Shown here: one piece after another, positions 1 through 64,000 of the stretch
How positions within the stretch are numbered: position 1 is the stretch's first letter
How the letters are laid out: each line of letters opens with the position of its first letter
From: Thermodesulfobacterium hydrogeniphilum
GTDB lineage: Bacteria; Desulfobacterota; Thermodesulfobacteria; Thermodesulfobacteriales; Thermodesulfobacteriaceae
Assembly (NCBI RefSeq): GCF_000746255.1
Contig: NZ_JQKW01000014.1
Location: forward strand, 18,094 to 82,093
Reading direction: 5' to 3'
Length of the DNA stretch: 64,000 bases
Translations under genes and position numbers: made by a program
Notes under the pieces: generated by a model
What the model was told of the DNA's origin: nothing
Database searches by the model: none
The model's input: the letters and a program-made list of their open reading frames with translations, nothing else

Positions 1-2
1 AA

Positions 3-59
3 TTTAAAGATGTTAATGAATTTATAGATCAAATAAAAGAATTGGGACATGTTAAGTAA
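3..59 (+). CDS. C-terminal end of an unknown gene (partial)
   Basis: An open frame runs from the left edge and ends in TAA at 57-59, encoding 18 residues that finish in ELGHVK. It overlaps the start of pyrF by 11 bases, the kind of tight overlap seen between operon genes throughout this window, so it is probably the tail of an upstream gene in the same operon. The fragment is too short to identify a family, and chance is possible. Confidence 0.4.
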   Translation, partial: FKDVNEFIDQIKELGHVK

Positions 60-780
60 CAGTTCAAAACCTCAAGAAAGAATAGTTTTCCCTCTTGATG
101 TTTCTACTCAAGAAGAGGCTTTAAAATGGGTGGAGAGGTTAAATGGTTTAGTTGGAGTATTTAAAATTGGTTTAGAATTGTTTACAAGTTGTGGTCCTGG
201 AATAATAGAAGAGATAAAAAAAAGAACAGATCATAAAATTTTTTTAGATTTAAAGCTTTATGATATTCCTAATACTATTTTAAGAACCATTAGAGTTATT
301 TCAAATTTAGGTGTGGATTGGATTACAGTTCACACACTTTCAGGAAGTGAAGCTTTAAAAAATGCAGTTAACTCAGCTTATAACAATTTAAAAATTATAG
401 CTGTTACTATAATTACTTCTCTTGATAGAGCAGATTTGATGGAACTTGGTTTTAATTCTGAATTAGTAAGGGATACAAAAGAACTTGTATTTAAATTAGC
501 TCAAATAGCTTATAAAACAGGTTGTGATGGAATTGTTTGTTCTGCTAAAGAGGTCAGTAAAATCAAAGAAATATTTCCAGAATTTATTACAGTAGTTCCA
601 GGAATTAGATTAGAAGAAAGTAAAGATGATCAAGTTAGAGTTTCAACTCCTTATGAAGCAATTTTAGCAGGAGCTGATTATTTAGTAATAGGAAGACCTA
701 TTAGAGAAGCCTTTTCTCCTGAAAAGGTATGTAAAACTATAGCAGGACAAATTAAAAAGGCCTTAGAAGAAAAAAAATGA
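49..780 (+). CDS. pyrF: Orotidine-5'-phosphate decarboxylase
   Basis: Converts orotidine monophosphate to UMP, the last step of de novo pyrimidine synthesis, in the cytoplasm. The 243-residue protein has the usual length for the short bacterial family. It contains the catalytic DxKxxD block (DLKLYDIPNT, about residues 67-76), the FPLDVS start of the TIM barrel, and the phosphate-binding C-terminal section VPGIRLE followed by GADYLVIGRPI. No good ribosome binding site precedes ATG 49, consistent with translation coupled to the upstream frame that ends at 59. The stop overlaps the next gene by 4 bases (ATGA). No other pyrimidine gene is visible nearby. Confidence 0.95.
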   Translation: MLSNSSKPQERIVFPLDVSTQEEALKWVERLNGLVGVFKIGLELFTSCGPGIIEEIKKRTDHKIFLDLKLYDIPNTILRTIRVISNLGVDWITVHTLSGSEALKNAVNSAYNNLKIIAVTIITSLDRADLMELGFNSELVRDTKELVFKLAQIAYKTGCDGIVCSAKEVSKIKEIFPEFITVVPGIRLEESKDDQVRVSTPYEAILAGADYLVIGRPIREAFSPEKVCKTIAGQIKKALEEKK

Positions 781-1862
781 TAAGTAGAAGCACAGTTGAT
801 CTTCCTTTACACGGAGGAAAATGTCCATCTTGGTTATTTGAAAGAATGGTTAAATTAAGCAAGGCTATTTTACTTATAGTATACCAGGAATTTGGCAAAC
901 AGGAATTAATTAAAAGACTAACTGATCCTTTTTGGTTTCAAGCTTTGGGATGTCTTTTAGGTTTTGATTGGCATTCTTCAGGATTAACTACTACTGTGGG
1001 AGGAGCTGTAAAAGAGGCTTTAAAACCTTATTTTAAAGATTTAGGTGTCTATATATGTGGAGGAAAAGGGAAGACAGCCTTAAAAACTCCTCAGGAAATT
1101 ATTAAGTGGGCTGAAAAAGAAGGTCTTCCTCATGAAGCTTTTAAATTTGTTACTTTAAGCAGACTTACCGCAAGAATTGATAACAATGCTATCCAAGATG
1201 GTTTTCAACTTTATTTTCATCTTTTTATCTTTTCAAAAGATGGAGTTTGGGGTGTAATTCAGCAAGGAATGGATGAAAATACCTGTTATGCTCGTAGGTA
1301 TCATTGGTATAGTGAAAAGATAATTGATTTTTGTGAAAATCCTCATACTGGTATAATATCAAATATAAAAAAACAAGAGGTTTTAAATCTGGTAGATAAA
1401 GAGAGTGTCCCGGTTCAAAAAAATATGGTTTCTTTAGTTAAAGAAAGATTTGAGTTAGTATTGAAAGAATTATCCCCTAAGGTACATATTATTTTTAAAA
1501 AAGATCATGCCTTAACACAAAGAGATCTCTCACTTAGTTCTTTAAGAAAAATTTGGGAAAAAATTTATGAAAATCCTCCCTCAGATTTTAAAGATCTCAT
1601 TTTAACTCCGGGGCTGGGAGCAAAAGCTTTAAGAGCTTTAACTTTAGCTTCAGAATTGATTTATAATGTTCAGGCTTCAAGAAGAGATCCAGTAGTTTAT
1701 AGTTATGCTCATGGAGGTAAAGATGGGCATCCTTATAAATTGAATAAGAGGTTGTATGATCATACTATACAAGAATTGGAAGAGATACTTAGAAAAATAA
1801 AAATAGAGGAATCAGAAAAGGTAAAACTTTTTAAGAAATTGCCTAAGTTATTTAATATTTAA
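777..1862 (+). CDS. DUF763 family protein (COG1415)
   Basis: 361 residues. The N-terminal block DLPLHGGKCPSWLFERMVK and the following DPFWFQALGCLLGFDWHSSG are signatures of DUF763, a family of unknown function found mainly in archaea and thermophilic bacteria. The C-terminal half has a helix-hairpin-helix-like stretch (LTPGLGAKALRALTLAS, about residues 277-293) and ends with a conserved-looking YAHGGKDGHPY block. The hairpin motif and the many His and Asp residues suggest a nucleic acid enzyme, but no function should be claimed. It is translationally coupled to pyrF through an ATGA overlap at 777-780. Confidence 0.85.
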   Translation: MISRSTVDLPLHGGKCPSWLFERMVKLSKAILLIVYQEFGKQELIKRLTDPFWFQALGCLLGFDWHSSGLTTTVGGAVKEALKPYFKDLGVYICGGKGKTALKTPQEIIKWAEKEGLPHEAFKFVTLSRLTARIDNNAIQDGFQLYFHLFIFSKDGVWGVIQQGMDENTCYARRYHWYSEKIIDFCENPHTGIISNIKKQEVLNLVDKESVPVQKNMVSLVKERFELVLKELSPKVHIIFKKDHALTQRDLSLSSLRKIWEKIYENPPSDFKDLILTPGLGAKALRALTLASELIYNVQASRRDPVVYSYAHGGKDGHPYKLNKRLYDHTIQELEEILRKIKIEESEKVKLFKKLPKLFNI

Positions 1863-1953
1863 AAATTGCTTGAAAATTTAAAAAAAACAAAAAAAACCTT
1901 TCTTAAAACTATGATATATGTCAAAAAGAGGAATAAATTTATAAAAATCAAAT

Positions 1954-1981
1954 TTGACTTTTTAAAAAGGAAAGCTATAAA
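1954..1981 (+). promoter_or_regulatory. Candidate sigma-70 promoter of the dsr operon
   Basis: TTGACT at 1954-1959 is followed after 16 bases by TATAAA at 1976-1981. Transcription would start near 1988, about 5 bases before ATG 1993, so the mRNA would be almost leaderless. The purine-rich AAAGGAAAG seen upstream lies inside the promoter and could not act as a ribosome binding site. Confidence 0.5.
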
Positions 1982-1992
1982 AATCTGTTAAA

Positions 1993-2595
1993 ATGGCACC
2001 GAAGGGGATAGAATTGTCAAAATCGTTTTTAGAATTTTTAGAAGAAAAAAGAGAAGATATTTTAAAAAAGTGGAAGTCTATATTTTGGGATTCTTTTGGG
2101 GAGGAAGCTAAGAGATTTTTAAGTAAAGAGGTAGATAGATTTCAAAATCCTTTTGGGTATCGTATAGATGAGTGTTTTGATGGTTTAATAAAAGAGCTTT
2201 TTGGAGAATTTAATTGGGAAGAGGTGGATTATTTTTTGAATAGACTTGTTCAAATAAGAGCTATTCAGGAAGAGACACCTTCTAAAGCTTTATATTTGTT
2301 TATACAACTCAAGAGTATTATAAGAGATAAATTAGGAGAAGAGATTATAAAGAAATTTGGTATTGAGGAATTTTTAAAATTGGAAGACAGAATAAATACT
2401 TTGATTATTCGTAGTTTTGACCATTTTACCAAGTATAGAGAGTTATTGTATAAAAATAGATTTGAGGAATGGAAAAGAAATAATTTTATGTTATTAAAGA
2501 AAGCAGGAATAGTATATGATCCTATGGAAGGTATTCCACCAACTGTATCAGAAAAAAATATTAATATCAATAAAATGAGAGGGAGAGAGGTATGA
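1993..2595 (+). CDS. RsbRD_N-like regulatory protein of the dsr operon
   Basis: 200 residues, soluble, no membrane segment. The start (LSKSFLEFLEEKREDILKKW) and the all-helical pattern match the RsbRD N-terminal domain, a globin-like sensor fold related to the stressosome protein RsbR, which is commonly annotated just upstream of dsrM in sulfate reducers. No STAS domain follows, so it is a lone sensor-like domain. It is the first gene of the dsr operon and overlaps dsrM by 4 bases (ATGA at 2592-2595), indicating co-translation with the membrane complex. Its role, whether sensing or assembly, is unknown; the family assignment is by pattern recall. Confidence 0.65.
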   Translation: MAPKGIELSKSFLEFLEEKREDILKKWKSIFWDSFGEEAKRFLSKEVDRFQNPFGYRIDECFDGLIKELFGEFNWEEVDYFLNRLVQIRAIQEETPSKALYLFIQLKSIIRDKLGEEIIKKFGIEEFLKLEDRINTLIIRSFDHFTKYRELLYKNRFEEWKRNNFMLLKKAGIVYDPMEGIPPTVSEKNININKMRGREV

Positions 2596-3623
2596 ATGTA
2601 GGATGGAGTCTATTAGCTGTTATTGTATTACTTCTCATCCCCTGGATAGGGGTAGGTGTATTGGGTTTAGATAGTTTATTTGGTATAGTAATACCTTATG
2701 CTTGTTTTTTGGTTTTTATAATTGGATTGATTTATAAAATGATTTATTGGGCTAAGTCTCCTCAACCTTTTAAGATTCCGACTACTTGTGGTCAACAAAA
2801 GAGTTTATCTTGGATTAAGCATAGTAGATTAGAATCTCCTTTTACTACTTGGGAAGTGGTTTTAAGAATGTTTTTTGAAATTGTATTTTTTAGGAGCCTT
2901 TTTAGAAATTTAAGAGCCGAGCTTCAGGGAAGAAGATTGATTTATGGTTCTGCAAAATGGTTATGGTTAGGAGCTATTTTATTTCATTGGTCTTTTTTTA
3001 TCATTCTTTTAAGACATTTAAGATTATTTACTAATCCTGTTCCTGAAATTATTCAAGGCTTAGATTTTATGGATAGCTTTTTACAAACCTTAGGGGTGCC
3101 ACCTGTTTATATAACTGATGTGTTAATTATTGCTGGATTGACATTTCTGCTTTTAAGAAGATTAGTGGATCCCAAGGTTTCATATCTTTCTCATGGTTCT
3201 GATTATTTTCCCTTGTTTTTAATTTTGAGTATAGCAATTACAGGAGTTTTGATGAGATATGCTATAAAAGTAGATATTTATGGAGTAAAACATTTAACAC
3301 TTGGTTTGGTTACTTTAAAACCTACTATACCAGATGTTAAGATTGGAACAATATTTTATATACATATATTTTTAGTATCTGTGTTAGCTGCTTATTTTCC
3401 ATTTAGCAAATTATGCCACATGGTAGGAGTATTTTTCAGTCCAACTCGTAATATGGCTAATAATAACAGATATGTTAGACATGTTAATCCTTGGGATTAT
3501 CCAGTGAAATATACAACTTATTGTGAATGGCAAGAAAGATTTAGAGATTTATTAGAACAAGCAGGTTTACCCATTGATGATGAGTGGTGTAAAGAACAAC
3601 AACAAACCCAGAAGACTCAATAG
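2592..3623 (+). CDS. dsrM: DsrM, membrane cytochrome b of the Dsr complex
   Basis: The 343-residue NarI-like subunit of DsrMKJOP, which exchanges electrons between menaquinol and the cytoplasmic DsrK. Several hydrophobic helices are visible: two near residues 5-50, one near 122-142, one near 177-195, one near 209-224 and one near 252-275. Histidines in the helices (for example in LFHWSFFIILLRHLRLF and YIHIFLVS) can bind two haems b. GAGAGAGGT gives a ribosome binding site before ATG 2592, and the gene overlaps the preceding one by 4 bases. Confidence 0.93.
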   Translation: MNVGWSLLAVIVLLLIPWIGVGVLGLDSLFGIVIPYACFLVFIIGLIYKMIYWAKSPQPFKIPTTCGQQKSLSWIKHSRLESPFTTWEVVLRMFFEIVFFRSLFRNLRAELQGRRLIYGSAKWLWLGAILFHWSFFIILLRHLRLFTNPVPEIIQGLDFMDSFLQTLGVPPVYITDVLIIAGLTFLLLRRLVDPKVSYLSHGSDYFPLFLILSIAITGVLMRYAIKVDIYGVKHLTLGLVTLKPTIPDVKIGTIFYIHIFLVSVLAAYFPFSKLCHMVGVFFSPTRNMANNNRYVRHVNPWDYPVKYTTYCEWQERFRDLLEQAGLPIDDEWCKEQQQTQKTQ

Positions 3624-3637
3624 AGGGAGGTAAAAAT

Positions 3638-5251
3638 ATGGCTCTTCCAAAACCAGATGAATTATTGCAGAATGTAAATTTAAATAGAACCCCATCTCAA
3701 CATTGGATGGATATAAAAACAGAATTTAAACCTGGGACTTATTGTTATGCTGTTGAACCTCAGGTTATGAAGGATTTAGGACTTCCTAATTTAGGAAGTT
3801 GGCAACCTCATGATGAAAAATGGCCACTTCCTGAAAATTGGAAAGAGATAGTAAGAGATGCTATTAAAACTCGTATGGAAAGGTTTAGATCTTTCAAGCT
3901 TTTTATGGATATTTGTGTAAGATGTGGAGCCTGTGCTGATAAGTGTCATTTCTTTCTTGGAACCGGAGATCCTAAAAATATGCCTGTTTTAAGAGCAGAA
4001 CTTATTAGGTCTATTATAAAAGGAGAATTTTCCACTTTTGCTAAATTATTTGGCAGATTTGCAGGTGCAAGGCCATTAACAGAAGATGTTATAAAAGAAT
4101 GGTTTTTTTATTTTTATCAATGCACTGAGTGTAGAAGATGTTCTGTCTTTTGTCCTTATGGAATAGATACTGCAGAAGTTACTATCATAATGAGAGAAAT
4201 TTTACATGAGTTAGGAATTGCTATAGATTGGGCGATGAAACCTGTTAGATTTTCTCATTTTATTGGTAACCATATTGGAATTCAGCCTCATACTATGAAA
4301 GAGATTATTGAATATTTAGTAGCTGATATTGAAGAGATTACAGGAGTAAAGATAGAGGTTCCTTTTAATAAAAAAGGAGCGGAAATATTATTTGTTCCTC
4401 CTTCTGGTGACTATTTTGCTGATCCAGGAATTTATAATTTTATGGGATATTTGATTTTATTCCACCACTTAGGACTTGACTATACTATAAGTACTTATGC
4501 TTCTGAATCTGGAAACTTTGGATTTTTCAATAAATTAGAACTGGCTAAGAAGTTGCATGCTAAAATTTATGAAGAAGCAAAAAGATTGAAGGTTAAGTGG
4601 ATTCTTGGTGGTGAATGTGGTCACATGTGGAGAGTTTGGCATCAATATCACAATACTTGGTATGGTCCTGTTAATTTTCTTGAAGTGCCAAAATCTCCTA
4701 TTACTGGAACTGTTTTTGAACATGCTAAGGATAATAAAATTATTCATATTTGTGAGTTTACAGCAGATCTCATTGCTCATAACAAGATAAAACTTGATCC
4801 ATCTCGTAATGATCATGTTATAGTGACTTATCATGATTCTTGTAATCCAGCCAGAGCTATGGGATTTTTTGAAGAGCCGAGATTCATTTTAAAACATGTT
4901 TGCAATAATTTTGTAGAAATGCCTGAAAATACTATTAGAGAAAAGACTTTTTGCTGTGGAAGTGGATCTGGATTGAATACTGATGAATATATGGAAATGA
5001 GAATGAGAGGAGGATTTCCAAGAGCTAATGCTGTAGAGTATGTTCATAAGAAGTATGGAGTGAATCATTTAGCCTGTATCTGTGCAATTGATAGAGCAGT
5101 ATTTCCAGCTCTTATGAATTACTGGGTTCCTGGTGTAGATGTGTGTGGAGTCCATGAATTAGTTGGAAATGCTATTGTACTTGATGGAGAAAAAGAAAGA
5201 ACTACAGATTTAAGATATCGTCCATTAAAAGGTAAGGAAGAGGAGGTATAG
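3638..5251 (+). CDS. dsrK: DsrK, HdrD-like iron-sulfur subunit
   Basis: The 537-residue cytoplasmic catalytic subunit of DsrMKJOP, related to heterodisulfide reductase HdrD and thought to reduce the DsrC trisulfide. Two 4Fe-4S motifs are visible: Cys93, 96, 99 and 103 (CVRCGACADKC) and Cys162, 165, 168 and 172 (CTECRRCSVFC). The C-terminal half carries CCG-type sites for the special catalytic cluster, including HDSCNPARAMG, FCCGSGSG and the late CIC. A strong GAGGGAGGT ribosome binding site precedes ATG 3638. Order and spacing (14 bases after dsrM, 2 bases before dsrJ) are those of the classic operon. Confidence 0.96.
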   Translation: MALPKPDELLQNVNLNRTPSQHWMDIKTEFKPGTYCYAVEPQVMKDLGLPNLGSWQPHDEKWPLPENWKEIVRDAIKTRMERFRSFKLFMDICVRCGACADKCHFFLGTGDPKNMPVLRAELIRSIIKGEFSTFAKLFGRFAGARPLTEDVIKEWFFYFYQCTECRRCSVFCPYGIDTAEVTIIMREILHELGIAIDWAMKPVRFSHFIGNHIGIQPHTMKEIIEYLVADIEEITGVKIEVPFNKKGAEILFVPPSGDYFADPGIYNFMGYLILFHHLGLDYTISTYASESGNFGFFNKLELAKKLHAKIYEEAKRLKVKWILGGECGHMWRVWHQYHNTWYGPVNFLEVPKSPITGTVFEHAKDNKIIHICEFTADLIAHNKIKLDPSRNDHVIVTYHDSCNPARAMGFFEEPRFILKHVCNNFVEMPENTIREKTFCCGSGSGLNTDEYMEMRMRGGFPRANAVEYVHKKYGVNHLACICAIDRAVFPALMNYWVPGVDVCGVHELVGNAIVLDGEKERTTDLRYRPLKGKEEEV

Positions 5252-5253
5252 TT

Positions 5254-5640
5254 ATGTATAATGCCAACAAAGTTATTCCAGGAATAATTATTTTTATTTT
5301 ATTTTTTACTGCACCTATATGGTTAAATTTTGGGAGACTTGAGGCTATACCTCAACCAGAGTTGCCAAAAGGAGAAAAGAAATGTGTAGAATCAAAGGAG
5401 TATATGAGAGCTTATCATATGAAACTTTTAGATGATTGGAGAAAAAAAGCTATCCGTGAAAATCAATATATATACATAAACAGCAAAGGAGAGAAATATA
5501 GGATTAGTTTACAAAAAACTTGTTTAAAATGCCATAATAACAGGGAAAAATTTTGTGATAGATGTCATAATTTTGTAATTACACATCCAGATTGTTGGCA
5601 TTGTCATTTTACAAAGGAGGAGGCCAAAAAATGGCAATAA
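5254..5640 (+). CDS. dsrJ: DsrJ, periplasmic trihaem cytochrome c
   Basis: 128 residues. An N-terminal hydrophobic segment (about residues 7-25) anchors or exports the protein. Three CxxCH haem sites are present at residues 90-94 (CLKCH), 101-105 (CDRCH) and 114-118 (CWHCH). Cys44 in KKCVES matches the position expected for the unusual His/Cys-ligated haem known in DsrJ; that ligand role is family knowledge, not shown here. The gene starts 2 bases after dsrK with a GAGGAGG ribosome binding site, and its last 10 bases overlap dsrO. Confidence 0.95.
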   Translation: MYNANKVIPGIIIFILFFTAPIWLNFGRLEAIPQPELPKGEKKCVESKEYMRAYHMKLLDDWRKKAIRENQYIYINSKGEKYRISLQKTCLKCHNNREKFCDRCHNFVITHPDCWHCHFTKEEAKKWQ

Positions 5641-6425
5641 AGAGAAGGGACTTTTTAAAATTAGGTGGTTTAACTTTAGTTGGTACTGCAGCATCTGCTG
5701 CAGTGGAAAACCTTTTAATTAAAGGTGAGGCTAAAGCTGAAGGTTATACTTCAGCTCCAGAATCTCTAAAAGGTAAAAGATGGGCTTTAGTAATTGATGT
5801 TAAAAAATGTAAAGAAAACCAATCTACTTGTGGTTTTAAATGTATTGAAGCCTGTAATGTTTATCATAATATTCCTAATATCCCTGATCCAAAGAAAGAG
5901 ATTAAGTGGATATGGAAAGATAATTTTGAACATGCTTTTCCTGAAGAAGGTACTAACAAATATTTAGTAGAAAAATTGGAAGGGATTCCTTTTATACTTT
6001 TATGTAATCATTGTGAAAATCCTCCTTGTGTAAGAGTTTGTCCAACCAGGGCTACTTTTAAAAGAGAGGATGGTATTGTAATGATGGATTATCATAGATG
6101 TATAGGATGTCGTTTTTGTATGGCAGCGTGTCCTTATGGAGCAAGAAGTTTTAATTGGTATGATCCTCGTAAATATCTTTCCAAAGTAAACCCGCTATAT
6201 CCTACAAGAACAAAGGGTGTAGTAGAAAAATGCACTTTGTGTTATGAGAGACTGGCAGATGGTAAAGTACCTGCCTGTGTAGAAGCGTGCCCAGCTAAGG
6301 CTATTATATTTGGAGATTTAAATGATCCTAATTCTGAAGTTAATAAAGTTTTAGAAGAAAGAATGGCTATCAGAAGAAAAGAGGAACTTGGAACAGGACC
6401 TTCAGTATTTTATTTAATAGATTAA
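5631..6425 (+). CDS. dsrO: DsrO, periplasmic Tat-exported ferredoxin subunit
   Basis: 264 residues from ATG 5631. This start is chosen over the in-frame ATG at 5592 because AAAGGAGGAGG lies just upstream and the protein then begins with a twin-arginine signal (KRRDFLKLGG, residues 4-13). Four ferredoxin-like cysteine groups follow, including CNHCENPPCVRVCP and CIGCRFCMAACPYGA, plus CTLCYERL and CVEACPAK, as in NrfC/HybA-type subunits holding several 4Fe-4S clusters. It would relay electrons between DsrP and DsrJ on the periplasmic side. The ORF overlaps dsrJ by 10 bases. Confidence 0.95.
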   Translation: MAIKRRDFLKLGGLTLVGTAASAAVENLLIKGEAKAEGYTSAPESLKGKRWALVIDVKKCKENQSTCGFKCIEACNVYHNIPNIPDPKKEIKWIWKDNFEHAFPEEGTNKYLVEKLEGIPFILLCNHCENPPCVRVCPTRATFKREDGIVMMDYHRCIGCRFCMAACPYGARSFNWYDPRKYLSKVNPLYPTRTKGVVEKCTLCYERLADGKVPACVEACPAKAIIFGDLNDPNSEVNKVLEERMAIRRKEELGTGPSVFYLID

Positions 6426-6450
6426 TAAATTTTAGAGGAGAGGTGTAAGT

Positions 6451-7641
6451 ATGATTGAAAAGGCTTTAAGAGGAAGTAAAAAATATTGGTTATGGCTTGC
6501 TTTTTTAGCATCTATTATTTTTATTGGATTTTTATGCTATCTAAAACAATGGAAAGTAGGTTTAGGTATTACAGGAATGAGCAGGGATGTGTCATGGGGA
6601 TTTTATATTGCTAATTTTACTTTTTTGGTTGGAGTAGCTGCTGGAGCTGTGATGATAGTTCTTCCATACTATTGGCATAATTATAAAGAATATGGCAAAA
6701 TTACAGTTTTAGGTGAATTTTTAGCTGTTGCTGCAGTTTTAATGTGTATGTTGTTTATTTTTGTAGATCTTGGTCAACCTATGAGAGCATTGAATGTTTT
6801 AAGATATCCTACACCTCACTCTGTATTCTTCTTTGATGCTTGTGTTCTTTCAGGATATTTATTACTCAATATTCTTTGTGGTTGGACAGTTCTGCATTCT
6901 GAATATAAAGGGACCAAATATCCTTCTTGGTTAAAGCCTTTTATTTATTTAGCTATACTTTGGGCTCCAAGTATTCATATTGTAACTGCTTTTATTTATC
7001 AAGGGTTACCTGGACGTCATTTCTGGTTGACTGCTGTTATGGCTCCAAGATTTCTTGCATCTGCATTTTGTGCAGGCCCAGCATTTATAATCATTGCAGC
7101 CCTCCTTTTAAAAAGAGTAGCTAACTTTGATCCTGGTAAAAAAGCAATAGAAGCACTTTCTAAAACAGTTGCTTATGCATTTATTATAAATGTTTTACTT
7201 TTCTTCTTTGAACTTTTTACTTCATTTTATAGTGGTATTCCCAGTCATAAAGCACCTATTAAATATTTATTTGTAGGACTTCATGGACATGCAGAATGGG
7301 TTCCTTTTATGTGGGCTGCTGCTATTTTAGCTGCTGTTGCAATAATTTTATTAGTAATTCCTGCTACTCGCAAAAATGAAGCTACATTAGTTTTAGGATG
7401 TATAGCTGTTTTTCTTGCTTGCTGGATTGATAAAGGTATTGGTTTGATTGTAGGAGGATATACTCCTACACCATTTGAGACTATTACTGTGTACAGACCT
7501 ACTTTACCAGAAATTGGCATTGCTTTAGGTGTCTGGGCTTTGGGATTTTTTGTTCTTAGTGTATTATATAAAATAACAATAGAAGTTAAAAAATCAAAAG
7601 AATTAGTAGTAAAATATAATGGAATTTTATTTAAAAAATAA
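6451..7641 (+). CDS. dsrP: DsrP, NrfD-like quinone-binding membrane subunit
   Basis: 396 residues, about ten hydrophobic helices, of the NrfD/PsrC family. It is the second membrane subunit of DsrMKJOP and oxidises or reduces menaquinone on the periplasmic side together with DsrO. Typical NrfD features include the early MSRDVSWGFYIANFTFLVGVAAGA segment (about residues 43-66) and the histidine-bearing loops between helices. A GAGGAGAGGTG ribosome binding site precedes ATG 6451. It is the last gene before a strong terminator, so the core operon ends here. Confidence 0.94.
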   Translation: MIEKALRGSKKYWLWLAFLASIIFIGFLCYLKQWKVGLGITGMSRDVSWGFYIANFTFLVGVAAGAVMIVLPYYWHNYKEYGKITVLGEFLAVAAVLMCMLFIFVDLGQPMRALNVLRYPTPHSVFFFDACVLSGYLLLNILCGWTVLHSEYKGTKYPSWLKPFIYLAILWAPSIHIVTAFIYQGLPGRHFWLTAVMAPRFLASAFCAGPAFIIIAALLLKRVANFDPGKKAIEALSKTVAYAFIINVLLFFFELFTSFYSGIPSHKAPIKYLFVGLHGHAEWVPFMWAAAILAAVAIILLVIPATRKNEATLVLGCIAVFLACWIDKGIGLIVGGYTPTPFETITVYRPTLPEIGIALGVWALGFFVLSVLYKITIEVKKSKELVVKYNGILFKK

Positions 7642-7676
7642 AATATAAGGGGGTTTTTTTTCCCCTTATATTTTTT
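7642..7676 (+). terminator. Intrinsic terminator after dsrP
   Basis: An 11-base-pair stem is formed by 7642-7652 (AATATAAGGGG) and 7662-7672 (CCCCTTATATT) with a T-rich loop, followed by more T. It directly follows the dsrP stop and should end the dsrMKJOP transcript. Confidence 0.9.
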
Positions 7677-7700
7677 AAATATTATGTTATTTTTCTATTT

Positions 7701-9089
7701 ATGTCAATTGTTTATAAAATTCCAAGAATTTTGATTTCCTCTCATAAAGGTGGTGCTGGCAAAACTCTATTTACAATAGGGTTAATCTCAGTCCTTAGAG
7801 ATCAAGGATTAAAAGTTTCAGCTTTTAAAAAAGGACCTGATTATATAGATGCTGGTTGGCTAAGTAAAGTTTCTCAAGTCCCTTGTAGAAATTTAGATTT
7901 GTTTCTTTTTAACGAAGCAGATAATTTATATTCTTTTTACTTAGGTTCAAAAGATTCAGAGATTGCTATTATTGAAGGAAATCGAGGTCTTTTTGATGGA
8001 ATGGATATATATGGTAGTTGTAGCACAGCTAAATTGGCTCAAGTTTTAAAAGTTCCTATTATAATTGTTCTTGATTGTACAAAGGTAACCCGAAGTTTAG
8101 CAGCTTTAGTTAAAGGGTTTTTATCTTTTGAGGAAGGAATTGATATTAAAGGAGTTATTCTGAATAAAATAGCAAGATCAAGACATGAAAATATTATAAG
8201 AGAATCTATAGAATATTACACTAATATAAAAGTTTTAGGATCTATACCTAAGCTTAAAAATTTACCACCTGAAAGACACTTGGGACTTATTACTTCTTAT
8301 GAATACGAAGAAAGACCATTTTTAGAGGAGTTAAAAGAAGCTATAAGAGAAAATGTAGATTTAAATAAAATTTTAGAAATAAGTAAAAAAGTAGAAGATC
8401 TAAAAATAGAAGAACTACCTGATATACAAACACAAAAATATAAAGATTTAAAAATAGGAGTTTTTAGAGATGAAGCTTTTCAATTTTATTATCCTGAAAA
8501 TCTGGAAAGTTTATGCAGATTAGGTGCTGAAATTAGATATATAAATGCTTTTAAAGATAGAAACCTTCCTTCAGATATTTCTGCTTTATATTTAGGAGGT
8601 GGATTTCCTGAAGTTCAAGCAGAAGCTTTGTCAGAAAATAAAGGGCTTTTAAAAGATATAAAAGAAGCTGTTTTAGAAGGGATGCCAGTTTATGCAGAAT
8701 GTGGTGGATTTATGTACTTAGGAAAGAAAATAATCTGGAAAAATAAAGAATATCCCGTGTGTGGAGTTTTACCTATTGTTTTTAAAGTAGAAAAAAGACC
8801 TCAGGGACATGGTTATGTAATAGCTAAGGTTATTAAAAAAAATCCATATTTCAAATTAGGTTATTTTATAAAAGGTCATGAATTTCATTATTCTAAACCT
8901 ATTGAAGTTGACGAAAATAAAGAAATGAGATATATATTTGAATTAAAAAAAGGATTTGGAATAGATGGAAAAAAAGACGGAATTTTATTTAAAAATTTAT
9001 TAGCGAGTTATACCCATATTCATATTTTTAGTGTAAAATATTGGGCGGAAAAATTTTTAGAAAAAGCGCAAGAGTTTAAGCAAAAATAA
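7701..9089 (+). CDS. Cobyrinate a,c-diamide synthase family amidase (DsrN-like)
   Basis: 462 residues of the CbiA/CobB family, which amidates tetrapyrrole carboxylates using ATP and glutamine. The N-terminal P-loop is SSHKGGAGKT (about residues 13-22); the C-terminal class I glutamine amidotransferase part contains GGGFPEVQAE and the nucleophile region AECGGFMYLG. The same family includes DsrN, which modifies sirohaem of dissimilatory sulfite reductase. Its place right after dsrMKJOP and the absence of any other cobalamin synthesis gene favour a DsrN role, but that is inference. It lies behind the dsrP terminator and has no clear ribosome binding site. Confidence 0.88.
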   Translation: MSIVYKIPRILISSHKGGAGKTLFTIGLISVLRDQGLKVSAFKKGPDYIDAGWLSKVSQVPCRNLDLFLFNEADNLYSFYLGSKDSEIAIIEGNRGLFDGMDIYGSCSTAKLAQVLKVPIIIVLDCTKVTRSLAALVKGFLSFEEGIDIKGVILNKIARSRHENIIRESIEYYTNIKVLGSIPKLKNLPPERHLGLITSYEYEERPFLEELKEAIRENVDLNKILEISKKVEDLKIEELPDIQTQKYKDLKIGVFRDEAFQFYYPENLESLCRLGAEIRYINAFKDRNLPSDISALYLGGGFPEVQAEALSENKGLLKDIKEAVLEGMPVYAECGGFMYLGKKIIWKNKEYPVCGVLPIVFKVEKRPQGHGYVIAKVIKKNPYFKLGYFIKGHEFHYSKPIEVDENKEMRYIFELKKGFGIDGKKDGILFKNLLASYTHIHIFSVKYWAEKFLEKAQEFKQK

Positions 9090-9107
9090 AATCAAAGGAG
9101 GTGTAAC

Positions 9108-9296
9108 ATGTTTGAGATTACTGTAAATTATGACACTTGTGAAGCATGTGGAACTTGCATTGAATCTTGTCCAGGTCAAGTTTATGACAAAGGAGATGAT
9201 GATAAGCCAGTAGTTGCAAGACCTGAAGACTGTTTAGGATGTATGACCTGTGTAGAAGTTTGTCCTACAGGTTCAATTACCGTAAATGAAGTTTAA
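9108..9296 (+). CDS. Small 2[4Fe-4S] ferredoxin
   Basis: 62 residues with two complete CxxCxxCxxxCP motifs: CEACGTCIESCP (about residues 11-22) and CLGCMTCVEVCP (about 45-56). The length and symmetry are those of clostridial-type ferredoxins, low-potential cytoplasmic electron carriers. An AAAGGAGGTG ribosome binding site precedes ATG 9108. It follows the DsrN-like gene by 18 bases and probably shares its transcript; ferredoxin genes near dsr genes are known in several sulfate reducers, which suggests a link to sulfite reduction. Confidence 0.93.
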   Translation: MFEITVNYDTCEACGTCIESCPGQVYDKGDDDKPVVARPEDCLGCMTCVEVCPTGSITVNEV

Positions 9297-9304
9297 AAAA
9301 ACAT

Positions 9305-9322
9305 AGGGGGCTTATGCCCCCT
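9305..9322. terminator. Hairpin between ferredoxin and coaD
   Basis: AGGGGG (9305-9310) pairs with CCCCCT (9317-9322) around a six-base loop. A run of A lies on the left and TTTAAAAA on the right, so the hairpin can terminate both the rightward ferredoxin transcript and, with the T run, the leftward coaD transcript. Confidence 0.75.
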
Positions 9323-9826
9323 TTAAAAATTAAATCTTTCTTTTAATTTCTTAGCTACAATAGTTGGGACTAAATCGTCAATTTTTCCTCCTAATTTTGC
9401 AGCTTCTTTAATTATAGAAGAACTTAAAAATATCCATTTAAGACTTGGTATTAAAAAAATAGTATCAATACTATTTGAAAGTTTTCTATTCATCAAAGCT
9501 AATTGCATTTCATATTCAAAATCTGAAACCGCTCTTAAACCTCTAATAATAGCACAAGCAGATTTTTTTTTGGCAAAATCTACTAATAAACCAGAAAAAA
9601 TTTCTACTTCTACTCTATCATGTTCAGGCAATTCTTTTATAGCTTCTTTTACTAAAAAAAGACGTTCTTCCTTAGAAAATAAAGCTTTTTTAGCGGGATT
9701 TTCTCCTATAGCAACTATTATAGTATCAAATAATTTCAAAGCACGCTTTATAATGTCCATATGTCCATTAGTTATAGGATCAAAAGTTCCAGGATAAATT
9801 ACAATTTTTTTACAAATCTTGCTCAT
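9323..9826 (-). CDS. coaD: Phosphopantetheine adenylyltransferase
   Basis: 167 residues, the standard CoaD length. It adenylylates 4'-phosphopantetheine in coenzyme A synthesis. The nucleotidyltransferase signature YPGTFDPITNGH (about residues 12-23, with TNGH in the HxGH position) and the C-terminal FLSSSIIKEAA block (the ISST motif variant) are present. It starts 2 bases after the stop of the upstream repeat protein and so is probably co-translated with it, although no functional link is known. Confidence 0.95.
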   Translation of the reverse strand: MSKICKKIVIYPGTFDPITNGHMDIIKRALKLFDTIIVAIGENPAKKALFSKEERLFLVKEAIKELPEHDRVEVEIFSGLLVDFAKKKSACAIIRGLRAVSDFEYEMQLALMNRKLSNSIDTIFLIPSLKWIFLSSSIIKEAAKLGGKIDDLVPTIVAKKLKERFNF

Positions 9827-9828
9827 TT

Positions 9829-11253
9829 TTAATCCCTAAAATTTATATATAGAATTTTTAAAATTGACTTTCCTTCAATTTTCCCTATACCTAAGAGCCC
9901 TTCTAAAAATTCTACATAATTAGTATTTTTATCTTTTATTACCCTTAGAAAGAAAGCCAATTCTTGAGTTTCTCTATTTCCAAATTTTTCACATCTATAA
10001 AGCCCCCATAATAATTTAAAAAAAGAATATTTATTTTTCTTATAATATTCCATTAATTTTAAAAATGCACTATAATTTCTTTCTATTCCTTCATCATAAA
10101 AAGGCAATATAGCTGGGAAATACCAATATTTTAAATGGATAGAATTACTGTCTAATTGATAATCATACACAAAAGGCCATAATCTTATTTCTTTTTTTAT
10201 AGTATTATTTTTATTAATATAAGTAGATTTAGAAAGTAATAAAAATCTATGTTCAACTTTTTTATAATGAAATTTTCCTTTATATATATTATCAGTTTTA
10301 TAAAAATATAGAGGCCATAAAATAAAGGAATCTGAAGAATTTTTTCTTTTTACACAACCATAAAATGGCCAAATTCTTATTCCATTAATATTTTTACCTT
10401 CTATTTTTCTATAAAATGGCCAAGGAGCATCTATTTGTTTATAACAAGAATTTTTTGCATAAATTTTCTGGAAAAAAGGCCATAAAATTATCCATTTATT
10501 ATAAGAATCTGTATTTTCTCTAATATATAAAGGAAAAATGATAAGTTTTTGAGAAAACGGATCTTTTTCTTTAATATAAAAAGGCCATAGGATAAAAGTT
10601 CTTTCCATAAGTCTTTCTTTAAAATGTCCATAAATAGGCCATATTTTAAATCCATTATATTCTTTAGATTTAGGTTCATTTGGTTTTATAATTCTAATAA
10701 AAGGCCAGAAGAAATTTTCAGAGGTGTATTTTTCATATTGAGCTTTGCTATATACGGGCCAGAGAAAAAAAGTTATTTCTTTAGCCCCCAATCTATTTTT
10801 AAGTTTCCCATAGAAGGGAAAAAATCCACCATAGGTTTGATTATCCGAAGTAACCCCTGCAAAAATAGGGAAAAATTCCCAGTTTTTAACATTTTTTTCT
10901 TCTTTAGCTTTATGCCAGGTTTTTTTGAGAATAGGAAATAATTTAAGAGTTGAGGTTTCATTATCAGATTTATAAACACCTAAGGGAGAAAGAAAATAAG
11001 CCTTCCTTCCCTGAGAATTGCTTACAGAGGAATAAAAAGGTCTTATAAAAAGACCATTTTCCTCAGGAAATTTATACTTGTAAAAAAATGGACCCAGAAT
11101 TTCTATTTTTTTTATATTTGTTTTTTTATTTTTATAAAAAACTAAAAAAGGCCAGAGATTTAAAGATTTTTCAAAACTATCTTCATATGCTGAGCAAAAA
11201 GAAACTTTAAAGAGGAACAAGACTATAAAAATAATAAATAACAAGTTTTGCAT
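9829..11253 (-). CDS. Unrecognised exported protein with WPF/Y repeats
   Basis: 474 residues with an N-terminal signal peptide (hydrophobic residues 3-20). From about residue 32 to 365 a short motif recurs, aromatic-Trp/Phe-Pro-hydrophobic-aromatic, as in LWPFLVFY, FFPFYGK, LWPVYSK, IWPIYGH, LWPFYIK, IFPLYIR, PWPFYRK, IWPFYGC and LWPLYFY. The motif prolines fall near 35, 55, 72, 90, 107, 129, 146, 166, 184, 206, 224, 241, 259, 279, 296, 314 and 360, a period of 17-22 residues. Alternating aromatic and charged residues suggest short beta strands, perhaps a surface solenoid or outer-membrane barrel. I do not recognise the family. Confidence 0.75.
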   Translation of the reverse strand: MQNLLFIIFIVLFLFKVSFCSAYEDSFEKSLNLWPFLVFYKNKKTNIKKIEILGPFFYKYKFPEENGLFIRPFYSSVSNSQGRKAYFLSPLGVYKSDNETSTLKLFPILKKTWHKAKEEKNVKNWEFFPIFAGVTSDNQTYGGFFPFYGKLKNRLGAKEITFFLWPVYSKAQYEKYTSENFFWPFIRIIKPNEPKSKEYNGFKIWPIYGHFKERLMERTFILWPFYIKEKDPFSQKLIIFPLYIRENTDSYNKWIILWPFFQKIYAKNSCYKQIDAPWPFYRKIEGKNINGIRIWPFYGCVKRKNSSDSFILWPLYFYKTDNIYKGKFHYKKVEHRFLLLSKSTYINKNNTIKKEIRLWPFVYDYQLDSNSIHLKYWYFPAILPFYDEGIERNYSAFLKLMEYYKKNKYSFFKLLWGLYRCEKFGNRETQELAFFLRVIKDKNTNYVEFLEGLLGIGKIEGKSILKILYINFRD

Positions 11254-11360
11254 GTGCTTAATTATAATTAAAGATATAATAAAGTCAATTTTAAGTGTTA
11301 AAAACCAAAAATTAAAAGATAATAGAAATAATTATTTGAAAAAATTTATTTGGGAATATA

Positions 11361-11388
11361 TTGACATTGTAATCAGAATTGATATCCT
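11361..11388 (+). promoter_or_regulatory. Promoter of the archaemetzincin gene
   Basis: TTGACA at 11361-11366, a 16-base spacer and TATCCT at 11383-11388. The start codon at 11398 lies only 9 bases after the -10 element, so transcription should begin at or a few bases before it and the mRNA would be leaderless or nearly so. Confidence 0.6.
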
Positions 11389-11397
11389 AAAAGTGAA

Positions 11398-11940
11398 ATG
11401 AGGAAAATAATTGTATTTTTGATTTATACTCATTTAAGAGATGAAATTTTAAGAGAATTAAAATCTCATCTTGAAGATGTTTTTTCTTTAGAAACTGAAT
11501 TTTATGGACTTAGTATAGACATAAATGATGCATATAATTTTACCAGAAATCAGTATTTGGCTTCAAAAATAATAAAAAAAATGTTTCCTTATAAAAATAA
11601 TTGGAAAGATAAATGGATTTTTTTTGTGGATGTAGATCTTTATACCCCTGGTCTTAATTTTATTTTTGGAGAGGCTTATCCCAGATATGGTATTGCTATT
11701 GTTTCTTTAACAAGATTAAAACCTGAATTTTATGGATCTAAACCCAATGAAAGATTATTTACTGAGAGACTTTTAAAAGAAACAACCCATGAGTTGGGAC
11801 ATCTTTTTTATCTTCATCATTGTGAGAATCCTAATTGTGTGATGCATTTCTCTAATAGTATTTTAGATACTGATAGAAAAAGTAAATATTTTTGTCTAAA
11901 TTGTAATTTTTTATTAAAAGCAAACATGCTGATAATTTAA
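11398..11940 (+). CDS. amzA: Archaemetzincin-type zinc protease
   Basis: 180 residues. The family motif HExxHxxGxxHC is seen at residues 131-142 (HELGHLFYLHHC), followed by C147, M149 and a C-terminal CLNC at 166-169, the second zinc site of archaemetzincins. The family consensus Gly at position 8 of the motif is Tyr138 here. It is a cytoplasmic metalloprotease family of uncertain substrate, common in archaea and scattered in bacteria. No ribosome binding site is present, consistent with the leaderless promoter just upstream. It is 29 bases before the CoA ligase gene. Confidence 0.9.
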   Translation: MRKIIVFLIYTHLRDEILRELKSHLEDVFSLETEFYGLSIDINDAYNFTRNQYLASKIIKKMFPYKNNWKDKWIFFVDVDLYTPGLNFIFGEAYPRYGIAIVSLTRLKPEFYGSKPNERLFTERLLKETTHELGHLFYLHHCENPNCVMHFSNSILDTDRKSKYFCLNCNFLLKANMLII

Positions 11941-11969
11941 AAAGAATTTCAATGAAAAGGGAGGGCGAG

Positions 11970-13244
11970 ATGTTTAATTACAAGATTGAAACTTTGCCAA
12001 GAGAAGAGATTGAAAAACTTCAATTATCTCAACTGAGAAAAACTTTAAGATTTTTAAAAAATTCACGTTCTAAATTAAAAGAGAAATACAAAGATATTGA
12101 ACCTGAGGACATAAAAAGTTTGGATGATTTAAAAAATCTTCCTTTTACTACCAAAGATGAATTAAGAGATTGTTATCCCTTTGATCATACAGCAGTAGAT
12201 CCTTCTGATTGTGCCAGAATGCATATGAGTTCAGGAACAACAGGTGTTCCTGTAATTAACGCTATGACCAGAAATGATATAAATCAATGGGGAGAAATTA
12301 TGGCAAGATGTCTTGCCTGTGCAGGATTAACATCCAAGGATAGATTGCAAATAATGCCCTCTTTTGGATTATTTAATGGCGGTTTCGGATTTCATTATGG
12401 AGCAGAAAAACTGGGATGTTTTGTGGTTCCAGCTGGGGCAGGTAGAACCTTGATGCAATTAAAATTCATAAAAGATTTAGAAGTTACTGCTATAGGAGCT
12501 ATTGCTTCTTATCCAGCAAGACTTATAGAAGTAGCTAAGGAAATAGGTTATGATTTTAAGGAAACCAAATTAAGAGTTGCTATTCTTGGAGCTGAGACAT
12601 GGTCAGATGAATATAGAAAACGTATAGAAGAAATTATGGGAGTTAAGACTTTTGATATTATTGGTATGACTGAAACCGGAGGGGTAGGGCTGGGTATAGA
12701 TTGTGAAGCAAGAGTAGGAATTCACATCTGGGAAGATCATTATATTGTAGAAATAGTAGATCCTAATACTGGAGAAGTCTTACCTGTAGGAAAAGAAGGA
12801 GAACTTGTTATAACTACCTTAACAAGAGAAGGCTTACCCTTAATAAGGTACAGAACCAGAGATATTACAAGAATAATAAGTTATGAAAAATGCGATTGTG
12901 GAAGAACTCATGTAAGAGTTGACAGAATAAAAGGAAGAACAGATGATATGTTAAAGGTAAAAGGAGTTAATTTTTATCCTTCACAAATAGAGCAAATTTT
13001 GATGAAATATAAAGGTTTATCTCCTTATTATCAATTAGTTATAGAAACTGTTAAAGGTAAAGATGAAATGACCATAATAATAGAAAAGGTTGATAATGGA
13101 ATTACAGAGCCAGAATTAGAAAAATTAAATGTAGAACTTTATGATTTCTTAGGATTTCATAGTAAAATTCAGGTAGTACCTGAAGGTACTATTCAGAGAG
13201 TTCCAGGTAAAGCTGTAAGGATAATAGATAAAAGAAAAAAATAA
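11970..13244 (+). CDS. Phenylacetate-CoA ligase family enzyme
   Basis: 424 residues from ATG 11970, chosen over an in-frame ATG at 11952 because AAAGGGAGGG ends 5 bases upstream. It belongs to the PaaK branch of adenylate-forming enzymes, which convert aryl acids to CoA thioesters through an acyl adenylate. The ATP loop MSSGTTGVPV (about residues 87-96), the IGMTETGG motif and the C-terminal RTDDMLKVKGVNFYPSQIE block are present. A CDCGRTH zinc-like pair sits before the last motif, as in PaaK. Many sulfate reducers carry such paralogues with unknown acids as substrates; no phenylacetate degradation genes are nearby, so the substrate is open. Confidence 0.9.
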   Translation: MFNYKIETLPREEIEKLQLSQLRKTLRFLKNSRSKLKEKYKDIEPEDIKSLDDLKNLPFTTKDELRDCYPFDHTAVDPSDCARMHMSSGTTGVPVINAMTRNDINQWGEIMARCLACAGLTSKDRLQIMPSFGLFNGGFGFHYGAEKLGCFVVPAGAGRTLMQLKFIKDLEVTAIGAIASYPARLIEVAKEIGYDFKETKLRVAILGAETWSDEYRKRIEEIMGVKTFDIIGMTETGGVGLGIDCEARVGIHIWEDHYIVEIVDPNTGEVLPVGKEGELVITTLTREGLPLIRYRTRDITRIISYEKCDCGRTHVRVDRIKGRTDDMLKVKGVNFYPSQIEQILMKYKGLSPYYQLVIETVKGKDEMTIIIEKVDNGITEPELEKLNVELYDFLGFHSKIQVVPEGTIQRVPGKAVRIIDKRKK

Positions 13245-13317
13245 AAAAGAAAAAAGAATATTTAAAAATAAATTTGTTTTATTTAACAAAAACTCTAAAA
13301 TTTTGGATTTATTAAAC

Positions 13318-13345
13318 TTGACTAAGAAATAAGCTTGTATAAGAT
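13318..13345 (+). promoter_or_regulatory. Candidate promoter of the multihaem cytochrome operon
   Basis: TTGACT at 13318-13323 and TAAGAT at 13340-13345 are separated by 16 bases. The leader to ATG 13413 would be about 60 bases and contains a GGGGGG ribosome binding site just upstream of the start. Confidence 0.4.
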
Positions 13346-13412
13346 TAAAATTAAGTAAAAATAATGGTTGGGTAAAACTTGTTTTTTAATTTTTAAATTT
13401 GGGGGGTAAAAA

Positions 13413-14204
13413 ATGAAAGATAAGAAACTATGTTATTTTTTAATGGTTTTTATTTTTTTCTTTTGTTTTAGTATTAATAACAATTCTTTAGCATTTACTA
13501 AAAAATTAAATCAACAATGTTTGAAATGTCATAAACTAAAAAGAGCTCCTAAGGTATTACCGAATGGAGAAAAAATGTATTTGTATGTAGATTCTGAAAG
13601 ATTTAATAAATCTGCCCATGGAGTTTTAAACTGTATTTTATGTCACCAAGATATAGATCCTTCTAACCATCCCAAGCCTGTCAAGATTCTTAGTAAAAAA
13701 AGTTATGCTAAGCAAGTAACTCAAAACTGTTTAGGTTGCCATGCTGAGAGTGGTTTATCTTCTTTCCATAAAAATGTTATTAAAGAAAATAAAGTTACCT
13801 GTGATGAATGCCATACAGCCCACTATATTAAAACAATGGAAGCCATTAAAGAACAAACTGAAGCTTGTATAAAGTGTCATAAATTAGAGAGACTTCCTAA
13901 AATACTTCCTAATGGAGAAAAAATGTATCTTCGTATAAATCCTAAAGAATTTGCTAAATCTCCTCATGCTGAAATAGGATGTTTCGCTTGTCATTTTGAT
14001 ATTTACAATTCTAACAAACATCCTTATCCTAAACCTATAAAAAGCAAGAGAGCATATGCTAAAGAGGTAGTTAAAAATTGTGTTAAATGTCATACTTATT
14101 CTTCTCTTTCCAAACATCGTGGGCATGCAGCTATTATAAAAAGTAAAAAATTTATATGTATAGATTGTCATGCATATCATAAAAGCAATTCCTTAGGGAG
14201 GTAA
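13413..14204 (+). CDS. Octahaem cytochrome c of two tandem tetrahaem modules
   Basis: 263 residues with a signal peptide (hydrophobic residues about 7-27). Eight CxxCH sites are present: CLKCH, CILCH, CLGCH, CDECH, CIKCH, CFACH, CVKCH and CIDCH. The protein is an internal duplication: residues about 32-135 and 148-255 align, both holding four haems in the same order and both with a PNGEKMYL block and a later YAK block. It is a periplasmic or surface electron carrier. It starts the operon with the 13-haem cytochrome and cytochrome b, 2 bases ahead of the next gene. No close named family was recognised beyond multihaem cytochrome c. Confidence 0.92.
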   Translation: MKDKKLCYFLMVFIFFFCFSINNNSLAFTKKLNQQCLKCHKLKRAPKVLPNGEKMYLYVDSERFNKSAHGVLNCILCHQDIDPSNHPKPVKILSKKSYAKQVTQNCLGCHAESGLSSFHKNVIKENKVTCDECHTAHYIKTMEAIKEQTEACIKCHKLERLPKILPNGEKMYLRINPKEFAKSPHAEIGCFACHFDIYNSNKHPYPKPIKSKRAYAKEVVKNCVKCHTYSSLSKHRGHAAIIKSKKFICIDCHAYHKSNSLGR

Positions 14205-14206
14205 GA

Positions 14207-15862
14207 ATGAGAACTAAAATTAAAGATTTTGGGTGGTTTTCAATTTTAGTTTTAATTTTAATCTTTTTAAGCTTTAATCAATCTTTTACAGCAACTACTT
14301 TTAATAAAAATAACAACTATTGTATGTCCTGTCACAGATTTAGTTTTATAAAAACTTTACCAAGTGGTGAAAAAATAAGCGTTAAAATAAATCCTAAGGA
14401 AATTAAAAATTCAGTGCATGGAAAGTTTAAATGTATAGCATGTCATAGTGATTTTTTAAGGGGTAAACATCCATCTTATAAGTTTAGAAGCAAGAAAGAA
14501 TATATGATAAAAATGTCAAAAATAGTTTGTCAGAGATGTCATACTGATAAATCACTAAGAAAGAACCCTGTACATTATAATCTTTCTAAAACTGCCCCTT
14601 GTATAAAGTGTCATGGATATCACAATGTTAAACCTATAAAAGTTGCTCGGGGTGGTTCTGAAAATCAATATTGCCTACTTTGTCACAGTAGGCCTTTAAC
14701 TAAAAAAATGGAAAATGGAGAAATTTTGTCAGTTCAAGTTAAAGAAAATGTTCTCATGAATTCTGTTCATAAAAAATTAAAGTGTATAGATTGTCATAAA
14801 GAGTTTTCTAAAGGAAAACATCCTTTTAGAAGTTTCAAATCTATAAAAGAGTATAGAGCACAGGCTAATAATATATGTAAACAATGTCATACTAAAGAAA
14901 TGCAACAATTTGAAAAAAGTATTCATGCTCAAGCTTTAGTTAAAGGGAAAAATGCACCTGATTGTTTAAAATGCCATGGTTATCATAATGTAGTAAAAAT
15001 TTCTAATAATAAACAATTACAATTTAATCTTTGTGTAAATTGTCATAAAAAAGAAGCACAAGCTTTTGAGGAAAGCATTCATTATAAAGCTCTTTCTGAA
15101 AATAAATCCAATTCTCCTACCTGTTCAAGCTGTCATAAAGCACATGATGTACTTTCTACTAATATAGCAAACATAAACAAATCTTGTATAAAATGCCATA
15201 AAGGTATTAAAGAAGCACACAATAAATGGTTGTATAATCCTCCTTTTACTTTAAAATCTTTTGTAGATGTTCATTTTAAAGGTGCTTCATGTTCAGCTTG
15301 CCATGTAAATGGTAATAAAGCTATAATTCTAACACTTATAAATAAATCTAATAATAAACCATTAACTTTGGAAAAAATAAGTGAATTATTAAATTTAGAT
15401 CCAGCAGGAGTGAAAGAAAAAATTGACTTAAATGGAGATAATATAATAGAAGAAAAAGAGCTTTGGCAATTTTTAAACTTTTTGAAACCGCAGGTTAAAA
15501 TAGATTTAAAAGGAAGACTGGATATAATTAATGCTAATGATGCTCATAGAATTGTATCTAAAAAAGATGCTATTAAAGATTGTACTGTTTGTCACAATCC
15601 TCAAGCAAAATTTGTAGGTAAATTTGAAATTAATAAGGAAGGAGCTAAACCTGAAAAAATAAATATGGAAAGAAAGGTTGTAAATTCTATTTATGCTATA
15701 CCTAATATTAGAGATTTTTATGTTTTGGGTTTAACAAAAATAACCATATTAGATATTATTTTTGTACTTGCTGCATTAGGTGGTCTTGCTTTTGCTTTTG
15801 GACATTTAGGTTTAAGAATAATTACCACACCAATTAGAAGAAAAAGAAGAGGAGGTTACTAA
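14207..15862 (+). CDS. 13-haem cytochrome c with EF-hand-like loop and C-terminal anchor
   Basis: 551 residues with an N-terminal signal and a C-terminal membrane helix (about residues 513-537) ending in a basic tail. Thirteen CxxCH sites are visible, from CMSCH and CIACH to CSACH and CTVCH. Its first part resembles the PSGEKISVKINPKE modules of the preceding octahaem protein. Between haems 12 and 13 lies DLNGDNIIEEKE (about residues 406-417), a calcium-binding EF-hand loop by spacing. The membrane tail next to a cytochrome b gene suggests the protein accepts electrons from, or gives them to, the quinone pool. It begins with a GGGAGG ribosome binding site and ends in a TAATG overlap with the next gene. 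Confidence 0.92.
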   Translation: MRTKIKDFGWFSILVLILIFLSFNQSFTATTFNKNNNYCMSCHRFSFIKTLPSGEKISVKINPKEIKNSVHGKFKCIACHSDFLRGKHPSYKFRSKKEYMIKMSKIVCQRCHTDKSLRKNPVHYNLSKTAPCIKCHGYHNVKPIKVARGGSENQYCLLCHSRPLTKKMENGEILSVQVKENVLMNSVHKKLKCIDCHKEFSKGKHPFRSFKSIKEYRAQANNICKQCHTKEMQQFEKSIHAQALVKGKNAPDCLKCHGYHNVVKISNNKQLQFNLCVNCHKKEAQAFEESIHYKALSENKSNSPTCSSCHKAHDVLSTNIANINKSCIKCHKGIKEAHNKWLYNPPFTLKSFVDVHFKGASCSACHVNGNKAIILTLINKSNNKPLTLEKISELLNLDPAGVKEKIDLNGDNIIEEKELWQFLNFLKPQVKIDLKGRLDIINANDAHRIVSKKDAIKDCTVCHNPQAKFVGKFEINKEGAKPEKINMERKVVNSIYAIPNIRDFYVLGLTKITILDIIFVLAALGGLAFAFGHLGLRIITTPIRRKRRGGY

Positions 15863-16494
15863 TGAAGAAAGTATATTTACATCCTTTACCAGTTAGAATT
15901 TGGCATTGGGTAAATGCTATAAGTTTTATAATTTTAATCCTTACAGGACTTCAAATAAGATTAGTAGATAAAATGCATTGGATGTCTTTTAAAACAGCAG
16001 TTAAAATCCATAGTTATTTAGGTTTTGTGTTGTTAATAAATTATTTCATATGGTTTATTTATTATTTTGGTACCTTAAAATTTTTTAAGATATATATTCC
16101 TCCTATTTGGAGACCTATTGAATTTATTAAAAGAGCTTTACGTCAGGTTAGATATTATGCTTATGGTATCATGGTAGGAGATAAAAATCCTCATCATCCT
16201 ACTCCTGAAAATAAATTTAATCCTTTACAGCAAGTAGCTTATTTAATGATTATGATTGTTTGTATTCCTCTTCAGCTTATTACTGGACTTGTTTTATGGG
16301 ATCCGGTTAAATTTAAAACCTTAGGTAGTCTTTTAGGTGGTTTGCAGATAGTTTCATTCATTCATACAGCTTTATGGGTATTTTATGCCTTTTTTATCTT
16401 TGTTCACATGTATTTAAGTACTTTAGGACATACTCCTTTAGCTCATATTATTGCTATGATCACAGGTTATGAAGAAGAACATGAAGAACATTAA
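15862..16494 (+). CDS. Membrane cytochrome b (thiosulfate reductase/FDH gamma type)
   Basis: 210 residues with four to five hydrophobic helices. The opening HPLPVRIWHWVNAISFI and the later IHSYLGFVLLI, ITGLVLWDPV and HVHMYLS-like segments carry the His pairs typical of di-haem b subunits of hydrogenases, formate dehydrogenases and thiosulfate reductases. It would connect menaquinone to the 13-haem protein, whose stop overlaps this start by one base (TAATG). No molybdenum or hydrogenase subunit is adjacent, so the partner is likely the multihaem proteins. Confidence 0.9.
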   Translation: MKKVYLHPLPVRIWHWVNAISFIILILTGLQIRLVDKMHWMSFKTAVKIHSYLGFVLLINYFIWFIYYFGTLKFFKIYIPPIWRPIEFIKRALRQVRYYAYGIMVGDKNPHHPTPENKFNPLQQVAYLMIMIVCIPLQLITGLVLWDPVKFKTLGSLLGGLQIVSFIHTALWVFYAFFIFVHMYLSTLGHTPLAHIIAMITGYEEEHEEH

Positions 16495-16505
16495 ATAGGA
16501 AATTT

Positions 16506-16531
16506 AGAGGGGAGATTTTCATCCCCTCTTT
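16506..16531 (+). terminator. Terminator after the cytochrome operon
   Basis: AGAGGGGA (16506-16513) pairs with TCCCCTCT (16522-16529) around an eight-base loop, followed by TT. It ends the 8-haem, 13-haem and cytochrome b transcript and separates it from the convergent gene at 16549. Confidence 0.85.
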
Positions 16532-16548
16532 AAACTTTTCTAAACTAT

Positions 16549-16827
16549 TTATATTTCTTCTCCATCTTCTAAAATTTCTTCTTCATAAATATATTCTTGC
16601 TCCTCAAAACCAAAATTAAAGTCTTGAGAAGGTGTAGAAGTATAAGGGACTCTTATAATTTCTCTTAGCTGATCTAATTCTAAAGGTAAATCCTCATCAT
16701 TTTGGCAAGTTTCACAATTTTTAATATGTTTTTCAATTAATTCCATCATTTTAACAGGTGATAAAGTAAAATTTCTAACTTCTTGATACCAATCCCTTAT
16801 TAAAATTTTTAAACGCTCACATTTCAT
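16549..16827 (-). CDS. Small acidic protein with anti-sigma-like zinc motif
   Basis: 92 residues. MKC at the start and HIKNCETC near residues 34-41 reproduce the Cys...His-x3-Cys-x2-Cys layout of zinc-binding anti-sigma (ZAS) domains. There is no membrane helix and the C-terminus is strongly acidic (EEQEYIYEEEILEDGEE). No sigma factor gene is adjacent, so it may be an orphan soluble anti-sigma-like or metal-binding protein. A GGGGGAAATA-like ribosome binding site precedes the start. Function is not known. Confidence 0.65.
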   Translation of the reverse strand: MKCERLKILIRDWYQEVRNFTLSPVKMMELIEKHIKNCETCQNDEDLPLELDQLREIIRVPYTSTPSQDFNFGFEEQEYIYEEEILEDGEEI

Positions 16828-16970
16828 TATTTCCCCCTTTTATTAGCAATTTTTAATATTCTAAAATATTTTAAACATAAAATAAGTTTTTTAAAGTTAT
16901 TTTAAAGTTTAAAAATTAAAAAAATATGATATTTTATTGATCAGAATTAAAATTTTTGAGGGGTAGGGGA

Positions 16971-20042
<3,072 letters not shown>

Positions 20043-20123
20043 TTATTTAAATTATAAATATTTTTATTTTAAAAGACAATATGGATGATGTTAGATTTTA
20101 TAAACATTTTAAAAAGTATTTAC

Positions 20124-20152
20124 TTGACAAAGTTAAAAAAAGATTATATATT
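20124..20152 (+). promoter_or_regulatory. Promoter of the small basic protein gene
   Basis: TTGACA at 20124-20129, a 17-base spacer and TATATT at 20147-20152 give a near-ideal sigma-70 promoter. Transcription should start near 20159, giving a leader of about 28 bases that contains AAGGGGG before ATG 20187. Confidence 0.7.
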
Positions 20153-20186
20153 TTGAGAAAAATTTGCAATAAGGGGGCTGAGTTTA

Positions 20187-20399
20187 ATGGCAAGGCATAA
20201 GAAGAGAGAAAGGGAGAGAGAAATAGAAAGAAGAAGAAGGAGAAGGGAAAAGCTTCGTAAACTTCGTGCTAAAGGACTTTTTCCAAGACCAGAAGGATAT
20301 GATACTAAGGTTTATTCTTATGTTGCATATGCAGTAGCTAAGGGTATAATGACCTTAGAAGAAGCTTTAGCAAGATTGGAACAGGCTAAAGTTTCCTAA
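20187..20399 (+). CDS. Small highly basic protein of unknown function
   Basis: 70 residues. The first 30 are almost entirely Arg, Lys and Glu (for example REREREIERRRRRREKLRK), an extended charged helix that could bind RNA or DNA. Residues 45-68 (YVAYAVAKGIMTLEEALARL) look like a short amphipathic helix pair. It is a single-gene unit with its own strong promoter and its own terminator at 20433-20465, so it is a real and probably well-expressed gene. It resembles a ribosome-associated or nucleoid protein in composition only. I do not recognise the family. Confidence 0.75.
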   Translation: MARHKKREREREIERRRRRREKLRKLRAKGLFPRPEGYDTKVYSYVAYAVAKGIMTLEEALARLEQAKVS

Positions 20400-20432
20400 G
20401 GTTTTAATAACTTTTTAGTTCTTTTTCTCTTT

Positions 20433-20469
20433 AATCTCCCTAATCTTTAGGAGGTTAGGGAGATTTTTC
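20433..20469 (+). terminator. Terminator after the small basic gene
   Basis: An 11-base-pair perfect stem is formed by AATCTCCCTAA (20433-20443) and TTAGGGAGATT (20455-20465), with an 11-base loop, followed by TTTTCTTTATTTTT. The start codon of the next gene lies only 14 bases beyond it. Confidence 0.9.
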
Positions 20470-20478
20470 TTTATTTTT

Positions 20479-21198
20479 ATGAAACCGATTCTCAAGGTAG
20501 AAAATGTCTATAAAAACTTTGGTTCCAAAATTGTTTTAAAAAATGTGTCTTTTGAGCTTTATCCTTCAGATATTTTAGGTATCATAGGTCCTAATGGAGC
20601 TGGTAAAAGTACACTTTTATATATTCTTCTCAATATAATCACTCCTACTTCAGGTAAAATTTTTTATTTTGGAAAAGATTTTTTTAAAAATAGAAGTGAG
20701 ATTTTAAAAAAGGTTAGTTTTGCTTCTCAATATGTAAGTTTACCTTATTCCCTTACTGTAGAGGAAAATCTTAAAGTTTTTGCCAATCTTTATGAGATAA
20801 AAAAAGCAGATAAGAAGATTACTGAACTTTTAGATCTTTTTAGATTAAAAGATAAAAAGAAGGTTTTAACAAGGGCTTTATCTTCTGGAGAGATGATGAG
20901 GCTCAATTTGGTAAGAGCTTTTCTAAATGATCCTTTAATTTTACTTTTAGATGAACCTACAGCTGGACTTGATCCAGAATATGTTAAATATATTTCTGAA
21001 CTTTTAAAATATTTATCTAAGGATAAACAATTAGCTATTATTCTTACTTCTCATCAATTAGGGGAACTTGAAAAAATAATTAACAAAGCTCTTTTAATTA
21101 AAAATGGAATAACCCTGGCTTATGGAACTTTGACAGAGCTTTTTAAAAAATTTAAAGTAAATTCTTTGGAAGAGTTATATTTTAAAATTTTAACTTAG
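20479..21198 (+). CDS. ABC-2 type transporter ATP-binding subunit
   Basis: 239 residues. It contains Walker A GPNGAGKST (about residues 38-46), the signature LSSGEMMRL, and Walker B LLLLDEPTAGLDP followed by the switch His in TSHQ. The sequence is of the exporter class that pairs with ABC-2 permeases, and the next gene, 3 bases away, is such a permease. Substrates of this group range from drugs and polysaccharides to lipids; nothing here decides. No ribosome binding site is visible before ATG 20479, which sits directly behind the terminator hairpin. Confidence 0.92.
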   Translation: MKPILKVENVYKNFGSKIVLKNVSFELYPSDILGIIGPNGAGKSTLLYILLNIITPTSGKIFYFGKDFFKNRSEILKKVSFASQYVSLPYSLTVEENLKVFANLYEIKKADKKITELLDLFRLKDKKKVLTRALSSGEMMRLNLVRAFLNDPLILLLDEPTAGLDPEYVKYISELLKYLSKDKQLAIILTSHQLGELEKIINKALLIKNGITLAYGTLTELFKKFKVNSLEELYFKILT

Positions 21199-21201
21199 GC
21201 T

Positions 21202-21999
21202 ATGAAATTAAGTTTTAAAAGAATTTGGGGTATAATTTTAAGACATTTATATCTTTTAAAGCATAGTTTCAGTAGGTGGATAGATCTTTTATATTGGCCT
21301 ACGGTTGATCTTCTTTTATGGGGATTTATTACTATCTATTTACAAAAAGACTTTTATCCTGAGGGGAAATGGGTTTTTCAATTTATAGGAGCTCTTATCT
21401 TTTGGAATATTTTAATAAGAGCTCAACAGGGTTTAGCTGTAGGGTTTTTAGAAGATATATGGGCCAGAAATTTATTACATTTATTTGTTTCTCCTTTAAC
21501 AATAACAGAATACTTATTGGGATTATTTATTTTTAGTTTATTTAAAGCTTTTATAGCTTCTTTGTTAATGGCTATTATAGCTACCTTTGCTTTTAATTTT
21601 AAAATATGGCTTCAAGGAATAGATATTTTTTTAATGGTTTTTAATTTAATATTTTTTGCCTGGAGTATAGGACTACTTACTATGGCTTTTATTTTATTTT
21701 TTGGACAGGAGGCAGAAATACTTGCTTGGGCTTTAGCTTTGTTTTTTCTGCCTTTTTCTGCAGTTTTTTATCCTGTAGATGTATTACCTAAGTTTTTTCA
21801 ATATATAGCACAATTTGTTCCCACTTCTTATATTTTTGAAACCATGAGGAAAGTTTTGTTGGAAGGAGAGGTTTCTTATGTTTTAATTTTAAAAGCCTAT
21901 TTTTTAACCATTATTTATTTTTTTATAAGTGTTGTAATTTTTATTTTATCCTTTAATTTTGCTAAAAAAACGGGAAAATTTACCAAAATAGGAGAATAA
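21202..21999 (+). CDS. ABC-2 type transporter permease
   Basis: 265 residues with about six hydrophobic helices spread along the length (near residues 27-45, 60-75, 105-128, 140-165, 170-190 and 230-252). The layout, with a C-terminal loop [22 protein letters not shown] before the last helix, is typical of ABC-2 (YadH/NodJ-like) exporters. It is the membrane partner of the ATPase encoded 3 bases upstream. No third component is visible. Confidence 0.9.
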
Positions 22000-22042
22000 T
22001 ACCCTTGTTTTTTCTTGTAGATTTGTTATTTTTTTAATTGCT

Positions 22043-23842
22043 ATGAAAGCTATACCACAGGAAAAAATTAGAAATTTTAGTATAATAGCACATATAGATC
22101 ATGGGAAATCTACGCTTGCAGACCGTTTACTTGAAATTACTGGTGCTGTTTCTGCAAGAGAAATGAGGGAACAATATTTAGATAAGCTTGATCTTGAAAG
22201 AGAAAGAGGGATCACTATTAAAGCTCAGGCTGTAAGACTTTATTATCAGAAAAAAAACGGAGAGGTTTATCAGCTTAATCTTATAGATACTCCTGGGCAT
22301 GTAGATTTTACTTATGAGGTATCTCGTGCTCTTGCTGCTTGTGAAGGGGCTTTGTTAGTGGTTGACGCTTCTCAAGGAGTAGAAGCCCAAACTCTTGCAA
22401 ATGTCTATTTAGCTCTGGAAAACAACTTAGAAATTATACCTGTAATTAATAAAATAGATCTTCCTCAAGCAGATATTGAAAAAACCAAAAAAGAAATAGA
22501 AGAAATAGTAGGTCTTCCTGCTGATGATGCCATTTTGGTAAGTGCTAAATTAGGTATTGGAATAGAAAAACTCTTAGAAACTATTGTGGAGAGAATTCCG
22601 TCTCCTAAGGGTGATAGAAATAAACCTTTAAGAGCTCTTGTTTTTGATTCTTGGTATGATCCATATTTAGGAGTGGTAGTTTTGATAAGAGTAGTAGATG
22701 GAAAGATCTATCCTGGAATGAAAATAAAATTTCTTTCTACAGGAAGAGTTTATGAAGTTACCAAGGTTGGAGTTTTTGCTCCAGAAGCAAGTTCCTTGGA
22801 TGCTTTATTTGCAGGAGAAGTAGGATTTATAGCAGCTGGAATAAAAGAAGTTAGAGAGGCTAAAATAGGAGACACAATTACTGAGGCTAATGCACAGGTT
22901 GAACCTTTACCTGGTTTTAAAGAAAGAAAACCTGTTGTTTTTGCAGGTATTTTCCCTGTAGATAGTGATGATTTTGATGATTTAAGAGAGGCAATAGAAA
23001 GACTCTGGTTAAATGATCCTGCTTTTTCTTATGAAATGGAGACTTCTGCAGCTTTGGGCTTTGGTTTTAGATGTGGATTTCAGGGACTTCTTCACATGGA
23101 AATTGTCCAGGAAAGACTGGAAAGAGAATTTAAATTGAATTTAATCTCCACCGCTCCATCAGTTAAATATAGAATAAAACTAAGAAATGGTAAAGAAATA
23201 GAAGTAGAAAACCCTGCAGATTGGCCAGATCCTGGACTTATTGAGGAAGTTTTAGAACCTTATATAAGAGCAGAAATATACACTCCTAAGGAATATTTAG
23301 GAGCTTTAATTAAATTGTGTGAGGAAAAAAGAGGTGTTCAAAAAGAAATAAGATTCATTACACCTGAGAGATGTGTTTTAGTTTATGAGCTGCCTTTTAG
23401 CGAAGTAGTTTTAGATTTTTATGATAAATTAAAAAGTTATTCCAGAGGATATGCGTCTTTAGATTATCAATTTATTGGATATAAACCTGGAAATTTAGTG
23501 AAAATGGATGTTTTAATAAACAAACAACCTGTAGATGCTCTTTCTTTAATTGTTCATAGAGAAAAGGCTTATTATAGAGGAAGAGAGCTTACAACTAAAT
23601 TAAAAGAAGTAATTCCAAGACAGCTTTTTGAAGTGGTAATTCAGGCTGCTATAGGAAGTAAAATAATTGCACGTGAAAGGATACCACCTTTAAGAAAAGA
23701 TGTTCTTGCAAAATGTTATGGAGGGGATGTTACCAGAAAGAAAAAACTTTTGGAAAAACAAAAAGAAGGTAAAAAGAGATTAAAAGCTATAGGACAGGTA
23801 GAGATTCCACAAGAGGCTTTTTTAGCGGTGTTAAAAATTTAA
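22043..23842 (+). CDS. lepA: Elongation factor 4
   Basis: 599 residues, full length. This ribosomal GTPase back-translocates or remodels stalled ribosomes. G motifs are intact: [14 protein letters not shown] (about residues 16-29), the GITIKAQ switch I, DTPGHVDF and NKIDLPQA. The C-terminal LepA-specific domain includes the conserved [15 protein letters not shown] near the end. No ribosome binding site precedes ATG 22043. lepB follows after 17 bases, the classic lepA-lepB pairing. Confidence 0.97.
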
Positions 23843-23859
23843 AGAAAGGAGATATTAAA

Positions 23860-24471
23860 ATGGAACCTGCTAAAAGTAAAATTTTAGAATGGGTTAAAAG
23901 CATTTTAATTGCTTTTCTTTTAGCTTTATTTATACGCACTTTTATAGTTCAGGCTTATAAAATACCTTCAGGTTCTATGATTCCAACATTGCTGGTAGGA
24001 GATTATATCTTAGTAAATAAACTTTCTTTTGGTATAAAAAATCCTGTTAAAAATGATTTTATTTATTTTAGAAGACTACCTAAACGACAAGAAATTGTAG
24101 TTTTCACATGGCCTCGGGATAAAAAACTGGATTTTATTAAAAGAGTAATAGGACTTCCTGGAGATACTATAGAAATAGTTAATAAAAAAGTATATGTAAA
24201 TGGCAAACTTTTAAAAGAACCCTATGTTATACATACAGATCCAACTATTTATCCTAAGGAGGTTAGTCCCAGAGATAATTTTGGACCTATAAAGGTTCCT
24301 CCAGGTGAAATTTTTGTTATGGGAGATAATAGAGATCAAAGCTATGATAGCAGATTTTGGGGATTTGTTCCTATAAAATATTTAAAAGGAAGTGCAATGA
24401 TAATATATTTTTCCTGGGATTCTAAACATTTTAGAATAAGATTTAATCGGATTGGAAAGCTTATAAATTAA
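23860..24471 (+). CDS. lepB: Signal peptidase I
   Basis: 203 residues. It cleaves signal peptides from exported proteins at the outer face of the cytoplasmic membrane. One membrane helix (about residues 12-30) is followed by the catalytic Ser in SGSMIPTLLVGDYILVNK (about residues 37-54) and the catalytic Lys in DFIKRVIGLPGD. The GDNRDQSYDSRFWG box is the family's signature. AAAGGAGAT gives a ribosome binding site. The stop lies directly against the convergent stop of the PhoU gene with no gap. Confidence 0.97.
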   Translation: MEPAKSKILEWVKSILIAFLLALFIRTFIVQAYKIPSGSMIPTLLVGDYILVNKLSFGIKNPVKNDFIYFRRLPKRQEIVVFTWPRDKKLDFIKRVIGLPGDTIEIVNKKVYVNGKLLKEPYVIHTDPTIYPKEVSPRDNFGPIKVPPGEIFVMGDNRDQSYDSRFWGFVPIKYLKGSAMIIYFSWDSKHFRIRFNRIGKLIN

Positions 24472-25818
24472 TTACTTAGCTATCATAGCTCTCATTAAAT
24501 CTGCAGTATTCTCAGAATGGTGGGCAATCCCTAAGATTAGATCCACCAATTTTAGAGTATAAAAAAGTGTAAGAGCATCTTCTATTTTATTAAAAATCTC
24601 CTTTTTTACTGTATTGCCAAAATCCTCTGCTATATACTGGGCATATCTAATTTTTCTCACCAGTTCTTTAGCTTGATTTCTGCTTTCTTCATTTTTGTTA
24701 AGCAAGAAATCCGCTGAAAAATTTATTAAATCTTCCAGATATTTTAAAGAATCTATACTTTTTATCAAAAGGTTTTCAATATTTTTATGTAAATCCTGTG
24801 GCAAATTAACATGTTTGAAGGAAAGCCAATTGAGAATTTCTTCAGCAACATCTGCAATAGCATCCTGTTCTTTTAAATATAAAAACAATTCAAATCTTTC
24901 TACAGGAAGAATAATACCCTTGGGTAAATGACCTCTAATGTTTTGTTTAAGTTTATCTGCTTCTTTTTCTATATCAAAAATATGTTTTGCTATTTCTTTT
25001 AATCTATTAAGATCGTTGTTATAATAAGCTTCTAAGGATAAAGAAAGTCTTTCAACACACTCTAAAACTAAATGAGCATGTTTTTTTAATAGATCAAAAA
25101 TCGGAAGATCCTTTAAAACTATATTTTTTAATTCCTTAAATTTTTCTATTTCTTTTTCTAATTTGACTATCCTACCTTCAACTGTAAAAATAACTCCTTC
25201 TGCAATATTAGTAGCTAAATCTGCTATTCTTTCAAGATTTTGAATTACAATAATATAATCTACACCGGTTTCTATAAATCTAGGATCACCTTTTTTCATA
25301 CAACTTTTTACTTGGGATATAAGTTCTGTTTGCAATTTATCTACTATAGAATCATATTCTATTACATAACGAGCCTTTTGAGTGTTTTCTGTAACAAAAG
25401 CATTAATAGCAGAGTGGAGCATTTTTAAAGCTTCATTAGCCATAGTTTCTATTTCAACCTTGCATTGAGGAATTGAGTTGTTTTGATATTTAACCAAATT
25501 TGAAACTCTAAAAGCTATATTTACAGCTTGATCAGCAGTTCTTTCTAAGTTTCTGGCTATATCAATAGAGGTAATCACAAATCTTAGATCTTTGGCTACA
25601 GGTTGTTGCAAAGCTATAATTTCAAGAACAGTTTGAGAAACCATATGTTCATAATAATCTATTTGGTCATCTGCATCTATGACTTTCTGAGCTAAACCAG
25701 AATCTAATTTCTCTATAGCTAAAATAGCTCCATTAACAATTTCATCTACATTTTTAGCCATATCTGTTAGAAGGTTTTTTAAAACCTGCAATTCTTTTTC
25801 TAACATCAAACGGGTCAT
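24472..25818 (-). CDS. PhoU-DUF47 fusion protein
   Basis: 448 residues, all helical and soluble. The N-terminal half (about residues 5-215) is a PhoU protein with the two repeats including DLRFVITSIDIARNLERTADQAVNIA and the second RIADLATNIAEG. The C-terminal part (about 235-448) resembles the DUF47/PhoU-like family that accompanies Pit phosphate carriers (for example FELFLYLKEQDAIADVAEEIL). Each part alone is common; the fusion is less so. No pst, pit or pho two-component gene is adjacent, so the partner is unknown. It probably senses metal or phosphate and controls uptake. Confidence 0.85.
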   Translation of the reverse strand: MTRLMLEKELQVLKNLLTDMAKNVDEIVNGAILAIEKLDSGLAQKVIDADDQIDYYEHMVSQTVLEIIALQQPVAKDLRFVITSIDIARNLERTADQAVNIAFRVSNLVKYQNNSIPQCKVEIETMANEALKMLHSAINAFVTENTQKARYVIEYDSIVDKLQTELISQVKSCMKKGDPRFIETGVDYIIVIQNLERIADLATNIAEGVIFTVEGRIVKLEKEIEKFKELKNIVLKDLPIFDLLKKHAHLVLECVERLSLSLEAYYNNDLNRLKEIAKHIFDIEKEADKLKQNIRGHLPKGIILPVERFELFLYLKEQDAIADVAEEILNWLSFKHVNLPQDLHKNIENLLIKSIDSLKYLEDLINFSADFLLNKNEESRNQAKELVRKIRYAQYIAEDFGNTVKKEIFNKIEDALTLFYTLKLVDLILGIAHHSENTADLMRAMIAK

Positions 25819-25952
25819 ATATGCCTCCGATTTTTTGTTAATATTATAAAATTATAATATACCTTTTTGTTAAGTCAAAATTATAACCAATTTTAAAAAC
25901 TTTTTGCTAAAAAAATTTATTACAAACATTTTAAACAATAAAAAAAATGAAT

Positions 25953-25980
25953 TTGACAAAATTTTAGTTGATATTAAAAT
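25953..25980 (+). promoter_or_regulatory. Promoter of the mrp gene
   Basis: TTGACA at 25953-25958, a 16-base spacer and TAAAAT at 25975-25980. It is followed by GAAAGGAGGAG about 10 bases before ATG 26015, so it also decides the start: an in-frame ATG at 25904 lies upstream of the promoter. Confidence 0.65.
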
Positions 25981-26014
25981 AGTCTTTAAAATTTTGAAAG
26001 GAGGAGCTTCTGAA

Positions 26015-27199
26015 ATGGATCAAAAAGAGAAAAACCCAGTTAAAGAAAAACATTTTTTAATGGATCAGCAGGATAAAAAGATAAGAGAACAACTTTCTAA
26101 AATCAGATATAAAATAATGGTAATGTCAGGAAAAGGAGGGGTAGGGAAAAGCACTGTGTCTGTTAATGTAGCTATTGGTTTATCTTTGCAGGATTTTATG
26201 GTAGGATTATTAGATGTAGATTTACATGGTCCTAACATTCCCAAAATGCTTGGAGCAAGAGATTTAAAACTTTCAAGAAAGCCTGATGGCAAAATAGGAG
26301 CAATTAAATACTCTCCAAACCTTAAATTTCTTTCTATAGAACCTTTACTTCCTTCAGAAGATGCAGCTGTTATTTGGAGAGGGCCTTTAAAACATTCTGC
26401 TATAAGACAATTTATAGGAGATATAGATTGGGGAGAACTTGATTATTTAGTAATTGATGCACCTCCTGGAACAGGAGATGAGCCTCTTACTGTTGCTAAA
26501 ACTATTCCAGATGCTTATGCTCTTATAGTTACAACTCCTCAAGAAGTTTCTTTAATAGATGTTAAAAAATCTATCAGATTTTGCCAGAAAACAAAAATGA
26601 GAATTCTTGGTATTGTAGAAAATATGAGTGGATTTATTTGCCCTCATTGTGGTAAACCTATAGATCTTTTTAAAAAAGGGGGAGGAGAAAAATTAGCCCA
26701 AGAACTTGGGCTTAGATTTTTAGGGAGAATTCCTATTGATCCACGTGTGGTAGATACTGGAGATACTGGAAGGCCATTTATTGCTGCTTATCCTGAAAGC
26801 CCTACAGCTAAAGCTTTTGAAGAATTAATCAGAAAAATAATATCAGCTACTGAAGAAATGGAAAGAGATGTTTTAGAAGGAAGGTATATGAGAGTAGCCA
26901 TTCCTGTGGATACACCTCCTAATAAAATGGAGGCTGATATAAATAAAGCAGATATGTATGCTATTTATGATATTGAAAATGGAAAAATTTTAGTAAAAGA
27001 TGTAATTAAAAAACCAGAAAATCAAGATTTATTGGATTTCCTTAAAGAACAAGTAGCTACTCATATTATTTTATTCAATCCGCCCAAAGAATTGGCTGAT
27101 TATCTTTCTGATAATGGTATAATAATATTATTAACAGATTCTCCCCAGGAAGCTCCTGATAATTTAATAAATGAACTTATCAAAGTACAAAACCAATAA
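26015..27199 (+). CDS. Mrp/ApbC iron-sulfur carrier with NifX-like C-terminal domain
   Basis: 394 residues from ATG 26015. The P-loop ATPase domain has the deviant Walker A SGKGGVGKST (about residues 38-47), the DLHGPNIPKM block and the cluster-binding CPHC near residue 210, all typical of Mrp/ApbC/Nbp35 carriers that load 4Fe-4S clusters. The last 100 residues (from MRVAIPVDTPPN) form a dinitrogenase iron-molybdenum cofactor (NifX/NifB C-terminal) fold. Such fusions occur in sulfate reducers. It is followed without a gap by a flavodoxin-like gene that starts with GTG. Confidence 0.92.
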   Translation: MDQKEKNPVKEKHFLMDQQDKKIREQLSKIRYKIMVMSGKGGVGKSTVSVNVAIGLSLQDFMVGLLDVDLHGPNIPKMLGARDLKLSRKPDGKIGAIKYSPNLKFLSIEPLLPSEDAAVIWRGPLKHSAIRQFIGDIDWGELDYLVIDAPPGTGDEPLTVAKTIPDAYALIVTTPQEVSLIDVKKSIRFCQKTKMRILGIVENMSGFICPHCGKPIDLFKKGGGEKLAQELGLRFLGRIPIDPRVVDTGDTGRPFIAAYPESPTAKAFEELIRKIISATEEMERDVLEGRYMRVAIPVDTPPNKMEADINKADMYAIYDIENGKILVKDVIKKPENQDLLDFLKEQVATHIILFNPPKELADYLSDNGIIILLTDSPQEAPDNLINELIKVQNQ

Positions 27200-27619
27200 G
27201 TGGAAGTTTATTATTTTACTTTTACAGGAACTTCAAAGAAAATAGCAGAATTTATTGGAAAAATTTTTAATATAAAACCAAAGGAGATAAAAAGTTATAA
27301 ATTGCCTTATCTCCTTTGGTTATTTTTATCTTTTATACCTTATTTATCTTTAAAAGCTATTTTTGAACCACCTACAAATGATACCGTTATTCTTTGTTTT
27401 CCAAAATGGACTTTTAATTGTCCCCCTGTAACTTGTTTTTTAAAAAAAATAAAGTGTAAAAAACTTGTTTTAATAATAAGCTATAAAGGATGGGGAGAAA
27501 AAAGTTATGCCAATTTATACAAGAAATTGATTTCAAAGGATGTTAAAAAAGTAACAGTTATTTTAATAAAAGAAAGGGTTTGGAAAGAGATTGAAAAAAT
27601 TATTTATAAATCAGATTAA
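27200..27619 (+). CDS. Small flavodoxin-like protein
   Basis: 139 residues beginning with GTG immediately after the mrp stop. The start VYYFTFTGTSKKIAEFI resembles the FMN phosphate loop of flavodoxins (T/S-x-T-G-N/T-T). The middle has a hydrophobic segment (LPYLLWLFLSFIPYLSL) that is unusual for a soluble flavodoxin, and CFPKW and IISYKGWGEKSY follow. The tight link to mrp suggests an electron donor role in iron-sulfur handling, which is inference. A terminator-like inverted repeat lies within the gene at 27276-27321. Confidence 0.6.
   Translation: MEVYYFTFTGTSKKIAEFIGKIFNIKPKEIKSYKLPYLLWLFLSFIPYLSLKAIFEPPTNDTVILCFPKWTFNCPPVTCFLKKIKCKKLVLIISYKGWGEKSYANLYKKLISKDVKKVTVILIKERVWKEIEKIIYKSD
27276..27321 (+). 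repeat. 15-bp perfect inverted repeat inside a gene
   Basis: AACCAAAGGAGATAA (27276-27290) and TTATCTCCTTTGGTT (27307-27321) are perfect complements around a 16-base loop, followed by ATTTTTATCTTTTA. The structure resembles an intrinsic terminator or attenuator placed early in the flavodoxin-like coding sequence, just after mrp. Confidence 0.7.
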
Positions 27620-27624
27620 CATGA

Positions 27625-27630
27625 TATAAT
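27625..27630 (+). promoter_or_regulatory. Candidate -10 element of the NifA-like gene
   Basis: TATAAT at 27625-27630 lies 7 bases before ATG 27638; no good -35 is visible. If used, the mRNA would be leaderless, which fits the lack of a ribosome binding site. Confidence 0.4.
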
Positions 27631-27637
27631 ATTAAAT

Positions 27638-29161
27638 ATGAAATTTCAACCTTCGGAATTATTAGAAAGAAAAAATAAAGAACTTACAGCTCTTTTTGAA
27701 ATCAGCAAAATTTTAAGTTCTTCTTTTGATTTAAAAACCAATCTTGAAAAAGCTTTAAAGGTTCTTTCTGATATTTTGGACATGCAAAGGGCAACTATTA
27801 CTCTTTATGATTCTGATACCAATACACTTCAAATTGCAGTTGCTTATGGACTCACAAAAGAGCAAATAAAAAGAGGTAAATATAAAATAGGGGAGGGTAT
27901 AGTTGGAAGAGTTTTTCAAACCGGAGAACCTATGATAATCCCAAATATTGGTAAAGAACCCCTGTTTTTAAATAGAACAGGAGCAAGATTAAATAAAGAT
28001 AATATATCTTTTTTATGTGTTCCTTTAAAAATAGAAGAGGAGATTTTAGGAGTTTTTTCAGTTGATAGGATTTTTAGTGAAGAAATTGATCTGGAAGAAG
28101 ATATTAGAGTTTTGAATATTGTTGCCGCACTTATAGCTCAGTATCTGAAACTTTATCAATTATTTAATAAAGAAAAAGCTGAGAAAGAAAGATTATCCTT
28201 AGAGCTTAAGAAAAAATACAAATTACAAAATGTAGTAGGAATATCTGATAAAATGCAAGAAGTTTTTAAAATAGCTTTAAAAGCAGCCAAAAGTAAAGCT
28301 ACAATCCTTTTAACAGGAGAAAGTGGAACAGGAAAAGAATTAATAGCCCGTGCTATTCATTATGAAAGTGATAGAGCTAAAGGTCCTTTTATAGCTATAA
28401 ATTGTGCAGCTATACCAGAAAATTTACTTGAAGCTGAACTTTTTGGTTATGAAAAGGGTTCTTTTACTGGTGCTTTGATCTCCAAGCCTGGAAAATTTGA
28501 ATTAGCAAACGGAGGAACTATCTTTTTAGATGAAATAGGAGATTTACCTCTTTCTCTTCAGGCTAAGCTTTTAAGAGTAATTCAGGATAGGACTTTTGAA
28601 AGGATAGGAGGAACCAGGCCAATAAAGGTGGATGTAAGAATTATAGCTGCTACTAATAAAAACTTGGAAGATATGGTAAAAAATGGTTCTTTTAGAGAAG
28701 ATTTGTACTACAGATTGAACGTTATTCCAATTTACCTTCCTCCTTTAAGAGAAAGAAAAGAAGATCTACCTCTTTTAATTGATTATTTTCTAAAAAAGTT
28801 CAACAAGGAATATGACAGAAATCTTAACATAAATCAAGAAGCTATGAAAAAACTTATAAATTATTCTTGGCCTGGAAATGTAAGAGAACTGGAAAATACA
28901 ATAGAAAGATTGGTTGTTCTTGCTGAAGGAGAAGAAATAACTTTAAATGATCTTCCTTTTTATATAAAGCAAGAAGAAAATCCCAAAATAATAAGAATAA
29001 AATCTGGAGAATCACTTACTTATCAACTTGAGCTTATTGAAAAAAAAGCTATAGAAGAAGCATTGAAATCCTGCAATTATAATCAAACCAAAGCTGCTAA
29101 AATGCTTGGTCTTACAAAAAGACAAATTAATTATAAAATAAAAAAATATGGATTAATGTAA
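27638..29161 (+). CDS. NifA-like sigma-54 dependent activator (GAF-AAA-Fis)
   Basis: 507 residues. An N-terminal GAF domain (about residues 15-170) is followed by the sigma-54 AAA+ domain (about 195-420) with Walker A GESGTGKE, the sigma-54 contact loop EKGSFTGA (Ser in place of the usual Ala of GAFTGA), and Walker [16 protein letters not shown] Fis-type helix-turn-helix ends the protein ([26 protein letters not shown] is split here only for description; about residues 480-505). The architecture is that of NifA. It faces glnA across a terminator, so nitrogen control is plausible, but no nif genes or sigma-54 promoters were seen in the window. Confidence 0.92.
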
Positions 29162-29162
29162 A

Positions 29163-29176
29163 GGGGCAAAAGCCCC
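29163..29176. terminator. Hairpin between NifA-like gene and glnA
   Basis: GGGGC (29163-29167) pairs with GCCCC (29172-29176) across AAAA. It lies between two convergent genes and may serve both; the T run is short on either side. Confidence 0.6.
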
Positions 29177-29184
29177 CAAAAGTT

Positions 29185-30522
29185 TTATAATATTGGAAGA
29201 TATTTTTCTAATTCATAAGGAAAGACTTGAACCCTATATTTATCCCATTCCATCTTCTTAGCAATAATTAATTCTTTAAAAATATGATCTCCCAATGTTT
29301 CTTTAAGAAGTTCGCTTTTTTCTGCATATTCAATAGCTTCACCAAGACTACCAGGTAAATTATCAATACCTAAGGATCTTCTTTCTTCTTCGCTCATATG
29401 GAAAATATCTTTTTCTATAGGTTCAGGAAGTTTATAACCTTCTTTAATTCCTTCAAGACCTGCAGCAAGCATACAGGCAAAAGCAAGATAAGGATTACAT
29501 GCAGGATCAGGACTTCTAAGCTCTATACGAGTTGCTTTCTCTTTACCAGGTTTATACATAGGAACTCTAATAAGAGCTGAGCGGTTTCTTCTTGCCCAAG
29601 AAATATACACCGGTGCTTCATATCCTGGAACAAGTCTTTTATAAGAATTAACCCATTGATTGAGAACCAAGGTAATCTCTTTAATATGAGTTAAAAGACC
29701 AGCTATGTATTTCTTAGCTATATCTGAAAGGTGATATTTATCGTTAGGATCAAAAAAAGCATTTTTATCTCCCTTAAAAAGAGATTGATGGGTATGCATA
29801 CCACTTCCGTTTTCACCAAAAATAGGTTTTGGCATAAAAGTAGCATAAAATCCATATTTTTTGGCAACTTCCTTAACAACAATTCTGTAAGTCATTACAA
29901 TATCAGCCATTTCTAAAGCATCAGCATATCTTAAGTCAATTTCATGCTGCGAAGGGGCAACCTCATGGTGAGAATATTCAACTCTTATTCCCATTTGTTC
30001 CAAACAAAAGATGGTTTCTCTTCTTAAGTCTTCTGCAGCATCCATAGGGTAGTCAAAATAACTACCTCTATCCAAAATTTCGGTTCCCTGATCATTTTTA
30101 AAGTAAAAATATTCAAGCTCAGGACCTAAATAAAAATTAGTAAATCCCATTTCTTTCATTTTTTCAAGATTTCTTTTTAATACATATCTTGGATCTCCTT
30201 CATAAGGAGAACCATCAGGTCTATAAATATCGCAGAACATTCTGGCAACAGCTTTTTCTTTTGGTCTCCAAGGTAAAATGGTAAATGTCGTCGGATCAGG
30301 AATAGCAATCATGTCTGATTCTTCAATAGGAGAAAAACCTTTTATAGAGGATCCATCAAAACCCATTCCTTCTTCAAAAGCAACATCCAACTCCTCTACA
30401 GGAACTGCAAAGCTTTTAAGCTGTCCCAAAACATCAGTAAACCAAAATCTTACAAACTTTACATCATACTGTTTGATAAGTTCCATCACATCTTTCTTAT
30501 CTCTGGGTTTCTTTTTGATCAT
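29185..30522 (-). CDS. glnA: Glutamine synthetase type I (alpha-like)
   Basis: 445 residues. It makes glutamine from glutamate, ammonia and ATP. Signatures include the N-terminal RFWFTDVLGQ, GMGFDGSSIKGF, the ATP loop GENGSGMHTHQSL and RSPDPACNPYLAFA. The length and the absence of the NLYxLP adenylylation site near the C-terminus place it with GSI-alpha enzymes, which are feedback-regulated rather than adenylylated. A GGAGGCGG ribosome binding site precedes the start. Upstream lies the decayed amtB. Confidence 0.95.
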   Translation of the reverse strand: MIKKKPRDKKDVMELIKQYDVKFVRFWFTDVLGQLKSFAVPVEELDVAFEEGMGFDGSSIKGFSPIEESDMIAIPDPTTFTILPWRPKEKAVARMFCDIYRPDGSPYEGDPRYVLKRNLEKMKEMGFTNFYLGPELEYFYFKNDQGTEILDRGSYFDYPMDAAEDLRRETIFCLEQMGIRVEYSHHEVAPSQHEIDLRYADALEMADIVMTYRIVVKEVAKKYGFYATFMPKPIFGENGSGMHTHQSLFKGDKNAFFDPNDKYHLSDIAKKYIAGLLTHIKEITLVLNQWVNSYKRLVPGYEAPVYISWARRNRSALIRVPMYKPGKEKATRIELRSPDPACNPYLAFACMLAAGLEGIKEGYKLPEPIEKDIFHMSEEERRSLGIDNLPGSLGEAIEYAEKSELLKETLGDHIFKELIIAKKMEWDKYRVQVFPYELEKYLPIL

Positions 30523-30659
30523 AATACCGCCTCCTTTCTTAGTTTTAGTTTTTTAATAAACAAAATATATGCCTACTTAACCCTTTATTAAATCTAACCT
30601 TTAATAAAGTTTTTAAGCACATTTTTATAACAATTTTGTATCAATAACAAATTTGTTGT

Positions 30660-30907
30660 TTATTCTAAAAAATTTTCACCTGTGAAATCCAAAGCACCTA
30701 ATTTAGAGAGGAAACCACCATCCCAGACCCAATGGGCAACAGGAATAGAGCAAGACCTGGTAGAGTCATTAACATAACAAAAGCAGAAGCAACTAAAAGC
30801 CAGGCAGTATCTCCTGTGTTAATTTTAGCAGTTTCTTGAACTAAAGTCAGATTATTAAAACAGAGAACACTTAGTAAACTTATAAACCCAATCCTTTTTA
30901 ACTTCAT
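30660..30907 (-). pseudogene. Ammonium transporter remnant
   Basis: From ATG 30907 (GGAGG ribosome binding site) the frame encodes a signal peptide then [19 protein letters not shown] and LPGLALF, the N-terminus of an Amt ammonium channel. At about 30740 the sequence jumps: in another frame it reads [20 protein letters not shown], a segment that normally lies about 100 residues further on, and then stops at 30660-30662. So an internal deletion has joined two parts out of frame, and the last two thirds of the gene are missing. It sits upstream of glnA, where amtB would be expected. No glnK/glnB is visible. Confidence 0.85.
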
Positions 30908-31191
30908 CTTTTTTTCCTCCTGCAATAATTATTATTTATATTTTTGAAATAAGAAGTATAGGACTCCCTCCTTTATTTTTTTATTTTTTATATAAAATAT
31001 TGCAATATATATGCCAATTTAGATTCAAGAAATTATAAAGCTTGGAGGAATTTATTTTGTTACAATAATGTTTTAAAAAAATAATAATGTAAAAACTTTT
31101 CAAAAATTGATAAAACTAATAATGTTTCAATATATACTAAGCCCCAGAATTTTTTTATTAAAAACGGAACAATAATGGAAAAGAGTCTGAA

Positions 31192-32889
31192 TTAAAAGAA
31201 TTTAGAAGTTATAGGCATTCGCCAATCTTTGCCAAAAGCTCTGGAAGTAATTTTGGGTCCAATAGGTGCTTGTTTTCTTTTAAATTCTGCAATTTTAATC
31301 ATTTTAAAAACTTTATTAACTATTTCTTTTTTGAAACCTCTTTGAATTATTTCTTTTTCAGAAAGGCCTTCCTCTATAAATAATTGTAAAATTTTATCAA
31401 GTATTTCATAAGGAGGTAAAGTGTCTTGATCTGTTTGATCAGGTTTTAATTCTGCGGAAGGAGGTTTTTTAAAAACTCTTTCAGGTATATCAGGTTTTAT
31501 AGAATTACGATATTGGGCTAATTTATAGACCCAGGTTTTATAAACATCTTTTAAAGGGCTAAAACCTCCTGCCATATCGCCGTAAATAGTAGTATACCCT
31601 ACAGCAGATTCACTTTTATTAGATGTAGATAAAACCAAGGCTCCTAATTTATTAGAAAGATAAAAAAGAATATTTGCTCTTATTCTGGCTTGTAAGTTTT
31701 CATCAGCCACTGTAAAATTCGGGAAATTTAAAATATCTCTAAATATCTCAAAAATTTTATCAATAGAGTAAATATAAAAAGAAATTTCTAAATTTCTAAC
31801 CAACTCTTCAACATCTTCTTTACTTTCTTTAGAAGTAAATTGAGAAGGCATAAAAACACCTATAACATTTTCTTTGCCCAAGGCATCTACTGCTAAACAA
31901 GCAACTAAGGAAGAATCTATGCCTCCTGAAAGTCCTAAAACAACTTTTTTAAATTCATTTTTATAAACATAATCTCTAATACCTGTGATAATGGCTTTGT
32001 AGATCTCCTCTTCAAATTCTGGATTTTTTTCAATCCCTCCTTTTTTATTTTCTAAAATATTTCTTTTATTTTTTAAATTTATAATATCAACACTGTCTTC
32101 CATAAATTGTATTTCTCTAAGACGAATATTTATAAGCCTTTTTCTTTCAACTTTACTGATTTCCAGACTTACGGTTTGTATATCTTCTTCAAAGGCTTTT
32201 AATCTTGCAATTATATTTCCTTCTGGATCAATTATTAAGCTTCTTCCATCAAAAACAAGTTCATCCTGAGCTCCTACCATATTTATATAAACTAAATAAG
32301 CTATATTATCTTCAGCTCGTGCTTTAAGAAAATTTTCTTTAAACTGATATTTACCTACATGATAAGGGGAGGCATTAATACTGATAAAAACCTCTGCACC
32401 TAAGGAAGCATATAATCTTTCCCAACCATCAGGATACCAAATATCTTCACAAATAGAAAAGCCAATCTTAATATTATTTAAATTTAAAAGAACTGGTCTA
32501 TTTCCTTTTTTAAAATATCTCTTTTCATCAAAAACAGAATAATTTGGTAAATAGCATTTATAATACTTACCTATAATGTTTCCTTTATATATAAGGATTA
32601 AAGCATTAAATAGGTCATTTTCATAATAAGGAGTTCCTATAACTCCAATAGAATTTAAATTTTGGGACATTTCAAGAAGTTCTTTAAGGGTTTTTTGACA
32701 CTCTAAAATAAAATCTAGTCTCAATAACAAATCTTCTGGAGGGTAACCACAAATAGAAAATTCAGGAAAAACTACTAAATGTGAATTTTCGTCATATTTC
32801 TTCCAAATATCTAAAATTTTATTTAAATTATATTTAAAATCTCCTATTATAGGATCAATTTGAGCTAAGGTTATATTTAAAAATCGCAT
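31192..32889 (-). CDS. nadE: Glutamine-dependent NAD+ synthetase
   Basis: 565 residues from ATG 32889, where family homology begins (FLNITLAQIDPIIGD); an in-frame ATG 19 codons upstream is not supported. The N-terminal nitrilase-type glutaminase domain has the Glu-Lys-Cys triad in FPEFSICGYP, KCYLPNYSVFDE and GFSICEDIWYPDG. The C-terminal synthetase domain (from about residue 300) carries the ATP loop GLSGGIDSSLVA. It amidates deamido-NAD. It lies between glnA and gltB, other glutamine-using functions. No ribosome binding site is visible. Confidence 0.95.
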   Translation of the reverse strand: MRFLNITLAQIDPIIGDFKYNLNKILDIWKKYDENSHLVVFPEFSICGYPPEDLLLRLDFILECQKTLKELLEMSQNLNSIGVIGTPYYENDLFNALILIYKGNIIGKYYKCYLPNYSVFDEKRYFKKGNRPVLLNLNNIKIGFSICEDIWYPDGWERLYASLGAEVFISINASPYHVGKYQFKENFLKARAEDNIAYLVYINMVGAQDELVFDGRSLIIDPEGNIIARLKAFEEDIQTVSLEISKVERKRLINIRLREIQFMEDSVDIINLKNKRNILENKKGGIEKNPEFEEEIYKAIITGIRDYVYKNEFKKVVLGLSGGIDSSLVACLAVDALGKENVIGVFMPSQFTSKESKEDVEELVRNLEISFYIYSIDKIFEIFRDILNFPNFTVADENLQARIRANILFYLSNKLGALVLSTSNKSESAVGYTTIYGDMAGGFSPLKDVYKTWVYKLAQYRNSIKPDIPERVFKKPPSAELKPDQTDQDTLPPYEILDKILQLFIEEGLSEKEIIQRGFKKEIVNKVFKMIKIAEFKRKQAPIGPKITSRAFGKDWRMPITSKFF

Positions 32890-33006
32890 ATTAAAAATGT
32901 ATAATATTTTTTTAAAATTGTAAGGGTTTTTATAAATATTTAACAAATTTTTTGTAATTTTAAATGTGAAAATAGGTTTTAAAAATAAAATTCCTCTTAT
33001 TTTATC

Positions 33007-33034
33007 TTGGAAAATCAGGAATATAAATTATAAT
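33007..33034 (+). promoter_or_regulatory. Promoter of gltB
   Basis: TTGGAA at 33007-33012, a 16-base spacer and a consensus TATAAT at 33029-33034. The leader to ATG 33093 would be about 50 bases and holds AAAGGGG as ribosome binding site. Confidence 0.6.
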
Positions 33035-33092
33035 TATTTATTTTAAAAAAAAAGAATTTTTAAATAAAAATTTTAAATAAAGGGGTCTTAAA

Positions 33093-36000
33093 ATGAATTA
33101 TTTAGAATTTGATGCTTGTGGAGTAGGGTTTGTTTGTGATATAAATAACAAAGAAAGTTATCAAATAGTAAAATGGGGGATAGAGGCAGTTAAAAATCTT
33201 ACACATAGAGGGGCTATAGGAGGAGATGGAAAGACAGGGGATGGTGCTGGAATACTTATAAACATCCCTAAGAAATTTTTTGGAGACTATTTAAAAGAAA
33301 ATTCCTTAGAAATTTCAGATATAAATAATTTAGCTGTAGGAGCAGTTTTTCTCTATAAAGATGTTAAAAATAAAATAGAAAAACATATTAATAGATCTCC
33401 TTTTAAATTAATTTCCTGGAGAGAAGTTCCTATAGATACCTCTGCTGTTGGAGATTCTGCTTTGCAAGTCATGCCTAAGATTTTTCATCTTCTTTTAGAT
33501 ACTGAAAAAGTAGAAAAAAATAGGGTAGAATTAGAGCTTTATTTTTTAAGAAGACAGATAGAAAAAGATCCAGATCTGGCAGAAAAGGTATATATTGCTT
33601 CTCTTTCTGCAAGAACTTTGGTTTATAAAGGTATGTTGGTTGCTCCCCAATTGGATAAATTTTATATTGAATTAAGGGATGAAAGAATAGAATCCTCTAT
33701 TTGTCTTTTTCATCAAAGATATTCTACTAATACCTTTCCAGATTGGACTTTAGCTCAACCTTTTAGATATTTGGCTCATAATGGAGAAATAAATACTTTA
33801 CAAGGTAATAGAAACCTTATTCTCGCTTTACAAAATGAATTTGAACATGAATTATTTGGAGAAAAAATAGAACTTGTTAAACCTTTGGTTTCTTTGGAAG
33901 AAAGTGATTCTGCTTCCTTAGACAGAGTTTTTGAACTTTTATGTCTGGCTGGATATTCTCCAGCCCATGTTATTAATATGCTAATTCCTCCTGCTTGGGA
34001 AAATGTTCCAGATATGCCAGAAGAAATTCGTTTATTTTTTGAATTTCAATCTTTTATGATGCAACCTTGGGATGGTCCTGCTGCAATAGCTTTTACTGAT
34101 GGTGAAGTGATTGGGGCTCATCTTGATAGAAATGGCTTGAGACCTTGCAGATACATACTTACAGAAGATGGAATAATGGTTCTTGGCTCTGAAGTAGGAA
34201 TGATAGATCTTTCTGGTAAAAAGATAAAAGAAAAGGGTAGGTTAGGACCTGGAGATACTATAATAGTGGAACTCTTTTCTGGAAAAGTAAAAAAAACTGA
34301 TGAAATTTTAAAAGAACTCTCAGCCTCCAAACCTTATAAAGACTGGATTAAAAAATATCTGGTAAGACTTTCTAAAATTGTTCAAAATTCAACTATAAAT
34401 CATCCTCAAGAAGATAAAGAAAGAATTAGGAAACAAATAGCTTTTGGTTATACTCAAGAGGAATTAGAAAATATTCTTTCTTATATGGCTAATGAAGGAA
34501 AAGAGGTTACTTTTTCTACAGGAGATGATACCCCTATTCCTCCTCTTTCTGAAAGACCTGTTTTACTTTTTAAATATTTTAAACAGAGATTTGCTCAGGT
34601 TACCAACCCTCCTATAGACCCTATTAGAGAAAAAAGCATTATGTCTCTAAGAATGTCTTTGGGAGCCAAAGGTAATTGTTTAAAAGAAACTGAAGAACAT
34701 GCCAGAAAATTAGAAATTGAAAGTCCTGTTTTATTACCTTATGAATTTTCGGCTATAGAAAATCAAAATAAAATCAAAGTTAGTAAAGTTTCTATAACCT
34801 ATCCTAAAAATTCTTTTTTAGAAGAAGCTATAAATCAGCTATGTCAAAAGGTTGAAGAAGAAATTTCTAAAGGCGTAGAAATAGTTATTCTTTCTGATAA
34901 AGATATTAATAAAGATAAAATAGCAATTCCCAGTTTATTGGCTATTTCTGCAGTTTTCACTCATCTTTTAAATAAAAGCTTAGCTACAAAAGCTTCTTTA
35001 GTTTTAGAAACAGGAGAAGCTAGAGACACTCATCAGTTTTGCTGTCTTATAGGATATGGAGCTTCGGCTATTTATCCTTATTTAGCTTATGAAACTATTT
35101 ATGAACTTTGTCAAAAAGGTCTTGTAAAACATAGTTATGAACAAGCGATTTTAAATTATAAAAAAGCTTTAGAAGCTGGAATTTTAAAAATAATGTCTAA
35201 AATGGGGATTTCTACTCTAAGCTCTTATTATATAGGAAAAATTTTTGAAACTGTTTGTTTAAATAAAGATTTTGTTGAAAAATATTTTCCTGGAACTCCT
35301 GTTACTATAGAAGCAGATGGAATAAAAGAAGTAGAAAATAGTCTCTTGAGAAGGCATAAATCTGCTTTTGAATCTGTTGAGCCCAAACTTGATGTTGGTG
35401 GAGAGATGAGATTCAAAAAAGGTGGAGAATGGCATGCTTGGTCTCCTGAGGTTGTCAGAGCTTTTCATAAATTTTTAAAAACTCAAGATTATAAAGATTA
35501 TAAAGAATTTTCAAAAATTGCCAATAATATCCGTCCAGCCTTTATAAGGCATTTATTAACCTATAAAAAGGCTGAAAATCCAATTTCCATTGAAGAAGTT
35601 GAACCTGTAGAGGAAATTTTAAAAAGATTTGTAATTAGTGCTATGTCCTTAGGAGCTTTATCTCCAGAAGCTCATGAGACTTTGGCTGAAGCAGCTAATA
35701 GACTTGGAATGAAGAGTGATTCTGGAGAAGGAGGGGAAGATCCAGCAAGATATTGGACTGTTAAAAATTCTGCTATTAAACAGGTAGCTTCTGGAAGGTT
35801 TGGGGTTACTCCCACTTATTTGGCTTCTGCAAAAGAGATAGAGATAAAAATAGCCCAAGGAGCCAAGCCTGGAGAAGGCGGGCAACTTCCTGGTCATAAA
35901 GTTAATGAATATGTAGCCAAATTAAGACATTCTCAACCTGGAGTTACTTTAATTTCTCCTCCGCCTCATCATGATATTTATTCCATAGAAGATCTGGCTC

Positions 36001-37490
36001 AGCTTATTAACGATCTTAAAGAAGCCAACCCACAGGCTAAGGTCTGTGTAAAGTTGGTATCAGAAATAGGAGTAGGAACAATTGCTGCAGGAGTTGCTAA
36101 GGGTTATGCAGATGTAATTAAGATTAGCGGAGGAGAAGGTGGTACAGGAGCAAGCCCTTATTCTTCTATTAAACATGCTGGAAATTACTGGGAAATTGGT
36201 CTTGCTGAGACCCAAAGAATCTTAATGGAAAATAATCTTAGAGATAAAGTAATAATTAAAGCTGATGGTGCTATAAGAACAGGAAAAGATGTTATAATCT
36301 TAGCACTTTTTGGAGCAGAGCAATACGGATTTGGTACAGCAGCTTTAGTAGCTCTAAAATGTGTAATGGACAGAAAATGCCATACTAATAGATGTCCTAT
36401 GGGAATTGCAACTCAGGATCCAGAGTATAGAAAGAGATTTAAGGGCAAAGTAGAAGAGGTAATGGCTTATTTTAAAGCAGTAGCTCAAGAAGTAAGAGAG
36501 ATTTTAGCAGAAATGGGATTTAGAAGTCTTAATGAAATAATTGGAAAAAGAAATCTTTTGGAAATAAGAACTTATGAAGAATTTCCTGGTTCTAAAAGAA
36601 TAAAACTTAAAGAGTTTTTAATAGAAAATTATACCAAAGATAAACCTTTGAAATGTCTTATTGATAGAAATGATAATCCCAGAAGATCAGAACTTGCTAA
36701 AAGGCTTGAAGAAGAGATTAAACCTTTTATAGAAAAAGGAGAAAAGGTTTTTAGAGAATATGAGATAAAAAATATAGATAGAAGCATACCTACCAGACTT
36801 AATTATTACATAGCTGTAAAATATAAAGATCAGGGACTTCCTGAAGATACTATTAATCTTACTTTTATTGGGACTGCTGGGCAGAGTTTTGGAGCTTTTA
36901 ATCATAAGGGAATGTCTCTTACTTTAATTGGAGAGGCTAATGATTATGTAGGAAAAGGAATGAATGGAGGAAGAATTATTTTAAAACCTGCTGATATAGA
37001 AGACACTCAAAATCATGTTATTATGGGAAATACCTGTCTTTATGGTGCTACTGGAGGAGAACTTTTTGCTGCAGGAAAAGCGGGTGAAAGGTTTGCTATA
37101 AGAAATAGTGGAGCTATAGCAGTAGTGGAAGGAGCAGGGCTTCATTGCTGTGAATATATGACAGGGGGAATTGTGGTAGTTCTTGGAAATGTAGGATTTA
37201 ACTTTGGTGCAGGTATGACAGGAGGATATGCCTATGTTTTAAATTTAGATGGCAATATTGAGAAAAAAGTTAATTATTCCTATGTTACTTTAAGACAACT
37301 TCTTACTGAGGATGAATATATTGAATTAAAAAATTTAATTAAAAAACATTATAAATATACAGAAAGTCCTTGGGCTAAGCATATTCTTGAGAATTATGAT
37401 AAATTTGTAGAAATGTTTTTTAAAATTATTCCTTTAGAACAATATCAAAAACACATACCTGAAGTCAAAGAGCCAGGAGAAGAAGGATAA
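33093..37490 (+). CDS. gltB: Glutamate synthase large subunit
   Basis: 1465 residues, full length. It forms glutamate from glutamine and 2-oxoglutarate. Domains in order are the N-terminal Ntn glutaminase with Cys9 (EFDACGVGFV; the short propeptide would be removed), the central domain, the FMN domain with KISGGEGGTGASP (about residue 1010), the 3Fe-4S Cys triplet in CVMDRKCHTNRCPMG, and the C-terminal GXGXG repeat domain (GNTCLYGATGGELFAAG). No small subunit gene (gltD) is adjacent, so reductant must come from an unlinked GltD or from ferredoxin. It forms the GS/GOGAT pair with glnA. Confidence 0.97.
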   Translation: MNYLEFDACGVGFVCDINNKESYQIVKWGIEAVKNLTHRGAIGGDGKTGDGAGILINIPKKFFGDYLKENSLEISDINNLAVGAVFLYKDVKNKIEKHINRSPFKLISWREVPIDTSAVGDSALQVMPKIFHLLLDTEKVEKNRVELELYFLRRQIEKDPDLAEKVYIASLSARTLVYKGMLVAPQLDKFYIELRDERIESSICLFHQRYSTNTFPDWTLAQPFRYLAHNGEINTLQGNRNLILALQNEFEHELFGEKIELVKPLVSLEESDSASLDRVFELLCLAGYSPAHVINMLIPPAWENVPDMPEEIRLFFEFQSFMMQPWDGPAAIAFTDGEVIGAHLDRNGLRPCRYILTEDGIMVLGSEVGMIDLSGKKIKEKGRLGPGDTIIVELFSGKVKKTDEILKELSASKPYKDWIKKYLVRLSKIVQNSTINHPQEDKERIRKQIAFGYTQEELENILSYMANEGKEVTFSTGDDTPIPPLSERPVLLFKYFKQRFAQVTNPPIDPIREKSIMSLRMSLGAKGNCLKETEEHARKLEIESPVLLPYEFSAIENQNKIKVSKVSITYPKNSFLEEAINQLCQKVEEEISKGVEIVILSDKDINKDKIAIPSLLAISAVFTHLLNKSLATKASLVLETGEARDTHQFCCLIGYGASAIYPYLAYETIYELCQKGLVKHSYEQAILNYKKALEAGILKIMSKMGISTLSSYYIGKIFETVCLNKDFVEKYFPGTPVTIEADGIKEVENSLLRRHKSAFESVEPKLDVGGEMRFKKGGEWHAWSPEVVRAFHKFLKTQDYKDYKEFSKIANNIRPAFIRHLLTYKKAENPISIEEVEPVEEILKRFVISAMSLGALSPEAHETLAEAANRLGMKSDSGEGGEDPARYWTVKNSAIKQVASGRFGVTPTYLASAKEIEIKIAQGAKPGEGGQLPGHKVNEYVAKLRHSQPGVTLISPPPHHDIYSIEDLAQLINDLKEANPQAKVCVKLVSEIGVGTIAAGVAKGYADVIKISGGEGGTGASPYSSIKHAGNYWEIGLAETQRILMENNLRDKVIIKADGAIRTGKDVIILALFGAEQYGFGTAALVALKCVMDRKCHTNRCPMGIATQDPEYRKRFKGKVEEVMAYFKAVAQEVREILAEMGFRSLNEIIGKRNLLEIRTYEEFPGSKRIKLKEFLIENYTKDKPLKCLIDRNDNPRRSELAKRLEEEIKPFIEKGEKVFREYEIKNIDRSIPTRLNYYIAVKYKDQGLPEDTINLTFIGTAGQSFGAFNHKGMSLTLIGEANDYVGKGMNGGRIILKPADIEDTQNHVIMGNTCLYGATGGELFAAGKAGERFAIRNSGAIAVVEGAGLHCCEYMTGGIVVVLGNVGFNFGAGMTGGYAYVLNLDGNIEKKVNYSYVTLRQLLTEDEYIELKNLIKKHYKYTESPWAKHILENYDKFVEMFFKIIPLEQYQKHIPEVKEPGEEG

Positions 37491-37626
37491 AAGAATTAAT
37501 TTAACAGATAGAACTTAGCTTTATCTGAAATATATAAAAGTTTGGATTTTACTTGAAGAATTAAATAAGTTTGTGGTATCTAATCGATTTTACATAATAT
37601 ACATTATCGGAAGTTAATTATTTAAA

Positions 37627-37661
37627 TGTAAAAGATTGTAAAAAGTTGCAAAAAATTGTAA
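37627..37661 (+). repeat. Tandem degenerate 10-bp repeats
   Basis: Three to four units with exact 10-base period begin at 37627, 37637, 37647 and 37657: TGTAAAAGAT, TGTAAAAAGT, TGCAAAAAAT and TGTAAATCCC. They lie in the intergenic space just beyond the truD stop. No function can be assigned. Confidence 0.5.
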
Positions 37662-37665
37662 ATCC

Positions 37666-38805
37666 CTAATCTCTAAAACTTAACAAGTTTAACAAAAAAA
37701 CAGTAGCATAGCTTCCGGAAGGAAGAAAAAATCTAAAAGTAAATACTTTACAGTCATAATTAATTATTTTCATACCTTCTGGAAAAACCATAATTTTCCT
37801 TGTTCCAGAGGTAAAAATTTTTAATCCTAAGGCCTCAGCTTCCAAAACATCCTCTAATTTTTCTTCTTTAATTATTTTCAAAATTTCTTTTTTTATAATC
37901 TCTGGACCATCCCAATTCAATACTTCAGAACTAATAAATGGCAATTCAAAATCTTTAAAATTTTTTAAAATTGGAGAAAGTTCTTTATAGAAACAAATTT
38001 TTTCTTTACGAATAAAAGGCAAACAAAAGTGATGTGTTACTTTTTTAATAAAATTTGTTAAAATTCTATTCCATAGTAAACTCTGATAAGAAAAAAAGAA
38101 TAATAATTTCAAAGACTTAGGAAATATTTTAAAGACTTTTTCTGCATTCTGTTTTTTAATGTATGTTATTAAGACTCTTTTTTCTATAGTAGATAAATGT
38201 CCTGCCTCTTTAAAAAATTCCTCCCAATTACCCCAGAATTTTTTGAGAATTCTTTTTTTACCAGGATGTTGGGTAAAATATTCTTTCAAAGCACCTTCAT
38301 AATCTTTATCTAAAAAATATTTCACTAAAGGCTTTTTCATATATAAATCAGGGGCAAACCTTTGTTCTCCAAAATAATTGGCAAAACCAATTCCTTTAAG
38401 CTTATTTAAATTTTTAATAATCCTTTCAGGATTAACATTTTTTAAAGTAATGGTAAAAATATTTCCTTTAGCATCTCCTAATTTTAAAGGCTTACTCCCC
38501 TTCCCTATATATTCTAATTTAAAATTAGAACCTGTTAGATCTTTTTCAGGACCGTTTTTTATAGAAATATATTGAATGGTTATAGCTCTTTTATCTTTTA
38601 ATCCGCAAAAACCTATTCTATCTCTTGAAATTTTCCAGTATTTTTCAATTAAATCTAAAGCTAAAAATGTGTTAATGTTCCTTTTAGTAAGTTTATAATA
38701 ACTATATTCCCCCTGCTCTTCTAATTTTAAATCCACTACTTCTTCAACTCTAAATTCTTCTGGATGAGTTTTTATTTTCCCTTTTAACAATTTTAAATAA
38801 CTCAT
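37666..38805 (-). CDS. truD: tRNA pseudouridine(13) synthase
   Basis: 379 residues. It makes pseudouridine 13 in tRNA. The family start KIKTHPEEFRVEEV, the catalytic Asp in GLKDKRAITIQ (about residues 67-77), and the GFANYFGEQRFA block typical of TruD are present. The C-terminal half is less conserved, with PSGSYATVFLLNLL near the end. No ribosome binding site is obvious. It is separated from trmO by 70 bases and may share its transcript. Confidence 0.93.
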   Translation of the reverse strand: MSYLKLLKGKIKTHPEEFRVEEVVDLKLEEQGEYSYYKLTKRNINTFLALDLIEKYWKISRDRIGFCGLKDKRAITIQYISIKNGPEKDLTGSNFKLEYIGKGSKPLKLGDAKGNIFTITLKNVNPERIIKNLNKLKGIGFANYFGEQRFAPDLYMKKPLVKYFLDKDYEGALKEYFTQHPGKKRILKKFWGNWEEFFKEAGHLSTIEKRVLITYIKKQNAEKVFKIFPKSLKLLFFFSYQSLLWNRILTNFIKKVTHHFCLPFIRKEKICFYKELSPILKNFKDFELPFISSEVLNWDGPEIIKKEILKIIKEEKLEDVLEAEALGLKIFTSGTRKIMVFPEGMKIINYDCKVFTFRFFLPSGSYATVFLLNLLSFRD

Positions 38806-38875
38806 AATATAAAAAAATTATTTCACATATTTAAAATTATTTTTTAATTTTTAAAACTAAATATTTGAAATAAAA

Positions 38876-39298
38876 TTAATTTTCTGCTTCAGAATAAGCT
38901 TTAAAAGGTTTAATATCTAAAATCGGAGTTCCGTCAAACATATCTATTCTTTTAACTTTTATAATATTATCTTTTACATCCAGCACATCAAGAACTGAAA
39001 GTCCTATAGGATTAGGTCTTATAGGAGAACAAAGGCTGAAAACTCCTTTAGGACTATCTTTATGAGGAGGTTTTTGAATAAGTTTATCTTTTGTAAAAGA
39101 AGGTGATTTATGAAAGCAAAAAAGCACTACTATTTTATCTCCAGGTTTTATATCTTTAAGTCCATCTTTATATTCAGGGTTTATAATAAGTTCTCCTTCT
39201 ACTTTAGAATAACTCCAATGCCTCGGGATTTCAATAGCGGAGGTCTTAACATAACCAATTGGTTTAAAAATAAACTCTTCTTGAGATTGTTTTTCCAT
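38876..39298 (-). CDS. TrmO/TsaA-type tRNA m6t6A37 methyltransferase
   Basis: 140 residues from ATG 39298, chosen because AAGGAGTTT lies just upstream; a frame start 10 codons earlier lacks this. The protein is the compact TsaA/YaeB beta-barrel: KPIGYVKTS at the start, HWSYSKVEGELIINPEY, VLFCFHKS, and the signature CSPIRPNPIGLSVLDV. TrmO uses SAM to N6-methylate t6A37 in tRNA-Thr. In bacteria some single-domain members have unproven activity, so the exact reaction is inferred. It lies upstream of truD on the same strand, another tRNA modification gene. Confidence 0.85.
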   Translation of the reverse strand: MEKQSQEEFIFKPIGYVKTSAIEIPRHWSYSKVEGELIINPEYKDGLKDIKPGDKIVVLFCFHKSPSFTKDKLIQKPPHKDSPKGVFSLCSPIRPNPIGLSVLDVLDVKDNIIKVKRIDMFDGTPILDIKPFKAYSEAEN

Positions 39299-39534
39299 TT
39301 TAAACTCCTTGTTTTCCCTTAATTTCAATAGTGGTTTTTTATAAATTAAATTATATCACAGAATTTTAAAAATGTTTATGATACACTACCTATAAAGACA
39401 TTAAACGATATTTCAAATAGTTATATTAAAAGGGATAAAAAGGTAAAGGAATAGATTCAAAATTTCTTAACACCATGTTAGAATATGGAAAGAAAAGAGG
39501 AAGAAAAATAGCAGAACTTTTGGAAGGAGGTTTT

Positions 39535-40479
39535 ATGGATATCCTTGTTTTTGGATTAGGTGCTTTAGGAACTGTATTTGCTACCTGTTTAAAAAATGCA
39601 GGCCATAATGTATATGCTTTTATTAAAAAAGAGCATCTCTCTAAATTTAAAAATAAAAAGTTAAAAATCATAGGTTTATTTGGCGAAAAAGAAGCAGAAG
39701 TAAATGAATTCTTTTATGAATTAAAAGATTTAAAAGAAAAATTCTTGGATTTAATCATTCTTACAGTAAAGGCTTTTGATACAGAAAAAGCAATTTATCA
39801 AATTAAAGAAATTATAAAGCCTGATACTTTGGTTCTCCTTGCCCAAAATGGCTATGGAAACTATGAAATAGCCAGTAAAATCTTAGGAAAAGAAAAAGTT
39901 ATTTTAGGAAGGGTTATTTTTGGAGCAAGAGTTATAAAACCAGCTTTAGCAGAAGTCACAGTTATCGCTGATGATGTAGTTATAGGACAACCTGATAAAG
40001 CTATTGATAAAACTACTTTAGAAAACATAGCTAATATGCTTACCAATGCAGGTATCCCAACCCGTGTTTCTGAAGATGTGTATGCTATTTTATGGGATAA
40101 AATTCTTTACAACTCTGCTTTAAATCCTTTGGGAGCACTTCTTGAGTGTAGTTATGGAGATCTGGCTGAGATGGAAGAAACAAGATGGATTATGAATAAA
40201 ATCATAGATGAGATCTTTGAAGTTACTAAAGCAAATAATATAAAACTTAACTGGAAAAACTCTGAAGAGTATAAAAAAATTTTTTATGAAAAATTAATAC
40301 CTCCTACTGCTAAGCATTATCCTTCTATGTATTATGATATAAAATCAGGGAAAAAAACAGAAATTGATGCTCTAAATGGAGCTATTGTTGAATTGGCTAA
40401 AAAAGCTGGTTTAAAAGCTGGGATAAATCAAGTTATTACTAATTTAATAAAAGCTAAAGAAAAATTAGTTTTTAAATAA
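39535..40479 (+). CDS. panE: 2-dehydropantoate 2-reductase family (PanE)
   Basis: 314 residues from ATG 39535, which follows GGAAGGAGG; an in-frame ATG at 39475 is rejected because the Rossmann fold begins at the second start. It reduces ketopantoate to pantoate with NADPH on the way to coenzyme A. The dinucleotide motif is FGLGALGTVFA (residues 6-16), and the C-terminal ketopantoate reductase domain includes KILYNSALNPLGALL and the SMYYDIKSGKKTEIDALNG block. No other pantothenate gene is adjacent. Paralogues with other ketoacid substrates exist, so the substrate is likely but not proved. Confidence 0.9.
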   Translation: MDILVFGLGALGTVFATCLKNAGHNVYAFIKKEHLSKFKNKKLKIIGLFGEKEAEVNEFFYELKDLKEKFLDLIILTVKAFDTEKAIYQIKEIIKPDTLVLLAQNGYGNYEIASKILGKEKVILGRVIFGARVIKPALAEVTVIADDVVIGQPDKAIDKTTLENIANMLTNAGIPTRVSEDVYAILWDKILYNSALNPLGALLECSYGDLAEMEETRWIMNKIIDEIFEVTKANNIKLNWKNSEEYKKIFYEKLIPPTAKHYPSMYYDIKSGKKTEIDALNGAIVELAKKAGLKAGINQVITNLIKAKEKLVFK

Positions 40480-40547
40480 TTAAAAATCTTGAAATTTAAC
40501 TAATTAGCTATAATTTGTAAATAGATCCTTTTGAAAAGGAGGCTTTA

Positions 40548-40928
40548 ATGAAATCATTTAAAGATATAGCTAAGATTTTAAAAGCTTTATCTGATGAAAC
40601 AAGACTTAAAATAATTACTTTACTTTCTTTTCGTCCTCATTGTGTATGCGAACTTTCTAATATTATTGGTTTCTCCCAACCTACTATTTCAAGACACTTA
40701 CAGATTCTTGCTGAAGCAGGTATAGTAAATTTTAAAAAAGAAAGATTTTTTATTATTTATTATTTAGCTCCTAAAAGTGAGTTTATTGAAAAAATTCTGG
40801 AAACGATTTTAGATACCATAAAAGATTATCCTTTTTATAATAATTTGATTAAAAAAACTACTCCTACTTTTTCTTTTAACGGTGTGGAGTTGCCTTCACA
40901 AGTTAAAAATTTTAAAAAATATCTTTAA
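40548..40928 (+). CDS. ArsR-family transcriptional regulator
   Basis: 126 residues. The winged helix has the family opening KALSDETRLKIITLL, then HCVCELSNI with Cys32 and Cys34, matching the CVC metalloid-binding motif of the alpha-3 site in ArsR sensors. Helix-turn-helix residues QPTISRHLQILAEAGIV follow. AAAAGGAGG is the ribosome binding site. No arsenic resistance gene is nearby; the next genes, 29 bases away, are the TrkH and TrkA potassium genes. It may respond to As(III), Sb(III) or another thiophilic metal. Confidence 0.92.
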   Translation: MKSFKDIAKILKALSDETRLKIITLLSFRPHCVCELSNIIGFSQPTISRHLQILAEAGIVNFKKERFFIIYYLAPKSEFIEKILETILDTIKDYPFYNNLIKKTTPTFSFNGVELPSQVKNFKKYL

Positions 40929-40957
40929 ATTTAATAAAATCGTGATAATAATTTCTT

Positions 40958-42286
40958 GTGCGTTTATTAGAATTAACTCCCCATAGAATAATATTAATTT
41001 CCTATTTAATTTTAATCTTAATTGGAGCTATTTTACTTTATTTGCCCTTTTCAGTAAATAAACCTATTCATTTTTTGGATGCAATTTTTACTGCCACTTC
41101 TGCAGTAACAGTTACAGGTCTTATTGTTCTCAATACTGCAAAAGATTTTACTTTTTTAGGTAAATTAATAATTCTTTTTCTTATTCAAATTGGTGGTTTA
41201 GGTTACCTAACTTTTACTACTTATTTTTTAATTACTCTTAAAAGAAAAATAGGATTAAGAGAAAGACTTATTTTAGCAGAATCTTTAAATATCTCAGAAA
41301 TTTATGGTTTGGTTAAATTTTTAAAAAAAGTTTTTCCTATAATTATTTTAATAGAATTTATAGGAACAATTTTATTATTCTTTCCTTTCCTTTTTAAATT
41401 TAAAGATTTTAATTTTGCTTTTTTTGCTGCTTTTTTTCATTCTATCTCAGCCTTTAATAATGCCGGTTTTTCAATTTTTCCTGATAATTTTATACAATTT
41501 AGAAACAATTTTTTTATTAATTTTATAATTGCTTTGCTTATTATTTTAGGAGGGTTGGGTTTTTATGTATTAGATGAATTATTATTATACATTAAAAAAG
41601 AAATTAAAATGTTGAGTATTCATACTAAATTGGTTCTTTTAAGTTCAATTATATTTATATTTCTGGGAGCATTAATATTATTTATAAATGTTTTTAACTG
41701 GAGTGACCTAACTTTTAAAGAGAAATTTTTAATTTCCTTTTTTCATAGTATTTCAGCCCGAACAGCTGGTTTTAATACTATAGATTTATCCAGATTTTCA
41801 GAAGGCTCTCTATTTTCTCTGATATGCTTAATGTTTATAGGTGCTTCTCCTGGAGGTACAGGAGGTGGTATAAAAACAATTACCATGGTAGTTATTTTGC
41901 TTTCAGTATATTCTTATATCCGAGGATATAAAGAGGTAGTAGTTTTTAATAGAAGCATAAAAGATAACCAAATCCACAGGGCTATGATAATATTGAGCTT
42001 AGGATTTTTTTATACTACTTTTATGGCTTTGTTACTTAGTGAATTGGAAGAAAAGCCCTTTCTTGCTACTTTATTTGAAGTGATTTCTGCTTTTTCCACA
42101 GTTGGACTTTCTATAGGAAATTCTCAAGGATTAAGTTTTTGTGCAGATTTTTCTAACATTGGTAAATTATTAATAATTTTAACAATGATTGTAGGAAGAG
42201 TTGGTATTTTAAGTTTTATGTTGGCTATAGCTGGAAAAGAAAAAATAAGGTATATTAAACATCCAGAAGCGAGGTTATACTTATGA
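40958..42286 (+). CDS. TrkH-family potassium uptake channel
   Basis: 442 residues from GTG 40958, with ten or more hydrophobic helices. It forms the potassium-conducting pore in the cytoplasmic membrane. The selectivity-filter repeats are visible as SAVTVTGLI (about residue 49), AFNNAGFSIFP, SARTAGFNTIDL and SAFSTVGLSIG, each with a central Gly. MASS spacing and length match TrkH/KtrB. It overlaps trkA by 4 bases (ATGA at 42283). Confidence 0.92.
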   Translation: MRLLELTPHRIILISYLILILIGAILLYLPFSVNKPIHFLDAIFTATSAVTVTGLIVLNTAKDFTFLGKLIILFLIQIGGLGYLTFTTYFLITLKRKIGLRERLILAESLNISEIYGLVKFLKKVFPIIILIEFIGTILLFFPFLFKFKDFNFAFFAAFFHSISAFNNAGFSIFPDNFIQFRNNFFINFIIALLIILGGLGFYVLDELLLYIKKEIKMLSIHTKLVLLSSIIFIFLGALILFINVFNWSDLTFKEKFLISFFHSISARTAGFNTIDLSRFSEGSLFSLICLMFIGASPGGTGGGIKTITMVVILLSVYSYIRGYKEVVVFNRSIKDNQIHRAMIILSLGFFYTTFMALLLSELEEKPFLATLFEVISAFSTVGLSIGNSQGLSFCADFSNIGKLLIILTMIVGRVGILSFMLAIAGKEKIRYIKHPEARLYL

Positions 42287-42930
42287 AGGTTAAAAAAGTT
42301 TTTGGAGTTATAGGTTTAGGAAGATTTGGTTCCAATGTAGCTAAATTATTAGCTGAAGCAGGAGCTGAAGTAATAGCTTGTGATATAAACGAAGAAAGAG
42401 TTAAGGCTATTTCAGATCTGGTTTCTAAAGCCTTTATTCTTGATGCTACAGATGAAAAAGCCCTTAGAGAATCAGGTATTGCTAATGTGGATGTAGCTAT
42501 AGTCAGTATTGGAGAGAATATAGAAGCAAGTATTTTAATTGTGGTTCAGCTTTTAGAATTAGATGTAAAAGAAATTATAGCTAAAGCTGCAACCTCTATT
42601 CATGGTAAAATTCTTGAAAAACTCGGTGCAACAAGGGTGATTTATCCAGAAAGAGATATGGCTATAAGATTAGCTCATTCACTTTTAATAGGTGGTTTTA
42701 TTGAAGAAATACCTTTTGCTGAAGATTATAGTATATTTGAAATAAAAGTGCCTTCATATTTTATAAATAAATCTCTAAAAGACTTGGATTTAAGAAAAAA
42801 ATATAAAATTACAGTATTAGCTATAAAAAGAGGAGATAATGTTATAATAAACCCTCCTGCTGAAGAAAAATTTATGGAAAATGATGTCCTTTTAATACTG
42901 GGTAAAGCTGAGAGGATATTAAAGTTATAA
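42283..42930 (+). CDS. TrkA-family potassium channel regulator
   Basis: 215 residues. An N-terminal RCK Rossmann domain begins FGVIGLGRFGSNVAKLLAE and continues with DATDEKALRESGI, and a C-terminal RCK_C domain follows (from about residue 137, with IEEIPFAEDYSIFEIKVP). It binds NAD(H) or ATP and gates the TrkH channel encoded directly upstream with an ATGA overlap. The 3' end overlaps the convergent nikO by 6 bases. Confidence 0.93.
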   Translation: MKVKKVFGVIGLGRFGSNVAKLLAEAGAEVIACDINEERVKAISDLVSKAFILDATDEKALRESGIANVDVAIVSIGENIEASILIVVQLLELDVKEIIAKAATSIHGKILEKLGATRVIYPERDMAIRLAHSLLIGGFIEEIPFAEDYSIFEIKVPSYFINKSLKDLDLRKKYKITVLAIKRGDNVIINPPAEEKFMENDVLLILGKAERILKL

Positions 42931-43581
42931 AATTTTATAAAATTTATCTTTTTCTAAATAATAAGTTTTATTTGCAATCTCCTTTAAAAACTCTTTATCA
43001 TGAGAAACAATAACACAATTTTTAACATAATTTTTTAAAAATTCTATAAGTTTAAATTTGGTTTTTTCATCAAGTCCTGCAGAAGGTTCATCAAGAAGAT
43101 AACAAATGGGATTCATAGCAAAAATTCCTGCCAGAGCCACTAATTTTTTTTCTCCTCCTGAGAGTTTGTAAATAGGTCTTTCAAGTAAATGATGTATATT
43201 AAATAAATCAGATATATTTTGCACTATTTTTAAAACTTCTTCTTTACTTTTTCCAAGATTTAGAGGACCAAAAGCTATATCTTCTTTTACTGTGGGACAA
43301 AATAATTGGGAATCAGAGTCCTGAAAAAGTAGACCAATCTTTTGTCTTACTTCTATAAAATCTTTTTCTTTTTTTCTTTCTTTTCCTAAAATTATTATTT
43401 TCCCTTTTTGAGGTCTTAAAAATCCTGTAATAATATAAAGTAAAGTAGTTTTTCCTGCTCCGTTAGGTCCGACTAAACCGACTTTATCCCCTACCCTAAC
43501 TTCAAAATTAATATTTTTTAAAACTGGAAAAGAATTATAACTAAAAGTAATGTTTTCCAATTTTATTAATATATCTTCCAT
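42925..43581 (-). CDS. nikO: Nickel ECF transporter ATPase
   Basis: 218 residues. Walker A GPNGAGKTT, signature LSGGEKKLVALAG and Walker B CYLLDEPSAGLD are intact. It belongs to the CbiO/NikO family that powers energy-coupling-factor metal importers. It is the last gene of a five-gene leftward operon whose composition (K-M-L-Q-O) indicates nickel rather than cobalt. The start lies 12 bases after nikQ. Confidence 0.92.
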   Translation of the reverse strand: MEDILIKLENITFSYNSFPVLKNINFEVRVGDKVGLVGPNGAGKTTLLYIITGFLRPQKGKIIILGKERKKEKDFIEVRQKIGLLFQDSDSQLFCPTVKEDIAFGPLNLGKSKEEVLKIVQNISDLFNIHHLLERPIYKLSGGEKKLVALAGIFAMNPICYLLDEPSAGLDEKTKFKLIEFLKNYVKNCVIVSHDKEFLKEIANKTYYLEKDKFYKIL

Positions 43582-43593
43582 AATTAGCCTTTT

Positions 43594-44337
43594 CTAATTA
43601 AATAAAAAAATTAAAATAGATATTAAACATATAAAAATTCCAAAGATTATATCTTTTTTCTCCATTTTAAAATGATCTAAAAGAGGGAAAAAACCTTTAA
43701 AACCTCTGCAAAGCATGGCTTTATATACTTCTTCAGATCTTTCAAAACTCTTTAATAATAAAGCTCCTAATATATAAGCATAAGTTTTATAAGTAAAAAT
43801 ATTAGTTTTTGGATTAAAACCACGAGCCAAAACCGCTCTTTTTATTTTTATATATTCTTCATGCATAACAGTAATATAACGGTAAAATAAAAAAAATACA
43901 GTTACTAATTTGGTTGGGATTTTAAAATGAAGCATAGCATGAGCAATATCAAAAATAGTAGAAGTAGCTAACAGAGCTATAGTTGCTAAAATTATAGCAT
44001 TACATTTAAGTGTTATAGATAAGGCATATTCAATTCCTTTTAAACTTATTTTTAAAAATCCTAAATGAATATAAGGATTAGATTGATAAGTAAAAGGCAA
44101 AAATAGCCACATAAATAAAATAAAAAAATTAGCTGAAAAAATTCTATTTGTTAATTCTTTTAAATTAAGATTTGCTATTAAGATTAAAGACAAGGAAAAT
44201 AAAAGATACAAAAAGGGAACTAAAAGCCCTTTAGAAATAGCACATAATATTGCAAAAACAGTTAAACTTAAAATTTTTATTCTTGGATCAAGTTTATGTA
44301 AGAAGGAATTTCCCTCTGCAAAAACTTCAAGATGCAT
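43594..44337 (-). CDS. nikQ: Nickel ECF transporter transmembrane subunit
   Basis: 247 residues with five to six hydrophobic helices. The CbiQ/EcfT coupling motifs with short Ala-Arg-Gly signature are visible as KRAVLARGFNPKT and YKAMLCRGFKG, which contact the ATPase. It is the membrane scaffold between NikMN-type substrate binding and NikO. It follows nikL by 10 bases. Confidence 0.92.
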   Translation of the reverse strand: MHLEVFAEGNSFLHKLDPRIKILSLTVFAILCAISKGLLVPFLYLLFSLSLILIANLNLKELTNRIFSANFFILFMWLFLPFTYQSNPYIHLGFLKISLKGIEYALSITLKCNAIILATIALLATSTIFDIAHAMLHFKIPTKLVTVFFLFYRYITVMHEEYIKIKRAVLARGFNPKTNIFTYKTYAYILGALLLKSFERSEEVYKAMLCRGFKGFFPLLDHFKMEKKDIIFGIFICLISILIFLFN

Positions 44338-44347
44338 TTAAAATTTC

Positions 44348-44941
44348 TTATAATCTCTTTCTGGTTTTTAACAGAGCAATTATACCCCAAATTCCAAAAA
44401 TGTAACCTATTCCACCTATTATTTCATGAATTTTAGCTTTACTCATGTCTTTTTTTAGATCCATAAGCATAGATTTTATACCTTCTGTTTCCTCAGCTAC
44501 AACTTGCCTAACAATCTTTTTTAATTCATCTTTACTAATAGATGTCTGAATTTGAGAATTTTTGGATTTAACAATTTTTTTAGATATTTCTTTTTGAGAG
44601 GAAGTTTGATTCTTTTCAGTTACCTCTTTCAGGCCTTCTATTTCATATTCTGCTAAATGCCCCTCTCCTGCAATTAATTTTATTTTAACAGATCCTTTTT
44701 CATTAACTAAAACTTTAAATCTCCCTTTTTCATCAGTAGTAGTTTGTGCGATTTTTTTTCCTTGTTCATCATAAATTTCTACTAAACATTTTTTACAAGG
44801 AGATCCATCAGAAAAATATGATTCTCCTATAATACAGTTTCCCTCTCTATAACCAAAAACACTTACTTTATGAGCTAAAGCTGCTTTAACTGATATCAAC
44901 ATTAAAAATAAGCTAAATAATAAACATAACCTTTTATTCAT
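44348..44941 (-). CDS. nikL: NikL-like accessory membrane protein
   Basis: 197 residues. A signal peptide (about 1-23) is followed by AHKVSVFGYREG and a small Ig-like carboxypeptidase-regulatory fold (GESYFSDGSPCKKCLVEIYDEQGKK, described here in parts; about residues 40-64), then a Lys/Ser-rich linker and a C-terminal membrane helix (about 172-192). This matches NikL/CbiL-type components of nickel ECF systems. The paired CKKC cysteines and N-terminal His may bind metal in the periplasm. It overlaps nikM by 8 bases. Confidence 0.82.
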   Translation of the reverse strand: MNKRLCLLFSLFLMLISVKAALAHKVSVFGYREGNCIIGESYFSDGSPCKKCLVEIYDEQGKKIAQTTTDEKGRFKVLVNEKGSVKIKLIAGEGHLAEYEIEGLKEVTEKNQTSSQKEISKKIVKSKNSQIQTSISKDELKKIVRQVVAEETEGIKSMLMDLKKDMSKAKIHEIIGGIGYIFGIWGIIALLKTRKRL

Positions 44942-45533
44942 AAATTGCCTCCGGTTTAACTTTTAGTAAATAAGTAACTACAAAGGCTGTGATAAAACCT
45001 TCTATAATTGCTATAGGAAGATGTGCAATTAATAAAGCTTTGGCAACAGAAATAAAATTATGTTCTGTAAAATATAAAGCCAGGCTTGTAAAAATTCCTG
45101 CTAAAAACACAGATAAAGACCCAGCTAAAAAGCCTCCTATAAAGCTTAATTTTAAATTTTCTTTTTTTTCAAAACTTCTAAATAAATACCAACATATTAC
45201 AGCCGGGAGAGCCATATCAAAGGTATTTACTCCCAAGGTGGTAAGGCCTCCAAATTGAAACAAAAGAGCCTGAAGTAATAAACCCAAGAAAATAGCCAGA
45301 AAAGAAGTCCATCCTAAAAGCAACCCTACTAAACCATTTAAAATTAAATGAACTGAAGTAGGACCAATAGGCACATGGATTAAGGAGGCTACAAAAAAAG
45401 TGCTTGAAAGCACAGCAACTTCCGGAAGTTTCTTATTTTTGAGATTTTTTAATCCTATAGCTAAACCAGCTAAGGTTAAAATCCCTCCTGCTAAAAGAAC
45501 AGGAGGGGATAAAACCCCCTCTGAAATATGCAT
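44934..45533 (-). CDS. nikM: Nickel ECF transporter substrate-binding membrane subunit
   Basis: 199 residues, about six to seven helices. The N-terminal MHISEGVLSP fits the CbiM/NikM family, in which the amino terminus and His2 bind the metal ion. Further signatures are HVPIGPTSVHLILNGLVG and the TLGVNTFDMALPAV block. It starts one base after nikK ends, so the nickel-binding subunit and its periplasmic partner are co-translated. Confidence 0.92.
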   Translation of the reverse strand: MHISEGVLSPPVLLAGGILTLAGLAIGLKNLKNKKLPEVAVLSSTFFVASLIHVPIGPTSVHLILNGLVGLLLGWTSFLAIFLGLLLQALLFQFGGLTTLGVNTFDMALPAVICWYLFRSFEKKENLKLSFIGGFLAGSLSVFLAGIFTSLALYFTEHNFISVAKALLIAHLPIAIIEGFITAFVVTYLLKVKPEAIYE

Positions 45534-45534
45534 T

Positions 45535-46326
45535 TTATTTTACCTCTTTTGGTTTTGGATAGGCTTTTACCCACATAACAGCATCAAGTTCAAGAGGATA
45601 CTCTTTCCCATCTGGACCTTTCAAAGTGCCGCCATCTCCAAGAGCAGAAAATCCCCACCATCCAGCCCAAGGAATGGTATATTCAAAATAGCCATTTTCA
45701 TCGGTTTTTACTACTTGAGTAACAAAAGATTCTGCTGGAGTTTTGACTCCTTTAGTATTTAAGTATTCAACTTCCACATCTATGTTAGAAGCTGGTTTAC
45801 CATTGATGAAAACTCTCCCTCTAAAGGTGTTCCCTTCCCAAAGAGCAAAAGGTTTTACTAAAGGAATAATTTCAGCTTTAAGACCTATAGGTTTATCCCA
45901 ACCATCTTCCATTCCTAAGGCAGAAATACATACCTTGGTTATCTGTTTTATAAATTTCTCTTCTGCAGGTTCAAAATATGGTGCTGGATCTACATAAATT
46001 TGATAAACTCCTGGTCTGTTAATTTTAAGATCAGTAATATACATATGAACTTTATTCTTGCTGCCCTTCATAGATGGAATCAGTTTAACCTTCCAATTGG
46101 GCTTAATTTTTTCTCCTCTTACAAAAATTCCACTATCAATAATTTTAAAATCCATATTAGGTCCGCCTTCCATAGGATGGGTAAATTTCGCTTCTATTTT
46201 AATTGTTTTAACCCTATCTATATTGTCAGTAGTAGGTTTTAAAAGTAAAAAATGAGCTTTTGCTAAAGATGTAGAAAATAGTAATATAGATCCTCCTAAA
46301 ATAACATTTTTTAAAATCTTTTTCAT
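45535..46326 (-). CDS. nikK: NikK-like periplasmic protein (DUF4198)
   Basis: 263 residues with a signal peptide (1-24) and AHFLLLKP at the mature start, the hallmark of DUF4198 proteins associated with nickel ECF transporters. Residues 170-240 form a second beta domain (GRVFINGKPASNIDVEVEYL). The mature N-terminal His and scattered Met and Asp residues could capture Ni(II). A strong AAAAGGAGG ribosome binding site precedes ATG 46326, and a TTGACA element occurs on this strand at 46387-46382 with a weak -10 about 16 bases on. It is the first gene of the nickel operon. Confidence 0.88.
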   Translation of the reverse strand: MKKILKNVILGGSILLFSTSLAKAHFLLLKPTTDNIDRVKTIKIEAKFTHPMEGGPNMDFKIIDSGIFVRGEKIKPNWKVKLIPSMKGSKNKVHMYITDLKINRPGVYQIYVDPAPYFEPAEEKFIKQITKVCISALGMEDGWDKPIGLKAEIIPLVKPFALWEGNTFRGRVFINGKPASNIDVEVEYLNTKGVKTPAESFVTQVVKTDENGYFEYTIPWAGWWGFSALGDGGTLKGPDGKEYPLELDAVMWVKAYPKPKEVK

Positions 46327-46478
46327 AGTATGCCTCCTTTTATAGGAATATTTTTCTAATTTTTATCACTAATAAAAAAATTGTCAACTTTTATAAAAGA
46401 TTTTTTTAATTCAAAATTTTTGGTCCTTTATTTATACTAATTTTTAAAAAGATTTTAGATCTCAAAGATATTTTTAGC

Positions 46479-46506
46479 TTGACAAAAAAATTTTCTTAAC
46501 TATTAT
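46479..46506 (+). promoter_or_regulatory. Promoter of the monohaem cytochrome gene
   Basis: TTGACA at 46479-46484, a 16-base spacer and TATTAT at 46501-46506. ATG 46514 begins 7 bases after the -10 element, so the transcript should be leaderless. Confidence 0.6.
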
Positions 46507-46513
46507 TTAATCT

Positions 46514-46825
46514 ATGAAAGGTAAACTTTTTAGTTTTCTTATTTTTCCTATTATTTTAACAGGTATTATTTTTATTTCTAAGGTATCTTTTATAAATATA
46601 GCTAAAGAAGACTTTAAATGTCTAAAATGTCATAAAGGCTCTAAAAGTTTAGAAAATATTGTTAAAGAAAAACATATCACTTCAGCAGATCAATTAAAAT
46701 ATTTAATTAGAAAAGGACCAAAATCTGGATTACATATTACCGTTCCTGATAAAGATTTAGAAAAGGCTATTGAATATCTACATTTAAAATATAATGTCAA
46801 AAAAGAAAAAACAAAAAAGAATTAA
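46514..46825 (+). CDS. Small monohaem cytochrome c
   Basis: 103 residues with an N-terminal signal or anchor (about 4-24) and a single CxxCH (CLKCH, about residues 36-40). The remaining sequence (KGPKSGLHITVPDKDLEKAIEYL) ends in a helix like that of short class I cytochromes; no distal Met is obvious, so the sixth ligand may be a His in KEKHIT or GLHIT. It is a periplasmic electron carrier of unknown partner. Its last 32 bases overlap the start of rnr. Confidence 0.8.
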   Translation: MKGKLFSFLIFPIILTGIIFISKVSFINIAKEDFKCLKCHKGSKSLENIVKEKHITSADQLKYLIRKGPKSGLHITVPDKDLEKAIEYLHLKYNVKKEKTKKN

Positions 46826-48917
46826 CTCAAAATTTTTGGAAGAAGAAATTTTTTCACTCTTCAAAAAAAAGAAAAAACCTCTCCTTTTAAAAGAAATTTA
46901 TCATTTTTTAAATATTCCTTCTGAAGAAAGAAAAAAAGTAAGAGCCATTATCAAAGATCTCACAGAACAAGGGAAACTTGTTAGGATTAAACGGAGAAAA
47001 TATGGTCTTTCTGAACATTTGGATGTAGTTAAAGGCACACTAAGAGTTCATCCTGATGGTTTTGGATTTGTAGAAACTGAAGATGAAAGAACTGTTTTTA
47101 TACCTCCAAGAAAGATAGGTAAAGCTTTAAATGGAGATATAGTTTTAGTAAGAATTGATAAATCCACACCTAAAGGTCCAGAAGGAACAATTATTCAGGT
47201 TTTAGAAAGAAAAAGAAAAAATATTATTGGATATCTTATTAAACGCAAAAAACTTTTTTTTGTGGAACCTGAAGACCCCCGTTTTCCTTTTGAAATTTAT
47301 ATTCCCAAAAAACGATTACATAATGCCCAAAAAGGTCATTTAGTAGTTACCAAAATTATCCAGAATACTTCAGAATTTGGTCTTCCTATAGGAGAGATTG
47401 TTAAAGATTTAGGAGATCCTTCTAATTTAGAAACTCATACCTGGGCTGTGATTTATAACTATGATCTACCTCATGAGTGGAAATCTAAGGTGAAAAAAGA
47501 GCTTGCTAAAATTCCTGAAGAAGTAAGACCTGAAGATAAAAAAGGACGTCAAGATTTAACAAAAATTCCTTTAGTCACTATAGATGGAGAAAATGCCAAA
47601 GATTTTGATGATGCTATTTGTGTGAAAAGAACTCCTAAAGGTTATAAACTTTGGGTTGCTATTGCTGATGTGTCCCATTATGTTCAAAAAAATTCATTTT
47701 TAGATAAAGAAGCTTATTTAAGAGGGACCAGTGTCTATTTTCCTAATATGGTAATTCCTATGTTTCCTGAAAAGCTCTCTAATAATCTCTGTAGCTTAAA
47801 TCCTCAAGTAGAACGATTAGCTATGGTGGTTGAATTAGATTTCAATCAATATGGAGATATTTTAAAAAAAAATTTTTATGAAGCAGTAATAAAATCTCAC
47901 GCCCGTTTAACTTATACAGAAGTTAAACAAATGATAGTTGATAAAAATAAAGAAGTGATTCAAAAATATGAAAATTTATATTCTATGTTAGAAGTTGCAG
48001 CAGAATTAGCTTTGATTTTAAGAGAAAAAAGATTAAGAAGAGGAAGTCTTGATTTTGATCTCCCTGAACCAGAAGTTGTTATAAATATGAAAGGAGAAAT
48101 AGAAAATATAGTAAAAAGAGAAAGGAATTTAGCTCACATGCTTATAGAAGATTTTATGATTATAGCTAATGAAGCAGTGGCAGAATTTTTAACAGAGAAA
48201 GGTTATTCTTTTCTCTATCGTGTACATGAAACACCTGATTTAAATAAATTGAAACAACTTTCTGAAATATTTTTAGCTTATGGAATAGAAATAGAGTTCC
48301 CTGAAGAAATAACACCTCAATTTTTTCAAGAACTTTTAAGTAATTTTGCAGGAAAACCTTATGCTTATTTACTTAATAATCTTCTTTTAAGATCTCTTAA
48401 GCAAGCCAAATATTCTCCAGAAAATGTAGGACATTTTGGTTTAGCTTCTGAGTGCTATTGTCATTTTACTTCTCCTATTAGACGATATCCTGATTTAGTA
48501 GTTCATAGGACTTTAAAAAAAGCTTTAAGGAAGAAAAAGTCACCCTATAGAGAAGATGAACTTGAAATTATGGGAAAACATCTCTCAGAAAGGGAAAGAA
48601 CAGCAGAAGAAGCAGAAAGAAATGTTCTTAAAAGGTTTCAGGCCTTTTTTATGAAAGATAAACTCGGACAAATTTTTGAAGGGATTATTACTGGAGTCAC
48701 TGCTTTCGGTTTCTTTGTAGATTTAGAAGAATATTTAATAAGTGGAGTGGTTAGACTGATTGATATTCCGGATGATTTTTATGTGTTAGATGAAAAAGGA
48801 ATATCTTTAATAGGACAAAAATCAGGAAAAGTCTTTCAAATAGGACAAAAAGTAAAAGTTAAAGTAAAAGAAGTAGATTTAAAACGCTTTCATATTAACT
48901 TTGAATTAGTAAATTAA
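46794..48917 (+). CDS. rnr: Ribonuclease R
   Basis: 707 residues. This 3'-5' exoribonuclease degrades structured RNA. An N-terminal winged helix (about 10-75), cold-shock-like domains, the RNB catalytic domain with TIDGENAKDFDDAI (Asp cluster, about residue 270) and HFTSPIRRYPDLVVHR, and a C-terminal S1 domain (about 625-705, GIITGVTAFGFFVDLE) are all present. The chosen ATG 46794 is close to the family's start and lies within the end of the cytochrome gene; the two are therefore probably coupled. Confidence 0.95.
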   Translation: MSKKKKQKRINSKFLEEEIFSLFKKKKKPLLLKEIYHFLNIPSEERKKVRAIIKDLTEQGKLVRIKRRKYGLSEHLDVVKGTLRVHPDGFGFVETEDERTVFIPPRKIGKALNGDIVLVRIDKSTPKGPEGTIIQVLERKRKNIIGYLIKRKKLFFVEPEDPRFPFEIYIPKKRLHNAQKGHLVVTKIIQNTSEFGLPIGEIVKDLGDPSNLETHTWAVIYNYDLPHEWKSKVKKELAKIPEEVRPEDKKGRQDLTKIPLVTIDGENAKDFDDAICVKRTPKGYKLWVAIADVSHYVQKNSFLDKEAYLRGTSVYFPNMVIPMFPEKLSNNLCSLNPQVERLAMVVELDFNQYGDILKKNFYEAVIKSHARLTYTEVKQMIVDKNKEVIQKYENLYSMLEVAAELALILREKRLRRGSLDFDLPEPEVVINMKGEIENIVKRERNLAHMLIEDFMIIANEAVAEFLTEKGYSFLYRVHETPDLNKLKQLSEIFLAYGIEIEFPEEITPQFFQELLSNFAGKPYAYLLNNLLLRSLKQAKYSPENVGHFGLASECYCHFTSPIRRYPDLVVHRTLKKALRKKKSPYREDELEIMGKHLSERERTAEEAERNVLKRFQAFFMKDKLGQIFEGIITGVTAFGFFVDLEEYLISGVVRLIDIPDDFYVLDEKGISLIGQKSGKVFQIGQKVKVKVKEVDLKRFHINFELVN

Positions 48918-48925
48918 ATTTTCTA

Positions 48926-50542
48926 TTATTTAGGCCAAAGTCTAAATTCTTTCAATTTAAGCTCTTTTCTTTTAATTTTACCGCTTATAGTTTTAGGAAG
49001 CTCACTTACAAATTCAATTTTTCTGGGATATTTATAAGGTGCTGTTTCTTTTTTTACAAAATGTTGTAGCTCTTTTATTAAGTCTTCTGAGGGGTTATAT
49101 CCATCCCTTAAAACAATAAAAGCTTTAACAACCTCTCCTCTTATTTCATCAGGACTTGCTACTACTGCAGATTCTTTTACTGCAGGATGTTTAAGTAAAA
49201 CACTTTCTACCTCAAAAGGAGAAATTCTATATCCTGAACTTATGATAATATCATCTTCTCTACCAAGAAACCAAAAATAGCCATCTTCATCTTTGTATCC
49301 CCTATCTCTTGTAAAATACCACTCTCCTTTAAAAGCTGCCTGCATTTCTTTTTCATCGTCAATGTATTCTTTAAATAATCCTACAGGGCGCTCAGGTTTA
49401 ACCTTTATAGCAATATTTCCATCATCATAAGGTTTAACAGGTTTTCCTTCGTCATCAACTATATCTATGGTAAACCCAGGAGTTGGAAGTCCCATAGCTC
49501 CTTTCCTCATAGGAATAAATCTAAACATAGCTATAGTATTTACAGTTTCTGTTTGACCATATCCATTATAAATATATTGTCCTGTTGCTTCTTTCCATAT
49601 ATCTATTATTTCTGGATTTAAAGGCTCTCCAGCAGATACAAAATGTCTGACTGTGGGAAAACTTAAATCTTTTAAAGGAACATCTTTAACCAACATTCTA
49701 TAAACTGTAGGAGGAGCACATAAAGTAGTTATTTCAAATTTTCTTAAAGTTTCTATCATATTATAAGGAGAGAATTTCTTATCACTTTTTCTGGCAAAAA
49801 CAGTTGCTCCCATATTCCAAGGACCAAAAAGAGAAGACCAAGCAGCTTTTGCCCATCCTGTATCAGAAAGATTCCAGTGTATATCATCTGGTTTTAGGTC
49901 TAACCAAAATTTTCCTGTAATTTTATGAGCTAATGGATAAGAAACTTGCGTATGTAAAACCATTTTAGGAAGACCTGTTGTTCCAGAAGTAAAAAATATA
50001 AAAGCAGGGTCATCAGAAAAAGCTCTTTCTCCTAAAAAGGCATCACTTTTCAATAAATCATTAAATTTTTCCCATCCTGATCTATTATCAATGTTTATTA
50101 AAATGGTGTTAGAATTTGTAGCATTTACAGCTTCTTCAACTTTAAATGCATTTTCATTATCTGAAATAATAGCTTTTATATTAGTAGCATTCAGTCTATA
50201 TTCAAGATCCTTAGGAGTTAACATTGTAGTAGCAGGAATAATAATGGCATTGATCCTCATTAAAGCTAATACACATATCCACCATTCATATCTATTGGGA
50301 AGATAAATTAAAACTTTATCTCCTTTATTAATTCCTAATTTTTTTAATCCTCCTGCTAATTTGCTTGAAAAAATTGTTAAATCTTCAAAAGTAAATTTTT
50401 TTAGTTCATTTCCATCTGTCCAGATAAGAGCAAGTTTTTTACCCCATCTATCAAATACATCTAAAGGAAAGGAAAACCTCTCAGGGATTTCTAAATGAAA
50501 ATTTTTAATAGTATCATAATAAACCTTTAGTTCTTCATACAT
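48926..50542 (-). CDS. Acyl-CoA synthetase (AMP-forming)
   Basis: 538 residues from ATG 50542, chosen because CGGAGGAGAAG lies just upstream; the frame also has a TTG 8 codons earlier. It belongs to the acetyl-/medium-chain acyl-CoA synthetase group. Motifs are FFTSGTTGLPKM (about residues 184-195), YNGYGQTETV, the DRGYKDEDGYFWFLGREDD block and the catalytic Lys in PKTISGKIKRKEL. It activates a carboxylic acid to its CoA thioester via acyl-AMP. Substrate is not decided; it could be acetate, propionate or a medium-chain acid. The 3' end is 8 bases from the convergent rnr stop. Confidence 0.9.
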   Translation of the reverse strand: MYEELKVYYDTIKNFHLEIPERFSFPLDVFDRWGKKLALIWTDGNELKKFTFEDLTIFSSKLAGGLKKLGINKGDKVLIYLPNRYEWWICVLALMRINAIIIPATTMLTPKDLEYRLNATNIKAIISDNENAFKVEEAVNATNSNTILINIDNRSGWEKFNDLLKSDAFLGERAFSDDPAFIFFTSGTTGLPKMVLHTQVSYPLAHKITGKFWLDLKPDDIHWNLSDTGWAKAAWSSLFGPWNMGATVFARKSDKKFSPYNMIETLRKFEITTLCAPPTVYRMLVKDVPLKDLSFPTVRHFVSAGEPLNPEIIDIWKEATGQYIYNGYGQTETVNTIAMFRFIPMRKGAMGLPTPGFTIDIVDDEGKPVKPYDDGNIAIKVKPERPVGLFKEYIDDEKEMQAAFKGEWYFTRDRGYKDEDGYFWFLGREDDIIISSGYRISPFEVESVLLKHPAVKESAVVASPDEIRGEVVKAFIVLRDGYNPSEDLIKELQHFVKKETAPYKYPRKIEFVSELPKTISGKIKRKELKLKEFRLWPK

Positions 50543-50636
50543 AACTCTTCTCCTCCGTCTGGACAAAAAATGTCACGAAATGAAATAAATTGTATTAAAA
50601 AGAAAAAACAAGAATTTAATAAAAATTTCACAAAAT

Positions 50637-51059
50637 CTAAGAAGGTAAACTTTTACCCATAGTGGTTAAAGCTACATTAAGATGTAATACCCCTTTTAAA
50701 GCTTGAATTTTGTCTGCCAATTTTTTTATTTCATTAGCCCTTCCCTTTACTAAAACCACTTCTAAACACCTTTCATGATCAATATGAATATGTTGTGTAG
50801 TAATAATTTTATTATAATGATCATGCTGAACTTCAATAAGCTTCTCAGCCAATTCTCTTTTATGATGATCAAACAAATAAGTTATAACTCCTATTACTTC
50901 TTCCTTTGATTCTCTCCATTCTTCTTCTACTAATTTTTGCCTAATCAAATCTCTAATAGCTTCTGAACGGTTGGCATAATGTTTTCTTTCTATATACTCA
51001 TCAAAAGCTTTTAAAAGTTCCTTGGGTATGGATACTCCGAAACGTGCTAATTCTTCCAT
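50637..51059 (-). CDS. nikR: Nickel-responsive regulator NikR
   Basis: 140 residues. An N-terminal ribbon-helix-helix (RFGVSIPKELLKAFDEYI, then RSEAIRDLIR) is followed by an ACT-like nickel-binding domain. The high-affinity nickel ligands are at His79, His90, His92 and Cys98, with the exact spacing of the known NikR site (11, 2 and 6). AAAGGAGGAAT is the ribosome binding site. It is a single gene 4.3 kb from nikKMLQO and 9 kb from the [NiFe] hydrogenase, the expected targets. Confidence 0.95.
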   Translation of the reverse strand: MEELARFGVSIPKELLKAFDEYIERKHYANRSEAIRDLIRQKLVEEEWRESKEEVIGVITYLFDHHKRELAEKLIEVQHDHYNKIITTQHIHIDHERCLEVVLVKGRANEIKKLADKIQALKGVLHLNVALTTMGKSLPS

Positions 51060-51263
51060 AGAGATATTCCTCCTTTTTAAATATTTATTTTTAGTTTTTA
51101 TTAAAAATTAATATTTTATATTAACAAAAATTACAAAATTTGTAAAGATGATAAATAAATTTTTCTCAAAAAATTTATACTTATCATTTATTAAAAAACT
51201 TATTAACAAATCCAAAAAAAGCATTAAAATATATCAAAAAAAAAATACACAGGAGGAAAAAAC

Positions 51264-52286
51264 ATGAAAGAATATAATGTAGCTGTAGTAGGAGCTACTG
51301 GAGCAGTAGGAAGAATGATGCTTACAGTTTTAGAAGAAAGAAATTTTCCTATCAATAATTTAAGACTTTTTGCTTCTCCTAAATCTAAAGGTTTAACTTT
51401 ACCTTTTAAAGGCGAACAAATTCCTGTAGAGGTTTTGGAAGAAACCAATAGTTTTAAAGGTATAGATATTGCCTTATTTTCAGCAGGTGCTCAAAGAAGT
51501 TTAGATTATGCACCTCTTTTTGCCAGAGATGGAGCAGTGGTAATTGATAACTCCAGTGCCTGGAGAATGGATCCTGAGGTTCCTTTAGTAGTTCCTGAGG
51601 TAAATCCTCATGCTGTAGCACAATATAAAAATAAAGGCATTATTGCTAATCCTAATTGTTCTACTATTCAAATGGTAGTTGCTTTAAAACCTTTACATGA
51701 TTATGCAAAAATAAAAAGAGTAGTGGTAAGCACCTATCAAGCTGTTTCTGGAGCTGGGCAAAAGGCTATTAATGAACTGGAAATCCAGACCAAAGCCTGG
51801 TGTGAAGGTAGAAGTCTTCCTGAGCCCAAGTATATCCCCCAAACTATAGCTTTTAATTGTGTACCTCATATAGATGTTTTCCTCTCTAATAGATACACCA
51901 AAGAAGAAATGAAAATGGTTAATGAAACCCAAAAAATTATGGAAGATCCTAATATTGGAGTTACTGCAACTACTGTAAGAGTGCCTGTTTTTTACGGACA
52001 TGCAGAGGCTGTAAATATTGAAACAGAAAAGAAAATTACTGTAGAAAAAGCTATAGAACTTTTAGAAAAAGCTCCAGGAGTAATAGTTTTAGATGATCCT
52101 GATAAAAAGCTTTATCCTCTTCAAATTGAAGTAGCAGGAAGAGATGAGGTTTTTGTGGGGAGAATAAGAGAAGATTTTTCTATAGAAAATGGCCTTAATC
52201 TTTGGGTAGTAGCAGATAACTTAAGGAAAGGTGCTGCTACTAATGCTGTTCAAATTGCAGAGGTTTTAATCAGAGATTATCTGTAA
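51264..52286 (+). CDS. asd: Aspartate-semialdehyde dehydrogenase
   Basis: 340 residues. It reduces aspartyl phosphate to the semialdehyde for lysine, threonine and methionine synthesis. The NADP motif VVGATGAVGRMML (about residues 7-19), the active-site Cys in NPNCSTIQMV (about residue 132), and the VPVFYGHAEAV block near residue 240 are diagnostic. ACAGGAGGAA is the ribosome binding site. The next gene begins at the very next base after the stop, so this heads a six-gene rightward operon. Confidence 0.96.
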   Translation: MKEYNVAVVGATGAVGRMMLTVLEERNFPINNLRLFASPKSKGLTLPFKGEQIPVEVLEETNSFKGIDIALFSAGAQRSLDYAPLFARDGAVVIDNSSAWRMDPEVPLVVPEVNPHAVAQYKNKGIIANPNCSTIQMVVALKPLHDYAKIKRVVVSTYQAVSGAGQKAINELEIQTKAWCEGRSLPEPKYIPQTIAFNCVPHIDVFLSNRYTKEEMKMVNETQKIMEDPNIGVTATTVRVPVFYGHAEAVNIETEKKITVEKAIELLEKAPGVIVLDDPDKKLYPLQIEVAGRDEVFVGRIREDFSIENGLNLWVVADNLRKGAATNAVQIAEVLIRDYL

Positions 52287-53381
52287 ATGGAAATATTGGT
52301 AGAAAAATCTGCTCTACCCTATTCTCTTACTCAGGAAATAATTAAAAAATATCCTTATTCTATAATTTCTTCTTATGAAGATTTTAAATGGGAATTTAAA
52401 TCTTATCCAGAGCTTGTTTCTCTTGGTAAAAAAAGATTATTCATTATGAATTATAAGGGAAAATTTTTTAGAAAATGTCCTGGCACCAAAAATTATTTTT
52501 GCTGTGGTTATAAGATTTTTCATTTCGCTGAAGGGTGTCCTTTAGATTGCACTTATTGCATTTTACAGTGTTATTTTAATAGACCAGGAATTAAACTTTG
52601 GGGAAATCTTTTAGAAGATGGTTTAAGAGAGCTGGAGGAGGTTTTAAAAAAACATAAAGAAGAAAAAAAGGTTTTAAGAATAGGAACTGGCGAATTTGCA
52701 GATAGTATGGCTTTGGAGCCTATCTGTAAAGTTTCAGAAAAATTGATAAACTTTTGGCAAGAAAAAGATCCCCTTGCTGTTTTAGAATTAAAAACCAAAG
52801 TCGCTTTGCCAGAAGAATATTATGCTAAATTTAAACCAGATCCCAGAATAATTTTTGCTTGGTCTATAAATACTAAAAAAATAGTTAAAGAGGAGGAAAA
52901 GAAATCTGCCACTTTGAAAGAACGTCTGAAAAGTGCTAAGCTTGCTATAAAATATGGTTTCACTGTAGCCTTTCACTTTGATCCTATTATTTTTTACGAA
53001 GAAGCAGAAAAAGAATATCCTGAGATTTTAGAAGAAATTTTAAATAACATACCTCTTGATAGAATAGCTTGGATTAGCTTAGGAACTTTGCGTTATCCCA
53101 AGGAATTAAAAGAAATTGCTGAAAGCAGGTTCTCTGATACTAAAATTTATGCCTATGAATTTATAGAAGGTTTAGATGGAAAAAAACGTTATTTTATAGA
53201 CTTAAGAATTAAACTTTACAATTCCTTAGCAAAAATTATTAAATCTGTAGAAAACCAAGTTGCTTTTTATTTTTGTATGGAAGGAGAAAGAGCCTGGGAA
53301 GAGGTTTTAGGAAAAAAAATTAAAGCTTCTGAAGATGTAGCAGCAATTCTTGATGAAGTAGCTATAAGACTTTGTGGTTAA
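52287..53381 (+). CDS. Spore photoproduct lyase-like radical SAM protein
   Basis: 364 residues. The radical SAM cluster ligands are Cys84, Cys88 and Cys91 in CPLDCTYCILQCYF, the arrangement and context of the SPL family. The upstream KCPGTKNYFCCGYKIFHFA and the later TGEFADS are also family-like. True SPL repairs spore photoproduct in DNA; relatives occur in non-sporulating bacteria with unknown substrates, and no sporulation genes are seen here. It is translationally linked to asd with no gap, which is not explained by known function. Confidence 0.88.
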   Translation: MEILVEKSALPYSLTQEIIKKYPYSIISSYEDFKWEFKSYPELVSLGKKRLFIMNYKGKFFRKCPGTKNYFCCGYKIFHFAEGCPLDCTYCILQCYFNRPGIKLWGNLLEDGLRELEEVLKKHKEEKKVLRIGTGEFADSMALEPICKVSEKLINFWQEKDPLAVLELKTKVALPEEYYAKFKPDPRIIFAWSINTKKIVKEEEKKSATLKERLKSAKLAIKYGFTVAFHFDPIIFYEEAEKEYPEILEEILNNIPLDRIAWISLGTLRYPKELKEIAESRFSDTKIYAYEFIEGLDGKKRYFIDLRIKLYNSLAKIIKSVENQVAFYFCMEGERAWEEVLGKKIKASEDVAAILDEVAIRLCG

Positions 53382-53399
53382 AATCAAAAGGAGGTTTTT

Positions 53400-54113
53400 A
53401 TGAGGATTGATGGCAGAAGACCAGAAGACTTAAGACCTGTTAAGTTTCAATTAGACTTTTTAAAAAATCCTTTAAGTTCTGTTATAGTGGAATTCGGGAA
53501 CACCAAAGTTCTTTGCACAGTTAGTTTAGATGAAAAAGTTCCACCTTTTCTTAAAGGGACAGGAACCGGTTGGATCACTGCTGAATATGCCTTTATCCCC
53601 GGTGCAACCACTGAGAGAACTCCCAGAGAAACTATGGGAAGAAAAGGTAGATCTATGGAGATCCAGAGATTAATAGGCAGAACTTTAAGAGGGATAACTG
53701 ATTTAACTAAATTAGGTGAAAGAACTTTATGGATAGATTGCGAAGTATTAAATGCTGACGGAGGCACAAGAACTGCCTCTGTAACAGGAGCTTTTGTAGC
53801 TTTAAAACTTGCTGTAAAAAGACTTTTAGAACGTGGGGTTATCTCAGAAGATCCTATTCTGGAATATTTAGCAGGAATAAGTGTTGGTAAAATAGGCGAT
53901 GAATTTTATTTAGATTTAAATTTTGAAGAAGACGTATTAGCAGAGGTGGATGCAAATTTTTTTATGACAGAATCAGGTAAAATTGTGGAAATTCAGGCTA
54001 CTGCTGAAAAAAGGCCTTTTACCTGGGAAGAATTTACTAAAATGAAAGATCTTGCTTTTAAAGGAATACAGGAGTTAATAAAAAAGCAAAAAGAGGTGTT
54101 GGGAAATGGATAA
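53400..54113 (+). CDS. rph: Ribonuclease PH
   Basis: 237 residues. It is a phosphorolytic 3' exonuclease that trims tRNA precursors. The family start RIDGRRPEDLRPV, the GTGWITAEYAFIPGAT region, the GRTLRGITDL block and DADGGT-like NADGGTRTASVTGAF are present. AAAGGAGG is the ribosome binding site. It overlaps rdgB by 8 bases, the usual rph-rdgB pairing. Confidence 0.97.
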   Translation: MRIDGRRPEDLRPVKFQLDFLKNPLSSVIVEFGNTKVLCTVSLDEKVPPFLKGTGTGWITAEYAFIPGATTERTPRETMGRKGRSMEIQRLIGRTLRGITDLTKLGERTLWIDCEVLNADGGTRTASVTGAFVALKLAVKRLLERGVISEDPILEYLAGISVGKIGDEFYLDLNFEEDVLAEVDANFFMTESGKIVEIQATAEKRPFTWEEFTKMKDLAFKGIQELIKKQKEVLGNG

Positions 54114-54729
54114 AAAAACTCTTTTAATAACTACTTCCAATTTAAACAAAGCCCGTGAAATTAAAGAAATTTTAAAAGACCTCCCTTTGGAAATTAAAAC
54201 TTTAAAAGATTTTTTTGATATAAAGCCACCAGAAGAAACGGGAAAAACCTTTTTTGAAAATGCTCTTATTAAAGCCAAATATTATGCAGAAAAAACAGGT
54301 TATCTATGTTTGGCTGATGATTCTGGATTAGAAGTAGAAGCTTTAAATGGAGCTCCTGGTGTGTACTCTTCAAGATTTGCCGGAGAAAATGCAACAGATG
54401 AAGAAAATAATAAAAAATTATTAGAAGCTCTTAAAGATATTCCACCTGAAAAAAGAAAAGCAAAATTTGTATGTGTTATGATAGTTTATTATCCTTCAGG
54501 AAAATATATTAAAACAGAAGGAATATGGGAAGGTAAAATAGCATTAGAACCAAGAGGCTCTTTTGGATTTGGCTATGACCCTTTATTTTTGGTTCCAGAA
54601 TATAACTATGAAAAAACTGCGGCAGAACTTCCTTTAGAGGAAAAAAATAAGTTAAGCCACAGAGCTAAAGCTCTAAAACAATTAAAAGAAATCCTACCTA
54701 AATTTTTAAAAGAATTAAACTTAAAATGA
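54106..54729 (+). CDS. rdgB: XTP/dITP diphosphatase
   Basis: 207 residues. It hydrolyses non-canonical purine nucleoside triphosphates such as XTP and dITP. Signatures are TTSNLNKAREIKEIL at the start, CLADDSGLEVEALNGAPGVYSSRFAG (given in parts; about residues 66-91), and GFGYDPLF followed by KNKLSHRAKALKQL. It overlaps rph by 8 bases and pgeF by 4 bases. Confidence 0.96.
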   Translation: MDKKTLLITTSNLNKAREIKEILKDLPLEIKTLKDFFDIKPPEETGKTFFENALIKAKYYAEKTGYLCLADDSGLEVEALNGAPGVYSSRFAGENATDEENNKKLLEALKDIPPEKRKAKFVCVMIVYYPSGKYIKTEGIWEGKIALEPRGSFGFGYDPLFLVPEYNYEKTAAELPLEEKNKLSHRAKALKQLKEILPKFLKELNLK

Positions 54730-55469
54730 ATAAATTATTAAATAAAATTAAGAAACAATTTAAAACTGAATTTATTTATCCAGAAATTTTTCATAAAATA
54801 AATATCTTAGGAATATTTTCTAAGAAACTTTCTTATTCTTTTAATTTTAGCTCTTTAAATTATAATAATTCTTTTAAATTTTTCTTTCCAAAACAAATTC
54901 ATAGCACTGATATAATAGAAATTACAGATTCAAAATTTTTTGAAATTCCCCTACCCTTTTCTATAAAAGGTGATGGTGTTTTTACTGATAAAAAAAATTT
55001 GTTTTTAGGAGTGAGAACAGCAGACTGTGTTCCTATTTTATTAGCTACTATTGATAGAAAATATGTAGGTATAATACATGCTGGTTGGAGAGGATCTGTA
55101 AATAAAATTTTAAAAAAAGCTTTAAAAAATTTTTTTAAATTAAGTTATCAACCCTCAGAAATCTTAATAGCTATAGGACCTCATATAAAGGTATGCTGCT
55201 ATGAAATTGGAGATGAGGTTATAGAAAAACTAAAAAGTAATTTTACAAATTTTGAGGAATTTCTGGTTTTTAAAAATTCTAAAAATTGTTTAGATTTGGA
55301 AAAATTAAATCTTTATCAGGCTATAAATTTAGGAATTCCTCAGAAAAACATCTGGATTTCTAAAGACTGCACTTATTGTTTAAATGCAGAGTACTGGTCA
55401 CATAGATATCATGGAGAAAAAAGAGGTTTTCAAATATCTTTAATAGGAATAATAGAGCAATGTGGTTAG
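54726..55469 (+). CDS. pgeF: PgeF/YfiH (multicopper laccase-fold purine nucleosidase)
   Basis: 247 residues. The signature region is VRTADCVPILLA followed by GIIHAGWRGS (about residues 97-122), with the metal-binding His and Cys, and then IKVCCYEIGDEV. Family members bind zinc and act on purine nucleosides or on peptidoglycan precursors. It overlaps rdgB by 4 bases (ATGA) and waaA by 10 bases, so it is embedded in this operon. Confidence 0.9.
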   Translation: MNKLLNKIKKQFKTEFIYPEIFHKINILGIFSKKLSYSFNFSSLNYNNSFKFFFPKQIHSTDIIEITDSKFFEIPLPFSIKGDGVFTDKKNLFLGVRTADCVPILLATIDRKYVGIIHAGWRGSVNKILKKALKNFFKLSYQPSEILIAIGPHIKVCCYEIGDEVIEKLKSNFTNFEEFLVFKNSKNCLDLEKLNLYQAINLGIPQKNIWISKDCTYCLNAEYWSHRYHGEKRGFQISLIGIIEQCG

Positions 55470-56731
55470 GAATTTATACTCTTTTATATTACTTAGGAGC
55501 TGGAATTTCATTACCAAAGGAATTTTTAAAAAGACCTCCCAAAATTCGGGGAAAATGGCTTAAAGATAAATTAGCTATTTTTCCTACGATTTTTTCTGAA
55601 AAAGAAATGATCTGGATTCATGCTGTTTCTGTAGGAGAAGTTGTAGCTGTTTCTAAATTGGTTAAAAAGCTTTCTAAAAGATATGATATTCTTTTAAGCA
55701 CTATTACAGATACAGGGCAAAAAGTTGCTAAAGAAAAATTTAAAGATCTTCCTGTAAAAACTATCTATTTACCCTTAGATTGCCCTTTTGCCATAAAAAG
55801 AACTTTGAAGGCTTTTAAACCAAAAGCTCTTTTAATTGCAGAAACAGAGCTCTGGCCTAATTTAATTGTAACAGCTTCTAAGCATGTTCCTGTTTTTTTA
55901 ATAAATGGAAGACTTAGTGAAAAATCTTTTAAAAATTATCAAAAAGTAAAATTCTTTATAAAATCTATTTTAGACTGTTTATCTTTTATTGCGGTACAAG
56001 AAGAAGTTTATAAAGACCGTTTCAAAGCTCTGGGGGTTTCTGATAATAAAATTTTTGTAACAGGTAATACCAAGTTTGATATAGAAATCAAAGAAATTGA
56101 TTTTTTTTGGGAAAAATATCTTATAAAACCGATAATTATTGCAGGAAGCACTCATTTTCCAGAAGAAGAATTAATTACAAAAAGTTTTCTTAAACTTGAT
56201 AACTCTGCCACTCTTTTAATAGTTCCAAGACATCCTGAAAGATTTGATGAAGTAGAAAATACTATAAAAGGATTGATAAAAGGGTATGCTGAAACAGGAT
56301 TTTTTAGATTAACTTCAGCTTATATTAATAAAAAGGATTTAAATAATTTTAAAAAACTTATTATTCTTGTTGATAAAATGGGAATTTTGGGATCACTTTA
56401 TAGAATATGTGATATAGCTATTATAGGAGGAAGTTTTATTCCTCATGGGGGACAGAATCCTTTAGAAGCTATTTATTGGAAAAAACCTATTATTTTCGGT
56501 CCTTCTATGGAAAATTTCCCTTTTGTTAAAGAATTTTTGGAAAAAAAAGCCTGTATTCAAAGTGATAAAGAATCTTTATTTTATCATTTAAAAAATTTAA
56601 TTGAAGATAAAAAATTACAAAAAGATTTAGGAAAAAGGGCTTATCAAATTTTTAAAACAAAAAGCGGAGTTACAGAAAAAATTTTAAAATTGCTTGATAA
56701 ATACGGACTTTCTATATCAGAATCAGATTAA
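55460..56731 (+). CDS. waaA: 3-deoxy-D-manno-octulosonic acid transferase
   Basis: 423 residues. It transfers KDO from CMP-KDO to lipid A, so the cell has a lipopolysaccharide outer membrane. Family features are IWIHAVSVGEVVAVSKL (about residues 50-66), LLIAETELWPNLI, NGRLSEKSFKNY and GGSFIPHGGQNPLEAIYW near residue 325. An N-terminal membrane-associated segment is present. It ends the asd operon and overlaps the convergent HD-GYP gene by 9 bases. Confidence 0.95.
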   Translation: MWLGIYTLLYYLGAGISLPKEFLKRPPKIRGKWLKDKLAIFPTIFSEKEMIWIHAVSVGEVVAVSKLVKKLSKRYDILLSTITDTGQKVAKEKFKDLPVKTIYLPLDCPFAIKRTLKAFKPKALLIAETELWPNLIVTASKHVPVFLINGRLSEKSFKNYQKVKFFIKSILDCLSFIAVQEEVYKDRFKALGVSDNKIFVTGNTKFDIEIKEIDFFWEKYLIKPIIIAGSTHFPEEELITKSFLKLDNSATLLIVPRHPERFDEVENTIKGLIKGYAETGFFRLTSAYINKKDLNNFKKLIILVDKMGILGSLYRICDIAIIGGSFIPHGGQNPLEAIYWKKPIIFGPSMENFPFVKEFLEKKACIQSDKESLFYHLKNLIEDKKLQKDLGKRAYQIFKTKSGVTEKILKLLDKYGLSISESD

Positions 56732-57817
56732 TTTAACAGAATTAAAAGAAAAACCGAATTTAATATCTTTTTCTTGTTCATCAAGGGCATACCTGGAGAA
56801 AATTTCAAATATTTCCTTTTCACTTGCTAAAAATGCTTCTACAAGTTCTGGATCAAAGTGTTTACCCTTCCCTTTTTCAATGAATTCCATAGCATCTTCA
56901 AATTTCCAAGCCTTTTTATAAGGTCTTTCTGAGGTAAGAGCATCAAATACATCTGCTAAAGCTACAATTCTTCCGTATAAAGGTATATTTTCTCCTTTTA
57001 AACCATAGGGATAACCTGTTCCATCCCATCTTTCATGATGGGATAGAGCAATTATTGCACCAACACGAAGATAGGGATTTTTACAATCTTTAAGCATTTG
57101 GTACCCAACTATGGTGTGTTTTTTCATAAGTTCCCATTCTTCAGGGGTTAATTGTCCTGGTTTAAGCAAGATATTATCAGGGATTGCGAGCTTTCCTATA
57201 TCATGAAGTGTAGAAGCATAAAAAAGTATTAACTGTTTCTTTTTGTTAAGTCCTATTTTCTCAGCAAGAAGTTTAGAATAATGAGCCATCCTTACAATGT
57301 GCACCCCTGTAATTGTATCTTTGCATTCTGCAGCTTTACCCAAAAGGATTAAAGCTTCTTTTTCTCTTTCTTGAATGGTTTTGGTAGCCTTTCTAACCTC
57401 TTCTATCAATCTTTTATTAAAATTTTTTAAAACATTATGTGCTTCTTTAATTTTTGCTAAGTTTTTAATACGCACTTGGAATTCAATTGGATCAAAAGGT
57501 TTACCCAAAAATTCAGTAGCTCCGGCTTCTAAAGCTTTAACCTTTATTTCATAACTTTCTCCAAAAGCTGTAATCATTACACAAATAATATTTGGATCAA
57601 ATTGATGAATAGTTTTTATCATTTCTATTCCATCTAAATTAGGCATCATATAATCTACCAAAACTATATCAGCTCCTTCAAATTTGATAAATTCTAAAGC
57701 TTCCATTGGATTAAGAAAAGTCTGGATATAATATCCCAAATTTTTACACAATTCTTCTATTAATAAAAGCATTACTTCATCATCATCTACAGCAACTATC
57801 CTCAAATTTTTTTTCAT
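56723..57817 (-). CDS. Response regulator with HD-GYP output domain
   Basis: 364 residues from ATG 57817. This start gives an ATGA overlap with the kinase gene; another ATG seven codons upstream has no better support. The receiver domain (about 1-120) has the acidic pocket DDD, phospho-acceptor Asp55 (LVDYMMPNLDG), the T/S and Lys106 (GKPFDP). The output domain (about 155-350) has the full HD-GYP set: HDIGKLAIPDN, HHERWDGTGYP and RIVALADVFDAL. Proteins with both are c-di-GMP phosphodiesterases of the RpfG type. It is the last gene of the hydrogenase and kinase operon. Confidence 0.93.
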   Translation of the reverse strand: MKKNLRIVAVDDDEVMLLLIEELCKNLGYYIQTFLNPMEALEFIKFEGADIVLVDYMMPNLDGIEMIKTIHQFDPNIICVMITAFGESYEIKVKALEAGATEFLGKPFDPIEFQVRIKNLAKIKEAHNVLKNFNKRLIEEVRKATKTIQEREKEALILLGKAAECKDTITGVHIVRMAHYSKLLAEKIGLNKKKQLILFYASTLHDIGKLAIPDNILLKPGQLTPEEWELMKKHTIVGYQMLKDCKNPYLRVGAIIALSHHERWDGTGYPYGLKGENIPLYGRIVALADVFDALTSERPYKKAWKFEDAMEFIEKGKGKHFDPELVEAFLASEKEIFEIFSRYALDEQEKDIKFGFSFNSVKLI

Positions 57818-60000
57818 TTCCTTTTCTCTTGTTTCCATGATTTATAAGCTTCTTCTAATTTTTTAGCTTCATATTTAAGATTTTCAAATAATCTAAAACA
57901 TGTTTCAATTTCTTTCATACGAGCTTTCTTCTCCAACTTTTGGCTTAATAAATACAAACTGTCTAATCTTAAAGAACCACTACTTCCTTTAAAATTATGA
58001 GCCACTTTAGCTAATTTTTCACAGTCTCTTTCTTTAAGGCATTCTTCTATCTTTTGTAATCTATGTGGTAAAGCTTCAAAGAATTTATCTACAAGTTTCT
58101 CAAGAACTTTTTCAGAAAGTCCCAGTTCTAATTTTGCTTTTTTAATGAAGGAAACATCTTTCAAAGGTTCTTCTTTTTTAACTTTTTTATAACTTTCTTC
58201 TATTTCAACCTTAGCATATTTTTCAAGGATTTTTTCAAGATCCTTAGCTGAAATAGGTTTAGATATATAATCATCAAAACCAGCTTTTAACAGTCTTTCT
58301 TTTTCTCCAGCAAAAGCATGAGCAGTTAAAGCTATTATTGGTATATTTGTAAATTCTTTTTTAATTTGTTTCATAGCTGTTTCTCCATCCATTACAGGCA
58401 TACTAATATCCATAAAAATAAGATCATATCTATTCTTTTTTACTTTATTAATCGCAATAAGTCCATTTTCAACAGTATCAAACTCTACACTGTATTTTTT
58501 AAGTAGTTCTTCTATGAGAATTCTTGCAATTTCATTATCTTCAACTACAAGGACTTTTGCTTTAAATCTCTTCCTTACCTTTTCTTCTGTTTCTTTTTCT
58601 ACATCTGCAATTCTGACTAAAACATTATATAAATCTAAAAGCTTAGATGAAGTTACTTTTATCTTTTCATTTTCTATTTCTATAGCTTCATCACTAATCA
58701 AAATTAAATTGCTACAATCTGGAAAAAGATCTAAAAATTTCTTTAGATTATCAATATTAAAAAAAATGCCTACATCAAAGTGCTTTTCTCCGCTGCTTAT
58801 TTGTTCTAATTTTAAATGGTAAAAGGGTATTTTCCAAAGATCTAATATATGAGCTATTTCTTTACTTTTTGAATCTTCAGTTTCTTCTATAAAAACATTT
58901 TTTAATCTATACAACTCATTTATTGAAACTTCAGGAATACATTTTTCAAATTCTGCTGTAAAATAAAAAGTAGAACCTTCACCTACTTTGCTTTTAACTT
59001 TTAACTCTCCTCCGATCATTTTGACTAAGGATGAAGCAATACTTAAACCAAGTCCTGTTCCACTATAGTTAGATGCTCTATCTCTGTAGATTTGAGAAAA
59101 TTTTTCAAATATATCTTTAAGCTTTTCCTCTGGAATACCTATTCCTGTATCTCTTACTTCAAACTTTAAAATTTGACTGTTTTCTTTATCTTTTACAACT
59201 TTAATTTTTATTTCAACTTCTCCTTTATCTGTAAATTTTATAGCATTGCTTATTAAATTGTTTAAAATTTGTCTTAAAGCCTGAACCGGGAAAATTAAAC
59301 ACTCAGAAATACAAGGATCAAAATTATATATATAATTTAAATTTTTTTGTTCAGCTTCAGGAGCAAAAACTTTAACTATTTGATCAAGTTCTAAATATGG
59401 ATTCACATTTGTATAACCCAATTCATATTTTCCTTCTTCAATTTTAGCCATATCTAAAATGTCATTTACAATAGCTAATAAACTTTGTACTGAAGATTTT
59501 ATAATTTCTACATAACGTCTCTGTAAACCAGTTAAATGAGTTTGATTTAAAAGCTCTATAAATCCGACAATTCCTGTAAGAGGTGTGCGGATTTCATGAC
59601 TCATTTTAGCAAGAAAATCGCTTTTTGCTTTGCTGGCTATTTCTGCTTCCTCTTTAGCTTTTAATAATTCTTTTTCCATTATTTCTCTTTTTTTAATTTC
59701 ATCTAACAATTGTCTATGTTTTTCCTCTAATTCAACCTGACTTTTGGCTAATTGTGAATATAATGTTTCAATATGTTCTATTACAGCACAAAAAAGATTC
59801 TCCTGTTCCTCAAATTCTTTTATTTTTTGAAGCAAATTTTCATAGAAAGATTGTTTTCTTTTTTTTAATTTTATCTCTTTATTTATAAATGTATCAAATA
59901 AATGTTTAATTTCATTTAAAATTTGAGAAGTATCTTCTTCCTGTTTTTCAAGATCTTTAATTTTCTCTACAAATTCTTCATAAATAGATTTGGTTGTCAT
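57814..60000 (-). CDS. Soluble hybrid histidine kinase with receiver and HPt domains
   Basis: 728 residues, no membrane segment and no recognisable PAS or GAF domain. Residues about 5-125 are a charged coiled coil. HisKA follows with His135 (DFLAKMSHEIRTPLTG), then HATPase (DTGIGIP near 285, GTGLGLSIA near 315). Residues 355-470 look like a degenerate receiver, then a complete receiver with Asp531 (LIFMDISMPVMDG) and Lys581, and a C-terminal HPt with His668 (VAHNFKGSSG). The phosphorelay order is that of BarA/ArcB-type kinases. It shares an operon with the hydrogenase genes upstream (51-base gap, AGGAGA ribosome binding site) and the HD-GYP regulator downstream, so its input is likely a protein partner. 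Confidence 0.92.
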   Translation of the reverse strand: MTTKSIYEEFVEKIKDLEKQEEDTSQILNEIKHLFDTFINKEIKLKKRKQSFYENLLQKIKEFEEQENLFCAVIEHIETLYSQLAKSQVELEEKHRQLLDEIKKREIMEKELLKAKEEAEIASKAKSDFLAKMSHEIRTPLTGIVGFIELLNQTHLTGLQRRYVEIIKSSVQSLLAIVNDILDMAKIEEGKYELGYTNVNPYLELDQIVKVFAPEAEQKNLNYIYNFDPCISECLIFPVQALRQILNNLISNAIKFTDKGEVEIKIKVVKDKENSQILKFEVRDTGIGIPEEKLKDIFEKFSQIYRDRASNYSGTGLGLSIASSLVKMIGGELKVKSKVGEGSTFYFTAEFEKCIPEVSINELYRLKNVFIEETEDSKSKEIAHILDLWKIPFYHLKLEQISSGEKHFDVGIFFNIDNLKKFLDLFPDCSNLILISDEAIEIENEKIKVTSSKLLDLYNVLVRIADVEKETEEKVRKRFKAKVLVVEDNEIARILIEELLKKYSVEFDTVENGLIAINKVKKNRYDLIFMDISMPVMDGETAMKQIKKEFTNIPIIALTAHAFAGEKERLLKAGFDDYISKPISAKDLEKILEKYAKVEIEESYKKVKKEEPLKDVSFIKKAKLELGLSEKVLEKLVDKFFEALPHRLQKIEECLKERDCEKLAKVAHNFKGSSGSLRLDSLYLLSQKLEKKARMKEIETCFRLFENLKYEAKKLEEAYKSWKQEKRK

Positions 60001-60051
60001 AAAAAATTTCTCCTAAATTTTCTTCCTTTTAATCAATTTTTATTAAGGGGG

Positions 60052-61524
60052 CTATTTTTTCTTTTTGTATATATGGGTACTACACACTAAACAAGGATCA
60101 AAAGATCTAATTACATGATATATCTCTACAGGGTTTTCTTCATCTTCTATTTCCATACCTAATAAAGTTTGTTCTACCACTCCTAATCTACCATAAGAAT
60201 CTCTCGGGGAAAAATTCCAGGTAGTGGGAGTAATTATTTGATATCTTTTTATTTTACCATTTTCTATAACAATCCAATGTCCTAAAGCTCCTCGTGGTGC
60301 TTCAGTAAGTCCCACTCCTAAGGTATTAAGTAAAATATCATATTTTTTATAAACTGGCTCTTCTGGGTCAACTTTATTTAGCCAGTTTTCTAATGCCTTT
60401 ATTAATATCAACGATTCTTGAAGTTTAGCTAAAACTCTTACCAATATACTTGCTTTAAATTTGTTAAAATAGTCAAGTATGAGAGGATCATTATTAATAA
60501 TTAATCTTGCTAAGGATCCTACTTCTACAACATTATTATCATAACGGGGAGACTTTATCCAGCTATAGGCTTTTAATTTATCTATATCTGGTTGAGTTTT
60601 ACCTTCTAAAGGGTATTCAATATTTTTATCATTTGCATACCAAGAATATTCTATATGTTCTGCTATTTTTTGAGGATCAAAAGATTTACACTCACTATTG
60701 AAATAACCACTTTTAAAGAACAGAGTTCCATCAGGTTCCTCAAATGCTCCAAAACAAAGAAACTTTCCTATACTTACTCCTAATCTATCTAAACTAAGTT
60801 CTTGGGCTACACGAATAAAAAATCCTATATCGCTTTCAGCATGATCTTTTTTCTCTTCAAGCCACTTTTCTACATCTTCAACTTTTTTATTTTTCATCCA
60901 TCTATCTAAGGAACAACCTAAAAATTTTTTTTCAAGAAAATCTTTAAATTCATTTAAGATTCCTAAAGCACGAATTATTTCTCCAAAAGTTAAACTTTTA
61001 GTTACTCCTCCAGGTTGAAAAGCAAGCGCATTAGGCCATTTTCCTATTAAAATTCCTAATAGCTCAAGCAATTTTTTTCTTTCTTTTATGAAAGAAAGAT
61101 AAGACTCTCCTTTCATAGGAGCAAAACGTTGATAAGCTTCTTTATAGAAAGATAAATTTTTATATTTTTTATTTATAAAGTCTATTATGAAATATAAATA
61201 AAAATGGGTTAAATTACTTAAAATAATTTCACAGGCATGAGAAATATTTCTTAAATAATAAGCATTAGGCGGCATTTCAGCTGCGTAGGCATTTTTTAAA
61301 GCTTTAGAAGCTGCGATAGAATGTGATAAATTACAAATTCCGCAAATTCTTGGAGTAAAAACAAGAGCATCTATAGGATCTCTTCCTTCTAAAATTATTT
61401 CAAATCCTCTAAACATTACACCAGATACATGCACATTTATAATAGTTTTATTTTTTATATCAACTTCTATCTTTAAATCACCTTCAATCCTTGTAAAAGG
61501 GCTTAATACAATCTTTTTACCCAT
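60052..61524 (-). CDS. [NiFe] hydrogenase large subunit, sensory-type candidate
   Basis: 490 residues. The nickel ligands are Cys61 and Cys64 (RICGICNLSH, with His68) and Cys478 and Cys481 (DPCLVCSTH). Glu14 in SPFTRIEGD is also present. After His484 only six residues (IYKKKK) remain, much shorter than the usual cleaved maturation peptide of catalytic enzymes. There is no partner cytochrome or ferredoxin subunit. Gene order, with the small subunit 14 bases upstream and a histidine kinase downstream, recalls sensory hydrogenases (HupUV/HoxBC). Whether it is catalytic or sensory is inference. Confidence 0.9.
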   Translation of the reverse strand: MGKKIVLSPFTRIEGDLKIEVDIKNKTIINVHVSGVMFRGFEIILEGRDPIDALVFTPRICGICNLSHSIAASKALKNAYAAEMPPNAYYLRNISHACEIILSNLTHFYLYFIIDFINKKYKNLSFYKEAYQRFAPMKGESYLSFIKERKKLLELLGILIGKWPNALAFQPGGVTKSLTFGEIIRALGILNEFKDFLEKKFLGCSLDRWMKNKKVEDVEKWLEEKKDHAESDIGFFIRVAQELSLDRLGVSIGKFLCFGAFEEPDGTLFFKSGYFNSECKSFDPQKIAEHIEYSWYANDKNIEYPLEGKTQPDIDKLKAYSWIKSPRYDNNVVEVGSLARLIINNDPLILDYFNKFKASILVRVLAKLQESLILIKALENWLNKVDPEEPVYKKYDILLNTLGVGLTEAPRGALGHWIVIENGKIKRYQIITPTTWNFSPRDSYGRLGVVEQTLLGMEIEDEENPVEIYHVIRSFDPCLVCSTHIYKKKK

Positions 61525-61538
61525 AAAATATCTCTTTT

Positions 61539-62504
61539 TTAATCTATCCTTTTAAAAGAAATAGCATTTTTCTTTACTCTTTCAGGGGTTGCAGCTTTAG
61601 CAAGAGTTGAAATTCCAATATACCAGGCCTTAGGAACATCCTTAGGTAAAGTAACAGGAATATCAGCAATTTTTTTAGTTTCAAAAAAGGGAACTGATCC
61701 ATCAGGAAAATCTGGAGAAGTACAGGCTATACACGGAAAACCACCTCTCACACAGCTTCCTGTTCTTCCAAGCCAGAGACGAATATTACAGTCTGAAAAA
61801 CAAACAGTTCCTTTACATCCAAGATGTTCAAATAAGCAGCCTTGTTGTCCAAATTCTAAAGCTGAGGCTTTAAACTCATAATATTCATTTCTTGGGCACC
61901 CATGATGAGATAAGTGGTTGTAAAATTCCTTAGGCCTTTGGTATTCATCCAGATCTTTTAGAGAAAGTTTTCCAAATGTTATCATGCCAAGGGTCTCCAT
62001 AAGCCAATCTGGATGGGCAGGACATCCTGGTATGTTAATAACAGGAAGTCCAGATTTGGAGGTATATTTAGCACCGAGGAATCCACCCTTCTGATTTCTC
62101 AAAAATTGTAATCCAGTTGCTTCAGTGGGATTAGAACCTGCAGCTGGTATACCTCCAAAAGAAGCACAGGTACCTAAAGCTATTAAATATTTGCAAACCT
62201 TGGCTAAATTTTCTAACCAATCTTTGAAAGGTTTATCATTCCAAATAAAGTATTTTCCAGAGTTCTTAGGTCCTAAAGGTACAGAGCCTTCTACAATTAA
62301 AATATCTAAGGGTATTTTACCATTGAGTATTTCTGTAAACAAGCCAAATATCTCGTCTCCCATATCCGCACTTAAAGATGGATGCCATAAAAGATTTAAT
62401 TTTAACATTTTAAATCCTGTAATAATATCAGGTTGTTCGGCATTTAAAAAAGAAAAAGTATCTCCGCCACAACTTAAAGCTTTTAACCACAATACATTCA
62501 TCAT
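61539..62504 (-). CDS. [NiFe] hydrogenase small subunit without export signal
   Basis: 321 residues. The protein starts directly with NVLWLKALSCGGD and has no twin-arginine signal or C-terminal anchor, so it is cytoplasmic. Cluster ligands by spacing are Cys12, Cys113 and Cys161 for the proximal cluster, with Asp15 in place of the usual second Cys (CGGD); His200, Cys203, Cys223 and Cys230 for the distal cluster; and Cys239, Cys258 and Cys261, with Cys251 as a possible fourth, for the medial cluster. GLQFLRNQKGGFLG and PVINIPGCPAHPDW resemble group 1h and group 2 small subunits. It is the first gene of the hydrogenase, kinase and HD-GYP operon. Confidence 0.92.
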   Translation of the reverse strand: MMNVLWLKALSCGGDTFSFLNAEQPDIITGFKMLKLNLLWHPSLSADMGDEIFGLFTEILNGKIPLDILIVEGSVPLGPKNSGKYFIWNDKPFKDWLENLAKVCKYLIALGTCASFGGIPAAGSNPTEATGLQFLRNQKGGFLGAKYTSKSGLPVINIPGCPAHPDWLMETLGMITFGKLSLKDLDEYQRPKEFYNHLSHHGCPRNEYYEFKASALEFGQQGCLFEHLGCKGTVCFSDCNIRLWLGRTGSCVRGGFPCIACTSPDFPDGSVPFFETKKIADIPVTLPKDVPKAWYIGISTLAKAATPERVKKNAISFKRID

Positions 62505-62723
62505 AAGTTAAAAAATTCCTATAAAAAAATTCTTAATAATCTAAATTAATTTTAAAACTTTTTTAAAAAAAAAGCAATAACATAATAACACTAAAAATGT
62601 CTTAAATTATTAGAAATTTTGTAATAATTCGCAAACTAAGTTTTTTTGAGAGAAAAACTCTTTTTAAGAAAAGATAAAGAAAAAAATTTTAAGAGAAAGT
62701 TATTAAGTAGTTTATTTTTAGAG

Positions 62724-62808
62724 TGCCGAGGGCGGGATTTGAACCCGCACGGGATTAACTCCCACTGGATCCTGAATCCAGCGCGTCTGCCAGTTCCGCC
62801 ACCTCGGC
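62724..62808 (-). tRNA. tRNA-Leu (anticodon CAG)
   Basis: On the minus strand the acceptor stem GCCGAGG pairs with CCTCGGC with discriminator A; the anticodon stem CTGGA/TCCAG encloses TTCAGGA, giving CAG. A long variable arm (class II) and the TTCGAATC T-loop are present. CCA is not encoded. Confidence 0.95.
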
Positions 62809-62825
62809 ATATTAGTTTTTAAAAA

Positions 62826-62899
62826 TCGGGGCGACAGGATTTGAACCTGCGACATCCGGCTCCCGAAGCCGATGCTCTCCCAGGCTGAGCTACGCCCCG
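62826..62899 (-). tRNA. tRNA-Pro (anticodon CGG)
   Basis: On the minus strand the acceptor CGGGGCG pairs with CGCCCCG with discriminator A. The anticodon loop TTCGGGA gives CGG, within a stem of TCGGC and GCCGG. D-arm and TTCGAATC T-loop are normal. CCA is not encoded. Confidence 0.95.
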
Positions 62900-63017
62900 A
62901 TTAATTATATTAATAAATTAACTTCAAATCTTCTCTTGTCAAGCTTAAAAATGTTTTTATATAATTCCAATCCCCTTGCAAAAATTAAATTAAGCTTTAA
63001 AATTTATTTTTAAAAAA

Positions 63018-63112
63018 GGAGGAGTGCCCGAGTGGACGAAGGGGTGCGACTGGAAATCGCATGTACGGGGCAACACCCCGTACCGCGGGTTCGAATCCCG
63101 CCTCCTCCGCCA
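63018..63112 (+). tRNA. tRNA-Ser (anticodon GGA)
   Basis: Acceptor GGAGGAG pairs with CTCCTCC, discriminator G, and CCA is encoded at 63110-63112. The anticodon loop CTGGAAA in a TGCGA/TCGCA stem gives GGA. A long class II variable arm (TACGGGG and CCCCGTA) is present. It is the last intact gene before the decayed right end. Confidence 0.95.
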
Positions 63113-63802
63113 GAATATAGAACGCTAAACAAAAAAGATCTATCTTTTTGAATTCTGAAATCTCTTTAAGCCTTGCATCATTATGTCCTTATTAAACAAA
63201 GGGATTAAGTGAAGGTTGGAACGCCCTTATCAATTTGATGAATTTCGACAAAATAAGGTAAAAAAATTTAGTAGAGGCCTCTAAAAGTCTTTCTATGCAT
63301 CTTCTTGAATTTAATAAAAAAGCCGGGAAACATCTTGAAGTTGGCCAGATTTTTTCAAATATTTTGGCTTTTGCTTTAAGCTCAAGACTTAAAAGAGGGG
63401 ATAACTTTTTTATACTTTGCTCTTTCTCTTGATAGAGAACTTCAAGAAAAAGACAAAGGGTTGTTTATTTTCCCTGGTCATGGTGATTTATTATCCTGCA
63501 AGACTACTTATTAAGGAAAGCTTTTAAAAAGAGTTCATTTACCTTATTTTAATCTGCGTTAATAAAATATTTCATATTCTAAATCCAAAATTCCCGCTTA
63601 AGGTTGAAGGAGTAAACTTTATTGTGAAGCCTATCCAAAAATTTTAAAAAAATCTCCCCCAAAAATTAACTCTTCTTAAAAAATTCGTAAAAATTAAAAA
63701 TAAACCCAATTAAAATCCCTACTTTAATTATTTTCTAAGCACAATACCCCCATTTTTTAAATAAAACCCCTTTTACTCCTACTCTCAAATCTTAAATAAA
63801 AA
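63113..63802. other. 690-base stretch without an intact gene
   Basis: Between tRNA-Ser and the transposase fragment there is no intact coding region. It holds the frameshifted remnant described separately at 63262-63514 and very AT-rich sequence with many stops in all frames. No direct repeat of the tRNA-Ser 3' end was seen, so no attachment site can be claimed. It looks like a decaying insertion area. Confidence 0.6.
63262..63514 (+). pseudogene. Frameshifted coding remnant of unknown origin
   Basis: One frame reads KNLVEASKSLSMHLLEF and on to LKRGDNFF from 63262 to a stop at 63430-63432; a second frame from 63413 continues FALSLDRELQEKDKGLF and ends in GHGDLL near a stop at 63512. The two fragments join naturally through one frameshift, and later short open pieces (for example FPLKVEGVNFIVK near 63598-63640) suggest more of the same gene. 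No start codon or ribosome binding site is intact. The family is not recognised. Confidence 0.4.
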
Positions 63803-64000
63803 CTATCTAAAAACTAATCCCCTTTCTAATTGAGTAGCAGCAAAATATATCCAATCAATATGCACTATCTGTTTGGTAAACCATATCTTTAATCGCCGAG
63901 CATGTTTTACTACTTTGGCTGCCACTCTTAAAAAATGCTTAATTATTGTGCAGGGACGACATCTTCTGGCTTTCTCTGGCAAAAGATTATATTGCATTCC
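63803..64000 (-). mobile_element. C-terminal part of a transposase (IS1380-like)
   Basis: The frame is open to the right window edge and ends in TAG at 63803-63805, giving at least 65 residues. CRPCTIIKHFLRVAAKVVKHARRLKIWF resembles the C-terminal end of IS1380/IS4-type DDE transposases, where a basic RHARR-like helix follows the catalytic domain (the string is quoted in part; the key element is VAAKVVKHARR). The catalytic residues would lie beyond the window, so intactness and family remain uncertain. Confidence 0.55.

What the first reader, a model, noticed from the sequence alone, without database searches (positions are those of the whole stretch)
56723..62504. Four-gene operon linking a [NiFe] hydrogenase to a c-di-GMP regulator
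Small subunit, large subunit, soluble hybrid histidine kinase and HD-GYP response regulator are all leftward, with gaps of 14 and 51 bases and an ATGA overlap, and no terminator between them. The hydrogenase has no export signal and no electron-transfer partner gene. The kinase has no recognised sensory domain, only an N-terminal coiled coil. The simplest reading is that the hydrogenase is the hydrogen sensor, the kinase relays the signal and the HD-GYP protein lowers c-di-GMP, so that hydrogen would control adhesion or motility. Sensory hydrogenases of the HupUV/HoxBC type act through a kinase to a transcription factor; I recall that hydrogenase classification proposed a putative sensory class (group 2c) near two-component and c-di-GMP genes, and this operon may be a well-formed example.
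Basis: partly seen in the sequence, partly recalled or inferred. Interest (0 to 1): 0.88.

Follow-up and report, generated by a model that had tools for sequence, protein, structure and literature searches.

The report
Hydrogen sensor wired to c-di-GMP
Four neighbouring genes in a bacterial genome pair a hydrogenase of the hydrogen-sensor lineage with a relay kinase and a predicted enzyme that destroys the signalling molecule c-di-GMP, so the cell would likely use hydrogen gas to decide whether to stay attached or move on.

Summary
The four genes are present as described. The large subunit keeps its active-site cysteines; the pair has no export signal and no canonical C-terminal tail. Trees of both subunits put it on the HupUV/HoxBC (2b) side of group 2, as a separate deep lineage, not in the clade with diguanylate-cyclase neighbours that I take as group 2c (HydDB could not be run). 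The kinase's N-terminal coil holds a 27-residue match to a motif of HupT/HoxJ-type kinases. Among 395 genomes of the phylum the motif matches at E<0.001 in two, the two where I found a 2b-side hydrogenase. Loci of the 2c-type clade carry a different motif (22 of 22 rows), once directly on a diguanylate cyclase; respiratory 2a loci carry neither (0 of 27). Kinase, receiver, HPt and HD-GYP residues are intact, so a relay ending in c-di-GMP hydrolysis is predicted. Orthologues of large subunit, kinase and HD-GYP apparently share contigs in two other sources; 40 other genomes of the class show no match. No H2, phosphorylation or c-di-GMP effect has been measured.

The parts
61539..62504 (-). [NiFe] hydrogenase small subunit, 321 aa, no signal peptide; proximal-cluster motif CGGD (Asp15 in place of Cys); Cys251 as in 2b; extra Cys235
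60052..61524 (-). [NiFe] hydrogenase large subunit, 490 aa; C61, C64, C478, C481; Ile63 and Tyr111 at the recalled gas-channel positions; 6-residue tail after the last motif
57814..60000 (-). soluble hybrid histidine kinase, 728 aa: helical N-terminus, HisKA (H135), HATPase_c, degenerate receiver-like domain, REC (D531), Hpt (H668)
59707..59787 (-). kinase residues 72-98: segment matching the type I N-terminal motif of HupT/HoxJ-type kinases; proposed docking helix for the hydrogenase
56723..57838 (-). REC-HD-GYP response regulator, 371 aa (364 if started at Met8, 57817); predicted c-di-GMP phosphodiesterase

Best explanation
Four adjacent same-strand genes, likely one transcript, encode a [NiFe] hydrogenase on the HupUV/HoxBC side of group 2 that likely senses H2 in the cytoplasm and would control, through the neighbouring hybrid kinase, a predicted HD-GYP phosphodiesterase that lowers c-di-GMP. 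Shown: the gene order, the intact catalytic residues, the phylogenetic side, the short-tailed large subunit, and the HupT/HoxJ-type motif in the kinase N-terminus. Inferred: the hydrogenase binds the kinase through that motif helix (residues 72-98). Phosphate then passes H135 -> D531 -> H668 -> D62 of the regulator, and phosphorylation opens the HD-GYP active site. The sign I commit to is: without H2 the kinase is on, the regulator is phosphorylated, c-di-GMP falls and the cell detaches or swims; with H2 the hydrogenase silences the kinase, c-di-GMP rises and the cell stays. The sign is the least certain step.
For: Large-subunit trees: the window clade lies with 2b and its deep relatives at SH-aLRT 99 (85 rows) and bootstrap/SH-aLRT 100/98 (54 rows); the small-subunit tree agrees, 98/95 (51 rows). 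Position 111 is aromatic in 4 of 4 window-clade rows and in 31 of 31 2b rows, Leu in 9 of 9 group 1 rows, Leu or Ile in 27 of 27 2a rows. A motif profile built from 18 proteobacterial 2b kinase segments hits the window kinase at residues 72-98 (20.6-21.3 bits). In 395 genomes of the phylum it hits at E<0.001 only G000 (1.6e-5) and G044 (1.6e-9); ten more lie between 0.016 and 0.09. By locus (seeds included): type I in 24 of 31 2b loci and 7 of 7 deep 2b-side loci, type II in 22 of 22 2c-type rows, either in 0 of 27 2a and 0 of 4 archaeal loci. In L104 the type II motif (residues 22-54) sits directly on a 239-aa GGDEF protein beside the hydrogenase, as expected of a docking module. Kinase residues 1-124 find only 3 homologues besides the query's own (788 candidates). 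HD-GYP motifs align intact with 4mcw. The own genome has a group 1 hydrogenase with a Tat-like N-terminus, an Mvh/Hdr-like set and a HypD-like ORF (named by eye), and 18 GGDEF, 6 EAL, 2 HD_5, 6 PilZ and 2 flagellin matches.
Against: The Gln that marks regulatory hydrogenases (31 of 31 2b rows here) is His in the window clade (4 of 4). A short tail is not proof of a sensor: 2b rows have none (31 of 31), but so have 7 of 27 group-1-like rows. Ile63 is shared by 2a (27 of 27) as well. The motif match is weaker than in true 2b kinases, orthologue P0123 reaches only 7.1-8.7 bits, and the motif lies in a coiled coil, where chance similarity is easier; 7 of 31 2b loci show no type I match in the stretch held. 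Asp15 removes a proximal-cluster cysteine, as in the 2c-type clade (20 of 20) and unlike 2b (Cys in 27 of 27). The window's residue make-up is flagged as unlike the alignment's, which can pull its place in a tree. G044, the closest relative held in the phylum, has hydrogenase and kinase but no HD-GYP beside it. 'Same contig' for the orthologues is inferred from equal contig lengths. A Glu of 4mcw (segment KDPETQNH; a metal ligand, recalled) is Ile here.
Confidence: 0.72

Rival explanations
1. Same complex, opposite sign: H2 activates the kinase, the HD-GYP protein is phosphorylated and c-di-GMP falls when H2 is present.
For: Two-component logic in general; nothing in the sequence fixes the sign.
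Against: The characterised 2b kinase HoxJ phosphorylates in the absence of H2 (PMC10073562, passages), and this kinase shares the N-terminal motif type of kinases beside 2b hydrogenases.
Confidence: 0.35
2. It is a group 2c (diguanylate-cyclase-linked) hydrogenase, with a phosphodiesterase in place of a cyclase.
For: The c-di-GMP neighbour fits the 2c description in HydDB Table 1 (PMC5037454, passages) and a paper that speaks of co-transcribed cyclases/phosphodiesterases (PMC4853749, passages). The CGGD motif is shared with the 2c-type clade. Three 2c-type loci have HD-GYP neighbours (L064, L082, L125).
Against: Both trees separate it. An AU test of window clade + 2c-type clade gave p 0.026 (the groups were named after a tree was seen, so this p is optimistic). 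Small-subunit 251 is Cys, where the 2c-type clade has Lys in 20 of 20. The kinase has no type II motif. My 2c-type clade is anchored by gene context, not by HydDB reference sequences.
Confidence: 0.1
3. The hydrogenase is a catalytic uptake enzyme and the two regulators are neighbours that control something else.
For: All active-site ligands are intact; the best solved relatives are the respiratory Huc subunits; short tails also occur in 7 of 27 group-1-like rows.
Against: No redox partner beside it, 2b-side placement, the motif in the kinase, and apparent contig sharing of LSU, kinase and HD-GYP in two other sources.
Confidence: 0.1
4. The kinase answers redox state or another cytoplasmic cue; the hydrogenase only tunes it by delivering electrons rather than by H2-dependent docking.
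For: The small subunit has an extra cysteine (C235) found in the deep 2b-side rows only; no PAS domain was found in the kinase.
Against: No cofactor-binding domain is recognised in the kinase.
Confidence: 0.15

Closest known systems
Regulatory hydrogenase HoxBC with kinase HoxJ (HupUV/HupT), HydDB group 2b
   Same: No signal peptide, short tail, Ile63 and an aromatic at 111, kinase neighbour with the type I N-terminal motif, 2b side of both trees
   Different: Outside the canonical 2b clade; His68 in place of Gln; CGGD in place of CGGC; hybrid kinase with REC and HPt and no PAS hit; output is HD-GYP and not an NtrC-type activator
HydDB group 2c, diguanylate-cyclase-linked (putative) hydrogenases
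   Same: Kinase and c-di-GMP enzyme as neighbours; CGGD motif
   Different: Different clade (2c-type clade named here from gene context), kinase N-terminal motif type II, Lys at small-subunit 251
Deep 2b-side loci of Aerophobetes (L027, L151, L156), Spirochaetes (L033), Desulfobulbaceae and a Deltaproteobacterium (L058, L029) and G044 (L118, L119)
   Same: Same small-subunit clade, extra C235, kinase next door
   Different: No adjacent HD-GYP gene in the stretch held (short for L151, L156 and G044); L027 and L033 have an NtrC-type regulator
Huc, Mycobacterium group 2a hydrogenase (7utd, 7uus, 7uur)
   Same: Best solved structural relative of both subunits by sequence
   Different: Respiratory enzyme (recalled); conserved 19-residue C-terminal tail in the mycobacterial rows; neither motif in 27 2a loci
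REC-HD-GYP regulators; PmGH structure 4mcw (name PmGH recalled)
   Same: HDIGK, HTIxGY and HHERWDGTGYP motifs intact
   Different: Glu of the DPETQNH segment is Ile here

Membership tests
HydDB group 2b (HupUV/HoxBC regulatory hydrogenases) | Position on the 2b side of group 2 in both subunit trees | tested here: met
HydDB group 2b (HupUV/HoxBC regulatory hydrogenases) | Inside the canonical proteobacterial 2b clade | tested here: not met
   2b rows form their own clade without the window, 100/100 and 100/99
HydDB group 2b (HupUV/HoxBC regulatory hydrogenases) | Gln in place of the conserved second-sphere His (PMC5665086, passage; position assigned by me) | tested here: not met
   His68; 2b rows Gln 31 of 31
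HydDB group 2b (HupUV/HoxBC regulatory hydrogenases) | No cleavable C-terminal extension, no export signal | tested here: met
   6-residue tail; 2b rows 0 in 31 of 31, but also 0 in 7 of 27 group-1-like rows; N-terminus MMNVLWLKALSCGGD
HydDB group 2b (HupUV/HoxBC regulatory hydrogenases) | Narrow gas channel with bulky residues (Ile and an aromatic; positions recalled) | tested here: met
   Ile63 (also in 2a), Tyr111
HydDB group 2b (HupUV/HoxBC regulatory hydrogenases) | Neighbouring kinase with the type I N-terminal motif (my own criterion) | tested here: met
HydDB group 2b (HupUV/HoxBC regulatory hydrogenases) | NtrC-type transcription activator as output | tested here: not met
   Adjacent regulator is REC-HD-GYP
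HydDB group 2b (HupUV/HoxBC regulatory hydrogenases) | Low H2 turnover and H2-dependent kinase control | not testable with these tools
   needs purified proteins
HydDB group 2c (diguanylate-cyclase-linked, putative) | Position in the clade with GGDEF neighbours (context-anchored, 17-19 rows) | tested here: not met
   AU p 0.026 (groups chosen after a tree)
HydDB group 2c (diguanylate-cyclase-linked, putative) | Diguanylate cyclase gene in the cluster | tested here: not met
   HD-GYP instead
HydDB group 2c (diguanylate-cyclase-linked, putative) | HydDB classifier call | not testable with these tools
   no access to HydDB
HydDB group 2a (respiratory, Huc type) | Conserved C-terminal tail; Lys at small-subunit 251; Asn15 | tested here: not met
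HD-GYP c-di-GMP phosphodiesterase | HD and GYP motifs with their histidines and aspartates | tested here: met
   alignment to 4mcw, E 9e-62, residues 155-347
HD-GYP c-di-GMP phosphodiesterase | Hydrolysis of c-di-GMP | not testable with these tools
   needs an assay

The most novel reading that the evidence does not exclude
H2-sensing hydrogenases are a swappable front end. Two lineages of group 2 each evolved their own docking helix for their partner (type I on the 2b side, type II in the 2c-type clade, once fused straight onto a diguanylate cyclase), and each was wired to c-di-GMP independently. Here the HupUV/HoxBC-side sensor was cut loose from hydrogenase-gene transcription and joined through a four-step phosphorelay to one of two HD-GYP phosphodiesterases found in the genome, making H2 a lifestyle signal in an anaerobe.
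Probability: 0.5. Interest if true: 0.78.

Novelty: new variant of a known kind. Interest (0 to 1): 0.64.

Why it matters
H2 is a main currency of anaerobes. A 2022 review of c-di-GMP stimuli has no occurrence of 'hydrogenase', 'molecular hydrogen' or 'hydrogen gas' in its main text (PMC8846402, term search), and HydDB lists H2 control of c-di-GMP only as putative. This small, complete cluster makes the question directly testable with four purified proteins. The two N-terminal motifs give a simple way to find the partners of sensory hydrogenases in genomes, and a concrete interface to mutate. I saw no description of such motifs in the passages read; my one search aimed at it (HoxJ, HupT, coiled-coil, N-terminal domain; three of four terms) listed a single paper, a genome report that I did not open.

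Tried and rejected
Group 2c placement: not supported by trees, residue 251 and the kinase motif. Recent foreign origin by base composition: the cluster is 29.8% G+C against a mean of 29.6 (sd 1.3) for other stretches of the window, so composition does not show it, although the other 40 genomes of the class have no match at E<=1e-60 (11 of the 41 genomes fall outside the 90% complete / 5% contaminated bounds). AU tests joining the window clade with 2a and with 2b did not finish. The kinase model is poor (mean pLDDT 65, pTM 0.35); I take from it only a long N-terminal helix and an extra alpha/beta domain. Promoter scan: 31 sites against 29.8 in shuffles, not used. Rows dropped: large-subunit rows under 455 aa (loci) or of 470 aa or less (proteins), repeats of the same gene and second, non-group-2 copies were left out; 230 were kept, 85 used and 54. 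G044 has only pieces of the large subunit and is not in those trees; its small subunit is. L010 and L019 were missing. Bootstraps had not fully settled (0.989). The row called window in the large-subunit trees and the first row of the kinase alignment are the database representatives P0001 and P0121, which differ from the window at 2 of 490 and 6 of 728 residues.
Full report
What is there. The four leftward genes are at the given coordinates and have the given spacing. Pfam gives the small and large [NiFe] subunits, a kinase with HisKA, HATPase_c, REC and Hpt, and a REC-HD_5 regulator. The regulator start is open: the long ORF overlaps the kinase by 25 bases, while the start at Met8 gives ATGA; three orthologues are 350-356 aa against 371, which favours a later start. 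No terminator-like site lies in the gaps. Upstream are tRNA-Leu and tRNA-Pro, both leftward. Downstream a rightward gene converges and overlaps by nine bases.

The hydrogenase. All four nickel-site cysteines are invariant in 39 aligned sequences. The large subunit stops six residues after the last motif. The tail is 15, 19 or 33 residues in the 27 2a rows, none in 31 of 31 2b rows, and variable (4-22 where measured) in the 2c-type rows; group-1-like rows have 15-16 in 18 of 27 but none in 7. So the short tail fits a sensor but does not prove one. The residue before the second cysteine is Ile63, as in 2a, 2b and most 2c-type rows (group 1: Val in 9 of 9). Position 111 is Tyr or Phe in 4 of 4 window-clade rows (2b Phe 31 of 31; 2a Leu or Ile 27 of 27; group 1 Leu 9 of 9). 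From recall these are the two positions said to narrow the gas channel of regulatory hydrogenases; that sensors have such a channel is in PMC5665086 (passages). One 2b mark fails: the Gln of regulatory hydrogenases is His68 here.

Placement. A large-subunit tree of 85 rows puts the window and P0002-P0004 with 2b, Aerophobetes, Spirochaetes and Desulfobulbaceae rows (SH-aLRT 99), apart from a clade of 19 rows (the 2c-type clade) that holds the four loci with a GGDEF gene downstream in the cluster (L102, L104, L124, L127) and three with HD-GYP neighbours (L064, L082, L125). GGDEF-motif ORFs also occur in the flanks of three 2b loci (L038, L043, L079) and HD-GYP ones in two (L067, L070), kilobases off or on the other strand. 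A more careful tree of 54 rows gives 100/98 for the 2b side and 100/98 for 2a plus the 2c-type clade. The small-subunit tree agrees: the window sits in a deep lineage of eight rows (100/96), sister to 2b (98/95), while 2a and the 2c-type clade join at 99/90. An AU test of the window clade with the 2c-type clade gave p 0.026; the groups were chosen after seeing a tree. Small-subunit residue 251 is Cys in the window, in 27 of 27 2b rows and in the seven other deep-lineage rows counted, but Lys in 27 of 27 2a and 20 of 20 2c-type rows. HydDB describes 2b as histidine-kinase-linked and 2c as diguanylate-cyclase-linked and putative (PMC5037454, Table 1 passage). My '2c-type' clade is named from gene context, not from HydDB references. 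Aquifex L088 falls with 2a, so 2d was not separated.

The kinase link. Looking at kinases beside these hydrogenases, I saw two N-terminal motifs. Type I, around WxDVIQKMDEVYxxLVxxQVELExKN, occurs beside 2b hydrogenases. Type II, around ENxLREEIRVAREAAEITAxLVVKQFEETE, occurs beside the 2c-type clade. A profile from 18 different 2b segments, with no window sequence in it, matches the window kinase at residues 72-98 with 20.6-21.3 bits, and the Aerophobetes, Spirochaetes and G044 kinases at 30-44 bits; the three Desulfobulbaceae-type kinases score only about 10. Counted by locus over all ORFs (9 bits or more, seeds included): type I in 24 of 31 2b loci and 7 of 7 deep 2b-side loci; type II in 22 of 22 2c-type rows (L040 and L108 look like one contig); neither in 27 of 27 2a loci, 4 of 4 archaeal loci and 7 of 31 2b loci. 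Counted by kinase: of 73 different kinase ORFs, 35 have type I, 18 type II, none both, 20 neither; these include the profile seeds and two rows of the window kinase, and the 20 include orthologue P0123 at 8.7 bits and three other kinases within 700 bases of a hydrogenase gene. In L104 the type II motif (46.5 bits) sits directly on a 239-aa GGDEF protein next to the hydrogenase, with no kinase ORF found between, as expected if the motif is a docking module and not a general kinase coil. The widest control is a scan of 395 genomes of the phylum with the 2b motif: two genomes match at E<0.001, G000 (the window kinase, 1.6e-5) and G044 (1.6e-9); ten more match between 0.016 and 0.09. In the same 395 genomes 14 have a large subunit at E<=1e-60. 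G000 and G044 are the two that I place on the 2b side (G044 by its small subunit); ten others have type II motifs or lie in the 2c-type clade, and two (G083, G191) are other hydrogenases. So the motif tracks the hydrogenase lineage. That it is the contact surface is inference.

Relay and output. H135, D531 and H668 are invariant in the four orthologous kinases, and the regulator's REC has Asp62 in the usual place (sequence). Residues 155-347 of the regulator align with 4mcw and keep HDIGK, HTIxGY and HHERWDGTGYP; a Glu of 4mcw in the segment KDPETQNH is Ile here. Receiver control of HD-GYP enzymes is plausible: in Desulfovibrio vulgaris three of four HD-GYP response regulators hydrolysed c-di-GMP, isolated domains were more active than full-length proteins, and an unphosphorylated receiver is cited as limiting access to the active site (PMC4114195, passages). 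The own genome has 18 GGDEF, 6 EAL, 2 HD_5 and 6 PilZ matches (one PilZ under its cut-off) and 2 flagellin matches, so this regulator is one of two HD-GYP proteins found and there are likely targets. It also has a group 1 hydrogenase whose small subunit carries an SRRDFLK (Tat-like) N-terminus, an ORF with the FCGGHTH motif of HypD (recalled), and an Mvh/Hdr-like set (named by eye).

Conservation. Within the class of 41 genomes only the window's genome has a match at E<=1e-60. In the large protein collection the large subunit has three close relatives (64-71%), the kinase N-terminus has three (65-73%) and the regulator has three (72-75%). For two sources the longest contig is 24951 and 18882 bases in all three searches, so the genes very probably sit together there. 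Gene order could not be read. G044, the nearest held genome of the phylum (small subunit 68%), has the large subunit followed by a PAS kinase and then an aminotransferase gene, without HD-GYP in the short contig.

Sign. In Cupriavidus, HoxJ phosphorylates its regulator when H2 is absent (PMC10073562, passages). If the same holds here, H2 turns phosphorylation off, the phosphodiesterase rests and c-di-GMP rises. For a cell that lives on H2 this means staying where H2 is. I give my sign about 65%.

Known and new. H2 control of c-di-GMP was already proposed for group 2c, so the idea is not new. New here, as far as these searches go, is the same output on a 2b-side hydrogenase with a complete phosphorelay, and the pair of lineage-specific motifs. 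Searches made: NiFe, hydrogenase, group 2c, sensory, cyclic: 0 papers; regulatory hydrogenase, histidine kinase, HD-GYP, hydrogen: 0; 28 papers, 20 listed; passages of PMC10787695 and PMC5037454 read; H2-sensing, hydrogenase, c-di-GMP: 3; passages of two read; HoxJ and HupT; passages of PMC10073562 and PMC5665086 read; group 2c, hydrogenase: 3; passages of two read; sensory hydrogenase, diguanylate cyclase: 0; 1 listed, not opened. The 2016 classification paper behind HydDB and the HoxJ interaction paper (both recalled or cited in what I read) were not read.

Noticed in passing
L104:10924-11643: A 239-aa diguanylate cyclase next to a 2c-type hydrogenase carries the type II motif at residues 22-54 of its own N-terminus, with no kinase ORF found between: a possible one-step H2-to-c-di-GMP sensor.
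   Followed up: partly
L102, L124, L127 and other 2c-type loci: Kinases beside the 2c-type hydrogenases share their own N-terminal motif (ENxLREEIRVAREAAEITAxLVVKQFEETE); 18 of 73 kinases, 22 of 22 2c-type rows over all ORFs.
   Followed up: partly
window 61539-62504 (residue C235); L027, L033, L058, L119, L151, L156: Deep 2b-side small subunits carry an extra cysteine (CESDC or CFSDC) that the 2a, 2b, 2c-type and group 1 rows counted lack; a possible redox or cluster role.
   Followed up: no
window 61539-62504 (residue 15): The second cysteine of the proximal-cluster motif is Asp in the window, G044, Desulfobulbaceae-type and 2c-type rows, Asn in 2a, Ser or Glu in Aerophobetes/Spirochaetes, Cys in 2b.
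   Followed up: no
L154:9060-10951 (G000:C1:45059-46950): Two short ORFs with GGDEF and GGDEF/EAL pieces lie about 2.2 kb upstream of the group 1 hydrogenase genes of the same genome.
   Followed up: no
window 63803-64000: The contig ends inside a short open ORF at the window end, so what lies beyond the tRNA genes is cut off.
   Followed up: no
L030, L031, L032: Archaeal (Hydrothermarchaeota, Archaeoglobi) group-2-like hydrogenases with a 13-residue tail and neither motif in the stretches held.
   Followed up: no
window 57814-60000, residues about 365-470: The kinase has an alpha/beta domain between ATPase and REC with no Pfam match, looking like a degenerate receiver.
   Followed up: partly
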